Source: Actinomycetota bacterium
Lineage (GTDB): Bacteria; Actinomycetota; Acidimicrobiia; Acidimicrobiales; Ilumatobacteraceae
Length of the DNA stretch: 64,000 nucleotides
Reading direction: 5' to 3'
NCBI GenBank assembly: GCA_016871355.1
Contig: VFZC01000009.1
Coordinates: 1-64,000, forward strand
A program made the position numbers and the translations under genes. Of this stretch, positions 1 through 64,000 are shown piece by piece. Below the pieces are notes generated by a model. It was not told the origin of the DNA and searched no databases. It worked only from the letters and a program-made list of their open reading frames with translations. Position 1 is the first letter of the stretch. Each line of letters opens with the position of its first letter.

Positions 1-120
1 CACCACCACCGGGCGCACCACCACCGGGCGCACCACCACCGGGCGCACCACCACCGGGCGCACCACCACCGGGCGCACCACCACCGGGCATACCACCACC
101 GGGCATACCACCACCGGGCA
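1..120. repeat. 15-bp tandem repeat, about eight perfect or near-perfect units
   Basis: Units read caccaccaccgggcg or taccaccaccgggca on the plus strand and continue off the window edge. They encode the PGGGA/PGGGM units of the secreted protein on the minus strand. From 121 to about 190 the repeat becomes degenerate. The near-identity of units suggests a length-variable tract. Confidence 0.9.
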
Positions 121-292
121 TACCACCAGGAGGTGGACCACCAGGAGGTGGACCAGGAGGTGGACCACCAGGAGGTGGACCAGGAGGGCCAGCTGACACT
201 GGCGTCGCCCACAAAACGAGCGCGAATGCGCCCAACACGCCGACGCGGATCACACGTCCACCATGGCGCAACATTTCAGATCGTTGAAACAT
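1..292 (-). CDS. Secreted Pro/Gly-rich repeat protein, N-terminal part (cut by window edge)
   Basis: Open at the left edge; 97 residues are visible. I start at ATG 292 because GGAGG lies at 301-305 with an 8-nt spacer; a second in-frame ATG at 274 is less well placed. Residues 1-34 look like a signal peptide: basic residues, a hydrophobic core (VGVLGAFALVLWA), and a likely cleavage after TPVSA. The mature part is almost only Pro and Gly: first PPGG/PPGPP units, then at least eight 5-residue units of the PGGGM or PGGGA kind. The chain resembles low-complexity secreted or cell-wall proteins, not true collagen, since the period is five and not three. Function unknown. The upstream small frame at 296-523 ends 3 nt before this start and could be co-transcribed. 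Confidence 0.6.
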   Translation of the reverse strand, partial: MFQRSEMLRHGGRVIRVGVLGAFALVLWATPVSAGPPGPPPGGPPPGPPPGGPPPGGMPGGGMPGGGMPGGGAPGGGAPGGGAPGGGAPGGGAPGGG

Positions 293-295
293 GGG

Positions 296-523
296 CTATA
301 CCTCCAAGCCGAATTGGTTCACAAGTTCAAACGCACGACCATCAACAGAGCAAATCGATACGCCGATGACAGCCACAGCGACCGTGTCGCCGCCCGTGAC
401 CAACGCCGAGACGGCTGAAAATGCCGCTAACTCGCCGTTGACGGTGAGTGGATCTTCAACCGCCGACAACGACGCCAAGTTCAGGCCGGAATCAGTCTTC
501 AAGACCTCGGAACGAAGAACCAT
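296..523 (-). CDS. Possible small hypothetical protein (75 aa)
   Basis: Not recognised. It begins at ATG 523 after GGGGG with a 5-nt spacer and ends at TAG 296-298, 3 nt before the start of the Pro/Gly repeat protein, whose GGAGG lies inside its last codons. That spacing is what a coupled gene pair would show. The residues are mildly hydrophobic toward the C-terminus, with no clear membrane segment or motif. Third-position GC is lower than in neighbouring genes, which argues against it being an established gene. Confidence 0.3.
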   Translation of the reverse strand: MVLRSEVLKTDSGLNLASLSAVEDPLTVNGELAAFSAVSALVTGGDTVAVAVIGVSICSVDGRAFELVNQFGLEV

Positions 524-1073
524 AAAGACCCCCGATTACCAACCGTCACTACCCTCAACCTCCGTCAATTGAACCACATTCATGTCGAAATGGAAAGACC
601 TTTGACGTGGGGATCGAAACTAGGAAATCAATTTCAGAATAAAGCGGGTCGGGCGAACACGGTTCGGCCTCGTGACCTCCCCGTGTCGGGGATTCCTCCC
701 ACGTAGTTCGACGGAGTCTCGTTGAAGAAAATCTCAGTGCCGAGAAGGGGAGCATGACGGTGTGTGCGGCGGCGATCATGAAGGCGTCCAGATGTTCTGA
801 GAGAATCAACCCAGCCTCGGTGGACAAGGCGAGGCGGCGATTGCTGACGGCCCGACGAAGTTCCGTAGTCGAGACACTCCAGTTCTCAGCGGCTCGCTCG
901 GAGTTGGGGTACTCCTAGGGGGTGGTGAGGGTGGTATCCAACCCACGTACCACCGAGCCGAAAGGCCCCGGAATAACACTGTCGACCAACGGGTGGAAAC
1001 CCGATTGGACCGCTGAGCGTGGACCATCAGGTCCGTACGGTCAGGGAACCTTGGGAGACCCTTGGCTCTCTTG
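524..1073. other. 550-bp stretch with no recognised gene
   Basis: Short open frames occur on both strands (for example 555-827 minus) but none has a good ribosome binding site, a recognisable motif or convincing composition. No tRNA-Ala follows the tRNA-Ile here, unlike the mycobacterial gyrA locus. A small hairpin, TCCCC/GGGGA with a 5-nt loop, lies near 678-692. Confidence 0.6.
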
Positions 1074-1147
1074 TGGGGCTAACAAGAGTCGAACTTGTGA
1101 CCTCATCCTTATCAGGGATGCGCTCTAACCAACTGAGCTATAGCCCC
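1074..1147 (-). tRNA. tRNA-Ile (anticodon GAT)
   Basis: The minus strand folds as a cloverleaf. Acceptor GGGGCTA (1147-1141) pairs with TAGCCCC. The D arm has AGCTCAGTTGGTTAGAGC, the anticodon loop reads CTGATAA, and the T loop is TTCGACT. The 3' CCA is not encoded. It lies 14 nt after the DUF3566 stop, the same order as gyrB-gyrA-DUF3566-tRNA-Ile in other actinobacteria. Confidence 0.95.
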
Positions 1148-1161
1148 AGCAGACGGGCACC

Positions 1162-1698
1162 CTATCGGCGGGTCCGCGCGACCCTCAACCGCCGCCACCA
1201 GGAGGCCGGGGGTTGAGCCGCAACATCCGGTCCTGCACCTTCCTCCAAGAGGGTCACCCGAACACCGCCCACCAGATCGGAGATCAGGTTGAAGGTGGTG
1301 GCCGCCAACACGGCGAGTCCGGTGAGACCGACCACGAGGAACAAACCGAGGATCCACGCCTGGTGGAAGATCTCTCCACCCTTGAACTCGAACGACTCCC
1401 AGCCGAAGCTCTCCATGAAACGCTCGACGTTGTCGACGGTTCCGGTCGCGTTGGCCACGTTCCACAACAACACACCCGTGAGCAACAACGTGAGGTAGAG
1501 AACCACGTGGAACACGAGAGTCACGCGAAACACGCTCCACGGATCGATGTGTCGAACGATGCGGGTCGTGCGTTGCAGACGCCGACGCTCCACCGTGATG
1601 AGGGGCTCTTTCGTAGGCGCTGAATTCGACGGCTGAGCAACGTCTTCATCGGGTTGAACCGCTGGCACGATGAACAACGGATCGCCGGAGTCGGACAC
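1162..1698 (-). CDS. DUF3566 family membrane protein
   Basis: A 178-residue protein of the DUF3566 family that follows gyrA in many actinobacteria (Rv0007 type). The N-terminal 45 residues are polar and probably cytoplasmic. RIVRHIDPWSVFRVT is the conserved entry to the first membrane segment (about 56-80). A second segment lies near 113-135, followed by NLISDLVGGVRV, the conserved C-terminal block. Mycobacterial relatives have been linked to the cell envelope and division site; the role here is inferred from family only. The start is GTG 1698 because TACGCT at 1705-1710 sits 6 nt upstream, the leaderless pattern used across this window. A degraded copy of its C-terminal block occurs near 57.4 kb. 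Confidence 0.85.
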   Translation of the reverse strand: MSDSGDPLFIVPAVQPDEDVAQPSNSAPTKEPLITVERRRLQRTTRIVRHIDPWSVFRVTLVFHVVLYLTLLLTGVLLWNVANATGTVDNVERFMESFGWESFEFKGGEIFHQAWILGLFLVVGLTGLAVLAATTFNLISDLVGGVRVTLLEEGAGPDVAAQPPASWWRRLRVARTRR

Positions 1699-1704
1699 GA
1701 GGCC

Positions 1705-1710
1705 AGCGTA
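1705..1710 (-). promoter_or_regulatory. -10 box TACGCT, leaderless start of DUF3566 gene
   Basis: TACGCT ends 6 nt before GTG 1698; no Shine-Dalgarno sequence lies between. Confidence 0.5.
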
Positions 1711-1715
1711 GAAGA

Positions 1716-2042
1716 TCAGGGGAGGTCGATGTTGCTCGCCCGCGCTCGGCCCACCACACCGCCGACGTCCACCATCACCTCGACGATCCCCGACCGTTCG
1801 ACGATCGACATCACAGCGGCGTCGTTCTGATGGGCGACACGGTTCGCGGTGGCGTCACCACTCTGCACGGCCGCGAGTGCCACCGCATCGGCCACCGCCT
1901 GTGCACGTGCCGCGTCCACCACTGCGCCGCCCAGGCGAACCATCTGCTGAGTGGCCACCAGAAGAACGGCGATCACACCGAGACACAGAATCCCAGCCTG
2001 ACCGTTGTCGCGAACTCGGCTCGGCCGAGACGGGCTCGTCAC
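1716..2042 (-). CDS. TadE/TadG-like small membrane protein
   Basis: A 108-residue protein: a short basic N-terminus, one hydrophobic segment at about 15-38 ([14 protein letters not shown]), then [20 protein letters not shown]. That Ala-rich helix is typical of TadE/TadG-like proteins placed beside Flp-type secretion genes in actinobacteria. Its GTG start overlaps the gyrA stop (GTGA at 2039-2042), so it is translationally coupled to gyrA. That is an unusual place for this family, which more often follows a tad/helicase cluster. It may be anchored and surface-exposed; function unknown. Confidence 0.6.
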
Positions 2043-4512
2043 TCGTCGTCGCCACCGAGGATGAGAGCGACCGACGACACCGTCTGGCCCTCGTCCACGG
2101 TCATGACCCGCACACCCGTCGCCGTTCGACCCTGCGACGAGATGTTGCGGACTTCGGTGCGGATGGTGGCGCCACCAGACGTGACGGCCACGATCTCGTC
2201 GTCGATGCCCACCATGAAGGCCGACACGACGTACCCCTTCTTTTCCTTGATGACGATGCCGCGCACGCCGATACCACCACGGCCCTGCTGATTGAACTTG
2301 TCGAGTTGCGTGCGCTTACCGTAACCGGCCTCCGTGATCATGAGGATCGCTGCGTCGTCACGCGCCACATCGACACTCACCACCTTGTCTCCCGAGCGCA
2401 ACTTCATGCCGCGCACACCAGCGGTGGCTCGACCCATCGGTCGCACTTCGTCTTCGGAGAAGCGAATGGTCATTCCGGATCGACCTACCATGAAGATGTC
2501 ATCGGAACCGGAGGTCTCGATGACGCGCACCAGTTCGTCACCGGGTCGCAGGTTGATCGCGATGAGGCCGTCTCGACGACCGTTGTCGTACTCGTCGAAC
2601 GCCGTCTTCTTCACGACGCCATCGCGCGTCGCGAAGAACAGATAACGCTCGGCCGCGAAGTCACGGGTGTCGATGATCGCCTCGATGGTCTCGCCGGCCT
2701 GCAGCGGCAGCAAGTTGACGATCGGAACGCCCTTGGCTGCGCGCTCGCGCTCGGGAACGTCGTGCGCACGGAGGCGATACACCTTGCCGCGATTCGAGAA
2801 GAACAGAAGATAGGCGTGCGCGGTCGTGAAGATCACGTGCTTCACGATGTCGTCGGCCTTCAACTTGGCTCCGGTGACGCCCTTGCCACCGCGACCCTGC
2901 GTGCGGAAGTTGGACGCCGCCACGGCCTTGACGTACTGCGCCGCGGTCATCACGATCACCAGCTCAGTGTCGTCGACCAGGTCTTCGAGGCTCATCTCAC
3001 CGGCGTCGAGAGTGATCGGGCACACGCGCGGTGTGGCGAACTCTTCCTTGATGGCGAGGAGTTCGTCCTTGATCACGGTTCGCAACTTCGTGTCGTCGGC
3101 GAGGATGGCCTGCAGATCGGCGATGCGTTGAGTCAGTTCCGCGATCTCGGCCTCGAGGTCGATGCGCGACAAACGAGTGAGTTGGCGCAGCTGCATGTCG
3201 AGAATGTCGATGGCCTGCACTTCGGTGAACTCGTACGGCTTGGCCATGAGTTGCGCCTTGGCGCTGCCGGCGTCATCGCTCTCACGAATGAGCTTGATGA
3301 TCTGGTCGATGACGTTGAGCGCCTTGATGCGCCCTTCGAGGAGGTGCGCTCGCCGCTGAGCCTTGTCGAGACGGAACTCGGTGCGACGCGTGAGCACCTC
3401 GACCTGATGGCGCAAGTAGCCGTCGATGGTGTCGGACAAGGTGAGTTGGCGCGGCACACCGTCGACCAACGCCACCATGTTCACACCGAAACTTGTCTGC
3501 AACTGCGTGAGCTTGAAGAGGTTGTTGAGCACCACGTTGGCGTTGGCGTCACGCTTCAACAAGATGGTGAGGTTGGTCTTGCCGCCCGACGAACCGTCGT
3601 TCACGTCGGCGATGCCGTCGATGTCGCCCGCATCCACCAGTTCTTGAATTCGACCGGCGATGGCCGAGCAACTGGTCTGGTACGGCAACTGCGTGACCAC
3701 GATCTGCATCTGGCCGCGCTTGTTCTCTTCGATGGCCGCCGTGGCGCGCATCTTGATGCTGCCGCGTCCGGTGCGATAGGCGTCGATGACTCCGGCGCGA
3801 CCGAGGATGGCTCCTCCGGTCGGGAAGTCGGGGCCCTTCACGAACTGCATGAGGTCGTCGGGTGTGGCGCCTGGATTAAAGAGCATGTGCACACACGCAT
3901 CGATCACTTCGCCCAAGTTGTGCGGCGGAATGTTGGTGGCCATACCCACCGCGATGCCCTGGCTGCCGTTCACCAACAAGTTGGGGAATCGCGCCGGAAG
4001 AACCGTCGGTTCTTCGCGAGTGCCGTCGTACGTGGTCGACATGTCGACGGTGTTCTCGTCGATGTCGGCCAACAACTGCATGGCCAACGGATGGAGTCGA
4101 CATTCGGTGTAGCGGCTGGCCGCCGGGCCGAAGTCGGGTGATCCGTAGTTGCCGTGGAAGTCGATGAGCGGATGACGCAGCGAGAACGGCTGGGCCATGC
4201 GCACGAGTGCGTCGTAGATGGCGCTGTCGCCGTGCGGGTGGTACTTGGCCATCGTGTCGCCCGAGACGCGGGCCGATTTCACGAACGGACGGTCGGGACG
4301 GAAGCCTTGCTCGTCCATGTCCCAGATGATGCGGCGGTGCACCGGCTTGAGACCGTCGCGCACATCGGGCAGTGCGCGCGCCATGATGACCGACATGGCG
4401 TAGTCGAGGAACGAACGCTCCATCTCGTCCTGCAACGCGACGGGTTGCACGGTGATGATGGGTTCTTCGGGTGTGGGATCACTCGGCGGCGGGGGTGTCT
4501 TCTTGGAAGCCA

Positions 4513-4513
<1 letters not shown>
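2039..4513 (-). CDS. gyrA: DNA gyrase subunit A
   Basis: An 824-residue type IIA topoisomerase subunit that cuts and rejoins DNA; with GyrB it introduces negative supercoils. The N-terminal breakage-reunion domain carries the active Tyr135 in [10 protein letters not shown]. The quinolone pocket HGDSAIYD at 94-101 keeps Ser97 and Asp101, the sensitive configuration. The C-terminal DNA-wrapping domain has a GyrA-box variant QGRGGKG at 539-545 (canonical QRRGGKG) and a related QGRGGIG near 743. The ATG overlaps the gyrB stop by one base (TGATG), so the two are coupled. Length is normal for the family. Confidence 0.98.
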
Positions 4514-6465
<1,952 letters not shown>

Positions 6466-6648
6466 TGGTACCTCGTGGTGTGCTTCGGCGGGCCGGTTCG
6501 AACTGTGAGCCACGAGTGGCTCACGAGGGCGATGGAAGGCCTCGCAACAACAGGTGAAATCCTACCCCAAAAAGACTTCGGATTCGTGCCACAACAGGCA
6601 CTATGAGCAGGGGAAACGTACCTTTTTCCACACGCCTCACCACGGGGT

Positions 6649-6948
6649 TCAGCGGGGTCGTCGCACCTTGATCTCGAGCCGCTCCACGCGGGTCGCTCCG
6701 GCCTCTCCGAACCGGGCCAGCAGATCCCGTTCCAAGAACTTCAACTGGGTCGCCCAGGCCGGGTCGTCCACCTCCACCACGAGGGTGTCGCCGTCGAGCC
6801 GCACGGGGGTCACGTGGGCCGCCACGGCCTCGCCCACCAGTTCGGTCCACCGCGAGAACACCGTCACCGTGGTCGACCGGTCGCCCCCCTTCAACGACGC
6901 GAGCAAGCGGTCGAGGGCCGACCCCAAGGGGCGCGGATCGTCGCTCAC
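6649..6948 (-). CDS. dciA: DUF721 / DciA-type replicative helicase loader
   Basis: A 99-residue DUF721 protein in the Rv0004 position between recF and gyrB. DciA proteins help DnaB load at the origin in bacteria that lack DnaC or DnaI. The conserved core is visible: FSRWTELVGEAVAAHVTPVR, then DTLVVEVDDPAWATQL and LKFLERDLLARF. This matches the KH-like fold with a W-x-x-x-V-G entry. The GTG start at 6948 overlaps the recF stop (GTGA), which decides the start; longer in-frame extensions run back into recF and are not conserved. About 180 bp separate it from gyrB. Confidence 0.85.
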   Translation of the reverse strand: MSDDPRPLGSALDRLLASLKGGDRSTTVTVFSRWTELVGEAVAAHVTPVRLDGDTLVVEVDDPAWATQLKFLERDLLARFGEAGATRVERLEIKVRRPR

Positions 6949-8024
6949 GCCTGCACCTGACCGGCTTCGATCGTGATCACTCGATCGGGTCGCGCCGCCG
7001 GAGGCAACGGGTTGGCGGTCGTGATCACCACCTGCCCCGGAGGCAAATGAGCCACGAGGGCCTCGCAACGGCCCGGGTCGAGTTCGCTCAACACATCGTC
7101 GAGCACGAGCAGCGGGGTCATGTCGGTGGTGCGCGCCACCAACCGATGGACGGCCAGGCGAAGCGACAGTGCGAGCGAGCGCATCTCACCCTGACTCGCG
7201 TGCGTACGGGCCGGCATCGAACCGAGGAACAACTCGATGTCGTCGCGATGGGGACCAACGGTCGACACACCGCGCCGCACGTCGTCACGCCGCGAAGCCG
7301 ACAGCGCGGCGGCCAGCCCCGAACGCCGCCACTCGGGCTCGTAACGCAACGCGACCGCCACCGGGATTCTGGCCACCTGCTGATACGCCTCTTGGACCAT
7401 CGGTTGAAGCTGCGCCAACAACATGGCCCGTGCCTGTCCGATCTCGTCCCCCACCGACGCCAGTCGTTCGTCCCAGACGTCGAGTGAGAAGCCGACCTCG
7501 TCGGTGAGTCGTCCTGCGCACTGACGCAGGAGCGTGTTGCGTTGTCTGATCACCCGATCGAGTTCGAGTCGCAACGCATCGTTCTTCGCGGCCAGGCTGA
7601 CGAGGGCGTCGTCGACGAAGCGACGGCGCTCGGATGGCGCACCTTTCACCAAGTCGAGATCATCGGGCGAGAACACCGTGACGCGCAGAACGCCGACGAG
7701 ATCGCGGGTACGCGGAAGGCGTTGCTTGTTCACCAACACGTTCACTCGACCTTGACGGGGAACCTCCACTTCCACCAACAACTCACGACCGTCGTCGTGC
7801 CGCACCGTCGCGCGAACGAACGCGGATTCGGCGCCATCGCGAACCAGCGCGGCCGTGGGCACCTGGCGAAAACTGTCGAGCGTGGCGAGGAAAGCCATCG
7901 CTTCGGCCACGTTGGTCTTGCCTTGACCGTTGCGACCGACGATCGCCGTGGTCTCGGCCGTGAGCGAGAAAGTAGCCCGTGCGTAATTGCGAAAGTCGAC
8001 GAGCTCGATCTGCTCGATGAACAT
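6945..8024 (-). CDS. recF: DNA replication and repair protein RecF
   Basis: A 359-residue SMC-like ATPase of the RecFOR gap-repair pathway that loads RecA at gaps. Walker A GRNGQGKTN is at 30-38 after the typical start IEQIELVDFRNY. The ABC signature region SQGEMRSLALSLRLA and Walker B LLVLDDVLSELD lie in the C-terminal third. The ATG start overlaps the dnaN stop by one base and the stop overlaps the dciA start, so dnaN-recF-dciA are tightly coupled. Length is normal. Confidence 0.97.
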   Translation of the reverse strand: MFIEQIELVDFRNYARATFSLTAETTAIVGRNGQGKTNVAEAMAFLATLDSFRQVPTAALVRDGAESAFVRATVRHDDGRELLVEVEVPRQGRVNVLVNKQRLPRTRDLVGVLRVTVFSPDDLDLVKGAPSERRRFVDDALVSLAAKNDALRLELDRVIRQRNTLLRQCAGRLTDEVGFSLDVWDERLASVGDEIGQARAMLLAQLQPMVQEAYQQVARIPVAVALRYEPEWRRSGLAAALSASRRDDVRRGVSTVGPHRDDIELFLGSMPARTHASQGEMRSLALSLRLAVHRLVARTTDMTPLLVLDDVLSELDPGRCEALVAHLPPGQVVITTANPLPPAARPDRVITIEAGQVQA

Positions 8025-9115
8025 CAGGAACGCAAGGGCATCAACAGATACGTGTACGACGGGTCGTCCTTCGGACGAATGACCGCCAACTTGCCCGGCT
8101 CACTCGTTTGGATGGTCACGAGTTCGGCACCACACGCTTCGATGCCCGCGGCCAGAAGTTCGTTGTTGAACGACATCTCGATTTCGTTACCCGACATGTC
8201 GCCGTCGAGTTGCTCGTGCGCTTCGCCGCTGTCCTGACTCACCATGCGCAACGTGACACCATCGGACGCGATTCGAATGCGCAACGGTGTACCGATCGGG
8301 TCGCGTGCGACGAGCTTGACGCGACGAATCGATTCGAGAACCGAATCGCGCGAGATCGTGAGACTGTTGGGCGGACTGGGCGGAATGAGTCGCTGGTAAT
8401 CGGCGAACGTTCCTGCCAGCAACCGCGTCACCAAACGGGTCGCGCCCATCTCGAACGTGGCGTCGTTGTCGGTGATGTTGATACTCACAGTTTCGGCGTT
8501 GCCGAGCAGACGCTGCAACTCACCGAGTGCGCGAGCCGGCACGACGAACTTGGCTCCATCGGGCAGAACCGCAGCATCGATGTCGCGGATGGCCAAGCGA
8601 TACGAATCGGTCGCGACCAAACGAAGTTTCGTGTCGACACCCGTGATGAGAACTCCGGTGAGCACACCACGTGCGTCGTCGGTGCTGGCGGCGCGAACGA
8701 CCTGCTTGAGTGCTTCCGACAGCGAGGCGGCCGGAATGGTGACGCCTCCACCCACCGAGCCGCTCCACTTGGGGAAGTCACCTTCGGCGCCGGTGGGAAC
8801 CGAGAAGTTCACACGGCTCGCCGAAATCTGCACCTTGTCGTCACCGACGTCGATCGTGACCGCGCCCGACGGAAGTGAGCGAACGACTTCACTGGCCAAC
8901 TTGGCCGGAAGCAACACGACTCCGTCTTTCCCGTCGGCCACGGGGACGACGGCCTCGATCGTCAGATCGCCATCGGTGCCGGTCACTCGCAACGAGCCGC
9001 CGGCCAACACCAAACGCAGGCACGACAACGTGGGATTGGTGGCTCGGCCGGTGGCAGCTCGGCTGGCGGCGCCGAACGCGTCGGCGAGGATGTCGCGCTC
9101 ACATCGGAACTTCAC
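8024..9115 (-). CDS. dnaN: DNA polymerase III beta sliding clamp
   Basis: A 363-residue ring-forming processivity clamp. Three similar clamp folds are seen in order, beginning MKFRCERDILADAFGAASRA and ending with the conserved YLLMPLR. The start is GTG 9115 with AAGGAG ending about 6 nt upstream. The 264 bp upstream, toward dnaA, hold the candidate origin. Confidence 0.97.
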   Translation of the reverse strand: MKFRCERDILADAFGAASRAATGRATNPTLSCLRLVLAGGSLRVTGTDGDLTIEAVVPVADGKDGVVLLPAKLASEVVRSLPSGAVTIDVGDDKVQISASRVNFSVPTGAEGDFPKWSGSVGGGVTIPAASLSEALKQVVRAASTDDARGVLTGVLITGVDTKLRLVATDSYRLAIRDIDAAVLPDGAKFVVPARALGELQRLLGNAETVSINITDNDATFEMGATRLVTRLLAGTFADYQRLIPPSPPNSLTISRDSVLESIRRVKLVARDPIGTPLRIRIASDGVTLRMVSQDSGEAHEQLDGDMSGNEIEMSFNNELLAAGIEACGAELVTIQTSEPGKLAVIRPKDDPSYTYLLMPLRS

Positions 9116-9166
9116 TCGAGACTCCTTGACCCCGGATCGCCGATGCCCTTGTCGACATCGCTCGAT

Positions 9167-9360
9167 GCTTCTTGAACTTAGTACTTGTAATAAGAGCTGT
9201 GGATTGTGGACGACGTGTCATTCGTCCAGCGAGACACACAGATCGAGGTGTGTCGGGTTGTTCATAGACGTCCACACCCGAACCCACGCAAACGACACGA
9301 CCGGTGGACAACACGAGCTTGTTCACAGCGTGACACCCTCGAAATCACATGCGGTCCACA
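9167..9360. promoter_or_regulatory. Candidate oriC: DnaA-box cluster between dnaN and dnaA
   Basis: Within the 264-bp gap I see 9-mers close to TTGTCCACA or its complement: TGTGGATTG 9198-9206, TGTGGACGA 9205-9213, TTGTTCATA 9258-9266, GGTGGACAA 9303-9311, TTGTTCACA 9319-9327 and CGGTCCACA 9352-9360. A locally AT-rich stretch at about 9167-9196, next to dnaN, could be the unwinding element. Actinobacterial origins normally lie in the dnaA-dnaN gap. No box here is a perfect consensus, so the exact origin is inferred. Confidence 0.65.
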
Positions 9361-9379
9361 TCGTCATCCCCATGGTGCG

Positions 9380-10750
9380 TCAGCCCAACTTCAACGTCTT
9401 GATGAGCATGGTCACGTGGTCGTAGGTCTGGGTGCGTTCCTTCATGAGGCGCTGGATCTTCTCGACGGCGTGGATGACCGTGGTGTGATCGCGGCCGCCG
9501 AAGAGTCGGGCGATGGCCGGGTACGACAGATCGGTGAGTTCACGGAACACGTACATCGCTTCCTGCCGGGCCGCCACCAACGGCCGTTGACGGCTCTTGC
9601 CGCGTAGCGCATCGACCGAGAACCCGAGAATTCCGGCGATTTCCGTGAGCAATTCCTCGTCGGTGCGGTGCTTGGGAGCCTGATCGGTGAGGAGGTCTTC
9701 GAGGAGTCGCTCGGCTTGGGCCACGTTCATGTCGACTCGGTTGAGGCTCGCGTACGCACTCACGCGGATGAGAGCACCTTCGAGTTCGCGAATGTTGGAG
9801 GTGACTCGCGAGGCGATGAACTCGAGCACGTCGGACGGGAAGATCGTGCCTTCGCGCTCGGCCTTGTTGCGCAAGATCGCCAGGCGGGTCTCCAGATCGG
9901 GCGGTTGGACGTCGGTGATCAGACCCCAACGGAAACGGCCGATGAGACGCTCCTCGAGGTTGGGGATCGCGTCGGGCACGCGATCGGACGAGATGACGAT
10001 CTGCTTGTTGGTGCCGTGCAGCGAGTTGAAGGTGTGGAAGAACTCTTCCTGCAGACCTTCTTTGCCCTCCATGAACTGAATGTCGTCGATGAGGAGCAGG
10101 TCGATGTCGCGGTAGCGACGCTTGAAATTGGCGATCGATGCATTACGGATGCCGTCGACGTATTCGTTGAGGAAGGTCTCGCTGGTCACGTATCGGACCT
10201 GGTAGTGGCTGTAGTTCTGCAGGACGTAGTGCCCGATGGCGTGCAGCAAGTGGGTCTTGCCGAGTCCGGCCGATCCGTAGATGAAGAGCGGGTTGTAACT
10301 ACGAGCCGGGGTTTCGGCCACCCGTTGGGCGGCAGCCAAGGCGAAACTGTTCGACCCGCCGCGCACGAAGGTCTCGAACGTGTACCGGGGATTCAAGCCG
10401 GCCCGCTCGCCGGCGGTTTCGCGGGCCGACCGCGATTCGGCTTGTTCGATGGCCGGATCGTCCTTCACCACCGCGGCGGGTGTCGAGGCGGCGGCTTCGG
10501 GCGGGGCCACGACCTCCACGTCGAGATGGCGGCTGCCGGCACCGATTTCGGCCAGCGCATCCATGACCAGTGGGAGGTAGCGGGTCATGATCTTGTCGCG
10601 AACGGTCCCGCTCGGAACCGCCAGCCGGATCGTCTGGCCGTCACTCGGAATGGAGTAAACGTCGTTGAACGTCGAGTACCACACGGCATCGGAGACCTGT
10701 GCGCGCAGCAGTTGAGCCACTGCTGCCCACATGTTCTCCTGGTCTTCCAC
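9380..10750 (-). CDS. dnaA: Chromosomal replication initiator DnaA
   Basis: A 456-residue AAA+ initiator that binds DnaA boxes and opens oriC. Domain I begins at [14 protein letters not shown]. Domain II is a Pro/Ala/Glu linker at about 80-118. Domain III has Walker [10 protein letters not shown] at 159-167 and Walker B LLIDDIQF. The domain IV DNA-binding signature is [15 protein letters not shown] near the C-terminus. I choose GTG 10750, with AAGGAG and a 6-nt spacer; an upstream in-frame start would add 16 residues without support. DnaA-box-like 9-mers flank the gene on both sides, suggesting autoregulation. Confidence 0.97.
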
Positions 10751-10778
10751 CTGGGACTCCTTGATCCTGACCGCTACT

Positions 10779-10920
10779 CGATCCACAGATGGGTCCACAG
10801 AATGTGGACAACCTCCTCTGGCTCATCCCGGGTCGTGTGACCTGGGCCGACGGCCGTCTCGAGCCCGGGATTCCGGGGACACGGCCGTTGGAACACGGCA
10901 ACATAGCAGGCTGTGGATAG
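10779..10920. promoter_or_regulatory. DnaA-box cluster in the divergent dnaA/rpmH gap
   Basis: One perfect consensus box, TGTGGACAA, at 10803-10811. Near matches are CGATCCACA 10779-10787, GGGTCCACA 10791-10799 and TGTGGATAG 10912-10920. They sit directly in front of dnaA and opposite rpmH. This could be a dnaA autoregulatory region or a second part of the origin. Confidence 0.6.
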
Positions 10921-11044
10921 TTGCTGAAAAGCCCGGTCGCGGGTTGCCCAGGTGAGCGCCCGAGCCGTAGCCTGAGCCGTTGCGTCGGCGTCTCGTCGGC
11001 CGACATCCACTGGCCCATCGTGGCTGGTCACCGAGGAGTTCTTC

Positions 11045-11179
11045 GTGAAGCGCACGTACCAACCCAACAAGAAGCGCCGGTCGATGAAGCATGGCTTCCG
11101 GGCGCGTATGGCTACCCGCGGTGGCCGAGCCATTCTCAAGGCCCGTCGCCTGAAGGGCCGCAAGCGGCTGTCGGCTTGA
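11045..11179 (+). CDS. rpmH: 50S ribosomal protein L34
   Basis: A 44-residue, very basic L34. It opens with [20 protein letters not shown] and ends [11 protein letters not shown], the standard family layout. The start is GTG 11045 with GAGGAG 6 nt upstream. It heads the rightward rpmH-rnpA-yidD-yidC-jag-rsmG run. Confidence 0.98.
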
Positions 11180-11499
11180 TCGGTCACCTGCGCCGCGCCC
11201 ACGAGTTCCAACGCCTGCGTCAGGAGGGAACACGTGTTCGTAGCGGGTCCGTCTGGTGCATCATGCTCCCCGATCCGTCCTATCCGGCACCCTCCATTGC
11301 CTTCGCCCTCGGCCGTCCGGTGGGTACGGCGGTGGTGCGCAACCGCATCCGCCGTCAAATGCGCGAGTTGATGCGAGTCCACGAGGCCGAATTCGCCCCG
11401 GGTCTGTACCTGTTCGGCGTCTCGGCGCGCGGCGGCGACGTTCCCGGTTTCCTCGACTTGCGCCGGGCTTTTCACACCCTTGCGGCGCGGAGCCGGTGA
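11176..11499 (+). CDS. rnpA: Ribonuclease P protein component
   Basis: A 107-residue basic protein subunit of RNase P, which trims tRNA 5' leaders. The family signature [16 protein letters not shown] (the RNR motif) is clear, preceded by FALGRPVG. I place the start at TTG 11176, which overlaps the rpmH stop, because [15 protein letters not shown] matches the usual N-terminal helix; the open frame extends upstream through rpmH but is not conserved there. Length from TTG fits the family. Confidence 0.9.
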
Positions 11500-11792
11500 T
11501 GCAGCGGTTCATCCTCCGGGCGATCGAGTGGTACCAGGTCGGCCGCGATGGACGCCCCTCCCCGTGTCGGTTCTCCCCGTCGTGCTCGCACTACGCCCAT
11601 GAGGCGGTCTCGGTGCACGGCGCCGGTCGTGGAACCTGGCTCGCCGTTCGTCGCCTGATGCGCTGCCGCCCGTTCGGTCCGTCGGGTTTCGACCCGGTGC
11701 CGGACTCGTCAACTTCGTCCGGTTCGACGTCCACTTCGACGTCCACTTCGACTGTCACATCGATCGCCGTCAACTCGGGAAGGGCCCACTGA
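11499..11792 (+). CDS. yidD: Membrane protein insertion efficiency factor YidD
   Basis: A 97-residue protein. Residues 1-75 match YidD, with [18 protein letters not shown] and [16 protein letters not shown]. Family members assist YidC-dependent insertion at the membrane. The ATG at 11499 overlaps the rnpA stop (TGATG). The C-terminus carries an odd Ser/Thr-rich tail ([16 protein letters not shown]) from a run of near-identical codons, unlike typical YidD tails. yidC starts 1 nt after the stop. Confidence 0.92.
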
Positions 11793-11793
11793 C

Positions 11794-12795
11794 ATGTTTC
11801 AAGCCGCGGCCTGGCTGATCAGCCAGTTCTACAGCCTCACGTCCAACTACATCTTCGCCATCTCACTCGTTGCCGTGGTGATCATGATGTTGATCTTCCC
11901 GCTCACTCTGAAGAGCACCAAGGGCATGCTCGAGATGCAGCGAGTTCAGCCGGAAATGCGTCGAATTCAACAGCAATATCGCAACGACCGGCAGAAGATG
12001 AACGAAGAAATGATGAAGCTCTATCAGGAGCACAAGGTCAATCCGTTGGCGTCGTGCTTGCCGCTTCTTGCGCAGATGCCGATCTTCATCATCATGTTCC
12101 GCGTTCTGCACGGACTCACCGACAAGGGTGCTGACGGAACGTTCGACCCCGATTACATCTCGAAATCGAGCGAGTTGTTCGCCAGTCTCGACAAGAAGAC
12201 CGAGATGTTGTCGTTCGGACTCGACTTGTCGTTGCGACCTGTCGAGGTGATCCAGGACGACCCGGCTAAAGGCATCATCTACGCACTGTTGGTGGTCGCC
12301 CTCATGGGTTTGTACTGGGTGCAGCAGCGCATGATCGCCTCGCGCACGGTGTCGCCCACCATGTCGGCCACGCAGGCCAAGATCCTGCAGTACTTGCCGG
12401 TCGTGTTCGGCATCTTCCAGATCTTCTTCCCGGTGGGCTTGGTGATTTATTACTTCGCCCAGACCATCGTTCGTATCGCCCAGCAGGCGTACGTCACTCG
12501 CCGGTTCTACAAAGGCGAGCATTCCCTTGGTCGTCAAGCTCAGGCTGCTAGCGCGAAAGCGCGTGATATGGCTGAGAAAGACGGCGGCGGAACTGGACTC
12601 TTCAGCCAATTGCGCAACGAGGCGAACCAGGCCAAGGACGCCAAGCAGGGCAAGAACAAGCCAGCACCGGGAGGAAGCAAGCGGGTGACGCCGCCCAAGG
12701 GTGGCTCCACGGGCAGCAAGGGTCGTCCGACCCCGTCCAACCCGCCCAAGCCGACGGGCAAGAACCGTCACCCCAAGCCCCCGCGTCGACCCTGA
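11794..12795 (+). CDS. yidC: Membrane protein insertase YidC/Oxa1
   Basis: A 333-residue insertase of the short Gram-positive/actinobacterial type, lacking the large periplasmic domain of proteobacteria. Membrane segments lie near 20-42, 92-108, 168-186 and 210-240. The cytoplasmic coiled hairpin is MQRVQPEMRRIQQQYRNDRQ, and the hydrophilic groove segment is NPLASCLPLLAQMPIFIIMF. The last 80 residues are a Lys/Pro/Gly-rich basic tail, as expected for ribosome contact. Its place between yidD and jag is conserved. Confidence 0.96.
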   Translation: MFQAAAWLISQFYSLTSNYIFAISLVAVVIMMLIFPLTLKSTKGMLEMQRVQPEMRRIQQQYRNDRQKMNEEMMKLYQEHKVNPLASCLPLLAQMPIFIIMFRVLHGLTDKGADGTFDPDYISKSSELFASLDKKTEMLSFGLDLSLRPVEVIQDDPAKGIIYALLVVALMGLYWVQQRMIASRTVSPTMSATQAKILQYLPVVFGIFQIFFPVGLVIYYFAQTIVRIAQQAYVTRRFYKGEHSLGRQAQAASAKARDMAEKDGGGTGLFSQLRNEANQAKDAKQGKNKPAPGGSKRVTPPKGGSTGSKGRPTPSNPPKPTGKNRHPKPPRRP

Positions 12796-12840
12796 GTCGA
12801 CGTTCCCCCACTACAACACGCAGAAACGGAAGGTTGTCCC

Positions 12841-13668
12841 ATGGAATGGGTCGAAACCACAGGTGCCTCGGTCGACGAGGCCAAGAGCATTGCCCTCGAC
12901 CGACTCGGAGTCGATGAGCAGGATGCCGAGTTCGAAATTCTCGAAGAACCCAAGCCTGGCCTCTTCGGACGGATGCGGGGTGAAGCTCGGGTTCGCGCCC
13001 GGGTGAAGCCGCGTACGCCGCGGGCCAAGAACGATCGTCGTCGCCGTCGTGACGGAGGGTCGGAAAAGAGACAAGATGGCGGTCGCGAACCGCGTCGTGA
13101 GGGTGGTTCGTCGAACGGTCGGTCATCCGGCCGCCGTCCACGCCAGGAGGGTTCAACCATGACCGACAATGCCGACAACGAGTCACGCGAGCCCCGACCG
13201 GCCGCCGACCCGGCCGAAGTGGCAGCGCAGGCCGAGAAGTTCTTGGTGGGTCTGGCCACGGCATTCGGAACGTCGGGCACGGCGTCACGTTCGATCGAGG
13301 GCGACGAGATCGAGGTGAACCTCGATGGTTCCGACCTGGGTCTCCTCGTTGGCCCGCGCGGCTCGACACTGCAGGCCGTGCAGGACCTGACCCGCGTGGT
13401 GGCTCAGCGCCGCCTAGGCGATCACGACACCCGTCTGCGTGTCGATGTTGCCGGCTACCGCGCCAAGCGCAAAGAAGCCCTCGGTCGTTTCGTCAACCAG
13501 GTGGCCGACGAAGTGGTGTCGAGTGGCTCGGCCCGTGCTCTCGAACCGATGCCGGCATCCGACCGCAAGATCATTCACGATGCGCTCACCGGGCGTACCG
13601 ACATCGGCACGCACTCCGAGGGCGAAGAGCCGCACCGTCGCGTTGTGATCACTCCGGCCGGAGCCTGA
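12841..13668 (+). CDS. jag: Jag/KhpB RNA-binding protein (Jag-N, KH, R3H)
   Basis: A 275-residue protein. Residues 1-45 are the Jag-N domain (WVETTGASVDEAKSIALDRLG, ending KPGLFGRM). About 55-105 is an Arg/Gly/Ser-rich linker. A KH domain follows (DLGLLVGPRGSTLQAVQDL), then R3H with RFVNQVADEV, MPASDRKIIHDAL and THSEGEEPHRRVVI. It probably binds RNA and helps control cell growth and division, as KhpB does in other Gram-positives. A strong internal Shine-Dalgarno with in-frame ATG at 13159 could give a 169-residue KH-R3H form. Confidence 0.95.
   Translation: MEWVETTGASVDEAKSIALDRLGVDEQDAEFEILEEPKPGLFGRMRGEARVRARVKPRTPRAKNDRRRRRDGGSEKRQDGGREPRREGGSSNGRSSGRRPRQEGSTMTDNADNESREPRPAADPAEVAAQAEKFLVGLATAFGTSGTASRSIEGDEIEVNLDGSDLGLLVGPRGSTLQAVQDLTRVVAQRRLGDHDTRLRVDVAGYRAKRKEALGRFVNQVADEVVSSGSARALEPMPASDRKIIHDALTGRTDIGTHSEGEEPHRRVVITPAGA
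13145..13161 (+). promoter_or_regulatory. Internal ribosome binding site and ATG within jag
   Basis: AGGAGG at 13145-13150, an 8-nt spacer, then ATG 13159 in the jag frame, opening MTDNADNESREPRPAAD. It is stronger than the site in front of the full-length start (AAGG). It lies exactly at the linker/KH boundary. Confidence 0.5.
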
Positions 13669-13691
13669 CCCCCTACCTCCAGGACGGATCC

Positions 13692-14249
13692 GTGAGTTCT
13701 CTCGATCCGGTCCAACGACACCGTGTGATCGATGCGCTGGGCGAGGCCCAGCGCATCGGCATGTTGGGGCCAGGAAACCTCGGTAGCGCCGTCGACCAAG
13801 CCGAGGCGTCGGCCCGATTGATCCCCGACACCGCCACCTCGTTCGTCGACCTGGGCGCCGGCGGGGGTCTCCCTGGTTTGGTGGTGGCCCTGGTCCGACC
13901 CGAGTTATCAGGACACCTGGTCGACCGTCGGGGTAAGCGGGTCGACCTTCTGGTTCGCCTCATCGGGCGACTCGGGTTGGCGGGTCGGATCCAGGCAGTG
14001 GAGGCCGATGTGATCGATCTTCCCCGTCGGTTCCCCGGGGTCACCTGGTCGGTCGCGACCAGCCGGGGTTTCGGCTCCCCCCGCTACACCGCCCAACACG
14101 CCGCCCCGTTGCTGGCGTCCGGCGGCCTCCTGTTGGTCACCGAACCCCCGGCGTCAACGGGCGAGCGATGGAACTCCCCCGACATTCGGTCGAGCGGGCT
14201 GTCCCTGGTCACCGTGGCCAACGGGATCGCGGTCCTGACCCGCTCCTGA
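13692..14249 (+). CDS. rsmG: 16S rRNA (guanine527-N7)-methyltransferase RsmG
   Basis: A 185-residue SAM-dependent methyltransferase (GidB). The SAM-binding glycine loop FVDLGAGGGLPGLVVAL is at about 55-71, followed by VDRRGKRVDLLVRLIGRLGL. It modifies the 530 loop of 16S rRNA. GTG start at 13692. It is conserved upstream of parA, and the first parS site begins right after its stop. Confidence 0.95.
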   Translation: MSSLDPVQRHRVIDALGEAQRIGMLGPGNLGSAVDQAEASARLIPDTATSFVDLGAGGGLPGLVVALVRPELSGHLVDRRGKRVDLLVRLIGRLGLAGRIQAVEADVIDLPRRFPGVTWSVATSRGFGSPRYTAQHAAPLLASGGLLLVTEPPASTGERWNSPDIRSSGLSLVTVANGIAVLTRS

Positions 14250-14250
14250 C

Positions 14251-14266
14251 TGTTCCACGTGGAACA
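14251..14266. promoter_or_regulatory. parS site 1
   Basis: TGTTCCACGTGGAACA is a perfect 16-bp palindrome, one variant of the bacterial parS consensus bound by ParB. It starts two bases after the rsmG TGA. Confidence 0.93.
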
Positions 14267-14311
14267 CGTGGCCGTCACGGAACCCCGTCCGACCAATTCC
14301 AGGCACTGCGG

Positions 14312-14327
14312 TGTTCCACGTGGAACA
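14312..14327. promoter_or_regulatory. parS site 2
   Basis: A second identical TGTTCCACGTGGAACA, 61 bp from the first start to start, in the parA upstream region. It rules out the longest possible parA start, which would run through it. Confidence 0.93.
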
Positions 14328-14382
14328 ACAGTGTGGGAGATCACCCCATAGAACCCCGACCGAGTCGCACCCGTTCGGTACC

Positions 14383-15243
14383 ATGCGGGTGTCCACCGTC
14401 GAGCCAGAGGTACACATCTCTTCCATGAAAGACAAGTCGGCTTCCACCGGCCACTCCCGGCCTCTGCCCCGGATCATCGCCGTCGCCAATCAGAAGGGTG
14501 GGGTCGGCAAGACCACGACCTCCGTCAATGTCTCGGCCTGCCTGGCCGAATTGGGCTACCGGACCTTGGTCGTCGACTTGGATCCGCAGGGAAACGCCTC
14601 GTCCGGGGTGGGTGTGGAGACCCGCGGGATCGAAACATCGATGTACGACGTCCTTCTGAACGATGCCGCCATGGAGGACTGCATCGAGCCGGCCAGCCTG
14701 AAGAACCTGTTCGTGGCCCCCTCCAACCTCGACCTGGCCGGAGCCGAGATCGAACTGGTGCCCTTGATGGCCCGCGAACATCGCCTGAAGAAAGCTGTTG
14801 ACTCGGTACTCGACGACTTCGACTTCGTCGTCATCGACTGCCCGCCGTCCCTCGGACTCCTCACGGTCAATGCCCTGGTGGCGGCCAAAGAGGTCTTGGT
14901 CCCGATCCAGTGCGAGTACTACGCCCTGGAGGGCCTTGGTCAGCTCCTGCGCAACGTCGACCTGGTCAAGCGGAACCTGAACCCGGCCCTCGAAGTCAGC
15001 ACCATCGTGTGCACCATGTTCGACTCCAAGACCAAGCTGTCGAACGAGGTGGTGGCCGAGGTTCGTGAGCACTTCGGCGACAAGGTGTGCCGGACCGTGA
15101 TCCCCCGCAACGTTCGGTTGTCGGAGGCCCCCTCGCACCACCAGCCCATCAACGTTTACGACCCGTCGTCCAAGGGAGCGGTGGCGTACCGCTTGGTTGC
15201 AAAGGAGGTGGCCGGTGGCACCCCGCCGCTCCGGTCTCGGTAG
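14383..15243 (+). CDS. parA: Chromosome partitioning ATPase ParA (Soj)
   Basis: A P-loop ATPase that moves ParB-parS complexes during chromosome segregation. The deviant Walker A is IIAVANQKGGVGKTTTSVNV; Walker B is FDFVVIDCPPSLGLLTVNAL. The C-terminus holds VIPRNVRLSEAPSHHQPI, typical of Soj. The start is uncertain: ATG 14383, GTG 14389 and ATG 14425 are in frame and none has a good Shine-Dalgarno; a TACCAT -10-like box overlaps 14379-14384. It overlaps parB by 29 nt. Confidence 0.95.
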   Translation: MRVSTVEPEVHISSMKDKSASTGHSRPLPRIIAVANQKGGVGKTTTSVNVSACLAELGYRTLVVDLDPQGNASSGVGVETRGIETSMYDVLLNDAAMEDCIEPASLKNLFVAPSNLDLAGAEIELVPLMAREHRLKKAVDSVLDDFDFVVIDCPPSLGLLTVNALVAAKEVLVPIQCEYYALEGLGQLLRNVDLVKRNLNPALEVSTIVCTMFDSKTKLSNEVVAEVREHFGDKVCRTVIPRNVRLSEAPSHHQPINVYDPSSKGAVAYRLVAKEVAGGTPPLRSR

Positions 15244-16132
15244 AGGTCTCAATTCCTTGATTCCTGGGGGTCCGGCTGGCGATGGTCCGGCTGGATCGGC
15301 CACGTTGGTGGAGATTCCGGTTTCCGACCTGGTCCCGAACCCCAACCAACCCCGTGTCCACTTCGATGAAGAGGCCCTCGCCGAGTTGGTGGCCTCCATC
15401 AAGGAGATCGGGGTCCTGCAACCCCTCCTCGTGAGGCGCTTGCCCGATAGTTCGTATCAATTGATCGCGGGTGAGCGCCGCTGGCGCGCCGCCCAGCGTG
15501 CTGGCCTGGCTACGGTGCCAGCCGTCGTGAAGGAAACCGACGACATGTCGTCGGTCGAGCAGGCACTGGTGGAGAACCTGCACCGCCAGGACCTGTCTCC
15601 CCTGGAAGAGGCCTCGGCCTACCAGCAGCTCATCGACGACTTCGAGCTGTCGCACGACGACGTGGCCAAGAGGGTGGGCAAGAGCCGCAGTACGGTCACC
15701 AATACCCTGCGCCTTCTCAATCTTCCCCCGGCTGTGCAGAGCCTCTTGGCTGATGGCCGCCTCTCCGCGGGCCATGCCAAGGCCCTGTTGGGAACAGCCG
15801 ACCGGGCATTTCAGGAGAGCTTGGCCCGTCGTGCCGCATCCGAGGACTGGTCGGTCCGGGCCGTGGAAGAAGCCGTCCGTGATCGCAGCGGTGGTTCATC
15901 GGCCAGCACGTCGTCGGGCTCGACCAGCAGCAAGAGCGGGGGCTCGACTCGACCGGGCGGACTGCCCCCGGCCGGTCTGCTCGAACTCGAAACCCTGCTC
16001 GGTGACTATCTCTCCACCCGCGTCGCGGTGAAGATGGCCAAGAAGCGTGGCTCCGTCACGATCGACTTCGCCGACCTCGAAGATCTCGAGCGGATCTATC
16101 GCTTGATGACCGAGGGCCCGTCCAACGACTGA
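15215..16132 (+). CDS. parB: Chromosome partitioning protein ParB (Spo0J)
   Basis: A 305-residue CTPase and DNA clamp that loads at parS and spreads. It starts at GTG 15215 (PRRSGLGRGLNSLIPGG) with AGGAGG and a 6-nt spacer inside the end of parA. The ParB/Srx nucleotide domain has the ENLHRQDLSPLEEA motif and GERRWRA. The helix-turn-helix is HDDVAKRVGKSRSTVTNTLRLL, shown here in two parts: HDDVAKRVGKS and RSTVTNTLRLL. A Ser/Gly-rich linker at about 225-250 precedes the C-terminal dimer domain. Confidence 0.96.
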   Translation: MAPRRSGLGRGLNSLIPGGPAGDGPAGSATLVEIPVSDLVPNPNQPRVHFDEEALAELVASIKEIGVLQPLLVRRLPDSSYQLIAGERRWRAAQRAGLATVPAVVKETDDMSSVEQALVENLHRQDLSPLEEASAYQQLIDDFELSHDDVAKRVGKSRSTVTNTLRLLNLPPAVQSLLADGRLSAGHAKALLGTADRAFQESLARRAASEDWSVRAVEEAVRDRSGGSSASTSSGSTSSKSGGSTRPGGLPPAGLLELETLLGDYLSTRVAVKMAKKRGSVTIDFADLEDLERIYRLMTEGPSND

Positions 16133-16200
16133 CGACGTCGCTGACCAGGGCAAAGATGACAACCGTCACCCTCAACTTCTAGGCTACAGTCCCCACAGGC

Positions 16201-16209
16201 TGTGGATAA
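16201..16209. promoter_or_regulatory. DnaA box between parB and the cwlM-like gene
   Basis: TGTGGATAA is a perfect match to the complement of TTATCCACA, in the gap between convergent genes. It is preceded by CCACAGGCTGTGG, a small palindrome. Confidence 0.55.
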
Positions 16210-16211
16210 CT

Positions 16212-16232
16212 CTGTGGGTGAACACAGTTTTT
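16212..16232 (+). terminator. Rho-independent terminator after parB
   Basis: CTGTG (16212-16216), a 6-nt loop, CACAG (16223-16227), then TTTTT (16228-16232). It is weak but correctly placed 80 bp after parB and before the convergent cwlM-like gene. Confidence 0.5.
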
Positions 16233-16286
16233 AGCCCGTAAATATCTCTCTGGGCTGGTGTGATGAGCCTGGCGATGTGTGGACGG

Positions 16287-17237
16287 TCAGGCCGACCAGG
16301 CCGCCACGGCCAAGAACACGGCCTTGGCAATGCGCTCGGCCCGATCGACCATCACCTGCGTGGGTCCGAGGCTGAGAAGCACGGCGGGCATCTTGGTTTC
16401 GCGCAAAATCGGCAGGCGCATTCCACTCACGGTGATTCGTGGAACGACATCACGGAGATGGCGTTCGATCAGGTGGGCCAAGGCCCGGCCGCCGGCCGAT
16501 TCGAACGCCGGGACTGCGTAGTAGGTGACCCGGGCCATTCGTTCGGTGGTCGCTTCGAGCCCGACGTACACCTCGGCACCGAACAAGTTGGCGTGAGCCG
16601 CTTGGACCAGGGCATCGGTGTCGTCGGTTTGAATGAGAAGTGCTCCGCGGTCACGCAGTGACTGACACAGTGGGCGACTCAACGAACTGAATCCACCGAA
16701 CTGACCCACGGCAACGCGACGTCCGTCGAGTGGACGGCCCTCCCGCAGGCTTTCGGCTTCGCGAACGGCGGCGATTCCGGGGCCGTCTCCGGTTTGGCGA
16801 GAGAGTCGGCGCAGTGCTTCCACGGTGCTCGGTCGGCACACTCCGTCGGATTCGACACCGGCATTGGTTTGGAAGTCAGCCAAGGCCTGCGCGGCCAGCG
16901 GTCCGAAGATGCCGTCGATGCGGCCACTGTCGAACCCCAGGCGCGACAACAAGCGTTGCATTTCGGCCACGTCGTCTCCGCGCAAGTTGGGCGAGCGCAG
17001 CATCAACAGGCGATCGCCGAGGTTCCACGACGCTTCGGCCAGCACGTTCCAGGTGGTGTCGTCGCAGACACCGGTGACGGGCAGTCCGCGATCTTCCTGG
17101 AAGGCACGAACCGCGTCGATGGTGCCGGCGCAGTAGGTGGACGGGCTCACACCCGACGGGGGAAGGAAGCCGGCGGCGCCGAGACGGCTCTGGAGCTGCC
17201 GAACGGCCTCGCCCGAATCTCCGGGCGACAGGGCCAT
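16287..17237 (-). CDS. CwlM-like peptidoglycan-binding, amidase-fold protein (likely inactive)
   Basis: A 316-residue protein in the cwlM position next to trxA. Two PG_binding_1 repeats lie at about 5-62 (GDSGEAVRQLQSRLGAAGF) and 80-145 (GDDVAEMQRLLSRLGFDSGR), followed by an amidase_3-like domain at about 165-316. The zinc site of true N-acetylmuramoyl-L-alanine amidases seems lost: the first strand reads RRVAVGQFGGFSS where DPGHGG is expected. Mycobacterial CwlM is likewise non-enzymatic and regulates MurA and lipid II supply; the same role here is inference. The ATG is adjacent to the trxA stop, so it is coupled to trxA. Confidence 0.75.
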   Translation of the reverse strand: MALSPGDSGEAVRQLQSRLGAAGFLPPSGVSPSTYCAGTIDAVRAFQEDRGLPVTGVCDDTTWNVLAEASWNLGDRLLMLRSPNLRGDDVAEMQRLLSRLGFDSGRIDGIFGPLAAQALADFQTNAGVESDGVCRPSTVEALRRLSRQTGDGPGIAAVREAESLREGRPLDGRRVAVGQFGGFSSLSRPLCQSLRDRGALLIQTDDTDALVQAAHANLFGAEVYVGLEATTERMARVTYYAVPAFESAGGRALAHLIERHLRDVVPRITVSGMRLPILRETKMPAVLLSLGPTQVMVDRAERIAKAVFLAVAAWSA

Positions 17238-17566
17238 CAGCCGAGAAATTCCTCCAACTCCTGCAGGAGTTGTCCTTTGCCCTTGGCCCCCACCATGCGC
17301 TTTTTGAGCTCACCACCATGGAACACCAGAAGGGTGGGGATGCTCATGACGTTGTACCGCATGGCGATGTCGCCGTGATCGTCGACGTTCAACTTGGCGA
17401 TGGTCACCTGACCAGCCTTTTCGGTGGCGATCTCACTCAGGATCGGAGCGATCTGCTTGCACGGCCCGCACCACTCGGCCCAGAAGTCGACCACGATGGG
17501 AGTGTTGGACGAGTTCACGGTCTCGTCGAACGTGCTGCTGGTGAGGGTGACGATTCCTTCGGCCAT
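17237..17566 (-). CDS. trxA: Thioredoxin
   Basis: A 109-residue thioredoxin with the full fold and active site VVDFWAEWCGPCKQIAPIL (CGPC), the cis-Pro in SIPTLLVF and the C-terminal GAKGKGQLLQELEEF. It reduces disulfides using electrons from TrxB. The start is ATG 17566 with GGAAGGA upstream. It has its own leader and -10 box and lies 66 bp after trxB. Confidence 0.97.
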   Translation of the reverse strand: MAEGIVTLTSSTFDETVNSSNTPIVVDFWAEWCGPCKQIAPILSEIATEKAGQVTIAKLNVDDHGDIAMRYNVMSIPTLLVFHGGELKKRMVGAKGKGQLLQELEEFLG

Positions 17567-17615
17567 GACAAGTCCTTCCGCCCGGAAACACCGGGTCGAT
17601 CGCGTTTCAGCGATC

Positions 17616-17621
17616 AGATTA
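17616..17621 (-). promoter_or_regulatory. -10 box TAATCT upstream of trxA
   Basis: TAATCT on the minus strand lies 50 bp before the trxA ATG, just after the trxB stop. Unlike the leaderless genes, trxA then has a normal leader with a Shine-Dalgarno sequence. Confidence 0.4.
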
Positions 17622-17632
17622 CAGCGGGGCTG

Positions 17633-18577
17633 TCAGTGGCCCGCTTCGAGCCAGCGTTCGGCGTCGATGGCCGCCATGCAACCCGACCCGGCCGCCGTGA
17701 TGGCCTGGCGATACACGTGATCCTTCACGTCGCCGCAGGCGAAAACACCAGGAATGTTCGTGTAGGTCGAGTCGGGCCTCGTGATGAGGTAGCCGCTGTC
17801 CTCCATGTCGAGGACACCCTTGAACACGTCGGTGTTCGGGCGGTGTCCGATGGCGATGAACAACCCCGACACGTCCATGCGACTGGTTGCACCGGTGACG
17901 GTGTCTTGGAGCATGATGCCCTCGAGTTGTTCGGTGCCGATCAAGTCGGTGACGGTGCTGTTCCAGCGCAACTCGATCTTCGGATTGTTGAGCGCGCGAT
18001 CCTGCATGATCTTGCTCGCGCGCAGCGAGTCGCGACGATGGATGAGCGTGACCTTCGAGGCGAACTTGGTGAGGAACGTGGCTTCTTCGATGGCCGAGTC
18101 GCCGCCGCCCACGACGGCGATTTCCTTGCCCCGGAAGAAGAAGCCGTCGCATGTGGCGCAGGTGGACAACCCGTGACCGATCAGCCGCTCCTCGGCCTCG
18201 AGTCCGAGCATCAGGCTTTGCGCCCCGGTGGAAATGATCACCGAGTCGGCGGTGTGAACGTCGCCGTACACATGAACACGCAACGGCTGTTCGCCGAATT
18301 CGACCTTGGTGGCCTTGGCCGTGAGGAACCTGGCGCCGAAACGGGCTGCTTGTTCCTTGAATCGTCCCATGAGTTCGGGACCCATGATTCCTTCCGGGAA
18401 GCCAGGGAAGTTCTCGACCTCGGTGGTGAGCATCAACTGTCCACCGGGTTGATCGCTCGTGCTCGACGGTTCACCTTCGATGACGAACGGCGCGAGGTTG
18501 GCGCGTGCGGAGTAAATGGCGGCGGTGAGTCCGGCCGGACCCGAACCGATGATGATGACTTTGTGGTGCTGACCCAT
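17633..18577 (-). CDS. trxB: Thioredoxin reductase (NADPH)
   Basis: A 314-residue FAD/NADPH enzyme that reduces TrxA. The FAD loop is VIIIGSGPAGLTAAIYSARA at the N-terminus, the redox pair CATC is in STCATCDGFFFRG, the NADPH loop is VVGGGDSAIEEA, and the C-terminal FAD motif is GVFACGDVKDHVYRQAITAA. I choose ATG 18577, overlapping the upstream gene stop by one base (TGATG); longer frames lack conservation. Confidence 0.96.
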   Translation of the reverse strand: MGQHHKVIIIGSGPAGLTAAIYSARANLAPFVIEGEPSSTSDQPGGQLMLTTEVENFPGFPEGIMGPELMGRFKEQAARFGARFLTAKATKVEFGEQPLRVHVYGDVHTADSVIISTGAQSLMLGLEAEERLIGHGLSTCATCDGFFFRGKEIAVVGGGDSAIEEATFLTKFASKVTLIHRRDSLRASKIMQDRALNNPKIELRWNSTVTDLIGTEQLEGIMLQDTVTGATSRMDVSGLFIAIGHRPNTDVFKGVLDMEDSGYLITRPDSTYTNIPGVFACGDVKDHVYRQAITAAGSGCMAAIDAERWLEAGH

Positions 18578-18903
18578 CACACGCTGTCCTGCGACTGGCG
18601 CTTGATCATGCACACCGCGCCCAGCAGACACAGGAATCCACCGAGCGCCAGATAAGCGACCCACACCGCGGTGTCGTGGTCGAGGGGCCATTCGAGGAAG
18701 TTGATGACGCCGCGATGAGCGCCGACCAACGCGATGACCGCGATGAACAAGCCGAGGAAGGCGGCCAGCAAACCGAACACTACACCGCGCGCTGCCATCA
18801 CGATCGGCTTGGTGGTGCGATCACGGACCTTGTCGACAGTCGACACGATCGTGTCGGTCATGTTCTCGGCCCACTTCGGGTCGTTCAACGGATTGGCAGC
18901 CAT
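18577..18903 (-). CDS. Small two-TM membrane protein upstream of trxB
   Basis: 108 residues, not matched to a named family. The N-terminus is polar (about 1-35, with an amphipathic TDTIVSTVDKVRDRTTKP stretch), then two hydrophobic segments at about 40-65 (VVFGLLAAFLGLFIAVIAL) and 82-100 (WVAYLALGGFLCLLGAVCM). The stop overlaps the trxB ATG, so it is co-translated with the reductase. Role unknown. Confidence 0.75.
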   Translation of the reverse strand: MAANPLNDPKWAENMTDTIVSTVDKVRDRTTKPIVMAARGVVFGLLAAFLGLFIAVIALVGAHRGVINFLEWPLDHDTAVWVAYLALGGFLCLLGAVCMIKRQSQDSV

Positions 18904-18909
18904 GGTGCG

Positions 18910-18915
18910 AGGCTA
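18910..18915 (-). promoter_or_regulatory. -10 box TAGCCT, leaderless start of the trxB operon
   Basis: TAGCCT ends 6 nt before ATG 18903. Confidence 0.55.
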
Positions 18916-18928
18916 GCCAGACCCTTCG

Positions 18929-19660
18929 TCAGCGCACGACGCTGGCCATCTTGACGCAGTCGGGCACGGAGAACACGACGATTCCGGTCTCGTCGTAGTG
19001 GATTTCGGCGGGTTGGCCCGCGAAGGTGAACGAACCCGCCACCACGTTCCATCCCTCGACCAGTGAGCACGTCACCGACTGGTCGGACAGCGGCGGGGGA
19101 GTGACCCACCACTTGTTCGCGATCGCACCGAGGGCAACCATGTCGACGATCATCGTCACGTCGCCTCCACTGCCGCTGGCTCCGGCCACCGACGGTGTCT
19201 GCATCGGTGTGGCCAGCCCGGTGTCGGCCACTGCCGCCAGATCGGTCTGTGATTTGGCTTCGGCGGCGGGGGTCGGGCTCGCTTCGACGACGACGGATGT
19301 CTTCGGTGCTTCCGCGAAGTCGTCGAGAACGTCGCGGTCGTCGTTGCGTGACGTCACGACCACACCCAGTGCGACCACCGCGGTGATCGCGGCGGCGGCC
19401 ACGCCGAGCACGACGGTACGCGCGCGTGACGGCGTGGTCGGCTCGATTGCGTTTGCGAACACCCGATCGAATGCCTCGTCGCCGACCTCGTCGGTGTGCA
19501 GAAGAGTTGAACGCAGTCTTCCGAACTCGTCGGCGCGCGACTGCACCGACGAGCGCAGGTCGGCGGGAATGTCGGCGAATTCGATGTCGCGGTCGAGCAG
19601 CCGACTGGCCAGATCGTCCAGACGTTCGTCGCGATTCGAAGGGTCGGAAAAGGAACTCAT
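18929..19660 (-). CDS. Putative membrane anti-sigma factor
   Basis: 243 residues, start overlapping the ECF sigma stop (ATGA type). The N-terminal 80 residues are charged and cytoplasmic (DERLDDLASRLLDRDIEFAD), one membrane segment lies at about 84-106, and a Pro/Ala/Thr-rich stretch leads to an extracellular C-terminal domain with two Cys near the end. It occupies the RsmA (Rv3912) position. It lacks the HxxxCxxC zinc anti-sigma motif, so its assignment rests on position, topology and coupling to the sigma gene. Confidence 0.65.
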   Translation of the reverse strand: MSSFSDPSNRDERLDDLASRLLDRDIEFADIPADLRSSVQSRADEFGRLRSTLLHTDEVGDEAFDRVFANAIEPTTPSRARTVVLGVAAAAITAVVALGVVVTSRNDDRDVLDDFAEAPKTSVVVEASPTPAAEAKSQTDLAAVADTGLATPMQTPSVAGASGSGGDVTMIVDMVALGAIANKWWVTPPPLSDQSVTCSLVEGWNVVAGSFTFAGQPAEIHYDETGIVVFSVPDCVKMASVVR

Positions 19661-20244
19661 GGGGCACTTCCGGGTGTTTGACGTTCGGAACTCGGGTCTT
19701 GGTTCCCGATCGCTTGCGATGACGACTCGCGAAGCAGGTCGGCCAATTGCGATCGACCTCGTGAAATGCGCGAGCGCACCGTGCCGATGGGGATGTCGAG
19801 CACGTCGGCGATCTCGTCGTAGTCGAGATCGACCAGGTCACGCAGTACGACGGCAGTCCTGAACTCGAGCGGCAGTTGGAGCAGGGCGGCCTCCAGGATC
19901 TGACGATCGTCGAGGCTCGACACGGCCGTAGCCGACTGGTCGGGTCGGTCGAAGTCGTGACGATCGGACGATGGAACATCGCGCCGACCGCGACGCCTGA
20001 TTTCGTCGAGGGCCGCGTTGGTGGCGATCCGCCACACCCACGTGGAGAACGACGAGCGTTGGTCGAACGAGCCGATGTTGCGGACGATCGACACGAGCGC
20101 GTTTTGCGCGGCGTCGTCGGCATCGGCGTGGCGACCGAGCAATCGCCGGCAGGCAGTCAGAATCCGCGGGTACTGCTCACGGAGCAAAGTGTCGAGTGCG
20201 GCGCGATCTCCGTTGATGGCCCGTCGAACGAGAAGCTCGTTCAC
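19657..20244 (-). CDS. ECF RNA polymerase sigma factor (SigM position)
   Basis: 195 residues. Region 2: HADADDAAQNALVSIVRNIG and SSFSTWVWRIATNAALDEIR. Region 4: LPLEFRTAVVLRDLVDLDYD and EIADVLDIPIGTVRSRISRG. This is a standard ECF architecture. It directs RNA polymerase to a regulon that cannot be read from here. The GTG start overlaps the kinase stop (GTGA) and the stop overlaps the anti-sigma start, so kinase-sigma-anti-sigma are one coupled unit. Position matches sigM of mycobacteria. Confidence 0.9.
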   Translation of the reverse strand: MNELLVRRAINGDRAALDTLLREQYPRILTACRRLLGRHADADDAAQNALVSIVRNIGSFDQRSSFSTWVWRIATNAALDEIRRRGRRDVPSSDRHDFDRPDQSATAVSSLDDRQILEAALLQLPLEFRTAVVLRDLVDLDYDEIADVLDIPIGTVRSRISRGRSQLADLLRESSSQAIGNQDPSSERQTPGSAP

Positions 20245-21833
20245 GGTGCGGGTGAGACGCGTATCTCGGCGATACCTCCGCGGTAGGGGTTGTCGCGACT
20301 ACACGATCCGTCACGGCCGACTTCACGCAAATACACCATCACGTACTGCATCGGTTCGGTCATCACACCGACCAAGGTGGGTCCGTCACCGGCCGTCGTC
20401 GACGCGATGGCCGATCCCCACGCGTCGATGTCGTCACTCAGTGCGTTCGATGCGTACATCTCGGCGCGCCATGCGTCGCCCACGACATCGACGTCGACTT
20501 TGGCCAGATTGGCCTCGGTGAGTTGTACGACCAGACCGACACCCGACTTGCTACCGAATGTCGACGACTTGTAACAGACGGTCGACCACGCGGTGCCGGT
20601 ATCGCCGTCGGTCGTCAGCGCTGCGGCACCATCGTTCTCGGTGCGGTCACCTTCGGGGTCGAACGTCGATACGCCCAGAATCGTCGGCGGTCCGGTGGGC
20701 GCCGGTGGTGCGGTGGTCGCCGCGATCTGCGGCGTGGTGTCGTCACCACCGGTCACGACACGGATGATGAGAGCACCCACGGCGATGATCGCGACGGCCA
20801 GTCCGCCGATCAGAACGGGGGATGGCTTCCACGGTCGCAACGTTCCACCCGATGGTGTGGCTGAGACCGACGGTCGCGTCGATGGTTGTGACGGAGTATG
20901 ACCCGATGGTCGGATGATCTTGCCGGGGGTGGGCGTGCGATCGGTTCCGGCTGGATGGCCGGCGACTCCGCGCGCTGTGGATCCGTCGCCGTTGAGAGCC
21001 GCCTTCAGCGCGGCGCGGGCCTCGGCTCCGCTGGCGTAACGCTTGTCGGGTCGGCGCTCGAGCATGCGATGGATGACACTCGCCAGTTCTGGACTCACAT
21101 CGGGTCGGATCTGATTGAGATCGGTGGGGTCGCGTTGAAGCCGAGCGAGCGCGGTCTCGGTGTCGTTCTTTCCGGTGAACGGAACCTTTCCGGCCAAACA
21201 CTCGTAGAGAACGAGACCGAGTGAGTACAAGTCGGCACGCAGGTCGAGTTCGTCACCCTTCACCTGCTCGGGAGACAGATACTTCGCCGTTCCCATCATG
21301 ATGTTCTCGCTCGTGAGATCGTCACCGGTTCCGAGAGCCTTGGCGATGCCGAAGTCGGTGAGCATCACGCGCGCATCCTTGGTGACGAGCACATTGCCTG
21401 GCTTCACGTCGCGGTGGATGATGCCGTTGGCGTGAGCGGCGTCGAGGGCCGAGCAGATACCGGTCCCGATGTGAACCGTGAGCTTCGGTGTGAGTCTCTT
21501 CTTCTCGTCGAGAAGTGCGCGCAGCGACTTGCCGTCGATGAACTCCATGATCACGGCCTGTTGACCCTGATCGGCAACGGCGTCGTAGACCGTCACGATG
21601 TTCGGATGCGTGAGGCTCGCGGCCGCAATCGCCTCTCGTCGAAATCGTTCGGCCACGGTTCCGTCGGCGGCGAGGTGTGGTTTCAACAGTTTCACCGCGA
21701 CCGTGCGCGACAACTGCAGGTCGGTGGCCCTCCAGACGTCCGCCATGCCGCCATGAGCCCAGGCGAGGTCGAGTCGATAACGACCGGCGATGACCGTGTT
21801 CGGTTCAGGAGGTTGTGACGCGTTCACGGACAT
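20241..21833 (-). CDS. Transmembrane Ser/Thr protein kinase with extracellular C-terminal domain
   Basis: 530 residues. The kinase domain at about 18-275 has all catalytic residues: Lys48 in VAVKLL, HRD 140-142 in IIHRDVKPGN, DFG 160-162 and SPE in YLSPEQVKG. A Pro/Ser/Thr-rich juxtamembrane linker follows, then a membrane segment at about 345-367 and an extracellular domain of about 135 residues that resembles a discoidin-like sugar-binding fold. No PASTA repeats. In mycobacteria this locus holds MviN/MurJ, whose C-terminal half is a pseudokinase-TM-jelly-roll; here that half exists alone and looks active, with no flippase part. Upstream TAGCGT lies 12 nt before ATG. Confidence 0.9.
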   Translation of the reverse strand: MSVNASQPPEPNTVIAGRYRLDLAWAHGGMADVWRATDLQLSRTVAVKLLKPHLAADGTVAERFRREAIAAASLTHPNIVTVYDAVADQGQQAVIMEFIDGKSLRALLDEKKRLTPKLTVHIGTGICSALDAAHANGIIHRDVKPGNVLVTKDARVMLTDFGIAKALGTGDDLTSENIMMGTAKYLSPEQVKGDELDLRADLYSLGLVLYECLAGKVPFTGKNDTETALARLQRDPTDLNQIRPDVSPELASVIHRMLERRPDKRYASGAEARAALKAALNGDGSTARGVAGHPAGTDRTPTPGKIIRPSGHTPSQPSTRPSVSATPSGGTLRPWKPSPVLIGGLAVAIIAVGALIIRVVTGGDDTTPQIAATTAPPAPTGPPTILGVSTFDPEGDRTENDGAAALTTDGDTGTAWSTVCYKSSTFGSKSGVGLVVQLTEANLAKVDVDVVGDAWRAEMYASNALSDDIDAWGSAIASTTAGDGPTLVGVMTEPMQYVMVYLREVGRDGSCSRDNPYRGGIAEIRVSPAP

Positions 21834-21845
21834 GCTCGAACGAAC

Positions 21846-21851
21846 ACGCTA
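21846..21851 (-). promoter_or_regulatory. -10 box TAGCGT upstream of the kinase
   Basis: TAGCGT ends 12 nt before ATG 21833, implying a leader of only a few bases. Confidence 0.4.
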
Positions 21852-21909
21852 CTTGTGCGTCGTCGAGCGGACGGGGAATGACGTCGGAATGACGGTGAAT
21901 GACGTCGGC

Positions 21910-22755
21910 TCAGTTGCGGAAGTACGCGACGCCGATCGTTCCGCGACCGGCGTGCGCTCCGATGACCGCTCCGATTTCTCCGATGAGAATGTCTCCGGAG
22001 TGAACGGTCTTCAACTGTGCGACGAAAGCGTCGACGTCACTGCAGTCGGCGTGAAGGACACTCAATTGGCTGATGCCGGGTGACGCGCTCACCTGACGCA
22101 CCTTGTCGACCAAGAAGGCGATGGCCTTGCCGCGCGTGCGCTGCTTGCCGCCCTCTTGAACCACACCGTCTTTCACCTCGATGATGGGTTTGATCGAGAG
22201 AACCGAGCCGAGCATGGCCTGGGCGCCGCCGATACGACCACCCTTCTTGAGGTTCTCGAGGGTGTCGAGGGCGCCCCAGAGTTCGCAGCGACCCACCAGA
22301 TCGCGAGCCAACGCCTCGACCTCGTGAAGTTCGGCGCCCTGGCGGGCCGCCCGAGCGCACTCGACCACGATGGCGCCCAATCCGAGCGAGACCGACCGGC
22401 TGTCGACGACCGAAATCGGCACGAGCGACGCCAGGGACGCCGCCGCCAACTCCGCACTCTGCAAAGTGGCCGACAGCGCACCCGACAGATTGATCATGAC
22501 GACCCCGGTGGCACCTTGCGACACCACGTTGCGGATGGCCTGCTCGAAGCGTCCAGGCGAGGGGGCGGCGGTGGACGGCAGGACCGATGACGCCGAGCAA
22601 CGAGCCCAGAACTCGGCCGTGGTCAGCTGCTCTCGGTCGACGAACTCGTCGTCACCGAAACGGATGAAGAGGGGCACGACCTCGATGCCCAAGGAGCGCA
22701 CGACCTCGTCGGGAAGGTCGCAGGAACTGTCGGTGATGATCCGGACGTTGGCCAC
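21910..22755 (-). CDS. DegV family fatty-acid-binding protein
   Basis: 281 residues covering the whole two-domain DegV fold. It opens VRIITDSSCDLPDE and has the lipid-site motif TAAPSPGRFEQAI, the SGALSATLQSAELAA helix, and the C-terminal GAVIGAHAGRGTIGVAYF. DegV/FakB proteins bind a fatty acid and present it to a kinase for phosphorylation (known for FakB; inferred here). The start is GTG 22755. It sits between DUF6049 and the kinase, a place not used for DegV in mycobacteria. Confidence 0.93.
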   Translation of the reverse strand: MANVRIITDSSCDLPDEVVRSLGIEVVPLFIRFGDDEFVDREQLTTAEFWARCSASSVLPSTAAPSPGRFEQAIRNVVSQGATGVVMINLSGALSATLQSAELAAASLASLVPISVVDSRSVSLGLGAIVVECARAARQGAELHEVEALARDLVGRCELWGALDTLENLKKGGRIGGAQAMLGSVLSIKPIIEVKDGVVQEGGKQRTRGKAIAFLVDKVRQVSASPGISQLSVLHADCSDVDAFVAQLKTVHSGDILIGEIGAVIGAHAGRGTIGVAYFRN

Positions 22756-22761
22756 GTCGAC

Positions 22762-22767
22762 AGGTTA
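22762..22767 (-). promoter_or_regulatory. -10 box TAACCT, leaderless start of degV
   Basis: TAACCT ends 6 nt before GTG 22755. Confidence 0.55.
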
Positions 22768-22799
22768 GTTGCCGGGGTTCTCAGGAGATCGACGGGTCG

Positions 22800-24881
22800 T
22801 CAGGGCTCGGACGCGTCGTCAGGGTTCTGACGGGGTGTCTCGCCACTCGGATGTCGACGCGTGGTGTCGCTGACCAGCTTCTGTCGCTCGCGATACCGCC
22901 GGCGGAAGTGATGGATCCACCACACGGCCAGCAAAAGGAGAGCCATGCCGGTCACCAACTGTCCGAGGCCGGCCAAGGCATTCACCCGGGCGGTGAACAC
23001 GATGGGTTGGGTGAGGGGCAACTGGCCTTCGGGTGTCAGCAACTGAACCGTCACCGGGAAGCGACCATTGGTGCGTGCCTCCACCGGAATCTCGACCGAG
23101 GTGATGGCGGTCGGGGCCAACTGAACCACCAGTTCACCCTCCGGAAAACGGAGCTTCGACGAGGTCAGGCGAACCCGGACGGACAGTTCGGTCGGCGAGT
23201 CGTTCCGCAGGCTGAGTCGAATCGCGCTGTCACGTCCTCCGAGCGTGAAGGTGGTGGAGGTGGGAGTTGTGACTTGGCTGCCGAGGACTTCGGTCTCTTG
23301 TCGGACGATGTCGGCGTAGGCGAAACGAACCTCGTCGGAGAATCGCTGATCGGGCAACACGTCGAGGATGCGCCGCCACATGGCCGGACGCTCGTCACCT
23401 TCGGGAAGCATGGAGGCGAACGCATCGATGCGGGCGCCGGTGAGATAGAGCGCTTCGGCAGGAGACGACGAAACGGGACCGATCGCAGGAAGCCGAATCG
23501 TGGCCGGTCGGCCATCCACGAGCCCGACGCTCGTGCGCGACAGAGCATCGTCGAGCGACACGAGTTCGACCTCGTTCGACGAACTCAATGTGTCGGCCAA
23601 CGCGACCGTGAGGTCGGTCGACATCAGCGATCCGTCGTTGGTGGTGAGGATCAACGAACGACCCAACAACGATTCGCCGGCGTCGGCGAGTTCGCGCCGC
23701 AGCATCTTGATCTCGGCCAACACGTGCTGAGCCGCGAGGTAGGAGTCACTCGGTGGGGCGTCCGACGCCAGGGTGAGTCGCGACGCGAGTGCGCTGTCGG
23801 GGACCACGGCGTCGATGAACCCGCCACTCGACAGTTCGACCTCGACCTTGCGGGTGGGATCGGCGAAGGCGATGCCGCCGAAGTCACCCACCTCGGTTGC
23901 TGCCGAAGTGATGAGAATCGATCGGAAACCGAGGTCGCGGATGAACTGTGCTCCGGTGGCCGACAGCGCGCGTGTCTGGATCCAGGCCGTTCGGTTCGAC
24001 CGTGCCTCGGGAAGAGAGTCGACCAAGGCGTCTTCACCGAGGCGAAGTTGGCCGACGAAGATGTCGTTGGTCTGCGCGTCGGCCATCGAGCCCGGATCGA
24101 CCTGGACGTACGGCATCGACAAGAACGACGGTGCGTCGGCGAATTGCAGACGGGTGAGGAGCTCGGCATCGTCCGGGGTCGAACGACCGAGACCTTCCAC
24201 CAGCTCGGGGCGCAGCGCGATGGTGAGTGGTGTACCGGGCAGCGATTCGATGATGGTGGCCAACTCGGCGACACGCGAGCGGTCGGCCGCGCGCACCGTG
24301 GTGGTCGCATCGGACTGAAGCGTGACGTCGCCGTCCACCGAGCCGACCAGAGCAACCGGTAGCGACTGTTCGACGGCGGATACGTCTTGTCCATCCGGAA
24401 TTCGTTCGACGAACGTGATGATCCGATCGACACTGTTGCCGTCGACTTCCAGACCGATCGAGAGTGGGTACACACCTGGTGCCGACATCTGCAGGCGTTC
24501 GCGGGTGCGAGTACCGATCTCGATAGGAATCACGAGATCGACCACACCTGACGCATCGCGCTGTTCGACGGGAAAGCGCATGCTGTCGATCGTCGACGGC
24601 AGATCTCCGTCGATGGCGTCTTGGACGGCCTCTCGGGAGGTGACCGGACGGTGGGCGGTCACGAGGATCGACGTCGGCGCGTCCGAACCGAGTGCACTCG
24701 GGCCCTGCAAGAACACGCTGAGATCGATGGTCGATCCCTCGATTCCGGCCACGTATTGATCTTGTGACACGAGGGCGCCCACACTTTCGGGAATTTCGGC
24801 CCGCGCCGATCCCGTCGACGTGGTGAAGACGAGTGACACGAGAGTGATCGCCACCCATCCCGCGGCCGGAAAGCGTTTCAT
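22800..24881 (-). CDS. DUF6049 family secreted membrane-anchored protein (Rv3909 type)
   Basis: 693 residues. Signal peptide at 1-28 (GWVAITLVSLVFTTSTGSARA), a long extracellular region, one membrane segment near 640-665 (LVTGMALLLLAVWWIHHF) and a short basic cytoplasmic tail. The place, size and topology match Rv3909 beside murJ in mycobacteria, thought to act at the cell envelope. The ATG overlaps the GNAT stop (ATGA). No catalytic motif recognised. Confidence 0.75.
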   Translation of the reverse strand: MKRFPAAGWVAITLVSLVFTTSTGSARAEIPESVGALVSQDQYVAGIEGSTIDLSVFLQGPSALGSDAPTSILVTAHRPVTSREAVQDAIDGDLPSTIDSMRFPVEQRDASGVVDLVIPIEIGTRTRERLQMSAPGVYPLSIGLEVDGNSVDRIITFVERIPDGQDVSAVEQSLPVALVGSVDGDVTLQSDATTTVRAADRSRVAELATIIESLPGTPLTIALRPELVEGLGRSTPDDAELLTRLQFADAPSFLSMPYVQVDPGSMADAQTNDIFVGQLRLGEDALVDSLPEARSNRTAWIQTRALSATGAQFIRDLGFRSILITSAATEVGDFGGIAFADPTRKVEVELSSGGFIDAVVPDSALASRLTLASDAPPSDSYLAAQHVLAEIKMLRRELADAGESLLGRSLILTTNDGSLMSTDLTVALADTLSSSNEVELVSLDDALSRTSVGLVDGRPATIRLPAIGPVSSSPAEALYLTGARIDAFASMLPEGDERPAMWRRILDVLPDQRFSDEVRFAYADIVRQETEVLGSQVTTPTSTTFTLGGRDSAIRLSLRNDSPTELSVRVRLTSSKLRFPEGELVVQLAPTAITSVEIPVEARTNGRFPVTVQLLTPEGQLPLTQPIVFTARVNALAGLGQLVTGMALLLLAVWWIHHFRRRYRERQKLVSDTTRRHPSGETPRQNPDDASEP

Positions 24882-25645
24882 CGCGGCGACTCATTGGTGA
24901 GATCGTCGAGAGCGAGGACCGAGAGACTCTCCTCGAGCACCTCGAATCCGAATCGTCGATACAGATCGATGGCACGTTCGTTGTCGAAGTTCGTGTTGAC
25001 GAGGACGTCATCGACTCGTCGACGCTGCAACCAGACGAGACCGTCGACGAGAAGCGACGACGCGACCCCGCGACCTTCGAAGTCGGGGTGAACGGCCAGA
25101 CGTTGAATGAATCCCGCTGCACCGTTGCGTCCGGTGATCATGTAGCCGGCCGGTTTGTCGTTCGCGGTCACGGCCAGGCGTACACGATGTTGTGGTGTGG
25201 CCTCACACGCGTCGACGATGCCCGTGGTGTCGAGGTCCCATCCGTCGACGAAAGCCGCTCGATCGATTCGGGCGAGTGTCGCGATCTGACGTGATCCGCG
25301 TACGGCGCGCAGTTCATGACGTGAAGTGCCTGACGTCGAAGTGTGTCGGTCGAGTTCGAGGCGGAGAAGGGCGAGCCGTTGGATGGAGGCGAACCCCAAC
25401 TCGGTGAAGGGCGGAGTTGCCGATGTGGACAACGCACTGGTTCGCACACTCGTGAAACCGTGATCGCGAGCGACCGCGAGCCACGTCAGGAGAGTGTTGA
25501 CCGTGGGTGCCTTGGTGTGATCGGTGAGGACGAGTTGCGCAATACGGGGTTGGTGTGGCCAGGGTCGTAGACGCGCTCGGGTCCGACCGTCGTCGAGCAG
25601 ACGTGGAAGTCCGTCGCGGCGTCGTTGACGCAAGCCGGTGATCAC
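24878..25645 (-). CDS. GNAT family N-acetyltransferase
   Basis: 255 residues with a C-terminal GNAT domain: IQRLAVHPDFEGRGVASSLL is the acetyl-CoA loop (R/Q-x-x-G-x-G/A), then NTNFDNERAIDLYRRFGFEV. The N-terminal half resembles a second, degenerate GNAT-like fold (TLLTWLAVARDHGFTSVRTS). The substrate is unknown. I set the start at GTG 25645 because TACCGT lies 6 nt upstream; the longer open frame runs antisense into the neighbouring hydrolase gene. The NUDIX gene (mutT4) holds this place in mycobacteria. Confidence 0.85.
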   Translation of the reverse strand: MITGLRQRRRDGLPRLLDDGRTRARLRPWPHQPRIAQLVLTDHTKAPTVNTLLTWLAVARDHGFTSVRTSALSTSATPPFTELGFASIQRLALLRLELDRHTSTSGTSRHELRAVRGSRQIATLARIDRAAFVDGWDLDTTGIVDACEATPQHRVRLAVTANDKPAGYMITGRNGAAGFIQRLAVHPDFEGRGVASSLLVDGLVWLQRRRVDDVLVNTNFDNERAIDLYRRFGFEVLEESLSVLALDDLTNESPR

Positions 25646-25651
25646 GTCAGA

Positions 25652-25661
25652 ACGGTAGCGT
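25652..25661. promoter_or_regulatory. Overlapping divergent -10 boxes for GNAT (-) and HDAC-like (+) genes
   Basis: Minus TACCGT at 25652-25657 lies 6 nt before GTG 25645; plus TAGCGT at 25656-25661 lies 8 nt before ATG 25670. The boxes share two bases, so both polymerases cannot occupy them at once. Confidence 0.5.
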
Positions 25662-25669
25662 CGCGGGCG

Positions 25670-26689
25670 ATGACGGTGTTGTTCGCGACGCACGAGGCGT
25701 ATCTCGACCACATCGTGGGTCCTCGTCATCCCGAGCGCCCCGAGCGTCTCGGTGCGGTGATCGACGGTGCCCAGGTGTTCGTCGACTCCTTGGTCCCGAT
25801 CGTCCCACGAGCCGCGACTCGTGAGCAGTTGCTGCGGGTGCACCAGTCGGCGCTCGTCGACAGGGTCGAGTCGGTGTCGCGGGCCGGTGGTGGTCGCCTC
25901 GACCCCGACACGGTGGCCAGTGCTGGTACGTGGGAGGCCGCGCGACTCGCAGCCGGTGCGGGCCTCACCGCCATCGACGAGCTGGTTGCTGGCCGTGGCT
26001 CGGCCGCTTTCTGTGCGGTACGGCCTCCTGGTCATCACGCGACACGAGCCGACACGATGGGCTTTTGTCTGCTGTCCAACGTCGCGGTGGCCGCCGCCGA
26101 ATTGGCCGAGCGCGGAGAACGCGTCGCGATCGTCGACTTCGATGCTCACCACGGCAACGGAACACAAGACGTCTTCTGGGCCGACCCCCGCGTGTTGTTC
26201 GTGTCGTTGCATCAATGGCCGCTCTATCCGGGTACGGGCTGGTTCGAAGAGATCGGTACCGGTGAGGCCGTCGGCACCACGCTCAACATTCCGATGCCGC
26301 CACGATCGACCGGAGTCGACTATCTGCGTGCGATCGATCGACTCGTCGAACCGATCTGTCGATCGTTCGATCCCACCTGGCTCATCATCTCGGCCGGCTT
26401 CGACGCGCATCGAGCCGATCCGATCACCGACATGGCCTTGACGGCTGGCGACTATAACGAGATCGTCACTCGTTTACTTCCGATCGCTCCGGCTGGCCGG
26501 CGTCTGGTCATGCTCGAAGGCGGGTACGACCTCGACGCACTCCGCGTGTCGACGACCGCCACGGTGGGTGCTCTTCTCGACACCGTGATTCAGCCGGAAG
26601 AAGCGGCCTCCATCGGTTCGTCGCTCGCCGAGCAGATGATCGAACGAATCCGCCGTTACTGGATCGACCGCGGACTCCTCGTCGCCTGA
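25670..26689 (+). CDS. Histone deacetylase / acetoin utilisation family hydrolase
   Basis: 339 residues, a zinc amidohydrolase of the arginase-deacetylase fold. Motifs: HPERPERLGAV, RPPGHHATRADTMGFCL, the metal ligands in IVDFDAHHGNGTQDVF and the second Asp in IISAGFDAHRADPI. These are the residues needed for activity. Bacterial members act on acetyl-lysine or small acetylated amines; the substrate is unknown. The start is ATG 25670. Confidence 0.93.
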   Translation: MTVLFATHEAYLDHIVGPRHPERPERLGAVIDGAQVFVDSLVPIVPRAATREQLLRVHQSALVDRVESVSRAGGGRLDPDTVASAGTWEAARLAAGAGLTAIDELVAGRGSAAFCAVRPPGHHATRADTMGFCLLSNVAVAAAELAERGERVAIVDFDAHHGNGTQDVFWADPRVLFVSLHQWPLYPGTGWFEEIGTGEAVGTTLNIPMPPRSTGVDYLRAIDRLVEPICRSFDPTWLIISAGFDAHRADPITDMALTAGDYNEIVTRLLPIAPAGRRLVMLEGGYDLDALRVSTTATVGALLDTVIQPEEAASIGSSLAEQMIERIRRYWIDRGLLVA

Positions 26690-26701
26690 CCCCGTTCGTC
26701 G

Positions 26702-26707
26702 TAGCCT
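26702..26707 (+). promoter_or_regulatory. -10 box TAGCCT, leaderless start of pcnA
   Basis: TAGCCT ends 6 nt before GTG 26714, inside the 24-bp gap after the deacetylase gene. Confidence 0.55.
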
Positions 26708-26713
26708 GACCCC

Positions 26714-28132
26714 GTGGTTCCCGAGCGCTTCGCGCCTGTTCTGTCGGAAGTCGACGATGTCGCGGCACTCTTTCGCGCGGCCGGCAAGCGTTTGTATCTC
26801 GTCGGAGGCACCGTTCGCGATCTGTTGGGCGGTCTCGACTTCGACGGTCTCGATTACGACGCCACGACCGATGCGCGCCCCGACGAGATCAAGAAGATCA
26901 TCGCGCCGTGGGCCGACGCCGTCTGGACCCAAGGCGAGAAGTTCGGAACGATCGGGGCCCGTAAAGGAACGCGGGTGTACGAGATCACCACGCACCGAGC
27001 CGAGGCGTACCACCCCGACACCCGTAAGCCCGACGTCGAATTCGCCGATGCGATCGAGACCGATCTGTCACGCCGCGACTTCACCATCAACTCGATGGCC
27101 CTCGAGGTGACGGCCGATTCACCGACTCTCGTCGATCCCTTCGGCGGTGCGGCCGACCTCATGACCCGCGTGCTTCGCACTCCGCTCGATCCCGACATCA
27201 GTTTCAGCGACGATCCATTGCGCATGATGCGGGCGGCGCGTTTCGTCGCGCGATTCCAGATGACTCCGGTTCCCGAACTCGTGGCGGCGGTTCATCGCAT
27301 GAAGGATCGTCTCGAGATCGTGTCGGCCGAACGAATTCGCGACGAGCTCAACAAGTTGATCGTGGTCGATGCGCCGTCGACCGGACTGTGGTTCCTCGTC
27401 GAGACCGGCTTGGCCGATCTCGTCCTTCCCGAACTGCCGGCCATGCGTCTCGAACACGATCCGATTCATCGGCACAAAGACGTTCTCACCCACACGCTCG
27501 CGGTGGTCGAAAACGTGCGTCCCGACGCCCACCCCGACTTCGACTTCCGCAAGACCCGTCTGGCCGCACTGTTCCACGACGTGGGCAAGCCCAAGACCCG
27601 CGGGTACCTGCAGGGCAAAGGAACGACCTTTCACATGCACGACGTGGTGGGGGCGAAGATGACGCGCAAACGTCTCGCCGCGCTGCGTTTCCCGAACGAA
27701 GACATCGACGACGTGACCGAACTGGTGCGACTGCACCTGCGGTTCCATACGTACCAAATGGGCTGGACCGATTCGGCGGTGCGCCGTTACGTGAACGATG
27801 CCGGCCCACTTCTCGACGAACTCAACGTGTTGACGCGCTGCGACTGCACCACACGCAACGAAAAGAAGGCGCTGCATCTGGCCCAGCGCATGGACGAGCT
27901 CGAGAGTCGTATCGCGTCGTTGGCCGCGCAGGAAGAACTGAAGGCCATTCGCCCCGAGATGGACGGGGTCGCGGTGATGCAGCACCTCGGTCTGTCACCG
28001 TCGCGCGCGGTCGGTGACGCGTTGGATTTCTTGCTCGAGATTCGTCTCGACGAAGGGCTCGTCGGCGACGCGGAGATTCGCCGTCGGCTCGACGAATGGT
28101 GGGCGCGACGGGCCACCTCGACCGAGGGCTAG
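26714..28132 (+). CDS. pcnA: CCA-adding enzyme / poly(A) polymerase with HD domain
   Basis: 472 residues of the class II nucleotidyltransferase family annotated PcnA in actinobacteria (Rv3907c). The catalytic head has YLVGGTVRDLLGGLDFDGLD and YDATTDARPD with the paired carboxylates, then SRRDFTINSMALEV. The tRNA-binding neck follows, then an HD domain with HKDVLTHTLAVVENV and LAALFHDVGKPKT. It most likely repairs or adds tRNA 3' CCA ends, which the tRNA-Ile in this window would need. GTG start. Confidence 0.93.
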   Translation: MVPERFAPVLSEVDDVAALFRAAGKRLYLVGGTVRDLLGGLDFDGLDYDATTDARPDEIKKIIAPWADAVWTQGEKFGTIGARKGTRVYEITTHRAEAYHPDTRKPDVEFADAIETDLSRRDFTINSMALEVTADSPTLVDPFGGAADLMTRVLRTPLDPDISFSDDPLRMMRAARFVARFQMTPVPELVAAVHRMKDRLEIVSAERIRDELNKLIVVDAPSTGLWFLVETGLADLVLPELPAMRLEHDPIHRHKDVLTHTLAVVENVRPDAHPDFDFRKTRLAALFHDVGKPKTRGYLQGKGTTFHMHDVVGAKMTRKRLAALRFPNEDIDDVTELVRLHLRFHTYQMGWTDSAVRRYVNDAGPLLDELNVLTRCDCTTRNEKKALHLAQRMDELESRIASLAAQEELKAIRPEMDGVAVMQHLGLSPSRAVGDALDFLLEIRLDEGLVGDAEIRRRLDEWWARRATSTEG

Positions 28133-28135
28133 TCT
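28130..28135 (+). promoter_or_regulatory. -10 box TAGTCT, leaderless start of the DUF5318 gene
   Basis: TAGTCT ends 7 nt before ATG 28143 and its first three bases are the pcnA stop codon. Confidence 0.5.
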
Positions 28136-28142
28136 GCTCACG

Positions 28143-28592
28143 ATGTCCGATCGCCGAGCGCCAGGGTCCCGTTCGTCGGGTTTCGGCACCGGCGCATTTC
28201 GTGGTTTCTCCACGATGCGTGGTGGTCTCGTCGATCACCGGATGGCCCGTCGGGCCACGATCAACGAGTTCCATCGGGGCCGTCTCGGTCGCGAGGAAGT
28301 GTGTGACGCGCACCCCGAACTCATGCGCGCTGCGCGTTCGGTGGGCAAGCCCACGACCACGCCGTGTCCGATCTGCGCCGAAGACAATCTCGTTCTCGTC
28401 ACCTACGTGTTCGGTGCCAAGTTGCCGGCCCACGGTCGCCTCGCTGCCGACGACAAGGAACTGGCCGCTTTCCACCGTCGCCCCGAAGAACTCACGGCGT
28501 ACGTAGTGGAGGCGTGCTGCCAGTGCCGCTGGCATTACCTCGTGCGGGCGATTCCGATCGGCGGCCAGCGCGGCCGACGTCAGGTGGGCTGA
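28143..28592 (+). CDS. DUF5318 family protein with zinc-ribbon-like cysteines
   Basis: 149 residues. The centre has TTPCPICAEDNLVLVTYVFG and the C-terminal part EACCQCRWHYLVR, two CxxC pairs that could bind one zinc. The N-terminus is basic. It matches DUF5318, a conserved actinobacterial family of unknown function often beside the ponA/pcnA region. The start is ATG 28143, supported by the -10 box. Confidence 0.75.
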   Translation: MSDRRAPGSRSSGFGTGAFRGFSTMRGGLVDHRMARRATINEFHRGRLGREEVCDAHPELMRAARSVGKPTTTPCPICAEDNLVLVTYVFGAKLPAHGRLAADDKELAAFHRRPEELTAYVVEACCQCRWHYLVRAIPIGGQRGRRQVG

Positions 28593-28600
28593 GCGCAACC

Positions 28601-29242
28601 GTGGTCGACTTCACCGGATCGAAGGGTTTGAAGCGCTCGCGTCGTTCGCGCCGGAGCAACTGGCTGCCGTACGAGGCGAGTCGCCGCCTTCAATTCGACG
28701 CGCTGCTCGGACTGGTGATGATCTTTCTCGCCGCCATTGGCCTTCTCATCGCGGGTGCGTTCGGCGATCCGTTCTCGGTGTCGTTCGTCGACGGCCAACC
28801 CGTCGCGTCCGACGGTCGTGATTGCGTTCTGCTCCAGACGTCACCGGTCGACGACCCGAGCGCGCCGGCTCGCGCCATGGTCGACTGCGGGGACGAGGGC
28901 GGTTTCGGAGCGTCGGCGATGTTTCAGCACCTCTTGATCGCGGTTGGTGCGGTGGGGGTCCTGTTGTTGTTGAGCGCGGTGTTCTCACTGGTGCTGGCTT
29001 CTCGCATGCCCCGAGAAACGCTGGCCATTCCGTTCTGCCTGGTGGCCATCATCATCGGGCTGGTGGCCATGTTGTGGGGCCTCGGTGACTCGGGTGGCCC
29101 GGCCCTGGTGTTCCAGGGAGATCGTGAACGGGCCTTCACCGGAATCCTTCGGTCGGGTGGCCGCCTCAGCACGCACGAAGGTGCCGTGTCGGCCGGAGTC
29201 GGCTTGATCTCGGCGTCGATCGTGCGCCTCACGCGGCCCTGA
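28601..29242 (+). CDS. Three-TM membrane protein of unknown function
   Basis: 213 residues from GTG 28601. Basic N-terminus (KRSRRSRRSNW), then membrane segments near 33-55 (LLGLVMIFLAAIGLLIAGAF), 107-130 (LLIAVGAVGVLLLLSAVFSL) and 138-160. A loop of about 50 residues with two Cys lies between the first two and is probably extracellular. It starts 8 bp after DUF5318 and is probably co-transcribed. No family recognised. Confidence 0.7.
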   Translation: MVDFTGSKGLKRSRRSRRSNWLPYEASRRLQFDALLGLVMIFLAAIGLLIAGAFGDPFSVSFVDGQPVASDGRDCVLLQTSPVDDPSAPARAMVDCGDEGGFGASAMFQHLLIAVGAVGVLLLLSAVFSLVLASRMPRETLAIPFCLVAIIIGLVAMLWGLGDSGGPALVFQGDRERAFTGILRSGGRLSTHEGAVSAGVGLISASIVRLTRP

Positions 29243-29348
29243 CCAGCACCGCGAGGGCTGGCCGCTCGCGCCGGCCATCGGTGCCACACCCCCTCGGCAC
29301 TCTGTGTCCGTGCTCGAGTTCGTCCCCGTCCCACCCGACCGACCCGCC

Positions 29349-29440
29349 GGTAGGCTTCCGAAGTCCATAGTCACCCTGCCCCGCGAGGGGCCCCGCTTCC
29401 CACACCTGGGGGGCGAGTCCGAAGGGAGGTTCACGCGCCG
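29349..29440 (+). promoter_or_regulatory. Leader of the rpsF operon
   Basis: A possible -10 TAGGCT at 29351-29356 would give an RNA leader of about 80 nt before ATG 29441. It contains CCCC-GCGA-GGGG (29379-29390) and GGGAGG shortly before the start. In other bacteria the S6:S18 complex binds such leaders; I cannot assign that motif with certainty here. Confidence 0.35.
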
Positions 29441-29764
29441 ATGCGTGGCTACGAATTGATGATCATCCTCGACGGTTCGCTCGATGAGCCCGTCGCCCAG
29501 CAGTGGGTCGCCACCGTGACCAAGGCCGTGAAGGCCGCCGGTGGAGACGTGCACGGGAAGGCCGATTGGTGGGGCAAGCGCCGTTTGGCGTATCCCATCA
29601 ACAAGAAGGAAGACGGTTACTACATCGTCTTCAACATCGCCGCCGCTGGTGGCGCACTCGACGAACTCGAGCGTTCGTTGCGTATCGCTGACGACGTACT
29701 GCGTCACAAGTTGCTGCGTCTCCCCGAGGCCGAAGCGGCCCGCCGGGGTCTCGTGGCGGCCTGA
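29441..29764 (+). CDS. rpsF: 30S ribosomal protein S6
   Basis: 107 residues; MRGYELMIILDGSLDE and WWGKRRLAYPINKKEDGYYI are the family core. S6 pairs with S18 on the platform of the 30S subunit. It is first in rpsF-ssb-rpsR-rplI. Confidence 0.97.
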   Translation: MRGYELMIILDGSLDEPVAQQWVATVTKAVKAAGGDVHGKADWWGKRRLAYPINKKEDGYYIVFNIAAAGGALDELERSLRIADDVLRHKLLRLPEAEAARRGLVAA

Positions 29765-29798
29765 GTCAGCCGCTCACACCTTCCAGCAGGAGCATCAC

Positions 29799-30239
29799 AT
29801 GGCATCCAATTCCATCACTGTCGTGGGCAACTTGACCCGCGATCCCGAACTTCGCTTCACCCAGTCGGGGAAGCCCACGGTCACCCTCGGACTGGCCGTC
29901 AATCGCCGCTATCAAGTCAACGGCGAATGGCAGGAGCAGACCTCGTTCATGAACGTGGTCGCCTGGGACCAGTTGGCCGAGAACATCGCGGCCTCGCTCA
30001 CCAAGGGCAGCCGTGTGCTCGTCACCGGCCGACTCGATGTGCGCGAGTACGAGGCACGCGAAGGTGGCAAGCGCACCGCGGTCGAGATCGTCGCCGACGA
30101 AATCGGACCCTCGCTGCGCTGGGCCACGGCGTCCGTCGAGCGCACCCCCGGTCGTGGCGGTGACGGTGGCGGGTACTCCGGTGGCCGCGCCAGCGCCCCG
30201 GCCCCGGCCGCCGACTATCCCGACGAAGAACCGTTCTGA
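29799..30239 (+). CDS. ssb: Single-stranded DNA-binding protein
   Basis: 146 residues. The OB fold is at about 1-108 ([40 protein letters not shown]), followed by a Gly/Ala/Pro linker and the acidic tip DYPDEEPF, which recruits partner proteins. The start is ATG 29799 with AGGAG 7 nt upstream. Confidence 0.97.
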
Positions 30240-30282
30240 ACGAACCCATCACGCTGATCAAGCACGAAGGACACCACATTCC

Positions 30283-30675
30283 ATGAGCAACATGAACAAG
30301 CCGATGCGTGGCCGGGCCCCTAAGGACGCCGGTCGCAAGATCAAGAAGAAGGCCAACATCCTGTCGGTCGAGAAGGTCGACTACATCGACTATAAGGACA
30401 TCAACCTCCTGCAGCGATTCATGTCCGACCGTTCCAAGATCCGCGGTAAGAGCATCAACGGCACCACGGTTCAGCAGCAGCGCGAGGTGGCCAACGCGGT
30501 CAAGAATGCCCGCGAGATGGCCCTTCTCCCGTACACCAAGCGCGTCGCTTCGGTGGGTCGCGGCCCGCGCCGTGGCCCGGCACCCGAAGGTGTGAACGAG
30601 AAGGTGGCCGAGGTCGTACTCGATGATCAGGTCGAGGCCGCTGAGGTCGAGACCACTGTGGACGAGGAGGCCTGA
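30283..30675 (+). CDS. rpsR: 30S ribosomal protein S18 with long acidic C-terminal tail
   Basis: 130 residues against about 75-85 in typical S18. The S18 core is at about 20-90 ([31 protein letters not shown]). The last 30 or so residues are acidic ([20 protein letters not shown]). The TGA is followed 2 bases later by the rplI GTG. The extension is a feature of the sequence as read, with no frameshift visible. Confidence 0.95.
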
Positions 30676-30677
30676 TC

Positions 30678-31124
30678 GTGAAGGTTGTTCTTCGTTCCGA
30701 CATCTCCGGTCTCGGGAAGCGCGGCGACATCGTCGACGTGGCCGATGGTCACGGCCGCAACTACCTCCTCCCGCGCGGTTTGGCCATCACGGCCACCGAC
30801 GGGACCGTTCAGCAGGCCGCAGCCATGCGTCGTCGTCGCGATCTGCGCGACGCCGCCGACCGCGAGTCGGCCACGACGTTTGCCAGTGCCCTCACCGGCA
30901 AGACCATCGAAATCAAGGCCAAGACTGGCGCCGAGGGTCGTCTCTACGGTTCGGTGAGTGCCGCCGACGTGGTGGCGGCCGTCGAAGCCCAGACCGGCAT
31001 CGAACTCGACCGCAAGAAGCTCGAGGTGCCCGACCACATCAAGACGGTGGGCGAGTACTCGGTTGCGGCCAAGTTGCACGCCGACGTTCGGGCGTTCATC
31101 ACCATCAACGTCGTCTCCAAGTGA
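30678..31124 (+). CDS. rplI: 50S ribosomal protein L9
   Basis: 148 residues. N-terminal domain MKVVLRSDISGLGKRGDIVD with GHGRNYLLPRGLA, a connecting helix, and C-terminal domain KLEVPDHIKTVGEYSVAAKL. Normal length. GTG start at 30678. Confidence 0.97.
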   Translation: MKVVLRSDISGLGKRGDIVDVADGHGRNYLLPRGLAITATDGTVQQAAAMRRRRDLRDAADRESATTFASALTGKTIEIKAKTGAEGRLYGSVSAADVVAAVEAQTGIELDRKKLEVPDHIKTVGEYSVAAKLHADVRAFITINVVSK

Positions 31125-31152
31125 TCCGGCGGGCGTCGTTGCCCGCTCTCCT

Positions 31153-31180
31153 CGATGCCCGGACCCAGGTCCGGGCATCG
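31153..31180 (+). terminator. Strong hairpin after rplI
   Basis: cgatgcccggacc (31153-31165) and ggtccgggcatcg (31168-31180) are perfect 13-base arms with almost no loop. No run of T follows, so it would be the T-poor terminator type common in actinobacteria or a processing site. Confidence 0.65.
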
Positions 31181-31195
31181 TCGTCTGGTCCGGAC

Positions 31196-31225
31196 TTGTC
31201 CACAGAGTCGGGCCGGTTGTCCACA
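31196..31225 (+). promoter_or_regulatory. Two consensus DnaA boxes in front of dnaB
   Basis: TTGTCCACA at 31196-31204 and again at 31217-31225, the same orientation, 21 bp apart (two helical turns). A -10-like TAGCGAT begins near 31249 and dnaB starts at 31286. They are the only pair of perfect actinobacterial DnaA boxes outside the dnaA region that I found. Confidence 0.7.
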
Positions 31226-31285
31226 GAAAGCACACAACCCTGTACCCCTAGCGATCAACAGGGTTCGTCCACCAAGGTGTAACCG

Positions 31286-32707
31286 ATGTCCGACACCTAT
31301 CAGCCGTCCTCCCGTTCCGGCGGTGGTCAGCGCAACGCGCCACGAGCGGCGTCGGGCAATCGCGTACCACCGCACAACCTGAGTGCCGAAGAGTCGTTGC
31401 TCGGCGCGCTGTTGCTGTCGCGTGAGGCCGTCAACACCGTGAGCGAACTGGGATTGTTGCCCGACGTCTTCTACAAGCCATCGCATCAACACGTGTTCGA
31501 CGCGATTCGGGCGTTGCTGTCGGGTGGTCAGCCGGTCGACGCCGTCACCGTGGCCGACGAACTGCGTCGGGTGGGTTTGCTCGACGAGATCGGCGGCCTC
31601 GACTTCCTGCTCCATCTGCAGAACACCACACCGGTCATCGGCAACGTGGGTCGCTACGCGAAGATCGTCATGGACACCTCGGCCCTGCGCCGACTCATCG
31701 GTGTGGCGAGCGAAATCGCCGAAATCGCGTACTCCGAACCCGATGACGTGGCCAAGGCGCTCGACCACGCCGAGTCGAAGGTGTTCGAGGTGGCTGACGA
31801 GCGTGTCACCGATTCGGTGGCCGAAATCAAGGACGTTCTGCGCACCACCACCGACGAACTCGAACGCCGTTACACCGAGAAGGCCAGCATCACCGGCACC
31901 GCCACCGGCTTTCACGATCTCGACGCTTTGTTGCTCGGCTTGCAGCCGGCGTCGCTCATCATCGTGGGTGCGCGTCCATCGATGGGCAAGTCGGCGTTCG
32001 CTCTCAACATCGCCACCTACGTGGCCCGCAACACGCGCCAACCCGTGCTGGTGTTCTCACTCGAAATGAGCCACAGCGAATTGGCGCAGCGAATCCTCTC
32101 GGCCGAGGCGCGCGTCGACACGCGCAAACTCCGTACCGGCAACCTCACCGGCAACGAGTGGAGCGACGTCAACAACGCCGTCGGTCGACTCGAAGTTCCG
32201 TTGTTCCTCGACGACAACCCGGCCGTGACAGTGATGGAGATTCGCGCCAAGGCTCGCCGACTCAAGGCTCGTTACGGATCGCTCGGTCTGATCGTCATCG
32301 ACTACTTGCAGCTCATGAGCGGTGCTGCGCGCGCCGAGAACCGTCAGTTGGAAGTGAGCGAGATCAGCCGAAACCTGAAGGTGTTGGCCCGTGAAATGAA
32401 CGTGCCGATCATGGCCCTCAGTCAGTTGAGCCGCCGTCTGGAAGAGCGCGCCGACAAGCGACCGGTGCTGGCCGACCTTCGTGAATCGGGTTCACTCGAA
32501 CAGGACGCCGACGTCGTGATGTTCATCCATCGCGAAGAAGTAGCCAAACACGGAGCGGTCGACCCGGCCCTGAAGGGCATGGCCGATCTCATCGTGGCCA
32601 AACACCGTGCCGGTGCTCTCGACAACATCAAGTTGGTGTTCCAGGGCGAGCACACGCTCTTCCGGAACGCGGCCCGCGGTGTGGGCCAACGCGTCGTCGA
32701 ATCCTGA
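31286..32707 (+). CDS. dnaB: Replicative DNA helicase DnaB
   Basis: 473 residues. The N-terminal helical domain starts at PHNLSAEESLLGALLLSREA; the RecA-like domain has Walker A GARPSMGKSAFALN, IVIDYLQLMSG and LSQLSRRLEERADKRPVLAD. No intein interrupts it, unlike some mycobacterial dnaB. The helicase is presumably loaded by DciA. Its TGA abuts the stop of the convergent VOC gene (TGATCA). Confidence 0.97.
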   Translation: MSDTYQPSSRSGGGQRNAPRAASGNRVPPHNLSAEESLLGALLLSREAVNTVSELGLLPDVFYKPSHQHVFDAIRALLSGGQPVDAVTVADELRRVGLLDEIGGLDFLLHLQNTTPVIGNVGRYAKIVMDTSALRRLIGVASEIAEIAYSEPDDVAKALDHAESKVFEVADERVTDSVAEIKDVLRTTTDELERRYTEKASITGTATGFHDLDALLLGLQPASLIIVGARPSMGKSAFALNIATYVARNTRQPVLVFSLEMSHSELAQRILSAEARVDTRKLRTGNLTGNEWSDVNNAVGRLEVPLFLDDNPAVTVMEIRAKARRLKARYGSLGLIVIDYLQLMSGAARAENRQLEVSEISRNLKVLAREMNVPIMALSQLSRRLEERADKRPVLADLRESGSLEQDADVVMFIHREEVAKHGAVDPALKGMADLIVAKHRAGALDNIKLVFQGEHTLFRNAARGVGQRVVES

Positions 32708-33265
32708 TCAGCTCGACGGCAGCAGAATCGCGTCACCTTCGGGTTGCCAGATCTTGGCGCCGAAAGCCTTCCCCATCTCGGGCTGCGGATTCATGAGGAG
32801 TTCCATCGCGTGCTTCTTCTCGTCGTCGGTGAAGTCGCGCACGGTGTGACAGAACTCGACGGTGTTGCCCTCGGGATCGCGGATGTAGATCGAGTGGCAG
32901 AACTCGTGATCGACCTCGAGCACCGTGAAGCCGCAGTCGCGCCAGCGCTCACGATGGCGATCGAAGTCGTCGCGCGTGGGTGCATCGAAGGCGAGGTGAT
33001 TGGCCCACCAGGGCAGACCGGCACTCTTGTTGAGATTGGTGCCGAATTCGGTGCCGATCGATTCGTCGTGGATCTCCCAGAACGCGATCATTCCCTGCTC
33101 ACCGGACGGCGACGTTCCGGTGGAGTAGAAGAAGTGCTTGCTCCAGCCACCTTCCGGGGTCGGTGCGGTCACGGTCTTCACGAGTTCGAAACCCATGACC
33201 CGGGTGTAGAAGTCGTAGTTGGCAGCCGTGTCATGAATGGCGATGGCGACGTGGTGGAAACCCAT
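32708..33265 (-). CDS. VOC (glyoxalase/dioxygenase fold) family protein
   Basis: 185 residues from ATG 33265. Paired VOC modules: GFHHVAIAIHDTAANYDFYT and ANHLAFDAPTRDDFDRHRER, ending IYIRDPEGNTVEFCHTVR. The His and Glu at these places are the usual metal ligands. The substrate is not deducible. TAAGAC, a near match to the leaderless -10, lies 7 nt upstream. Confidence 0.85.
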   Translation of the reverse strand: MGFHHVAIAIHDTAANYDFYTRVMGFELVKTVTAPTPEGGWSKHFFYSTGTSPSGEQGMIAFWEIHDESIGTEFGTNLNKSAGLPWWANHLAFDAPTRDDFDRHRERWRDCGFTVLEVDHEFCHSIYIRDPEGNTVEFCHTVRDFTDDEKKHAMELLMNPQPEMGKAFGAKIWQPEGDAILLPSS

Positions 33266-33349
33266 GATCGCAGTCTTACCGATTCCCGTGTCGTTTTCCG
33301 CACGCGGACAGCCCACGCGGCCGGGGTTCGACACTGGCAGAATGAAGCG

Positions 33350-33556
33350 ATGTTCCTCGGCGAAGACCTTCTGGCCTGGCTGGTGCTGGCTCTCGGCGGC
33401 GCATTGTTCGCCGGCAACATGCTGGCCGTCGTGAAACCGCCGCCGGCCAGCAAGGAAGGTGACCTTCCGCGTGCTCCGGTGGTGCGCAGCGTGGGCATGG
33501 CGTTGGTCGGTTTGGTGGCAGCCATCTGGTCGCTGGCTTCGTTGATCTCGGGGTGA
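33350..33556 (+). CDS. Small two-TM membrane protein (68 aa)
   Basis: A 68-residue protein with hydrophobic segments at about 8-25 (LAWLVLALGGALFAGNM) and 45-65 (SVGMALVGLVAAIWSLASLI), separated by a basic loop. The start is ATG 33350, 6 nt after a CAGAAT box at 33338-33343. It ends 6 bp before the HD-domain gene, suggesting one transcript. Function unknown. Confidence 0.6.
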   Translation: MFLGEDLLAWLVLALGGALFAGNMLAVVKPPPASKEGDLPRAPVVRSVGMALVGLVAAIWSLASLISG

Positions 33557-33562
33557 TGCGTC

Positions 33563-34159
33563 GTGAGTGACGAACGGTTGAGCCAGCAACTCGAGTTCTT
33601 GCTCGAGATCGATCGCCTGAAGCAGGTCGAACGTCAGACCCACATCACGGGTGGCTCGCGGCGCGAGAACACGGCCGAACATTCGTGGCACCTCGCGATG
33701 TATGCGCTGGTGTTGGCCGAATGGAGCAACGCCGATGTCGATCTGTTCCACGTGCTGGCGTTGTGTTTGGTGCACGACATCGTCGAGATCGACGCCGGCG
33801 ACACCTTCGCCTACGACACCACGGGCTACGCCGACAAGGAAGATCGCGAGCGCCAAGCCGCCGAGCGGCTGTTCGGCCTCTTACCGTCCGATCAAGCCGA
33901 GTATTTCTGGCGGCTGTGGGAGGAGTACGAGGCACAGGAGACGGCTGAGAGTCGATTCGCCAATGCGGTCGATCGTCTGCAACCTGCGATGCTCAACCAT
34001 CAGGCTGGTGACGAGTCGCCGTGGAAGCGTCACGGCGTGACGGTCCCCCAAGCCGTGAAGCGACTCTCGCCCATCGGCGACGGTGCCGACGCGCTGTGGG
34101 CTCACACTCAGCAGATCATCCGTGACGCCCACGAGCGTGGGCATCTGCGGGCCGAGTGA
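33563..34159 (+). CDS. HD-domain phosphohydrolase (HDDC2/YfbR-like)
   Basis: 198 residues. Metal-binding motifs: the first His in RENTAEHSWHLAMYALVLAE, the HD pair in LCLVHDIVEIDAGDTFAYD, and the later Asp in ANAVDRLQPAML. This is the HD_3 arrangement of 5'-deoxynucleotidases and HDDC2 proteins, so a nucleotide monophosphatase role is likely. GTG start at 33563. Confidence 0.87.
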   Translation: MSDERLSQQLEFLLEIDRLKQVERQTHITGGSRRENTAEHSWHLAMYALVLAEWSNADVDLFHVLALCLVHDIVEIDAGDTFAYDTTGYADKEDRERQAAERLFGLLPSDQAEYFWRLWEEYEAQETAESRFANAVDRLQPAMLNHQAGDESPWKRHGVTVPQAVKRLSPIGDGADALWAHTQQIIRDAHERGHLRAE

Positions 34160-35203
34160 TCAGTCGTCCCAAGAGACTGATCTATTGGTCTCGGCGATCT
34201 CTTTCGTGTCGGCAAGCTCTTTGTTGGATTGAACACCGAGCTCCCGCATTCGGCGAGCTTGCGGTTTGACGTTTCTTTCGAGTGAGCCGGCCGCCTTGTT
34301 GAAGTTGTCGATTGCAGACGAGAGACCGGTGCCAACCTTGTTGAAGTGATCAACGAACGTTGCGATACGGTCCGATAACTCCGCTGCTTCCTTTGCGATA
34401 TGAGCGGCGTTCTCGGCTTGTGCCACTTGTTTCCATCCGTACTCAACCGATCTCAACATCGCTAGCAAAGTCATCGGTGTCGCCAACAAGATTCGCGACC
34501 GGATTGCGAACTCGGAGAGATCAGGTTTCGCAGTGAGGGCGGTCGCCAAAATGCCTTCCGTTGGCACGAAGAGAACCACGAAGTCAACGGCCCCCTCCAC
34601 AAAGCGCGAATAATCCTTGTTGGCCAACTTCACGATGTGACTTTTCAAGGCCTCAGCCTGAGTCGCCGCGGCGTTGGGAGAGTTTTCGAAGTCGATCTTC
34701 GGAGCTTTGGCGTCTACGACGATCTTCCGCCCGTTGGGAAGATGAACGATGAGATCAGGACGCAGCTTTCCTTCGTCGCCAGACACTGTGTCTTGGTCGA
34801 CCCACGAAATGTTTTCGGTGAGACCGGCGAGTTCGACGGTGCGCTGGAGCTGGAGTTCACCCCAGTCGCCAGCTACGCCGGTTCCTTGAAGGGCCGTGGA
34901 AATCTGAATGGTCGCTTCACTCAATTTGTTGCCCTGGTCGAAGAGCTGTTTGTTCTGCTCGCTGACCCGTTGGAGTTCACCCAGAAGCTTCGTTTGGTCT
35001 CCCGTGGCCTTGATTTGAGTTTCAGCAATGTCTTTCTTGATCGACGCGATCTGCTCACGAACCGGGGCCAGCAACGTCTCTGGGTCGAGAAGTGGTTGAG
35101 GGGCAGGGATTTGAATCGGCGGTGTCTGGCGTGATCGAGAAAGATTGATCAAGCCGAGAGCACCGATCAGAACGATGGCAACGATGAGAAGGACAGTATT
35201 CAT
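34160..35203 (-). CDS. rmuC: DNA recombination protein RmuC
   Basis: 347 residues. An N-terminal membrane anchor at 2-21 (NTVLLIVAIVLIGALGLINL), a coiled coil at about 40-110, then the RmuC nuclease-like domain with GDWGELQLQRTVELAGL, RPDLIVHLPNGRKIVVDAKA and the acidic/Lys core typical of PD-(D/E)XK folds. It limits inversion at short repeats in E. coli. Base composition is visibly more AT-rich than the neighbours and codon choice is relaxed, which hints at later acquisition. The ATG 35203 start is set by the anchor. Confidence 0.9.
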   Translation of the reverse strand: MNTVLLIVAIVLIGALGLINLSRSRQTPPIQIPAPQPLLDPETLLAPVREQIASIKKDIAETQIKATGDQTKLLGELQRVSEQNKQLFDQGNKLSEATIQISTALQGTGVAGDWGELQLQRTVELAGLTENISWVDQDTVSGDEGKLRPDLIVHLPNGRKIVVDAKAPKIDFENSPNAAATQAEALKSHIVKLANKDYSRFVEGAVDFVVLFVPTEGILATALTAKPDLSEFAIRSRILLATPMTLLAMLRSVEYGWKQVAQAENAAHIAKEAAELSDRIATFVDHFNKVGTGLSSAIDNFNKAAGSLERNVKPQARRMRELGVQSNKELADTKEIAETNRSVSWDD

Positions 35204-35237
35204 GATGGGTGAACGCTCCGAGGGCGGTGAAGTGTGC

Positions 35238-35969
35238 TCATGACGGACGAATTCCTTCGGCGGCGATGACCGAGCCGTCGACAACGGTGAGCAGATACGG
35301 GCCGTCGAGAATGACGACATCGTCGGATTCGGGAACCGCTTGCGTGCTCGGACCATCGGCGAGCAACTGCCAGAACCGCTCGGGTTGTAGTGAAGCCGAT
35401 CCGGGATGGTCGGCGCGGCGGGCGTCCGCGCGAACCGACGTGAAGATCATGGTGCTCACGTACGCGGGGTAGGTGGGGCCGTCGGGCGACCCGATTCGCC
35501 AGGCGATGTATTCGCCGTCGTCGTCGAAGGCCCCGTGAACGAACCCGAGGTAGAACCCGTCGGGCAGGTCACCGTCGATGCGACCGGTGGACGCGGCCGA
35601 GGCGGGGAGCGGTGCGAAGGACGCGGGTGCATCGGGTGGATCGACCGGTGTGAAGTCGGGCAATTGCGACTCGTCGGTGAGGTCGCCGATTTGCTCGTCG
35701 GAGATGGTGATGGGCGGAGCGACCGAGCCGATGGTGACGGGAGCAGCAGCGGCGTCGGTCGTGCCGGGGGCTGGAGTGACGGCGGAGGGGAGCGTCGTGG
35801 CGACCGTGGTGGCGGGAGCACGATCGGAACGTTCGGACACCACCAGGAGACCGCCCACACCGAGAGCACCCAAGAGCAGAAGGATGACGGGAAGTTGTGA
35901 GGAGGCGCCGCGGCGCGACGAAGCCGATCGCTTCTTCGCACGCGACTTCTTCTTCGCCCGGGTGACCAC
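35238..35969 (-). CDS. Single-TM secreted-domain protein, unknown function
   Basis: 243 residues. Very basic cytoplasmic N-terminus (RAKKKSRAKKRSASSRRGAS), a membrane segment at about 26-45 (LPVILLLLGALGVGGLLVV), a Thr/Pro/Ala linker, then a folded extracellular domain from about 140 (LPDGFYLGFVHGAFDDDGEY). No enzyme motif recognised. Standing alone between rmuC and coaA. Confidence 0.7.
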   Translation of the reverse strand: MVTRAKKKSRAKKRSASSRRGASSQLPVILLLLGALGVGGLLVVSERSDRAPATTVATTLPSAVTPAPGTTDAAAAPVTIGSVAPPITISDEQIGDLTDESQLPDFTPVDPPDAPASFAPLPASAASTGRIDGDLPDGFYLGFVHGAFDDDGEYIAWRIGSPDGPTYPAYVSTMIFTSVRADARRADHPGSASLQPERFWQLLADGPSTQAVPESDDVVILDGPYLLTVVDGSVIAAEGIRPS

Positions 35970-36001
35970 CGAGTCAGTTTGTCAGAAGGGCGTCGCGCGG
36001 G

Positions 36002-36928
36002 TCAGAGCTTGCGGAGTCGAACATCGCTCACCCGGTGGTCGCGGCCCTTTCGCAGGATGAGCGAGGCGCGGTCGCGGGTCGGTTCGATGTTCTCGCGGAG
36101 GTTGAGACCGTTGATCTCTTTCCAGATGAACCGGGCGGTGGCCACGGCTTCCTCTTGTGTGAGATGGGCGTAGTGGCGAAAGAAGCTGTTGGGGTCCTGG
36201 AAGACCGAGTCGCGCAGCGAGAGAAATCGCTCCACGTACCACGCCTCGATGTCGGACTCCTCGGCGTCGATGTAGATGGAGAAGTCGAAGTAGTCGCTCA
36301 CGAACTCGGTGGCGTCGGATCCGGGAGCACCAACCTGGAGAACGTTGAGACCTTCGAGGATCAGGATGTCGGGTTGACACACGGTGACCCGATCGCCATC
36401 GACGATGTCGTAGACGACGTGGCTGTACACCGGAGCCTCCACCGAGGCGCGACCACTCTTAAGTTCACGCAGGAAGCGAAGCAACTCGCGCGTGTCGTAA
36501 CTCTCGGGGAACCCCTTGCGGTTCATGATGCCGCGCTCTTCGAGCACCCGATTGGGATGTAAGAAACCATCGGTGGTGATGAGGTCAACCTTCGGGTGGT
36601 CGGGCCAACGGGCGAGAAGCGCCTGGAGGATGCGGGCGAAGGTGCTCTTGCCGACGGCCACGCTTCCGGCCACGCCGATCACGTACGGAACCTTGGCGGC
36701 CAGCGTTCCGAGGAACGTGGCCGACACCTTGTGCAGGTTCTGCGTGGCCGACACGTAGAGATTGAGAAGTCGGGTGAGCGGCAGATACACCGCGGCCACT
36801 TCGTCGAGATCGATGCGTTCGTTGATGCCGCGCAGATTCCCGAGTTCGGACTCGCGCAGAGTCATCGGTGTGGCGGCGCGCAAGTCGGCCCACTGGGTCC
36901 GGTCGAAAGAGACGTAGCGCTCGCTCAC
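36002..36928 (-). CDS. coaA: Pantothenate kinase, type I
   Basis: 308 residues; first step of coenzyme A synthesis. P-loop [12 protein letters not shown] at 85-96, [11 protein letters not shown], the [19 protein letters not shown] segment and the [13 protein letters not shown] strand are all of the CoaA (PanK-I) type. GTG start at 36928. Confidence 0.97.
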
Positions 36929-36936
36929 GAACGGTC

Positions 36937-36942
36937 ACGCTA
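36937..36942 (-). promoter_or_regulatory. -10 box TAGCGT, leaderless start of coaA
   Basis: TAGCGT ends 8 nt before GTG 36928. Confidence 0.5.
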
Positions 36943-36974
36943 CGGGTCGGGCGGGGTCGGCGACGACTCGCCGA

Positions 36975-37955
36975 TCAGGAAGGATCGCGGGGCGACACGG
37001 CCTTCGGGCCGGCGGTGAGCACCTCGACACCCGTGTCGGTCACCAGCACGGTGTGCTCGAACTGGGCGGTGCGCTTGCCGTCGGCGGTGACCGCCGTCCA
37101 ATCGTCATCCCACATCTTGTGCTGCCACGTGCCGAGGGTGATCATCGGTTCGATGGTGAACACCATCCCGGGCTTCATGATCATGTTGTTCCGGGCGTCG
37201 TAGTAGTGGAGCACTTGGACGTCGGTGTGGAACTGCTCGCCGATGCCGTGGCCGATGAATGCGCGCACCACACCGAGTTTGTGCTTGTTCGCGTGGTCTT
37301 CGATCGCCTTGCCGATTTCGGAGAGCGGACGATCGGGCTTGACCGCACCGATTCCCTTCCAGGTGCACTCTTCGGTCACACGAACGAGCCGACGGTTCTC
37401 GTCATCGATATCGCCCACGAAGAACGTGGCGTTGGTGTCGCCATGAACACCATCCACATAACACGTGACGTCGAGGTTGATGATGTCGCCGTCGTACAGA
37501 ACGGTGGAGTCGGGAATGCCGTGGCAGATCACTTCGTTGACCGATGTGCACACACTCTTCGGGTATCCGTGGTAGTTGAGCGGACTCGGATACGCACCAC
37601 GCTCGATCGTGAGATCGTGGACGAACACGTCGATGTCGTTGGTGGTGATGCCGGGCCGAACGAATTCACCGGCCAAGCGAAGAATGTCGGCGGCCATCTC
37701 GCAGGCCACGCGCATGCGGGCGATCACATCGGGTGACTTGATGCGCGGTTCGTCCCAGCGCGTGACCTTGCCGGTGTCGGCGTACGACGGACGAGCGATG
37801 TGCGACGGAACCGAACGCATCGGCGCGATCACACCAGGAGTGATTCGGCCCTCTTGGCCTTTGTGGCAGCGCTTGTAGCGCCGACCCGAACCACACCAAC
37901 AGGGGTCGTTCGACTGCGGCAACTGGGCCGGGGGTGTGCGCGAGTCGATGGACAC
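36975..37955 (-). CDS. map: Methionine aminopeptidase, type I, with N-terminal SEC-C motif
   Basis: 326 residues. The N-terminal zinc-binding SEC-C motif CWCGSGRRYKRCHKG is at about 19-33. The pita-bread catalytic domain has NYHGYPKSVCTSVNEVICHG, metal Asp residues in NLDVTCYVDGVHGDTNATFF, GHGIGEQFHTDVQVLHY and the Glu in MVFTIEPM. It removes the initiator Met; the SEC-C part may guide it to ribosomes. GTG start at 37955. Confidence 0.96.
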   Translation of the reverse strand: MSIDSRTPPAQLPQSNDPCWCGSGRRYKRCHKGQEGRITPGVIAPMRSVPSHIARPSYADTGKVTRWDEPRIKSPDVIARMRVACEMAADILRLAGEFVRPGITTNDIDVFVHDLTIERGAYPSPLNYHGYPKSVCTSVNEVICHGIPDSTVLYDGDIINLDVTCYVDGVHGDTNATFFVGDIDDENRRLVRVTEECTWKGIGAVKPDRPLSEIGKAIEDHANKHKLGVVRAFIGHGIGEQFHTDVQVLHYYDARNNMIMKPGMVFTIEPMITLGTWQHKMWDDDWTAVTADGKRTAQFEHTVLVTDTGVEVLTAGPKAVSPRDPS

Positions 37956-38295
37956 GCGGTCAGGCTACCGGTGGGTCGAACGGCCTATCGAACGTCAAGC
38001 GGCGGTACTCGTGGTGCGAGCGGCCCTCCTCATGGCCGAGATGTGCCAGCAGATCGGAGACGTGGCCGGCGTGTACTGGGCGACCGCGAAGGGGCTGCTC
38101 GCCATTCCTGGTCATGACGAACTCTTGGCCATTCGGATGAGAACCCACGCCGACCTCGGCGACATGTCGGCGGTGCGCGCCGAATGGGATGCCTACTGCC
38201 GACTGTTGGCCGCCGATGACTGGAACGGCGCCGAGCCGTCACCGAAGCTGGTGGAATTGTGGCGCCGACTGAACGGCTTCAGTGTGGCGCGTTGA
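37936..38295 (+). CDS. Orphan BTAD-like (TPR) domain, possibly truncated
   Basis: Up to 119 residues. From about residue 18 the chain fits the helical BTAD domain found C-terminal to DNA-binding domains in SARP regulators: AAVLVVRAALLMAEMCQQIG, WATAKGLLAIPGHDELLAIR, MRTHADLGDMSAVRAEWDAY and PSPKLVELWRRL. No DNA-binding part precedes it; upstream DNA is the start of map on the other strand. Starts at 37936 (GTG) or 37948 (ATG) overlap the map promoter. It may be a remnant of a larger regulator. Confidence 0.5.
   Translation: MRESMDTRSGYRWVERPIERQAAVLVVRAALLMAEMCQQIGDVAGVYWATAKGLLAIPGHDELLAIRMRTHADLGDMSAVRAEWDAYCRLLAADDWNGAEPSPKLVELWRRLNGFSVAR
37962..37967 (-). promoter_or_regulatory. -10 box TAGCCT, leaderless start of map
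   Basis: TAGCCT ends 6 nt before GTG 37955. Confidence 0.55.
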
Positions 38296-38610
38296 TCAGC
38301 GCCCGAATTGCAGGACCGCGACCATCGACGCGTTGATGATGCTGAAGATCGTGGTCATCTGAATGAGCTGAGTCCGCATGAGTGAGTGGGTCTCGGCACG
38401 CAAGACGGCCATTTCTTGGCGGACGAGTGCGAATTCCGTTTTCATCTCGGAACGAAACTCGGCCATTTCGACCTTCAGATCGCTCTTCGTGACGATGTCG
38501 GTCCAGTTGTACGGCGGGAGTGCTTCCATCAGCCGAGCCGCCGGTTCGTCGCCGATGTGCTGAGCCAGCGACGCTCGCAGTTGGAAGCGCATGTCTTCAT
38601 ACCCACTCAT
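38296..38610 (-). CDS. Small coiled-coil protein with C-terminal membrane anchor
   Basis: 104 residues. N-terminal MSGYEDMRFQLRASLAQHIG, then KSDLKVEMAEFRSEMKTEFA forming a heptad-like coiled coil to about residue 80, then a hydrophobic C-terminal segment (MTTIFSIINASMVAVLQF). This resembles DUF1640/CCDC90-like tail-anchored proteins. The start is well supported: GAGGAG, 5-nt spacer, ATG 38610. Function unknown. Confidence 0.7.
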   Translation of the reverse strand: MSGYEDMRFQLRASLAQHIGDEPAARLMEALPPYNWTDIVTKSDLKVEMAEFRSEMKTEFALVRQEMAVLRAETHSLMRTQLIQMTTIFSIINASMVAVLQFGR

Positions 38611-38674
38611 TGTTTCTCCTCGGGTGTTCGGGTTCAAGTGGGATGAGTGGGGGATTGAGACCCCGGAGATGGCG

Positions 38675-38710
38675 GTGCCGGCGGAGGAGGAGACTCCGTC
38701 ACGCCGGCAC
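38675..38710 (-). terminator. Hairpin after radA
   Basis: GTGCCGGCG (38675-38683) and CGCCGGCAC (38702-38710) are perfect 9-base arms; the 18-nt loop holds a further GGAG/CTCC pairing. It lies between the radA stop and the downstream small gene. Confidence 0.55.
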
Positions 38711-38849
38711 TCAGCCGCCACGTCGGCCACGAGCGAGGGGGTCGTGTGGTGATGACGCAGAGTCGGATCGCGCTGGGTGCAATCCGTATGTGGCAATCGG
38801 GACGTTACGCCGAGGATGCGGTTCTGGCTAGGGGCTTCTTCCCGGACCG

Positions 38850-40229
38850 CTAACGGTCTGAGGGCGCGACCGTGAGACCGAGGGCCCGCATGGCGTCGCG
38901 AAGATTCGCGACTCGTTCGACGCCGATCGACACGTCGACATCAGGCGACTTGGCTGGAACGATGGCACGCGTGAAACCGAGTCGAGCCGCCTCGGCCAGT
39001 CGACGCGATGCGTGAGGTACTTGGCGGATCTCGCCGCCGAGACCCACTTCCCCGAATGCCACCACGTGTGGAGGCAGTGGGGTGTTGGCCAGGGCCGAGA
39101 GAATCGCCAGGCACAAACCGAGGTCGGCTCCGGGTTCGGTGATGCGCACACCACCCACCACCGAGGCGTACACATCGCGCTTACCCACCGGGCTCTTAGT
39201 GCGTTGGTCGAGTACCGCGAGCAACATGGCCAGCCGGCCGGGGTCGAGGCCCTGCGCACTGCGCCGCGGCGGGGCTTCACCTTTCACTTCGTTGACGAGC
39301 ACTTGCACTTCGACCATGAGTGGGCGCTGACCTTCGAGGGTCGGAACGACCACACTGCCGGCGATACCGGTTTGTCGGTCGGCCAGGAACAGCGCACTCG
39401 GATCGGGGACACCGTGCAGACCAGCCTCGATCATCTCGAACAATCCGAGTTCGGTGGTGGGGCCGAAGCGATGTTTCGACGCACGCAGCAATCGCAGCGC
39501 ATGGTGCCGTTCGCCTTCGAACTGCAGCACCGTGTCGACCACGTGCTCGAGGACTCGCGGTCCGGCCAGGCCGCCTTCTTTGGTGACGTGACCGACCAGG
39601 ATGACCGGAACGTTGCGGCGCTTGGCTTCCATCACCAACTTGTGCGCGCAACCGCGTACTTGCACCACGCTGCCGGGAGCCGAACCGAGTTCGGGATCGA
39701 CGAGTGTTTGGATGCTGTCGATGATCACGAGTTCGGGCTGGAGTTCGTCGAGTGCGGCCAGCACGTGGGGGAGAACGGTTTCGGCCAACAACCACAACTC
39801 GGGTCGAACCGCGCCGAGGCGTTCGGCGCGAAGTCGCACTTGTTGCGCACTCTCTTCGGCCGACACGTACAAGGTGCGACCGGGCCAGGCCGCGAGTGCC
39901 TGCAGCAGCAGTGTGCTCTTGCCGACACCGGGTTCACCACCGAGAAGCGTGACCGAACCCGGAACGAGCCCGCCACCGAGCACCCGATCGAGTTCGGGAA
40001 TCCCCGTCGAACGAGGTGACCCGTGGGAAACGTCGACGTCGCCGATGCGTTGGGCCGGACTCGCAGCGAGCAGTGCGACACCAGCCGCCAGCGATGAGAT
40101 GTCGTTGGCCGGGTCTTCGACGTCTTCGACCAAGGTGTTCCAGGCACCGCACGATGTGCAACGGCCGGCCCACTTCGGAAACGACGCCCCGCAATCGGAG
40201 CAGTTGTAGACGAGTTTGAGGCGGGCCAT
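38850..40229 (-). CDS. radA: DNA repair protein RadA
   Basis: 459 residues. N-terminal C4 zinc finger CSDCGASFPKWAGRCTSCGA, RecA-like ATPase with GGEPGVGKSTLLLQ and ELVIIDSIQTL, and a C-terminal Lon-protease-like domain (KSPVGKRDVYASVVGGVRIT). RadA drives branch migration in recombination. The RadA-specific KNRFG motif reads KHRFG here (in SKHRFGPTTELGLFEM), an Asn to His change in a motif needed for function in E. coli. Confidence 0.96.
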   Translation of the reverse strand: MARLKLVYNCSDCGASFPKWAGRCTSCGAWNTLVEDVEDPANDISSLAAGVALLAASPAQRIGDVDVSHGSPRSTGIPELDRVLGGGLVPGSVTLLGGEPGVGKSTLLLQALAAWPGRTLYVSAEESAQQVRLRAERLGAVRPELWLLAETVLPHVLAALDELQPELVIIDSIQTLVDPELGSAPGSVVQVRGCAHKLVMEAKRRNVPVILVGHVTKEGGLAGPRVLEHVVDTVLQFEGERHHALRLLRASKHRFGPTTELGLFEMIEAGLHGVPDPSALFLADRQTGIAGSVVVPTLEGQRPLMVEVQVLVNEVKGEAPPRRSAQGLDPGRLAMLLAVLDQRTKSPVGKRDVYASVVGGVRITEPGADLGLCLAILSALANTPLPPHVVAFGEVGLGGEIRQVPHASRRLAEAARLGFTRAIVPAKSPDVDVSIGVERVANLRDAMRALGLTVAPSDR

Positions 40230-40235
40230 ACCGAG

Positions 40236-40241
40236 AACCTA
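40236..40241 (-). promoter_or_regulatory. -10 box TAGGTT, leaderless start of radA
   Basis: TAGGTT ends 6 nt before ATG 40229. It overlaps the 3' end of the LppM-like gene. Confidence 0.5.
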
Positions 40242-41054
40242 CGACCGGGGTGTTCGACGTTCGGACGAGCGGCGAATCGGAGCGGCGACGCCGCGCCTCC
40301 GTCGGGCGTACATCACCAGGAGGATCACGACGCCCATGACGATGAGCCAGCCCCCGAAGACCACTCCGGCGATGCTGGACGTGGTCTTCCAGAAACCGCC
40401 GTCCACTTTGGTGTCGACGGTTCCGAGCACCACCGTCTGAGCGGTGCCGTCGAGCGGGGCCGACCACGCCACGCCACCTTCGGACGACGTGCCGGTGGTC
40501 TTGCGAATCTCACCGGGAAGTCGCGACACCACGGTGAACGACACCGACTGCATCGGATCGACACCGAGTTTTTCGGCCGTGGTCGCCCACGGGGCTCGAC
40601 CGATCAAAGCACTGAGTTCTGCATCGGAGAATGCTTCGATACCACCGACGAACTGCAATGTGGCGTCGAAGGTGGTGGCCACCTCGCGCCCCGAGACCGT
40701 TCGTTTGAGCGATGGCGCGAGCAGTGGTCCGTTCGGGCCGTTGATCTGGGCCAACGCGGCGTTGGCTTCGGCTGGCGACTCGAAGTCGTAGGTGAGGAGA
40801 ACGCGCAACCCGCCGTTGTTGATCTGGGTCGGGCCTTCCACCGCCCAGCCGCTGGAGAGCAGGTCGTCGAGACGCAGATCTTCGGCCAGACCCGGAACCA
40901 AAGCGACCGCACGATTGTCGAGATCGACCGTCACGGCGATGGTGCCCGTGCCGTCGTCGTCGGCGTCGACCTCGAGCTTGATGTCGACGCGACAGCCGGA
41001 CAGGACGACCAACGCGGCGACCACCACTGCGATCAATCGAGCACGTCGCGACAT
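40239..41054 (-). CDS. LppM-like lipoprotein (DUF3153)
   Basis: 271 residues. Lipobox LSGC ends the signal sequence at about residue 21 (VVVAALVVLSGCRVDIKLEV). A beta-rich extracellular domain of DUF3153/LppM type follows, then a C-terminal membrane segment at about 225-248 (GVVFGGWLIVMGVVILLVMY) and a basic tail. Mycobacterial LppM affects phagosome maturation and surface lipids; only the architecture is shared here. TAAGTT lies 7 nt before the ATG. Confidence 0.75.
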   Translation of the reverse strand: MSRRARLIAVVVAALVVLSGCRVDIKLEVDADDDGTGTIAVTVDLDNRAVALVPGLAEDLRLDDLLSSGWAVEGPTQINNGGLRVLLTYDFESPAEANAALAQINGPNGPLLAPSLKRTVSGREVATTFDATLQFVGGIEAFSDAELSALIGRAPWATTAEKLGVDPMQSVSFTVVSRLPGEIRKTTGTSSEGGVAWSAPLDGTAQTVVLGTVDTKVDGGFWKTTSSIAGVVFGGWLIVMGVVILLVMYARRRRGVAAPIRRSSERRTPRS

Positions 41055-41061
41055 CGCGACG

Positions 41062-41067
41062 AACTTA
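41062..41067 (-). promoter_or_regulatory. -10 box TAAGTT, leaderless start of the LppM-like gene
   Basis: TAAGTT ends 7 nt before ATG 41054. Confidence 0.5.
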
Positions 41068-41089
41068 GTCGGCGTTGGACGACGCGAGG

Positions 41090-43657
41090 TCAGTCGGTGC
41101 CAGCAGCGTCGGTGTCGCCGTTGGTGTCGCCGACACCGGCCAGATCGACACCGGCCGGCGGCTTGAAGCCTTCGACGGCGGTGAAGCCGAGGCGCTTCTC
41201 ACCCGGACGCTCGGGATCGTCTTCGGTGTCGACCACGATGATCTCGCCGGCGCGGAACTGCTTGTAGAGGATCTTCTCGCTGAGAGCATCCTCGATGAGG
41301 CGCTGGATGGCGCGACGCAACGGACGCGCGCCGAGTTGCGGGTCGTAACCCTTCTCGGCCAAGAACTCCTTGGCGGCTTGCGTGAGCTCGATGCCCAGAC
41401 CCTGTGCCTCGAGCTGGCCGGTGAGGCGCTTGAGCATGAGGTCGACCATCTGCATGACTTCGTTCCGGGCCAACTCGTGGAAGACGATCACTTCGTCGAC
41501 GCGGTTCAGGAACTCGGGACGGAAGTGGTTCTTCAGCGAGTCCATGACCTTGTCGCGCATACGCGCGTAGCTCATGGCCTCGTCGGCAGTGGTGAATCCG
41601 ACGTTGGCCTTGCGCAGATCTTGTGTGCCGAGGTTCGACGTCATGATGATGATGGTGTTGCGGAAGTCGACCGAACGGCCCTGGCTGTCGGTGAGACGAC
41701 CCTCTTCGAGAATCTGCAACAACGTGTTGAACACCTCGGGGTGGGCCTTTTCGATTTCGTCGAAGAGCACCACGCTGAACGGCTTGCGTCGCACCGCTTC
41801 GGTGAGCTGGCCACCCTCGTCGTAACCCACGTAGCCGGGGGGCGAACCCACGAGACGGCTGACCGTGTGCTTCTCCATGTACTCGGACATGTCGAGTGTG
41901 ATGAGCGCCGATTCGTCGCCGAACAGGAACTCGCTCAGTGTCTTGGCGAGTTCGGTCTTGCCCACACCGGTGGGTCCGAGGAAGATGAACGAACCGCTCG
42001 GGCGCTTGGGGTCCTTCAGGCCGGCGCGCGTACGACGGATGCTCTGCGACACCGCCTTGATGGCGTTCTCCTGGCCGATGATGCGCTTGTGGAGCTCGGC
42101 TTCCATGTTGAGAAGCTTCTGCGTCTCTTCTTCGGTGAGTTTGTACACCGGGATGCCGGTCCAGATGGACAGCACTTCGGCGATGCACTCTTCGTCGACT
42201 TCGTCGAACAGATCGATGCCACCGGCCTTGATTTCTGCTTCTTTGGCGGCCTTTTCGGTCTGGAGTTGCTTCTCCTGGTCGCGCAGACGGCTGGCCTCTT
42301 CGTAGTTCTGGTCTTCGACGGCCTTCTTCTTGGCTTCTTGCAACTCCGTGAGGCGCGTCTCCATGTCCTTGAGGTCGGGCGGCGTCTGCATGCGCTTGAT
42401 GCGCAGACGGCTACCGGCTTCGTCGATCAGGTCGATGGCCTTGTCGGGCAGGTGACGGTCGGAGATGTAGCGATCGGCGAGATTGGCCGCGGCCACCAAC
42501 GCCTGGTCGGTGATCGTGACGCGGTGATGCGACTCGTACTTGTCGCGAACACCCTTGAGGATCTCGATCGTGTGCGCCACGGTGGGCTCTTCGACCTTCA
42601 CCGGCTGGAAGCGACGCTCGAGGGCAGCGTCCTTCTCGAGGTGCTTGCGGTATTCGTCGAGAGTCGTGGCACCAATGGTCTGGAGCTCGCCACGCGCGAG
42701 CATGGGCTTCAGGATGCTGGCGGCATCGATGGCACCTTCGGCCGCACCGGCACCGACGAGCGTATGGATCTCGTCGATGAACAAGATGATGTCGCCGCGC
42801 GTGCGGATCTCCTTGAGCACCTTCTTGAGACGCTCTTCGAAATCACCGCGGTAACGGCTGCCGGCGACGAGCGCACCGAGGTCGAGGGTGTAGAGCTGCT
42901 TGTTGCGCAGTGTGTCGGGAACGTCGTTGGCGACGATCTTCTGCGCGAGACCTTCGACGATGGCGGTCTTGCCGACGCCGGGCTCGCCGATGAGGACCGG
43001 ATTGTTCTTGGTGCGGCGCGACAGGATCTGCATCACGCGCTCCATTTCGCGAGCGCGACCGATCACCGGATCGAGCTTCTTCTCGCGCGCGATCTGGGTG
43101 AGGTTGCGACCGAACTGGTCGAGGATCTGGCTGCCGCCCTTGTCGCCCTCTTCCTTGCCACCGCTGCGCTCGGAGGTGGACTCCTTCGACTGGCCACCTT
43201 CGGCCTTGCCCTGCGGACCTTGATAACCCGAGAGCAACTGGATGACCTGCTGTCGCACGCGGCTCAGGTCGGCACCCAACTTGACCAGAACCTGGGCGGC
43301 CACACCCTCGCCCTCGCGAATGAGGCCGAGAAGGATGTGCTCGGTTCCGATGTAGTTGTGGCCGAGTTGCAGAGCCTCGCGCAGCGAGAGTTCGAGAACC
43401 TTCTTGGCGCGCGGCGTGAACGGGATGTGACCCGACGGTGACGAACCACCCTGACCGATGATTTCTTCGACCTGAGCGCGCACCGCTTCGAGAGAGATGC
43501 CGAGAGTTTCGAGAGCCTTCGCGGCGACGCCTTCACCTTCGTGAATGAGGCCGAGAAGGATGTGCTCGGTGCCGATGTAGCTGTGGTTGAGCAGACGCGC
43601 TTCTTCTTGGGCCAGCACCACGACTCGACGGGCCCGGTCTGTGAAGCGCTCGAACAT
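41090..43657 (-). CDS. clpC: ATP-dependent Clp protease ATP-binding subunit ClpC
   Basis: 855 residues from ATG 43657 (AAAGGG upstream). Two Clp-N repeats at about 1-145 ([20 protein letters not shown] and [20 protein letters not shown]), first AAA+ with [15 protein letters not shown], a UVR/middle domain near 420-460, second AAA+ with [16 protein letters not shown] and the ClpP-docking RLGFT loop near the C-terminus. It unfolds substrates for ClpP and is essential in actinobacteria. Confidence 0.97.
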
Positions 43658-43696
43658 GCTCACCCTTTCGCCACGGCCCGAAGGCAGGTGTTGATC

Positions 43697-43702
43697 ATGT
43701 TA
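43697..43702 (-). promoter_or_regulatory. -10 box TAACAT upstream of clpC
   Basis: TAACAT on the minus strand gives a leader of about 33 nt before ATG 43657. GGAACC lies at 43718-43723, a possible but short-spaced -35 of SigH/SigR type. Confidence 0.35.
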
Positions 43703-43808
43703 CAGGCGGCCTGGGTGGGTTCCGAGAAGGCAAAGCGACATCGTTTGCGTGTCGAACGTCTCGTTTTAGCAGGACACGCCCACTCGCCGGTGGGTGTGAA
43801 AACCGACA

Positions 43809-43814
43809 TAGCCT
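43809..43814 (+). promoter_or_regulatory. -10 box TAGCCT, leaderless start of the polyprenyl synthase gene
   Basis: TAGCCT ends 6 nt before GTG 43821. Confidence 0.55.
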
Positions 43815-43820
43815 GCCGCT

Positions 43821-44798
43821 GTGAGCGTTTCTCCGCTGTTCGACCTCCCGGGGTCAGACGCCGATCGTCGGCGCGTCGACGAGGCGCTCGTTCGTTCGAT
43901 ACGAACGCCCGACGCGTACCTCACTGAAATTGCTTCTCATTTACTTCTCGCCGGCGGCAAGCGTCTGCGTCCGATGTTCTCCGTGGTCGCCGCACAGGTG
44001 GCGGGTGGACCCACCACCGAGGCGTCGGTGCAAGGCGGCATCGCGTGCGAACTCGTTCATCTCGGGTCGCTGTATCACGACGACGTCATGGACGAATCCA
44101 CGCAGCGCCGCAGTGTCGAGACGGTCAACGCCAAATGGGGAAATCTGCAGGCCATTCTGGCCGGCGACTTCCTGTTGGCTCGGGCCTCGGAAATCGCTGC
44201 GTCACTCGGCACCGAAGTGGCTGCGCTCCTCGCGCGCACGATCGGCCGTTTGTGCGAGGGCCAGATCGAAGAACTGCGTCATACGTACAACATCGCGCGA
44301 CCCGTCGAGAGTTACCTGTCGTCGATCGGCGGTAAGACAGCCTCGCTGTATTCCACGTCGGCCCGAATCGGCGGACTGGTGAGCGGGTTCACTCCCGCGG
44401 TCGTCGACGCCCTCACCGAATTCGGTGATGCCTACGGCATGGTGTTCCAGATCGTCGACGACATGCTCGACATCTCGTCCACCGACGCCGAACTCGGTAA
44501 GCCAGCCGGTCACGACATGGTCGAGGGTGTGTACACCTATCCCGTGTTGCACACCCTCGCCTCGGGTGGTGTTCCGGCCCGCGAGTTGGCCGATCTCCTC
44601 GGCAAGCCGTTGTCGTCCATCGAGAAGGACAAGGCGTTGTCGATCGTGCGCACCAATGGTGGCGTGGAAGCGGCCATCGGTTTGGCCGAGACCTACGTGG
44701 ACAAAGCCGAGCAGGCCTGCGATCGACTGCCGAATTCGGCTGCGTCGGTTGCCTTGCGTCGCGCGTCGGGCGCTCTGCTCGATTCAGTGCGCCGCTAG
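43821..44798 (+). CDS. Polyprenyl diphosphate synthase (trans, IspA/IspB type)
   Basis: 325 residues. GGKRLRPMFSVVAAQ, first Asp-rich motif HLGSLYHDDVMDES and second motif QIVDDMLDISSTDAELGKP are complete, so it is active in chain elongation with IPP. The short spacing and neighbour residues fit a long-chain quinone side-chain synthase, but product length is not deducible. It overlaps the convergent oxidoreductase gene by 15 bp. Confidence 0.95.
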   Translation: MSVSPLFDLPGSDADRRRVDEALVRSIRTPDAYLTEIASHLLLAGGKRLRPMFSVVAAQVAGGPTTEASVQGGIACELVHLGSLYHDDVMDESTQRRSVETVNAKWGNLQAILAGDFLLARASEIAASLGTEVAALLARTIGRLCEGQIEELRHTYNIARPVESYLSSIGGKTASLYSTSARIGGLVSGFTPAVVDALTEFGDAYGMVFQIVDDMLDISSTDAELGKPAGHDMVEGVYTYPVLHTLASGGVPARELADLLGKPLSSIEKDKALSIVRTNGGVEAAIGLAETYVDKAEQACDRLPNSAASVALRRASGALLDSVRR

Positions 44799-45776
44799 TT
44801 CGGCGCGCACTCGCTCCGCGGCAGCGGCTCCGCTGAGCGCTGCTCCTTCGACTTTCGGTCCGGCGAACGCGTCTCCCGCCAACGCGATCACTCCCGGTCC
44901 TTGCATCGAGTCGATGGTGACCACGTGACACGGTTCGGGCCAGATGGACGTCGGCGTCGCAAAGCGCCAGCGCTTGAACTCCGATGTCACGATCGAGCAG
45001 TTGGCGAGAAAATCGGCTGCCGCGAGCTTCAATGCGGCGTGCGCGTGTGCGTTGTCGTCGTCCCAGTGATCGAGGCTCCATTGCGGGGACGCGTGGAACG
45101 TGACGGCCGGAACGACGGAGACTCCCTTGGCGTAGTTGTCGCCGATCCACGAGAACGTGGCGTTCGGGTTCTGCCAACCACCGTGTCGGCCGATCGTCGC
45201 CGGCCGATCGAGGACCGCGAGGAGAGCAAGAGTTCGGTCGTAGTCGGCGGTGAGGAGGGCCGGCGGAATCTCGAGTTCGGCCGACACGAGAAGTGAATAC
45301 GTCTGGGGAAGTGGGCAGGTGACCACCACGGCCTGCGCGGGCAGAACTGTTGCATCGTCGAGAACGACGTCCCACGGTGATGAGCCACCTCGTCGGATCG
45401 CGAACACGAGGGTGTTGGTGCGAACGTCGAGTTCACGAGCGAGGTGCTTGGCGATCGAGGCCATTCCGTCGACACCTACATAGCGTGCGTGTCCGTCGTC
45501 GTCACCGAAGCCGCGACACCACTCACGCACGACGCCGGCCCGTGTCCATTCGTCGACGTCGCGGGCGAACTCGGGCGAGCGCACGGTGAAGAACTGTGCA
45601 CCATGATCGAACACGGCAGTGGCTGGTGACCCGACACGACGAGTAGCGAGGCGTCCACCGACCCCTCGTCCTTTGTCGAGCACGGTGACGTCGAAACCGT
45701 GAAACGCCAGATCACGGGCTGCAATGAGTCCACTGAGTCCGGCACCGATGATGACGACGCGTCGTGCGTGGCTCAT
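44784..45776 (-). CDS. FAD-dependent amine oxidase / renalase-like oxidoreductase
   Basis: 330 residues. Rossmann FAD loop RVVIIGAGLSGLIAARDLAF, then VLDKGRGVGGRLATRRV, the R-G-G-R type motif, and the C-terminal FAD motif IALAGDAFAGPKVEGAALSG. This is the renalase/NAD(P)-binding amine oxidase family. Its start overlaps the stop of the upstream hydrolase (coupled), so the epimerase-hydrolase-oxidoreductase genes form a leftward operon. Confidence 0.9.
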   Translation of the reverse strand: MSHARRVVIIGAGLSGLIAARDLAFHGFDVTVLDKGRGVGGRLATRRVGSPATAVFDHGAQFFTVRSPEFARDVDEWTRAGVVREWCRGFGDDDGHARYVGVDGMASIAKHLARELDVRTNTLVFAIRRGGSSPWDVVLDDATVLPAQAVVVTCPLPQTYSLLVSAELEIPPALLTADYDRTLALLAVLDRPATIGRHGGWQNPNATFSWIGDNYAKGVSVVPAVTFHASPQWSLDHWDDDNAHAHAALKLAAADFLANCSIVTSEFKRWRFATPTSIWPEPCHVVTIDSMQGPGVIALAGDAFAGPKVEGAALSGAAAAERVRAELAAH

Positions 45777-46633
45777 GAAGCGACGGAGCGCAGAGCCGGT
45801 GCGGCGACCGAAGCCTGGGATTTCCAGACTCGCTCGGCCCGACCGATGAAATCACCGAGCACACGATTGACCGTGGTGGCGTGCTCGATCATCAATCCGT
45901 GTGCCGCCCCGGACACAACGATGAGTTCGGCCGTCGGAATTCGTTCGGCGATCTCTTCGCTGTCGGCGCGTGGCGTGAGAATGTCTTGGTTGCCGACGAT
46001 TACGGCGGTGGGAACGTTGATGCTCGACAACATGTCGACGAGTGTTTCGTCGACGGCCAAGAGTGCCTGCACCTGACCGTTGAAACCATGTGATGCGCGC
46101 GAGGTTCCGATCGGACCGAGCCAACTCACGGCCGGCCACAGACGACGGAGTGAACGGGGGCCGATGACCCAACGCGCCGCCTCGGTGGTCATGGCGCCCA
46201 TGCCGCGCGTGGTGGCGGTGTCGGACCACGAGCGCAGGAGGTCGCGGCGCCATTCGTGATTTCGACACGCGGTGCACAGCAAGGTGAGTGAACGAACGCG
46301 CTCGGGATACTTCACGGCGAGGATTTGCGAGATGGCGCCACCCATGGATGCACCCACCACATGGGCGGAGTCGACACCTTCGTGATCGAGGACTGCGATG
46401 GCATCGTCGACCATCTGCTCGAGCGTGTACGCACCGAACGGCTTGTCGCTGCGACCCGCACCACGATTGTCGTGAGCGATCACGCGATACTTGGCCGCGA
46501 GCACGAAGCGCTGGAGGTTCCACAGGTTCTTGTCGGCGCCGAGCCCTTGAATCATCAAGACAGGTGCGCTCGACTTGCGACCGATCGCGTCGTAGTGCAG
46601 ACGAATGCCGTCGGATGCTGTTGCGTAACTCAT
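45773..46633 (-). CDS. Alpha/beta hydrolase
   Basis: 286 residues from ATG 46633. The oxyanion region MIQGLGADKNLWNL, nucleophile elbow VVGASMGGAIS with Ser, catalytic Asp region VIVGNQDILTPRADSE and His in SGAAHGLMIEHA are all present. The ATG overlaps the stop of the epimerase gene. Substrate unknown. Confidence 0.92.
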   Translation of the reverse strand: MSYATASDGIRLHYDAIGRKSSAPVLMIQGLGADKNLWNLQRFVLAAKYRVIAHDNRGAGRSDKPFGAYTLEQMVDDAIAVLDHEGVDSAHVVGASMGGAISQILAVKYPERVRSLTLLCTACRNHEWRRDLLRSWSDTATTRGMGAMTTEAARWVIGPRSLRRLWPAVSWLGPIGTSRASHGFNGQVQALLAVDETLVDMLSSINVPTAVIVGNQDILTPRADSEEIAERIPTAELIVVSGAAHGLMIEHATTVNRVLGDFIGRAERVWKSQASVAAPALRSVAS

Positions 46634-47619
46634 GACGCGATGTCCCACGCCTGGCGCGGAGGAGTGCGCACGACGCCCTCCCACGAATAGAGAGCGTCGA
46701 GAACGTCACCGGTCGACATCTCGGGTTCCCACGCCAGGTGTTCGCGACAGGCCGACGACGAGGCGAGACGCCCGTGGTGCAAGACCTCCATGACGTGCTC
46801 GGGAACGGGCGCGCCGAAGAGATGAGTGATGCGGCGGGTGATCACCCACTCGGGTCCGATCAAGGGAACGGGCACGCGGCGGCCACGCACGATCGCCGAG
46901 AAACCGCTCACGGGATCGGCGCCCACGATGTTGATGGGTGTTCCGGGGCGACGCTGCGCGGCCAGAACGAAGGCGCGGGCCGCGTCCATCTCGTGCAGAA
47001 GATTGAAACTCGGACCCCGCAGCGCATTGAACGGGACCATCGGGAGGCGGAGAAGTCGTCCGAGCGGGCTCGGAACGTGCGGGCCGACCACGGGAGCGAG
47101 ACGAAGTGACGTGATACCGACGCGAGTTCCGTTGAACGCGCGGTCGGCGGCGTGCTCGAGGTACATGAGCATGCGGCCGTACTGACTGGTGGGACGCATC
47201 TTGGTGGCTTCGTCCGGCGTCTTCGGGCGATCGCCGCCACGTCCGTACACCTCGACACCCGATCGGATGACGATGTGCTCGAGTGCGGATGCGCGCTTGG
47301 CCACCGTGAACAACGACTCGGCCGACTGCTGGGTGAGGAGTTCGGCCTGCTTCGGGTTGGCCCGCGCATCGGGTTCCCACACGCCGAGGTGGACGATGAC
47401 GTGCGGATTGAATTCCTTGACCACGGCCGCATGGCTCACCACGTCGGTGGGATGAATCATGTGGAAGCGCGAGCGATCGAGTCGGCGGCGCGGTGGGTCG
47501 ATGTCGAAGCCGGCGATGTCGGCGACCCAACTCTCGTTTTCGAGTTCACTGGCGACGAGGGACCCCAATTGGCTTCCCATGCCGGTCACCAGAACGCGCT
47601 TGCCACTCGTGGTGGTCAT
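46630..47619 (-). CDS. NAD-dependent epimerase/dehydratase (SDR) family protein
   Basis: 329 residues. Extended SDR fold: KRVLVTGMGSQLGSLVASEL is the dinucleotide loop (GxxGxxG variant), and SGVEVYGRGGDRP and TSQYGRMLMYLEHAAD carry the Y-x-x-x-K-like region, where the Lys place is occupied by Met (YGRMLM), so catalytic competence is doubtful. It heads the operon with the hydrolase and oxidoreductase. Confidence 0.85.
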   Translation of the reverse strand: MTTTSGKRVLVTGMGSQLGSLVASELENESWVADIAGFDIDPPRRRLDRSRFHMIHPTDVVSHAAVVKEFNPHVIVHLGVWEPDARANPKQAELLTQQSAESLFTVAKRASALEHIVIRSGVEVYGRGGDRPKTPDEATKMRPTSQYGRMLMYLEHAADRAFNGTRVGITSLRLAPVVGPHVPSPLGRLLRLPMVPFNALRGPSFNLLHEMDAARAFVLAAQRRPGTPINIVGADPVSGFSAIVRGRRVPVPLIGPEWVITRRITHLFGAPVPEHVMEVLHHGRLASSSACREHLAWEPEMSTGDVLDALYSWEGVVRTPPRQAWDIAS

Positions 47620-47625
47620 GAAGTG

Positions 47626-47631
47626 ACCCTA
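47626..47631 (-). promoter_or_regulatory. -10 box TAGGGT, leaderless start of the epimerase operon
   Basis: TAGGGT ends 6 nt before ATG 47619. Confidence 0.55.
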
Positions 47632-47703
47632 CCGGACGGGGTCGTCACGGGTGAGTTTCGCCCTGATATCGGACCGAGGTGCTGCGCTGAGCGTCGCGGT
47701 CGT

Positions 47704-48210
47704 TCAGCGCAGTTCGTGGGCCCGCAGGATCAGTGCCCGCGCCGACGAGTCGAGTTGGTGTCCGGCCAACTTCTCGGCGACCATGATCGCTTCGGTGGGG
47801 TCGTCGACCAGACCAGACCAGCGGATGAACGCGCCCATCGCACCCATGATGCGATCGCCGACCTCTTCGCCGTGCACGATCACCTTGGTCTTCTTGCCCA
47901 GATGGGTCTTGAGCTCGACGAACAGCGACTTGGCCCATTCGTCGACGGCATCGTTGGAGAACGGCCGATGGCTGTGCGACACGTTCATCTCGACGTAGTT
48001 ATGGAGATTGTGCGGTGCCGTGATGATGGACACCACGTGGCCGAAGCCGTTCTCGCGAATCCAGATGATTTCTTCCTGACGACGAACACGGCGATGGTTG
48101 TCGCCGTAACCGCCCGGGCGCTCGCACACCGCGAGTCGATCTTTCAGAATCCAGGTGAAGTTGCGCGGGGTGATTCCCAACGCCCATTTTCCACGCAACT
48201 TCGGAGGCAC
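47704..48210 (-). CDS. Tyrosine-phosphatase-fold protein with HGX5R in place of HCX5R
   Basis: 168 residues from GTG 48210. The central part has EEIIWIRENGFGHVVSIITA, then a strand-loop-helix reading KVIVHGEEVGDRIMGAMGAF. The loop fits the phosphatase P-loop H-C-X5-R but has Gly for the nucleophilic Cys, so it would bind but not turn over phosphate. Assignment to the dual-specificity phosphatase fold is by pattern only. It is placed after tilS in the same direction, with its own leaderless promoter. Confidence 0.6.
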   Translation of the reverse strand: MPPKLRGKWALGITPRNFTWILKDRLAVCERPGGYGDNHRRVRRQEEIIWIRENGFGHVVSIITAPHNLHNYVEMNVSHSHRPFSNDAVDEWAKSLFVELKTHLGKKTKVIVHGEEVGDRIMGAMGAFIRWSGLVDDPTEAIMVAEKLAGHQLDSSARALILRAHELR

Positions 48211-48218
48211 GGGGGTCG

Positions 48219-48224
48219 AATCTA
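48219..48224 (-). promoter_or_regulatory. -10 box TAGATT, leaderless start of the phosphatase-like gene
   Basis: TAGATT ends 8 nt before GTG 48210 and overlaps the tilS stop (TAG at 48222-48224). Confidence 0.5.
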
Positions 48225-49151
48225 GTCGTGTTCGTCGGACCGTGTGAGAGAAAGCACCTGATTCCGTCGGCTGACTCGATGCCCTCCCGGAATCTCGCAC
48301 GCCACCGCCTCACCACGCGCCACGGCCAGCACACGATCGATGGTTGCCGCATCGGGCGGATGGGTCGTGGTGAGCCAACGTCGTACGGCCCGCCGTGCCA
48401 GCGCGGGTGGAGAGGCGGCGAGTGCCCGCGCGTCGGTGGGGTCGATGTGCGCGGACAATGCGTCGAGAAGGTCGTTGTCGTCGGCGATCAACGTCGATTG
48501 CCGAGCGAGAATCGGAACCAGATCGCGACCCGACACCTCGTTCAAGTACGGAATCACCTCGTGCCGGACCCGATTGCGAAGCAACCTCGTGTCGCTGTTC
48601 GTCGGATCGGTGAATGGGGTCCATCTCATCGCGCGACACACCGCTTCGGTGTCGGCTCGTCGTAACGCGAGCAACGGATGGCCGACGTCGCCCGATGGTC
48701 CACCAGTCGGCCGAACGCCGATCAGCCCGGGTAACCCCGCGCCGCGGAGGAGATTGACCACGATGGTTTCGGCGAGGTCGTCAGCGGTGTGCCCGGTCAA
48801 CACATCGGTTGGCAAGTGGGCGTAGCGCATTTCGCGGGCCCGGGCCTCGAGATTGGGGCCGGGCTCGACGCGAATACTCACGGCGCGAAAGTCGGCGCCC
48901 ACATCTCGAGCGGCCGCGGCCACGCGACTCGCTTCGTCGGACGAACCCGGACGCAACCCGTGATCGACGTGAATCGCCAACACCGTCAAGTGGGCGGCGT
49001 TGGCCAAGGCGAGGAGAGCGAGCGAGTCGGCTCCGCCCGAGACGGCGCACGACACAGCGGAACCCGGTTCAGGGAACGAACACAGTTGAAGGCACCGACG
49101 GATGTCGGGGTGACTCTGCCACTCGGTATCGAGCGGAGAGCCGATGGTCAG
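48222..49151 (-). CDS. tilS: tRNA(Ile)-lysidine synthase
   Basis: About 309 residues. PP-loop SCAVSGGADSLALLALANAA near 33-52, IHVDHGLRPGSSDEA, GHTADDLAETIVVNLLRGAG and PFTDPTNSDTRLLRNRVRHE are diagnostic. It makes lysidine in the CAT-anticodon tRNA-Ile so that AUA is read correctly. No ATG, GTG or TTG gives a normal N-terminus: the best fit is CTG 49151, overlapping the stop of the upstream small gene. GTG just before VSCAVSGG would leave almost no N-terminus. Confidence 0.9.
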   Translation of the reverse strand: MTIGSPLDTEWQSHPDIRRCLQLCSFPEPGSAVSCAVSGGADSLALLALANAAHLTVLAIHVDHGLRPGSSDEASRVAAAARDVGADFRAVSIRVEPGPNLEARAREMRYAHLPTDVLTGHTADDLAETIVVNLLRGAGLPGLIGVRPTGGPSGDVGHPLLALRRADTEAVCRAMRWTPFTDPTNSDTRLLRNRVRHEVIPYLNEVSGRDLVPILARQSTLIADDNDLLDALSAHIDPTDARALAASPPALARRAVRRWLTTTHPPDAATIDRVLAVARGEAVACEIPGGHRVSRRNQVLSLTRSDEHD

Positions 49152-49303
49152 CCTTCGGAGTGACCGCGCTGCTGGCGCTTGCCCGGGAAGCGCGTGGCGC
49201 TGACCTGCTTGATGTAGCCGGCGCCCATGGCCGCGACCGTGGCGACGCCGACGACCGAGAGAACCACACCGATCCACCAATGCCAGACGTACGCAGCGAC
49301 CAT
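49148..49303 (-). CDS. Small single-TM protein upstream of tilS (51 aa)
   Basis: 51 residues: YVWHWWIGVVLSVVGVATVA is one membrane segment, followed by KQVSATRFPGKRQQRGHSEG, a basic tail. The start is ATG 49303, supported by a leaderless -10. Its stop overlaps the presumed tilS start. Function unknown. Confidence 0.6.
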   Translation of the reverse strand: MVAAYVWHWWIGVVLSVVGVATVAAMGAGYIKQVSATRFPGKRQQRGHSEG

Positions 49304-49309
49304 GGAATC

Positions 49310-49315
49310 AGCGTA
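49310..49315 (-). promoter_or_regulatory. -10 box TACGCT, leaderless start of the small TM gene and tilS
   Basis: TACGCT ends 6 nt before ATG 49303. Confidence 0.5.
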
Positions 49316-49380
49316 GCGAGACCTGGGGTGATCGGGCCACTCGCCCCTCTGGGCCGTGGATCGCACCGGGCGCCACGGGA

Positions 49381-49620
49381 TCAATCAGCGTCGAGATCGA
49401 CGTTCAGACAGTCGCGCAGCCGTTGTTCGAGATCGGCCGGAACTGGCTCGGTGGCCGCCCGTGAGCGGATCCGGGCCTTGAGTGAGAACTCGAACTCCAC
49501 GCGACCCTGACAGTCGGGGCAGTCGCCCAGATGTCGATCGATGTCGCGACGGAACTCGTCGTCGAGCATCTGATCGAGGTACGCGTACAACTGGGTGATG
49601 GTGTCGCGACAATCAGCCAT
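49381..49620 (-). CDS. Zinc anti-sigma factor of RsrA/RshA type
   Basis: 79 residues. DCRDTITQLYAYLDQMLDDE leads into the zinc site DRHLGDCPDC (H-x3-C-x2-C), as in redox-sensitive anti-sigma factors. Oxidation forms a disulfide and frees the sigma factor (established for RsrA; inferred here). It lies 26 bp after the sigma gene and is probably its direct partner. Confidence 0.88.
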   Translation of the reverse strand: MADCRDTITQLYAYLDQMLDDEFRRDIDRHLGDCPDCQGRVEFEFSLKARIRSRAATEPVPADLEQRLRDCLNVDLDAD

Positions 49621-49646
49621 GGCTCACTCCTACGAACATGTTGACA

Positions 49647-50270
<624 letters not shown>

Positions 50271-50738
50271 GAACGAACTTCTCGAAGCTGGTGGCCAGCT
50301 GTTCCCACTCGTTCGGTTCGAAGCAATTCATGATGAAGTGCATCGCGCTCTGACGTCGGGCCAACGCTTCGGCATGACGTGTGCGGCCGGCGTCGGTGGC
50401 ACACACGATGACGACACGCTTGTCGTCGTGACTCTGAGCACGACGGGCGAGGCCGATGCGCTCGAGTCGCTGCACGGCACGGGTGGCGGTGGACGGGTCG
50501 ACGCGCAGTGCTTCGGCGAGGTCTCCCATGCGCCAACCGTCCTGCTGGACGAGGACGTCGAGTGTGTCCATCTGTCCGCTCTCGAGTGCGTTGTCGCCCA
50601 CGCCGAAGAAGTAGTCGGCGAGGCTGCTCATCGATGCGCCGCGTCGAATTTCTCGCCATGCGTGTCCGACACGCAGAGCGAGATCACGATGCGACTGATC
50701 GTCGAGATCGAATGGCCGGGGGGTTGCCATGGACTTTG

Positions 50739-50745
50739 TAGGGTA
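50739..50745. promoter_or_regulatory. Bidirectional -10 element for MarR (-) and hydrolase (+)
   Basis: GTAGGGTAC holds plus TAGGGT (50739-50744, 7 nt before GTG 50752) and minus TACCCT (50745-50740, 9 nt before ATG 50730). The two boxes share five base pairs. Confidence 0.5.
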
Positions 50746-50751
50746 CTCCCG

Positions 50752-51423
50752 GTGGAACCGCCCCTTCACGCCCTGGGTGTGATTGCGTCGCAATCGGTGA
50801 TGATCACGCCGTCGTTGCGCCACGTCGAGTTGTTCACCATGCGCGGACTCGTGACGGTTCTGTGGCATCACGTTCCTGCTGGTCGCGAGGCACGACCGGC
50901 GGCGATCGTGGCGTGTGGCGGTGCGATGGGTGGTCTGCTCGGGCCCGCTGACGGTCTGTATCAAGGGCTGGGCGATGTGTGGGCCGAGCGTGGCGTGCCG
51001 GTGTTGCGCGTGTCGTACCGGCGCCCGAACGACATGGATGCGTGCTGTCTCGACGTGGCGGCTGCGGTTCAACTCGCCGCTGATTCGGGTGCGCAACGTG
51101 TTGTCGTGATGGGCCACTCGTTCGGTGGTGCGGTGGCGGTTCGTGTGGCGGTGGTGATGGACGAAGTGGTTGGTGCCGTCACGTTCGCGACGCAGTCGGC
51201 TGGATGTGAAGTGGCACCCGGATTACGCGGCCGACCACTTCTGTTGTTCCACGGTGACAACGACGAGATCCTGCCGCTCGACTCCAGTCGAATCGTGGCC
51301 GCCATGGCGGGCCATGGGGACGTCGAAGTGTGCGCAGGTGATGGACATCTGTTGGCCAAGAGCGGCCCGAAGATGTGGGATCGACTCGAAGGGTGGTTAC
51401 CCGAGGTGCTCGGATTGAACTAG
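50752..51423 (+). CDS. Alpha/beta hydrolase (small)
   Basis: 223 residues from GTG 50752. GHSFGGAVA holds the nucleophile Ser; PLLLFHGDNDEILPLDSS holds the Asp; CAGDGHLLAKSG the His. AAIVACGGAMGGLLGPADG is the oxyanion side. It resembles dienelactone-hydrolase-like small hydrolases. It diverges from MarR. Substrate unknown. Confidence 0.85.
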   Translation: MEPPLHALGVIASQSVMITPSLRHVELFTMRGLVTVLWHHVPAGREARPAAIVACGGAMGGLLGPADGLYQGLGDVWAERGVPVLRVSYRRPNDMDACCLDVAAAVQLAADSGAQRVVVMGHSFGGAVAVRVAVVMDEVVGAVTFATQSAGCEVAPGLRGRPLLLFHGDNDEILPLDSSRIVAAMAGHGDVEVCAGDGHLLAKSGPKMWDRLEGWLPEVLGLN

Positions 51424-51424
51424 A

Positions 51425-52756
51425 TCAGGCCGTGCACGTGGCGTTGTTGCACCGCGTGACTCGCAACTTCGATCCGGTGGATGCGGCGATGAGCGGACGG
51501 TCATCGGCACCGATCGTGATCGAGGTCGAACTCGACGCAGCGTTGTCGACCGGAGTGGTGACCGAGTCGGAACAACCGTGATCGTTGCAGTGGGTGACCC
51601 ACAGTGACGAGAAGTTCACGTCGACCAGAGAGATGATCGGGAAACCGTCCGAGCCGATGGCGACCGACAAGTGATTGCCCTCTTGACGATCGTTCTCGAT
51701 GGTTGTGGTGGTGGCCGAGGTGCAGGCGGCGTCGGCACACTTGCTCACTCGAAGACGGGCGTTCGAGAAGTCCCAGTGGCCGATCACGGCGAGACCATCG
51801 GATCCGATGGCGATGGAGGTCTCTTGGCCAACATCACCTTCGGCGTCGATGGTGGTGCTGGTGACTTTCGTGCACTCGGTGTTGGAGCAATGGGTCACTC
51901 GCAAGTCGTCGTTGGTTTCGTCACGGTGCGAAATGATGGCGAGTCCGTCTTCGCCGATGGCGATCGAGGTGTACCAGCCGACTTCGCCGTCGGAGTCGAC
52001 CGTGGTGCTGACGGCTTCGGTGCATTCGGTGTCGGAGCAGTGCGTGACCCGGAGAGTTCCGTTGCTGTTGTCGTGATGGCTGATGATGGCGAGTCCGTCT
52101 TCGCCGATGGCGATCGACGAGTCCCAACCAACGTCACCCTCGGTATCGACCGCCGTGGTGGTGGACTTGGTGCAGTCGGCGGTGCTGCAGTGGGTCACGC
52201 GAAGGTCGCCGGCCGTGCGGTCTTGGTGGCTGATGATCGGCATGCCGTCCGAGCCGATCGTCAGTGACGAGTAGAGACCCACTTCGTTCGTGCTATCGAC
52301 GACAGTGGTCGTCGATTCACTGCAGTCGTCGTTCGTGCACTTGGTGACGAGAAGGTCACCCTCGGTGCGGTCGTGATGGCTGATGACGGCGAGTCCGTCC
52401 TCGCCAATGTCGATCGACGGGTACCAACCCAAGGTACCGCCAGTGGTCGCGTCGACGCTCGTAGCGGCGGTGATCTCGGCCGGTGGTTGATTGGTCGAGT
52501 AGTACTCCTCGGCATTGACGCGCTGACCGTCGGGAAGAAGGCAGTAGGCGACTTGCTGGCCGTTCTCCTCGACGAGTTCGATGGTTCCGCCCTTGGTGGC
52601 GCAGTACTGCTCGGCCGGACTCACGACGGGGCCCGACGGTTCGGTGGAGGCTGTGGCTTCGGCGGATGAGGTGGGGGTGGAGTCGTCACTTCCGCCGCCG
52701 CAAGCGGCGATCAGGAGGGAGCTCGCGGCGGCGATGATGAGGGTGAACTTTCGCAT
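51425..52756 (-). CDS. Lipoprotein with DUF333 domain and seven propeller-like repeats
   Basis: 443 residues from ATG 52756 (GAGG, 8-nt spacer). Lipobox LIAAC at about 14-18, a Ser/Thr/Glu linker, a DUF333 domain at about 45-90 (SPAEQYCATKGGTIELVEEN, YCLLPDGQRVNAEEYY), then about seven repeats of 48-50 residues. Each has SIAIGEDGLAIISHHD, L-x-V-x-x-C and a second Cys 4-5 residues later. The blade-like pattern suggests a beta propeller with one disulfide per blade, anchored outside the cell. Function unknown. Confidence 0.75.
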   Translation of the reverse strand: MRKFTLIIAAASSLLIAACGGGSDDSTPTSSAEATASTEPSGPVVSPAEQYCATKGGTIELVEENGQQVAYCLLPDGQRVNAEEYYSTNQPPAEITAATSVDATTGGTLGWYPSIDIGEDGLAVISHHDRTEGDLLVTKCTNDDCSESTTTVVDSTNEVGLYSSLTIGSDGMPIISHQDRTAGDLRVTHCSTADCTKSTTTAVDTEGDVGWDSSIAIGEDGLAIISHHDNSNGTLRVTHCSDTECTEAVSTTVDSDGEVGWYTSIAIGEDGLAIISHRDETNDDLRVTHCSNTECTKVTSTTIDAEGDVGQETSIAIGSDGLAVIGHWDFSNARLRVSKCADAACTSATTTTIENDRQEGNHLSVAIGSDGFPIISLVDVNFSSLWVTHCNDHGCSDSVTTPVDNAASSSTSITIGADDRPLIAASTGSKLRVTRCNNATCTA

Positions 52757-52826
52757 GGGGGACCTCGCACGAATCGTGTCGGCCCAACAAAGTAGTCGGT
52801 CCACCCTCCGAATCGCTTTCACCGCG

Positions 52827-54884
52827 TCAGGTGATGGCGGCCAGGGCGTCGTCGATGATCGGGCGCAGGAGGCGACTTCCGGCCGGGGTGAGGTGGTGAT
52901 CGTCGCGGTAGACGATCGTCGTGTGATGAGTGGGTGAGCAATGGTGCTCGTCGCAGAGAATCGTGAACGGATCGACGATCGAGACGTTGGGGTGTTCGTC
53001 AGCGACGGCTTCTTCGGCCTGTCGGGCCGCTCGGCCGTAGCTTTCGGCCGCTGTTCGTTCGACGGAACAGTAGGTCGGACTGCGGCGGGTCAGGCAATCG
53101 CTCGGCCAGCGTTCGAGTTCGGGGACGTCGTGAACGATGACCAACGGAATGTCGTGATCGGCCAGGGTCGCAGCAAGAAGGGCGAGGCCGCTGCGCCAGA
53201 TCGCCGAGGCTTCGTCGTTGGTCGCCATGCGGTCGTCTGTCCGCAGGCCGGCCGAGCACATGGTGTCGGAGGCGAGTCTGTGACCGGGGAAGTAGTACCC
53301 ACTGCGCGCCGTGACCACCACCGCCTTCACCTGGTTGGCGTTGTTCACGATGTCGTTCAGCACGTCGCGTATCCACCAGGTGCAGTCGTCGTACGTTGCG
53401 TCGCACACGAGAACCCTTGCCTCCGGCACGACCGGGCATCGTGGCTGACTAGCGAGGACGAGGCCCCAGCCGTGGCGGGTGGCGGCGTCGACGAACACTG
53501 GAGCGATCGACGCGGCGTGCGAGTCACCCACCAGTACGAGTGATGAGTCGCCGTCGACGAGTCGACAGGTGGGGTCGAACGGCATCGGTAGCACGTGGTC
53601 GGTGCACGGAAGATCGGGAACGATACGGCTCAGTTCGAGTTGGCCGAGATGATTCGACCAGTCGATTTCGACTGGTGTGGTGGCGGGTGTCTGATCGATG
53701 TCGGTAGCTGCTGGCGTGGTTGTTTCGACGACAACAGAAGTGACTGGATCGCTCGGTTGTGCCCGTAGTTGGCGTGGCATCGTCGCCGTCGAGGCAATGA
53801 CCACCACGATGATCGTGGCAACACCGGCGGCGAGCACCAGCTTCTTATCGTGGGTCGAACGATGACGCGGTGTGCGGAACCGGCTCTCGATCAACCACCA
53901 CGATGCGATGGCGAGGGGGAGGGTGGCCACGGCAACGAACACATCGCGAGTGACCGATTCGGTTTGTGTGGCGATGCGAACCAACACGAGGGCCGGCCAG
54001 TGCAGGAGATACCACGAGTACGAGACGAGTCCGATGCCGCGGAGTGGTCGGATGGCCAGCACTTGATTGACGCGTGATTCCGGGCCAGCGCTGATCACGA
54101 GAGCGGCGCCGACGGTGGGAAGGAGTGCGGCCGCCCCGGGGAATCGTGTGGCAGAGTCGTACGACACCGCGGCGATCACGATGAGTGCGATTCCGAGCGA
54201 TGCGACCGCGGTACGGCCACGACGGATCACCATCGTCGACGCACCGATCGCGAGCATCACACCGATGAGCAGTTCCCAGACGCGGAACCACGGCAGGTAG
54301 AACGCTGCCGATGGTGACGACGAGACGCTCCACACCGACGCAAGGAATGAACCGAGCAGGACGAGTGGCGTGATTGTGACGGCCCAGCGTCGACCCCGAG
54401 CCATCAACAACGACAGAACGATCGGCCACACGAAGTAGAACTGCTCTTCGACTCCGAGTGACCAGGTGTGAAGCAGGGGTTGCATCTCGATGTCGGACGA
54501 GAAGTAATCGCCACTCGGGCCGTGGAAGTGGAAGTTGGCGATGGAGAGAACCGCGTTGCGGGCGCTGTTGAGCAGGTCGCGTTGTTCCCACGGCAGCAGA
54601 ACGAAAGCTCCGGCGACGGCGACCACGGCGAGCATCGTGACGAGGGCCGGGACGATGCGCCGAATGCGGCGCGACCAGAAGGCCAAGAGATCGATCGAGT
54701 TCGACTGGTGGTGCTCGTCGAGCATCAATCGTGTGATGAGGTACCCCGAGATGACGAAGAAGACGTCGACTCCGACGTAGCCACCGGACACTCCCCGAAT
54801 GCCGGCGTGGAAAGCCACGACCAGCAGAACGGCCAATGCACGTAGACCATCGATGTCGGACCGATAGGCCCGCGTTCTTTCCAC
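52827..54884 (-). CDS. Acyltransferase-3 / SGNH fusion (OafA type)
   Basis: 685 residues. The N-terminal acyltransferase_3 domain has about ten membrane segments (YRSDIDGLRALAVLLVVAFH, VFFVISGYLI, and HTWSLGVEEQFYFVWPIVL). The C-terminal SGNH hydrolase-like domain has GDSHAASI with the Ser and DDHHLTPAGSRLL with the His. Such fusions O-acetylate surface polysaccharide or peptidoglycan. GTG start at 54884. It borders the decayed island. Confidence 0.95.
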   Translation of the reverse strand: MERTRAYRSDIDGLRALAVLLVVAFHAGIRGVSGGYVGVDVFFVISGYLITRLMLDEHHQSNSIDLLAFWSRRIRRIVPALVTMLAVVAVAGAFVLLPWEQRDLLNSARNAVLSIANFHFHGPSGDYFSSDIEMQPLLHTWSLGVEEQFYFVWPIVLSLLMARGRRWAVTITPLVLLGSFLASVWSVSSSPSAAFYLPWFRVWELLIGVMLAIGASTMVIRRGRTAVASLGIALIVIAAVSYDSATRFPGAAALLPTVGAALVISAGPESRVNQVLAIRPLRGIGLVSYSWYLLHWPALVLVRIATQTESVTRDVFVAVATLPLAIASWWLIESRFRTPRHRSTHDKKLVLAAGVATIIVVVIASTATMPRQLRAQPSDPVTSVVVETTTPAATDIDQTPATTPVEIDWSNHLGQLELSRIVPDLPCTDHVLPMPFDPTCRLVDGDSSLVLVGDSHAASIAPVFVDAATRHGWGLVLASQPRCPVVPEARVLVCDATYDDCTWWIRDVLNDIVNNANQVKAVVVTARSGYYFPGHRLASDTMCSAGLRTDDRMATNDEASAIWRSGLALLAATLADHDIPLVIVHDVPELERWPSDCLTRRSPTYCSVERTAAESYGRAARQAEEAVADEHPNVSIVDPFTILCDEHHCSPTHHTTIVYRDDHHLTPAGSRLLRPIIDDALAAIT

Positions 54885-54891
54885 TTAACGA

Positions 54892-54897
54892 ATTCTA
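54892..54897 (-). promoter_or_regulatory. -10 box TAGAAT, leaderless start of the acyltransferase
   Basis: TAGAAT ends 7 nt before GTG 54884. Confidence 0.6.
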
Positions 54898-54910
54898 GGA
54901 GTGTGTCAAC

Positions 54911-54992
54911 TCACCTGGTGATGAGACAACCCCATCCGTTACCCCGGTCTTTTGGTGAAAGAAATTCACCGAGGGGGTGAAAAATTCTCACC
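54911..54992. promoter_or_regulatory. Three GGTGA/TCACC dyads upstream of the acyltransferase promoter
   Basis: TCACC-T-GGTGA (54911-54921), GGTGAA-5 nt-TTCACC (54954-54970) and GGTGA-7 nt-TCACC (54976-54992). The first lies where a -35 region would be. They may be operators; the regulator is unknown. Confidence 0.4.
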
Positions 54993-55007
54993 AGAACAAC
55001 AGTGCGC

Positions 55008-55049
55008 TGGAGCCCGAGAGGGGAATCGAACCCCTGATCTACGTATACG
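55008..55049 (-). repeat. tRNA-Thr 3'-half copy A (att remnant)
   Basis: Matches the 3' half of the tRNA-Thr at 57535-57610, from the TCCA end through the T arm toward the anticodon loop. The T stem differs but stays paired (AGGGG/CCCCT). Homology stops next to an integrase remnant. Confidence 0.7.
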
Positions 55050-55050
55050 A

Positions 55051-55372
55051 AGGACCTCTTCACTATGGAAACTTCCGGAATCGGGAGTTTGCTCCCGCCT
55101 GCAAGCGGCTCGGTCTCCGAAAGTTCAGCTTTCACGATCTTCGCAAGTTCAACGCAACCGTCATGGTCTCATCAGGAGTTGATATCAAGACAGCCCAAGT
55201 TCGCCTTAGTCACTCTGACCCTCGACTTACCCTTGCTGTCTACGCACTTCTCACTGATGAGGCAGAACGGAAGGCGGTGTCAGCGATTGATGCCGTGTCG
55301 CTGTTTGTTTCGGGCTCTAGCAGCCAGTTAGAGCCGTGCCGAGGTTTGTGGGAAGACCGAGTCGCAACCTGA
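55051..55372 (+). pseudogene. Tyrosine recombinase C-terminal fragment 1
   Basis: Encodes NFRNREFAPACKRLGL, FHDLRKFNATVMVSSGVDIK, VRLSHSDPRLTLAVYALL: the box II H-x-x-R, a second His (LSH where LGH is usual) and the nucleophilic Tyr region. The catalytic N-terminal two-thirds are absent; the frame is joined to antisense tRNA sequence on its left. It is therefore a dead remnant. Confidence 0.75.
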
Positions 55373-55836
55373 CCTCCGCGGCAACCGCCTTCACTGAGCC
55401 GCCCGGTTCCCCGAACTTAGGTTTTCGTTCGGTGTGCCAATTGAGGAGAGCGTCAAAGTCAATTGACGAGGCGTAAACGCGAGCCTCTGAAGCACCGCGA
55501 GCGGTGAGCGTAGTGAGCGAGTTGACACTTGGTTGTGCCTGACTGGGCCACGGAAGTATCACCAAGAATTGTGCAAAGACAAGCAGGGAGTCACGGAAGG
55601 CGACAATCTTCGGCCTCACGTTGGCTGACCACCATAGAAAAGCAGCCGGACTATCGAGTGATCCGTCGGGCGTTGGCTGGAGATGTTGGCGGGAGACTAT
55701 GCAACTGGCGTCTCCGCGAACGCAGCGCTCTGTTGTGCGGAAAAACGCACACGGAATGCCGCCAGAAACACAACAATTGTGCAAGACTTTCCCGGGGACA
55801 ACGGTTCCCACGCACTTTGGCCAAATCGGAGGAATT
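55373..55836. other. Island sequence with no recognised gene
   Basis: Short frames exist on both strands (for example 55317-55853 minus) but none has a recognisable motif or a good start. GC content is lower than in the flanks. Confidence 0.5.
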
Positions 55837-56061
55837 ATGCTCAGGAAACTCAAATCACTTGGCTACAGCGCCAATCTCTCGTACGCACTCGGATTTCTGT
55901 CCGTCATTGCGAGCATTGTCATTTGGTTCACGCAGGGTGGAACGGGTTCTGCCGAGGAGCAGGCCGCGGCAGAGCGATTCGGAATTTTCGTCGGCCTCTG
56001 GGCACCGACGTTCATGGCAATCGGCAACGGCATCGACAATTTGCCCGACGAGAAGAAGTAA
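55837..56061 (+). CDS. Small two-TM membrane protein (74 aa) in the island
   Basis: 74 residues from ATG 55837 with GGAGG 4 nt upstream. Hydrophobic segments are SYALGFLSVIASIVIWFT and GIFVGLWAPTFMAIGNGI, separated by an acidic EEQAAAERF loop. The pattern recalls small hypothetical membrane proteins carried by many actinobacteria. It is the best-preserved gene of the island. Confidence 0.65.
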   Translation: MLRKLKSLGYSANLSYALGFLSVIASIVIWFTQGGTGSAEEQAAAERFGIFVGLWAPTFMAIGNGIDNLPDEKK

Positions 56062-56072
56062 CAGCCCCTCAA

Positions 56073-56159
56073 TCAAAGCCGAGCTGCGCTGGCTATGAAG
56101 ACCGCCAGCGTCACGGCGATAACGACGACGGGTGCGACGATCTTCTTGGCTTGTTCCAC
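56073..56159 (-). CDS. Candidate 28-residue single-TM microprotein
   Basis: GTG 56159 opens EQAKKIVAPVVVIAVTLAVF and ends IASAARL, one hydrophobic helix. TAAGTT at 56166-56171 lies 6 nt upstream, the same leaderless arrangement as many genes here. It is convergent with the 74-residue membrane gene, 11 bp away. Short, so only suggestive. Confidence 0.35.
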   Translation of the reverse strand: MEQAKKIVAPVVVIAVTLAVFIASAARL

Positions 56160-56358
56160 CACTCAAACTTAGCCCGTTTGCGTGCACCAACTGCCCCTTC
56201 CGCGATGACCCCACGAGAGCACTGGGCCGGTGCACTCCTCCGCTGGGGCATTCCCGACCGCACACTGCGCGCGGGATCTAGTGCACGGGCTGCGACCACA
56301 ACGACACCGGTGTTTGTCTCAACCGTGCGATTCGAGACACCGGCTCCGACACCCTCAG

Positions 56359-56664
56359 CCCTTGGTTGGCCCTGAGGACTGGGTCTTCACATCGGCCAAG
56401 GGAGGACCTATTCGCTGTGGAAACTTCCGGAATCGGGAGTTTGCTCCCGCCTGCAAGCGGCTCGGTCTCGAAGGGTTCACCTTTCACGACCTTCGCAAGT
56501 TCAACGCAACCGTCGTGGTCTCATCAGGAGTTGACATAAAGACAGCCCAGGTTCGTCTCGGACACGCTGACCCGCGACTCACCCCTGGGGTTTACGCACT
56601 TGCCTCTGGAGAAGCCGATCAACGAGCCAGCGACTCAATCGGCCGGGCCTTCAACGGCAACTAG
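56359..56664 (+). pseudogene. Tyrosine recombinase C-terminal fragment 2
   Basis: Encodes GPEDWVFTSAKGGPIRCGNF, GFTFHDLRKFNATVVVSSGV and VRLGHADPRLTPGVYALASG, with the H-x-x-R, LGH and Tyr positions of the C-terminal catalytic half, then a natural stop. The N-terminal half is missing. It is close in sequence to fragment 1; the first 50 bp or so from 56419 and 55067 are identical. Confidence 0.8.
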
Positions 56665-56751
56665 TTCAGCCCGCTGCGGGAAATATGCGGGATAACTCGC
56701 GTTTCACTCAGGCGGACACCTGTTCACCATCACGTCTACCAGGACTTCTTC

Positions 56752-56797
56752 TGGAGCCCGAGGCGGGAATTGGACCCGCGACCTGCGCATTACGAGT
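56752..56797 (-). repeat. tRNA-Thr 3'-half copy B (att remnant)
   Basis: 46 bp matching tRNA-Thr 57535-57580 with three mismatches. It ends abruptly in the anticodon loop, the usual crossover point for tRNA-targeted integrases. Confidence 0.85.
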
Positions 56798-57254
56798 TTT
56801 TTGTTCCGTCTGGTATCGACGGTGAGGACGTGCGGGGCCATGTCCAAGCCGAGCGCAGGATGAAGGCCAGGAGCAGCACCTCGGTTCCGATGGAAAGGCC
56901 GTAGAAGGGGGCTCAGTTGCTGGACTCCCCGACCGCGTTGAACACCGTGACGGGAATGTACAGAGATGCGACGGAGATGTTGATGGCACGGTTCACCCGA
57001 GCAGGAAGCACCATTGATAGCACAACCATCAGAGCTGGGATCCCTGTCAGAACGAGAAACCCGGTCATCAATATCGGTGTGATGTCGAACTCGAAAACGA
57101 TACCGGCCCGTAAATCGTCGATGACGCCAGGCTTGAAGAGATTGTAATAGTCGACGTAGATATAGAAAAACATGAAGCCGGTCCACGCGGCAGCAAGCTT
57201 GGCCTGCAGGGGGATTGGCGGGTTGTCGAAGGTTTCGAGATTTCGGTTGGTCAC
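56790..57254 (-). pseudogene. DUF6326 membrane protein broken by an in-frame TGA
   Basis: From GTG 57254 the frame encodes PPIPLQAKLAAAWTGFMFFY, YVDYYNLFKPGVIDDLRAG and ASLYIPVTVFNAVGESSN, then TGA at 56913-56915. The same frame goes on with APFYGLSIGTEVLLLAF and ILRSAWTWPRT, which is the expected last membrane segment and C-terminus of the family, to TAA at 56790. A single TGG to TGA change (Trp in the family pattern) explains the break. The frame ends inside tRNA copy B. Confidence 0.7.
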
Positions 57255-57353
57255 TGGTTCTTCTTTCTGGATAAGCCAATTTTTGGCACTTTTTGATGCC
57301 GAACCTCTCAAAGGCCAGAGCACTTTCGTCAGCCTCAACCGAGACGATGCGAA

Positions 57354-57464
57354 CCTCTTCTTCGAACCCGTGACTCGCACGCCGCCGCACAGATCGGTGG
57401 TCAGATTGAAAATGCTCGCAAGCAACACCCACAAACCCGTGCCCAATATGACGTCGAACAACAT
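57354..57464 (-). pseudogene. DUF3566 C-terminal fragment
   Basis: MLFDVILGTGLWVLLASIFN and LTTDLCGGVRVTG match the last membrane segment and the NLISDLVGGVRV block of the DUF3566 protein at 1.2-1.7 kb. The rest of the gene is missing. It is read in the same frame as the following DUF6326 remnant. Confidence 0.6.
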
Positions 57465-57534
57465 CTGATGTTCCCAAAATGTTCCCGAAACGCTTCACGA
57501 AGGTGCTCGAACCGGTCGGAAACGTTGAGTTTGC

Positions 57535-57610
57535 TGGAGCCCGAGGCGGGAATCGAACCCGCGACCTACGCATTACGAGTGCGTTGCTCTACCGACTGAG
57601 CTACCCGGGC
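57535..57610 (-). tRNA. tRNA-Thr (anticodon CGT)
   Basis: Cloverleaf: acceptor GCCCGGG with CTCGGGC, D arm AGCTCAGTCGGTAGAGC, anticodon loop CTCGTAA, T loop TTCGATT, and a genomically encoded CCA (57535-57537 on the minus strand). It is intact and likely functional, unlike the two partial copies to its left. Confidence 0.95.
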
Positions 57611-57635
57611 AACGGCTCGAAATGCTATCGGGAGG

Positions 57636-58148
57636 TCATTCGTACGACCACTTGGTGCCGGGCAGGTAGTACCGCTTGGCCCAGATTCCGCGTGGATCTT
57701 CGCCCTTCACGGGCATACGCCAGGTTGCGATGCGAGTGGTTGCAGCCGTGAGGTCGATCGCACAGAGCGCGCGCGGTTGGTCGTCGGTTCCGTCCACGTA
57801 GTTATCGGCGGCGTCATCGGCCACGTAGCGCTTGGCGATGCGTCGATAGATGTCGCGCCAGGCAGCATCGTCACCGGGACGATGTTTGATCGTCACCGAA
57901 CCTTGGATCGTCACCTTGCGCCACGGTGCTTCGTCTTCGTCGATCGACACTCCGGCGCGAGGATCACGGTCGATGTTCTTCCAGATGATCGCGGGTGATC
58001 GCGGCGTGAAGAGAAACTCATGGTCGATCATGATGAACCACAGCGGCAACACACGCGGCAGCCCGTCGGCATCGGTGGTGCCGATGCGCGCCAGGTGACT
58101 GGGCTCATCGAGGAACGAGCGAACTTCATCATCGGTGAGTTTGGGCAT
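57636..58148 (-). CDS. Pyridoxamine 5'-phosphate oxidase-fold (PPOX) protein
   Basis: 170 residues. HLARIGTTDADGLPRVLPLW and FTPRSPAIIWKNIDRDPRAG mark the split-barrel flavin/F420 fold of short PPOX proteins, a family abundant in actinobacteria that uses F420 or FMN. The cofactor is not deducible. The ATG is adjacent to the holB stop (ATGA-type overlap), so it is co-transcribed with holB-tmk-topA. Confidence 0.85.
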   Translation of the reverse strand: MPKLTDDEVRSFLDEPSHLARIGTTDADGLPRVLPLWFIMIDHEFLFTPRSPAIIWKNIDRDPRAGVSIDEDEAPWRKVTIQGSVTIKHRPGDDAAWRDIYRRIAKRYVADDAADNYVDGTDDQPRALCAIDLTAATTRIATWRMPVKGEDPRGIWAKRYYLPGTKWSYE

Positions 58149-59230
58149 CACGACCTCCGGACGGACGGCAACGACATGAGCAAATCTTCCAGCAACAGCC
58201 GTTCGTTCACGTTTCGCGACAACGCATGGCTGGCGCGGCGGATAGCCGACACCGCATCGGCGTAACCGATCACCTCGTGCGGGGCGGCCGCGTCGGACAG
58301 CCCCGACATCGCGTCGCGGTACACCATCGACAGCGCACGCAAACCTGAGCGCAGTTCGTCGGTGCGAAAGCGGCGCAGTTCGCGCTTGTGCCGGTCGGTG
58401 GTCGCACGACGACCACTGCCTCGTTCGCCCAGCAACTTGGCTCGCTCTTCGAGAGTCGCAAGTTCTTGAGCCTGCTTGGCTTTGTACGGCTCGAGCGCGT
58501 CTTCGATCGCACCGTTGATGTCGCCCACCAACGCGACAGCCGTGGACAACGAACCGTCGAGCTTCTGCGGAATCGACGTGAACAATCCCATCCGATCGCT
58601 CAACTTGGGATCACCCACCAATACGCGCGCACGATCGAGATCGCCAGCGGCCACCCGCGCCACCTCACCGGCGACCCCGGCGTCGACCCCCTCGGCCACG
58701 AGAGTCTGCGTCACGAGTTCGTCGGAGATCGGCCCGAAGTTCACCCGCACGCTGCGTGACGAGATCGTGGCGAAGTTGTCGGGAACCTCATCGGCCAGCA
58801 TCACGATGATCGTGCTGCCGTCGGGCTCCTCGATCGTCTTGAGCAATGCGGATCGAGCCACGTCGGCCAAGAGGTGGAACTCGTGGACGATGATCACGCG
58901 AGTGGAGCCCTCCACCGCAGTGCGGTCGGCCAACTTGACGATCTCCTCACGAGCCTGCTCGACGTCGATGGATGCACCTTCGCGTTCGAGTTCGTGCACG
59001 TCGACGTGGATGCCGCGCATCACCAGATCGGCCGTGCGAGCACTCGCGTCCTCGTCACCCTGAAGCCGCACCGCCGCGAACGCCCGTGCCGCCGTCTCCT
59101 TGCCACAGCCACTCGGCCCGACGAACAAATAGGCGTGAGCTGGTGATGTGGCGAGTGCTCGCAACTTCGCGACGGCACCGTCCTGTCCGGTCACTGCATC
59201 GAACACCGAAGCTGTCGCTGTGCGGGCCAT
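58148..59230 (-). CDS. holB: DNA polymerase III subunit delta prime
   Basis: 360 residues. AAA+ clamp-loader subunit: GQDGAVAKLRALATSPAHAY leads to Walker A FVGPSGCGKETAARAFA; sensor segments VIIVHEFHLLADVARSALL and KTIEEPDGSTIIVMLADE follow. It has no zinc module. The order topA-tmk-holB is conserved in actinobacteria. Confidence 0.93.
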   Translation of the reverse strand: MARTATASVFDAVTGQDGAVAKLRALATSPAHAYLFVGPSGCGKETAARAFAAVRLQGDEDASARTADLVMRGIHVDVHELEREGASIDVEQAREEIVKLADRTAVEGSTRVIIVHEFHLLADVARSALLKTIEEPDGSTIIVMLADEVPDNFATISSRSVRVNFGPISDELVTQTLVAEGVDAGVAGEVARVAAGDLDRARVLVGDPKLSDRMGLFTSIPQKLDGSLSTAVALVGDINGAIEDALEPYKAKQAQELATLEERAKLLGERGSGRRATTDRHKRELRRFRTDELRSGLRALSMVYRDAMSGLSDAAAPHEVIGYADAVSAIRRASHALSRNVNERLLLEDLLMSLPSVRRS

Positions 59231-59231
59231 C

Positions 59232-59843
59232 TCAGAGACTGAGCGTAGATCGCACGTGTTGCCGGATCAGACCGGCCAGTTCGTCGACGGCGAGCGTGCC
59301 ATCCACCACCAGCCACCTCGTTGGATCGGCCGCGGCCATCGCGCGGAATCCGTCGATGATTCGCCGGAAGAACTCATGGTCTTCGCGCTCGAATCGATCG
59401 AGATCACGGTGAGCGAGACGACTCAACGCCTCGTCGTGCTCGATGTCGATGAGGATCACCAGATCGGGCCACCGACCACCCAGCGCCCAGTCGTTGATCT
59501 GACGCACCGCAGTGAGATCGAGCTGCCGTCCGTAGCCCTGGTACGCGAGGCTCGAATACACACTGCGATCGCTCACCACCGTGCGACCAGCCGAAAGATG
59601 GGGGGACAGGACCTCGGCGCGGTGTTGTGCCCGATCGCTGGCGATCAACAACGCTTCGGCCATCGGGCTCAGATGGGTATTGGCCGGATCGTGCAACACG
59701 TCGCGAATCCGCTCACCGATGTGGGTACCACCGGTCTCACGTGTGAGCACGGCGCCGAGAGCCTCAGCCAGACGTACGGCCTGGGTCGACTTGCCGCATC
59801 CCTCGATTCCTTCGAGAGCGATGTAGCGACCCGGCGACGTCAC
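59232..59843 (-). CDS. tmk: Thymidylate kinase
   Basis: 203 residues. P-loop ALEGIEGCGKSTQAVRLAEA, the DRSVYSSLAYQGYG motif with the nucleotide-binding Arg, and the LID region near 150. It makes dTDP for DNA synthesis. The start overlaps the topA stop (ATGA). Confidence 0.95.
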   Translation of the reverse strand: MTSPGRYIALEGIEGCGKSTQAVRLAEALGAVLTRETGGTHIGERIRDVLHDPANTHLSPMAEALLIASDRAQHRAEVLSPHLSAGRTVVSDRSVYSSLAYQGYGRQLDLTAVRQINDWALGGRWPDLVILIDIEHDEALSRLAHRDLDRFEREDHEFFRRIIDGFRAMAAADPTRWLVVDGTLAVDELAGLIRQHVRSTLSL

Positions 59844-62530
59844 GACTTCTTCGCCACGGCCTTCTTGGCCGCTGCCTTCTTGGCCGCCGGCTTCTTCGTT
59901 GCGGTCTTCTTCGCGGCCGCTTTACGGGGCGCACCCTTCTTCTTCGGCGTGATGCCCTTCTCGGCCATCACCTCGCGACGAATCGCCAACAACTCGTACG
60001 CCCGCTCGGGGAGCATCTCGTCGATGCGATCGCCCTTGCCGATGGACGCGTTCACCTCACCGTCGGTGACGTACACGCCGTACTGACCTTCTTTGGCCAA
60101 CACCGGACGGCTACTCACCGGATCGTTGCCGAATTCGCGCAATGGTCCTTTAGCGGCCACCGAACGACCGCGTCGGTACTGCTTGGGCAGCGAGAAGATC
60201 GACACCGCTTCGTCGAGACCGATCGTGAGCAACTTCTCCTCGTTCTCGATCGTGCGGTAGTCGGTGCCCTTCTGGATGAACGGACCGTAGCGACCATTGT
60301 TGGCGAGGATCGCCGTGCCGTCGATGGGGTCGACACCGATGGTGCGCGGCAAACCGAGCAATTGTTCGGCGTCCTGCAGTGTCAAACGCTCGAGCACCAT
60401 CGTCTTGAAGAGGCTCACCATCTTCGGCTTGGCCAGGCCCACCGGCGGTTCGTCCATCGTGCCCCACTGCACGTACGGACCGTAACGACCGTTCTTGGCG
60501 AACACCGGATGACCATCGAGTTCACCGATGGGTTCATCGCTCTTCGGCAACGACAACAATCGGAGCGCTTCCTTGAGCGTGAGTTCGTCGGGGGCGAGCG
60601 AGTCGGGCACACCGGCGGTGTCGTCACCGCGCTTCACGTACGGTCCGTATTTACCCGGCTTCACTGCCACGACTTCACCCGTCTCGGGGTCGGCGCCCAG
60701 ACCGAACGAGTTGATGGCCGCGGCATCGATGTTCTCGATGTTCTTCTCGATCAATTTCTTGAGACCGAGTTCGCCGAGATCACCCAGTTGCGCGTCACCG
60801 AAGTAGAACGCTCGCAGCCACTCGTCCTTGGCCAGCAGTTGGCCCGCGATCTGGTCGAGTTCTTCTTCCACTCCGGCGGTGAACTGATAGTCGACGAGTT
60901 CGCCGAAGTGACGTTCGAGCAGAGTCACCACTGCGAACGCCGTCCACGACGGAACGAGAGCTTGGCCCTTCTTCCACACGTAGCCGCGGTCCTGCACGGT
61001 TTGGATGATCGACGCCCATGTGCTCGGTCGTCCGATGCCCAGTTCTTCCAACCGCTTCACGATGGAGGCTTCGGTGTAGCGGGCGGGGGGAGTGGTCTCG
61101 TGACCACCCGGCACCAACTCGCGCACGGGCACCGTGTCACCCACCTTCAACACCGGGAGCAACGCTTCTTTCTCGTCGGCGTCGGCACCTTCGTCACTCG
61201 ACTCTTCGTACGCGCGACGGTGCCCGGAGAACGTGATGGTGGTGCCGCTGGCGGCGAAGGTGCAGTCGCTCGCGGGCGACGAGGCGTCGGCCGGAGCCGT
61301 GGCGCTCAACCGAATCGACACCGTGGTGCCAGCGGCGTCGGCCATCTGCGAGGCCAGGGTGCGCTGCCAGATGAGTCGGTACAAGGCGAGGTCGGGTCCG
61401 CTCAACTGACCGGCCAACGACTCGGGTGACCGGATGGGCAGGCTGGGCCGGATGGCCTCGTGCGCCTCCTGGGCGTTCTTCACCTTGTTGGCGTACTGAC
61501 GCGGGCTCGGCGACAAGAACTCGGTCCCGAATTCGGTGCCGATCTGGGCCCGCACCGCGGTGAGCGCCTCGTCGGCCAGGGCCACCGAGTCGGTACGCAT
61601 ATATGTAATGAATCCGCGCTCGTACAGACCCTGGGCGGTGCGCATCACCTGCTGGGCCGACAGCCGCAGTTTGCGACCGGCCTCCTGCTGCAAGGTGCTG
61701 GTCATGAACGGCGCTTTGGGCGACGAGCGGTAGGGCTTGTCTTCCACCGACTTCACCGTGACCGGGGCCGAACCGAGGCGGGTCACCAGCGAACCGATGG
61801 CTGCTTCGTCGAGGACGGTCACCTTGCTGGAGGCCTGGCCGCTGGCGTCGAAGTCCTTGCCGGTGGCCACGCGAACACCGTCGACTTCCAACAGATCGGC
61901 CGTGAACGACGGGGCGGTGGCCGAGACGAGTTCGAGTCCCCAGTAGCTGGCGGCCACGAAGGCGATGCGTTCGCGTTCGCGTTCGACGATGAGGCGAATG
62001 GTGGGGCTCTGCACGCGACCGGCCGACAGACCGCGGTTGACCTTGCGCCACAGAACCGGCGACACCTCGTAGCCGAAGAGGCGGTCGAGGATGCGGCGAG
62101 TCTCGGCGGCGTCGACGAGTCCGTTGTCGAGGTCGCGCGGATGGGCGAAGGCGTGGTCGATGGCCGACTTGGTGATCTCGTGGAACACCACGCGGTGCAC
62201 GGGCGTGCCCGGTTTGAGCGCCGACTTGAGGTTCTCGATGAGGTGCCAACTGATGGCCTCGCCCTCGCGGTCTTCGTCGGTTGCGAGATACACAGCCGAC
62301 GCCTGCTTCACGAGTTGACGCAGTTCCTTGATGACCTTGGCGCCGCGTTCGGTGAGTTCGTAGGTGGGCTTGAAGTGATTGTCGACGTCGACGGCCAGAC
62401 CCTTCGACGGCAGATCGGCCACGTGTCCGACTGACGCGCGGACTTCGTAGTCGGAGCCGAGGAAGGTGCCGATCGTCTTCGCCTTGGCGGGCGATTCGAC
62501 GATCACGAGGGGTTTACGGGTCGAGGTCAT
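59840..62530 (-). CDS. topA: DNA topoisomerase I (type IA)
   Basis: 896 residues. TOPRIM LVIVESPAKAKTIGTFLGSD with the acidic triad (LATDEDREGEAISWH), active Tyr in GFITYMRTDSVALADEAL, then four C-terminal repeats of the form G-x-Y-G-P-Y/F-V/I (GKYGPYVKRG, GRYGPYVQWG, GRYGPFIQKG, GQYGVYVTDG). Ends in a Lys/Ala-rich tail (AAKKTATKKPAAKKAAAKK), which actinobacterial TopA uses for processive DNA binding. No zinc fingers, as usual for the phylum. Confidence 0.97.
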   Translation of the reverse strand: MTSTRKPLVIVESPAKAKTIGTFLGSDYEVRASVGHVADLPSKGLAVDVDNHFKPTYELTERGAKVIKELRQLVKQASAVYLATDEDREGEAISWHLIENLKSALKPGTPVHRVVFHEITKSAIDHAFAHPRDLDNGLVDAAETRRILDRLFGYEVSPVLWRKVNRGLSAGRVQSPTIRLIVERERERIAFVAASYWGLELVSATAPSFTADLLEVDGVRVATGKDFDASGQASSKVTVLDEAAIGSLVTRLGSAPVTVKSVEDKPYRSSPKAPFMTSTLQQEAGRKLRLSAQQVMRTAQGLYERGFITYMRTDSVALADEALTAVRAQIGTEFGTEFLSPSPRQYANKVKNAQEAHEAIRPSLPIRSPESLAGQLSGPDLALYRLIWQRTLASQMADAAGTTVSIRLSATAPADASSPASDCTFAASGTTITFSGHRRAYEESSDEGADADEKEALLPVLKVGDTVPVRELVPGGHETTPPARYTEASIVKRLEELGIGRPSTWASIIQTVQDRGYVWKKGQALVPSWTAFAVVTLLERHFGELVDYQFTAGVEEELDQIAGQLLAKDEWLRAFYFGDAQLGDLGELGLKKLIEKNIENIDAAAINSFGLGADPETGEVVAVKPGKYGPYVKRGDDTAGVPDSLAPDELTLKEALRLLSLPKSDEPIGELDGHPVFAKNGRYGPYVQWGTMDEPPVGLAKPKMVSLFKTMVLERLTLQDAEQLLGLPRTIGVDPIDGTAILANNGRYGPFIQKGTDYRTIENEEKLLTIGLDEAVSIFSLPKQYRRGRSVAAKGPLREFGNDPVSSRPVLAKEGQYGVYVTDGEVNASIGKGDRIDEMLPERAYELLAIRREVMAEKGITPKKKGAPRKAAAKKTATKKPAAKKAAAKKAVAKKS

Positions 62531-62539
62531 GCTTTTTCA

Positions 62540-62545
62540 GGGCTA
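62540..62545 (-). promoter_or_regulatory. -10-like TAGCCC upstream of topA
   Basis: TAGCCC ends 9 nt before ATG 62530; the last base departs from TANNNT. Confidence 0.35.
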
Positions 62546-62688
62546 CGACATGGCTCGGCTGCTTGTCAAGCACACTCGACGAGCGAACTCGACGAGTACG
62601 TGCATCGATGCAGGTGGGGCCATGAATCGCCGCACGGTATCGGACGGGCGGTTGTTCGACACCGTGCCCGTGCATTCCACCAGGCCGC

Positions 62689-62694
62689 TACGGT
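62689..62694 (+). promoter_or_regulatory. -10 box TACGGT, leaderless start of rsgA
   Basis: TACGGT ends 7 nt before GTG 62702, which fixes the start among several in-frame choices. Confidence 0.55.
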
Positions 62695-62701
62695 CGACAC
62701 C

Positions 62702-63769
62702 GTGCAACGCGGCGATCGATCCCTGGGTTGGGACGACACATGGGATGACGTCATGGCGTCGCTCGCAGTACGCGCCGATGCACGGCCCGGACGTGTGTCG
62801 CGCATCGATCGCGGATGGAGCACGGTGTGGTTCTCACCGCCTTCCGGTGGGACGGCGGCCGGGGTCGGAGGCGACGTCGTTCGCGTGCGCAACATCGGCG
62901 CCGATGTGGCGGTGGGCGACTGGGTCGTGGTGTCGGCCGACGGCGAACGCGTGGAAACGGTTCTGCCGCGACGTAGCGCGTTCGTGCGTCGCGCCAGCTT
63001 CGAAGGTCAGCGCGCCGAATCCCATACCATCGCCGCCAACATCGACTTCGTTTTTCTGCTGCACGCGATCGCGTCTCCACCCAATCAGCGTCGTCTCGAG
63101 CGTGAGTTGGTGCTCGCTTTCGACAGCGGGGCCCGACCGGTGGTGGTGCTCTCGAAGCGCGACTTGATCGAAGACGCGAGTGAAGTCGAACACCGCGTTG
63201 CGTCGTTGAAAGCAGTGGCCCCCGACGTGGAGTTCCACGTGGTGAGCTCGTTCACGGGCGAAGGCCTCGACGGGTTGCGTCAACTCGCGGCCGGCTGTCG
63301 CACGATCGCGCTGCTCGGTGCGAGTGGTGTGGGCAAGAGCACCGTGGTCAATGCTCTCGTAGGCGACACGGTGCAGCGAACCGAAGCGGTGCGCGAGGGT
63401 GATCAGCGCGGTCGTCACACCACCACCGCCACGTCGTTGGTCGCGTTGCCCGCCGAGCCGATCGGTTCGGCCGGCTGGCTCATCGACACGCCAGGCGTGC
63501 GGGCGTTGAGTCTGTGGTCGAGCGGTCACGGCATCGAGCGAGCGTTCTCCGACGTGTTCGACCTGATGGACCACTGTCGATTCCGCGACTGCAAGCACGA
63601 AGAGGAACCGGGTTGCGCCGTGCGTGCGGCGATTGATGACGGGCGACTCGACCCACTGCGTCTCGAGAGCATGAAGCGGCTGGTTGCCGAGGAAGCAGCC
63701 TTGGAAGACGAGCAAAAGGCCCGGCTCAAGGCCGAAGATCGACGAGGCTTTCGGCGGCGAAAGACCTGA
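62702..63769 (+). CDS. rsgA: Ribosome small-subunit GTPase RsgA
   Basis: 355 residues. An N-terminal OB-fold, then a circularly permuted GTPase in the order G4 VVVLSKRDL, G5 VSSFTGEGLDGL, G1 GASGVGKSTVVNALVG, G2 RHTTTATSLV, G3 DTPGVRAL, and a C-terminal zinc finger CRFRDCKHEEEPGCAVR. It checks maturation of the 30S subunit. Confidence 0.96.
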   Translation: MQRGDRSLGWDDTWDDVMASLAVRADARPGRVSRIDRGWSTVWFSPPSGGTAAGVGGDVVRVRNIGADVAVGDWVVVSADGERVETVLPRRSAFVRRASFEGQRAESHTIAANIDFVFLLHAIASPPNQRRLERELVLAFDSGARPVVVLSKRDLIEDASEVEHRVASLKAVAPDVEFHVVSSFTGEGLDGLRQLAAGCRTIALLGASGVGKSTVVNALVGDTVQRTEAVREGDQRGRHTTTATSLVALPAEPIGSAGWLIDTPGVRALSLWSSGHGIERAFSDVFDLMDHCRFRDCKHEEEPGCAVRAAIDDGRLDPLRLESMKRLVAEEAALEDEQKARLKAEDRRGFRRRKT

Positions 63770-63773
63770 GCAC

Positions 63774-63779
63774 TACGGT
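63774..63779 (+). promoter_or_regulatory. -10 box TACGGT, leaderless start of the acyl-CoA dehydrogenase
   Basis: TACGGT ends 6 nt before ATG 63786. Confidence 0.55.
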
Positions 63780-63785
63780 CGGGGC

Positions 63786-64000
63786 ATGGATTTCGCCTTC
63801 TCCGATCGTTGTCTCGAATATCGCGAACGCTTGCTGGCGTTCATGGACGAGTGGATCTATCCCAACGAGGATGTACATCACCGTCAGGTCACCGAGTCGG
63901 GCGATCCGCACTTCCACGCTCCGATCATGGAGACGCTGAAGGCTGAAGCCAAGAAGCGTGGCCTCTGGAATCTCTTCCAACCGCACAGCGGATGGTGGGG
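63786..64000 (+). CDS. Acyl-CoA dehydrogenase, N-terminal part (cut by window edge)
   Basis: 71 residues visible: MDFAFSDRCLEYRERLLAFM, then WIYPNEDVHHRQVTE and LKAEAKKRGLWNLFQ, the N-terminal helical domain of acyl-CoA dehydrogenases. The rest, including the FAD and catalytic base regions, is outside the window. Confidence 0.85.
   Translation, partial: MDFAFSDRCLEYRERLLAFMDEWIYPNEDVHHRQVTESGDPHFHAPIMETLKAEAKKRGLWNLFQPHSGWW

Follow-up and report, generated by a model that had tools for sequence, protein, structure and literature searches.

A decayed tandem array at the 3' half of a tRNA-Thr(CGT) gene in the Ilumatobacteraceae, with a 3' half of native type at its outer end

Features of the locus

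The locus lies in contig 9 of a draft genome of the Ilumatobacteraceae (2,203,344 bases in 59 contigs, completeness 86), from which a stretch of 64,000 nucleotides, here called the window, was analysed. The window contains an intact tRNA-Thr(CGT) gene (ARAGORN; RF00005, 73.9 bits) and, on the 3' side of this gene and in the same orientation, two displaced partial copies of its 3' half, designated copy A and copy B. The features of the locus are as follows.

52827..54884, minus strand: host acyltransferase/SGNH gene at the outer end, with an 82 % identical orthologue on the contig of relative G010 that holds a partial copy
54941..55001, minus strand: host flank of copy B, which contains a pair of GGTGA-N7-TCACC palindromes
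55008..55051, minus strand: copy B, the outermost displaced 3' half, T stem AGGGG/CCCCT, at the host-side end of the stack
55051..55312, plus strand: integrase C-terminal remnant B, beginning directly at copy B
55837..56061, plus strand: frame for a small protein of 74 aa, cargo of the older element
56371..56664, plus strand: integrase C-terminal remnant A, 87 nt from copy A in a tail-to-tail arrangement
56676..56692, minus strand: 17-nt motif TCCCGCNNNTTTCCCGC, 59 nt beyond copy A
56752..56797, minus strand: copy A, a displaced 3' half found by repeat finder, blastn and template scan
56798..57534, no strand assigned: younger element remnant, 0.74 kb, holding a DUF6326 frame
56913-57464, minus strand: DUF6326 frame (PF19851, profile 14-91 of 135), which stops before the end of the domain profile
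57535..57610, minus strand: intact tRNA-Thr(CGT)
57535-57579, minus strand: 3' half of the intact gene, T stem GCGGG/CCCGC; the 5' half is of the genus type
57636..58151, minus strand: host PNPOx-like gene at the tRNA 5' end, whose orthologue in G010, 88 % identical, also lies next to the tRNA

The repeat finder placed 55007, 56751 and 57534 in one family, with spacings of 1744 and 783, and blastn aligned copy A to the intact gene at 43 of 46 positions (93.5 % over tRNA positions 31-76), in agreement with a sequence-only reading of this DNA that had described two direct partial copies 3' of an intact tRNA-Thr. Over the 45-nt 3' half, 42/45 columns of copy A and 37/45 of copy B match the intact gene, and the best match to this half elsewhere in the window is 26/45. 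A template scan with 33 fixed positions and a threshold of 25 recovered copy A at 30/33 and copy B at 27/33, and gave no match in 718,757 bases of shuffled sequence. Both fragments start at the anticodon loop (copy A at tRNA position 31, copy B near 32-33), and Thr(CGT) is closest to each of them when the 45 distinct tRNA sequences taken from the same genome are compared. Other tRNAs were rejected as a source of copy B, for which Thr(CGT) scored 29 and the next candidate, Ala(GGC), 20. The sequence-only reading had ended copy B at 55049; the similarity runs to about 55051, and remnant B starts there. Long open frames at 56704-57573 and 57479-57751 run across the tRNA gene and copy A and are likely false genes.

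The flank of copy A resembles the sequence at the left ends of the elements in relatives G010 and G006 (z 8.3 and 6.0); copy A still has the flank of a former left end. The motif TCCCGCNNNTTTCCCGC within it also occurs 59 nt (G010) and 57 nt (G006) beyond the intact tRNA. It was found in 12 of 273 loci, all of them repeats of these three places (window, G010 and G006), and not at all in 100 shuffles of the window. The motif is a candidate integrase arm site at the left end of the older element.

The flank of copy B is, by sequence match, host DNA. Its closest match is the sequence before the acyltransferase gene of G010 (88 % over 60), and the sequence beyond the G010 partial copy matches it at 43/55, with the flank motif repeated in G010, so that the flank match does not fix the exact base of the ancient junction. 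The two palindromes of the flank, at 54954-54992 and 22 bases apart, compare with 0.14 expected in the window, and the acyltransferase gene lies 123 bases beyond copy B. Six further GGTGA-N7-TCACC sites are present on the G010 partial-copy contig (L109, at 2273, 3755, 3777, 5233, 6888 and 6910), and none was found in the other 15 records scanned. The sites precede the acyltransferase gene, in G010 they surround a row of YVTN-repeat-like genes, and they are possibly operators. Genes on both sides of the array are 82-91 % identical to their G010 orthologues, which speaks against a chimeric contig.

Integrase remnants and element contents

The sequence-only reading had noted integrase C-terminal remnants beside the partial copies, and both carry PF00589 matches to the C-terminal part only (profile 92-166 and 111-169 of 172). 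No integrase was found in the younger interval and an intact tyrosine integrase is absent from both intervals; the window therefore holds remnants of elements, not islands. The two remnants are 86 % identical over 216 nt, and differ at 31 of 213 nt with dN 0.12 and dS 0.28, which suggests that their divergence took place largely under selection, before decay. This difference hints at two different elements, and so perhaps at a third insertion.

Close viral relatives of remnant A were few (4 only, at 43-45 % identity). In 5 of 17 loci with integrase relatives a tRNA lies tail-to-tail with the match at a distance of 45-180 nt, which is the layout of remnant A and copy A. Viral contigs carrying the 45-nt tRNA half pattern numbered 0, and the search found no element carrying a GCGGG half. 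Genus g10 was rejected as the integrase source, distant integrases being present in only 4 of its 13 genomes, with a best identity of 28 %. A split integrase of the SSV type, in which attP lies inside the gene and integration puts one part at either end, was rejected as well, since each remnant is from the C-terminal part and the integrase of G010 forms a continuous frame of 385 aa. Two more integrases, whose open frames measure 454 and 367 aa, are present elsewhere in the window's own genome (G000, contigs 7 and 19; L031 and L032).

The 74-aa frame of the older interval belongs to a phage family of unknown function (phrog_23295, 1.7e-12). Relatives of the protein were found in 43 viral contigs, and a tblastn search of 50,697 phage records gave no match. 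The older element was thus likely a prophage or phage-derived. Three viral neighbourhoods of the relatives hold methyltransferase, HNH and tail-type genes and suggest no function.

The attachment site and its T stem in relatives

Site-specific insertion at tRNA-Thr is confirmed, at the level of sequence, by occupied and empty sites in the relatives. Sequence past the partial copy of G006 is the same as that past the tRNA of G007 (z 98), and G009 and G003 give the same match across the junction (z 71). The matches begin 23-51 nt past CCA, and occupied and empty forms are 8.5 and 1.9 kb apart. The empty sites are thus those of G007 and G003, and G010, the closest fetched relative of the window, is occupied: it carries the full-length integrase 1.7 kb from the same tRNA on one contig, and a second contig has a partial copy and, after it, the orthologue of the acyltransferase gene of the window, the span between the contigs being unassembled. 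Comparison of the locus across relatives, as proposed in the sequence-only reading, yielded empty sites and a full-length integrase. That reading would have been at odds with partial copies in uninserted relatives, and none was found in the 11-13 kb of 3' sequence fetched for G019, G007, G003 and G002; the 0.8 and 1.2 kb available for G014 and G020 are too short to tell. A partial copy is present in at least 11 of 54 genomes scanned, a count that is a minimum, since contigs often stop close to the tRNA and some of the matching genomes were not fetched.

Elements at the same site in relatives carry an MmeI-like type IIG restriction-modification gene (G006; L115 5210-7984) and, in G010, excisionase-like and replication-initiator-like proteins together with a 545-aa protein with six DUF4379 treble-clef stretches, encoded between the tRNA and the integrase (L108 5317-6954). 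In G181 (L220, L221 and L222), tRNA-Thr(CGT) is present on short contigs as two complete genes that differ in T stem, together with partial copies; either the bin mixes strains or the gene is truly duplicated.

The T stem GCGGG/CCCGC is common to the intact gene and copy A, and copy B has AGGGG/CCCCT. A recognisable tRNA-Thr(CGT) was found in 10 of the 24 same-genus genomes searched, the window's included, and a looser search with a 5'-side pattern recovered the same 10. All nine other carriers have an AGGRG/CYCCT T stem (AGGGG/CCCCT in G019, G014, G010 and G002; AGGAG/CTCCT in G020, G006, G007, G009 and G003), leaving GCGGG in the window alone. Copy B is identical to the half found in G010, G019, G014 and G002 at 28/28 nt of the T arm and acceptor strand, and matches it in 41/45 columns overall, the four differences (three mismatches and one gap) all being on the anticodon side; against the intact half of its own genome it matches at only 24/28 in the T arm and acceptor. 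Copy B is therefore of native type, and it looks like the original 3' half of the host rather than a foreign one. Copy A is closer to the intact half than to the native half, which it matches at 38/45. Outside the window, the last 45 nt of the intact gene recur without a difference in just two genomes, G032 and G126, which belong to genus g10 (221 family genomes searched, 69 with a match). The 5' half of the intact gene is of its own genus type, and that of G032 differs from it. The intact gene thus seems, from these comparisons, to carry a borrowed, foreign-looking 3' half on a native 5' half.

Variety of the T stem was also examined in tRNAs used as controls, on the expectation that, were integration the sole cause of stem swaps, a tRNA that does not serve as a site would keep its stem. 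The T stem of tRNA-Thr(TGT) is of one type in 5/5 (g1), 11/11 (g2), 7/7 (g6) and 15/16 (g48) genomes; that of Thr(CGT) has three types in 10 g1 genomes, two in 7 g2 genomes and two in 21 g48 genomes. Across 18 g48 genomes, tRNA-Ile(GAT) has five T-stem types, which exceeds the number at the integration-site tRNA, and this gene is perhaps another attachment site. Turnover of the T stem was therefore rejected as proof of replacement, despite the steady Thr(TGT), since tRNA-Ile(GAT) is as variable or more so. The case rests instead on the displaced native copy, on its position, and on the 45/45 identity of the intact half elsewhere.

Stacks of differing halves are also present in another genus. 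G168 and G190 have an intact gene with GTGAG, a decayed copy with AGGGG about 0.39 kb away and a further copy with GTGAG about 2.9 kb away, as if the stem had been swapped twice. A simple rule does not hold, however. In G177 the flank that lies behind the AGGGG copy of G168 and G190 is preceded by a GTGAG gene, and in g48 intact genes of either T-stem type can be followed by similar left-end flanks (G190, G171 and G188); exchange or loss without a surviving scar therefore also occurs.

History of the array and its significance

The region 55008-57610 is probably a decayed tandem array of at least two elements that integrated at the 3' half of tRNA-Thr(CGT), in which a foreign half displaced the native half as copy B and a second element then displaced copy A. 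In each event a tyrosine integrase would cross attP with attB near the anticodon loop, joining the element's 3' half to the host 5' half as a working gene (attL), and the 3' half until then in place would come to lie at the distal end of the newcomer (attR). First, a native AGGGG/CCCCT gene would have been entered by an element whose half was GCGGG/CCCGC, which would have left the native half as copy B; a different element with the same kind of half would then have entered the restored gene, and the half of the earlier element would have become copy A. Afterwards both elements would have lost nearly everything. By the geometry of integration the outermost copy should be native, the middle copy should be the half of the earlier element and the intact gene should carry the half of the latest, and the three copies fit. 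Copy A is thus best read as the former 3' end of the intact tRNA, from the time when the older element adjoined the gene. The two successive, decayed insertions of the sequence-only reading are upheld by the array and by the occupied and empty sites in the genus, with the amendment that two is a minimum; its view of copy B as the older event fits the order of the stack, and its other suggestion, a related element from another host, gives way to the native type of the copy.

We infer that the GCGGG half came with the first element and not by mutation. It could also be that the same two insertions took place, the first by an element with a native AGGGG half, and that compensatory mutation turned the stem of the intact gene into GCGGG before copy A was displaced by the second insertion. 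Changes of T-stem pairs within a genus are indeed seen, as tRNA-Ile(GAT) illustrates, and G010 indicates that same-genus elements can carry an AGGGG half; but this history calls for four coordinated changes with no other difference that yield 45/45 identity to another genus, the change from a G-C to a C-G pair passes through a mispair, and the tRNA-Thr(TGT) T stem is steady in the genera compared, so that such an origin of the stem is unlikely. That copy B is the more diverged because a related element brought it from another host is very improbable: its T stem does differ from that of the intact gene, but it is the copy B stem that agrees with the genus and GCGGG that is not the common same-genus type, the recombination geometry makes the outermost copy the host's half, and the outer flank of copy B leads directly to a host gene. 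Nothing beyond the similarity itself favours separate tRNA genes, pseudogenes from ordinary duplication or an assembly artefact, and such origins are scarcely credible for copies that end in the anticodon loop, lie in direct order on the 3' side, have occupied and empty counterparts in relatives, and are bordered by genes syntenic with those of G010; ARAGORN moreover called no tRNA at copy A or copy B, where the sequence-only reading had allowed for separate tRNA genes.

A history of two events leaves integrase remnant B unexplained, and this remnant beside copy B may mark a third insertion. Copy B and remnant B would then be what is left of a third and oldest element that has lost its left-end copy. 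The integrase remnants are 14 % apart, and remnant A has a left-end tRNA copy whereas remnant B is without one; against this, the differences in the aligned stretch are few, and a duplication or a recombination within a single element would give the same picture. Three insertions are accordingly an appreciable but somewhat doubtful possibility, one that adds to the preferred history of successive displacement and does not oppose it.

Much of this process is already known. When an element integrates at the 3' half of a tRNA gene, its own half becomes part of the restored gene and the half of the host goes to the far end (described in passages of PMC4383910 and PMC10865867), and in the Islander set of 3919 islands the tandems with at least two members number 125 and those with at least three number 4 (PMC4383910). 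The tandem islands described there resemble the window in having a tRNA gene followed downstream by displaced 3' fragments in the same orientation, a crossover in the anticodon loop, tyrosine integrases, and one fragment per member of the array. The window departs from that set, as set out in those passages, in its intervals of 1.7 and 0.74 kb, which are below the 2 kb floor, in holding integrase fragments only, and in displaced halves that differ in type and record the history of the gene. Reconstituted archaeal tRNA genes inherit mismatches between attP and attB (cases cited in PMC3293823), so that there, too, differences borne by the element end in the restored host gene; unlike those cases as cited, the gene in the window is bacterial, two of its T-stem pairs have changed in concert, and the native half is kept as an internal reference. 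The Arthrobacter phage Hestia has its attB in tRNA-Thr-CGT, with a 52-bp core and reconstitution of the tRNA (PMC10865867, Table 2), the same target isoacceptor as in the window in a different host group. Lysogeny dependent on a tRNA, in which integration leaves the host tRNA unrestored (PMC10865867), was rejected for the window, where the gene is intact. Integration also leaves partial tRNA sequences that can be mistaken for genes, as attR (PMC9897764); copies A and B are comparable leftovers, and the events given in that source are single, with about 9-23 kb inserted in the archaeal set. A bacterial stack of differing tRNA halves was not found in the open literature, as judged by titles and passages. 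Inheritance of attP differences, tandem tRNA islands and an attB in tRNA-Thr-CGT being known already, the locus is a well-preserved further case.

The T arm is a part of the tRNA contacted by the elongation factor, and the T stem tunes elongation-factor binding. The genome also encodes Thr(TGT) and Thr(GGT) tRNAs, so a changed Thr(CGT) was probably tolerated. A displaced native half beside a foreign-looking half is a record, within one genome, of a tRNA gene before and after integration. It is unsafe to assume that the gene left intact at an attachment site has the ancestral sequence, and tRNA trees at such sites can mix histories. It may be proposed, tentatively and at somewhat less than even likelihood, that displaced halves in the family are ordered strata of former 3' halves and that integrating elements repeatedly move tRNA halves between genera; from the outside in, the order is native, foreign-looking and foreign-looking in the window, and GTGAG, AGGGG and GTGAG in G168 and G190. 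If so, tRNA-Thr(CGT) would be a mosaic with a horizontally exchanged T arm, and stacks of scars could order and date past infections once the elements themselves are gone.
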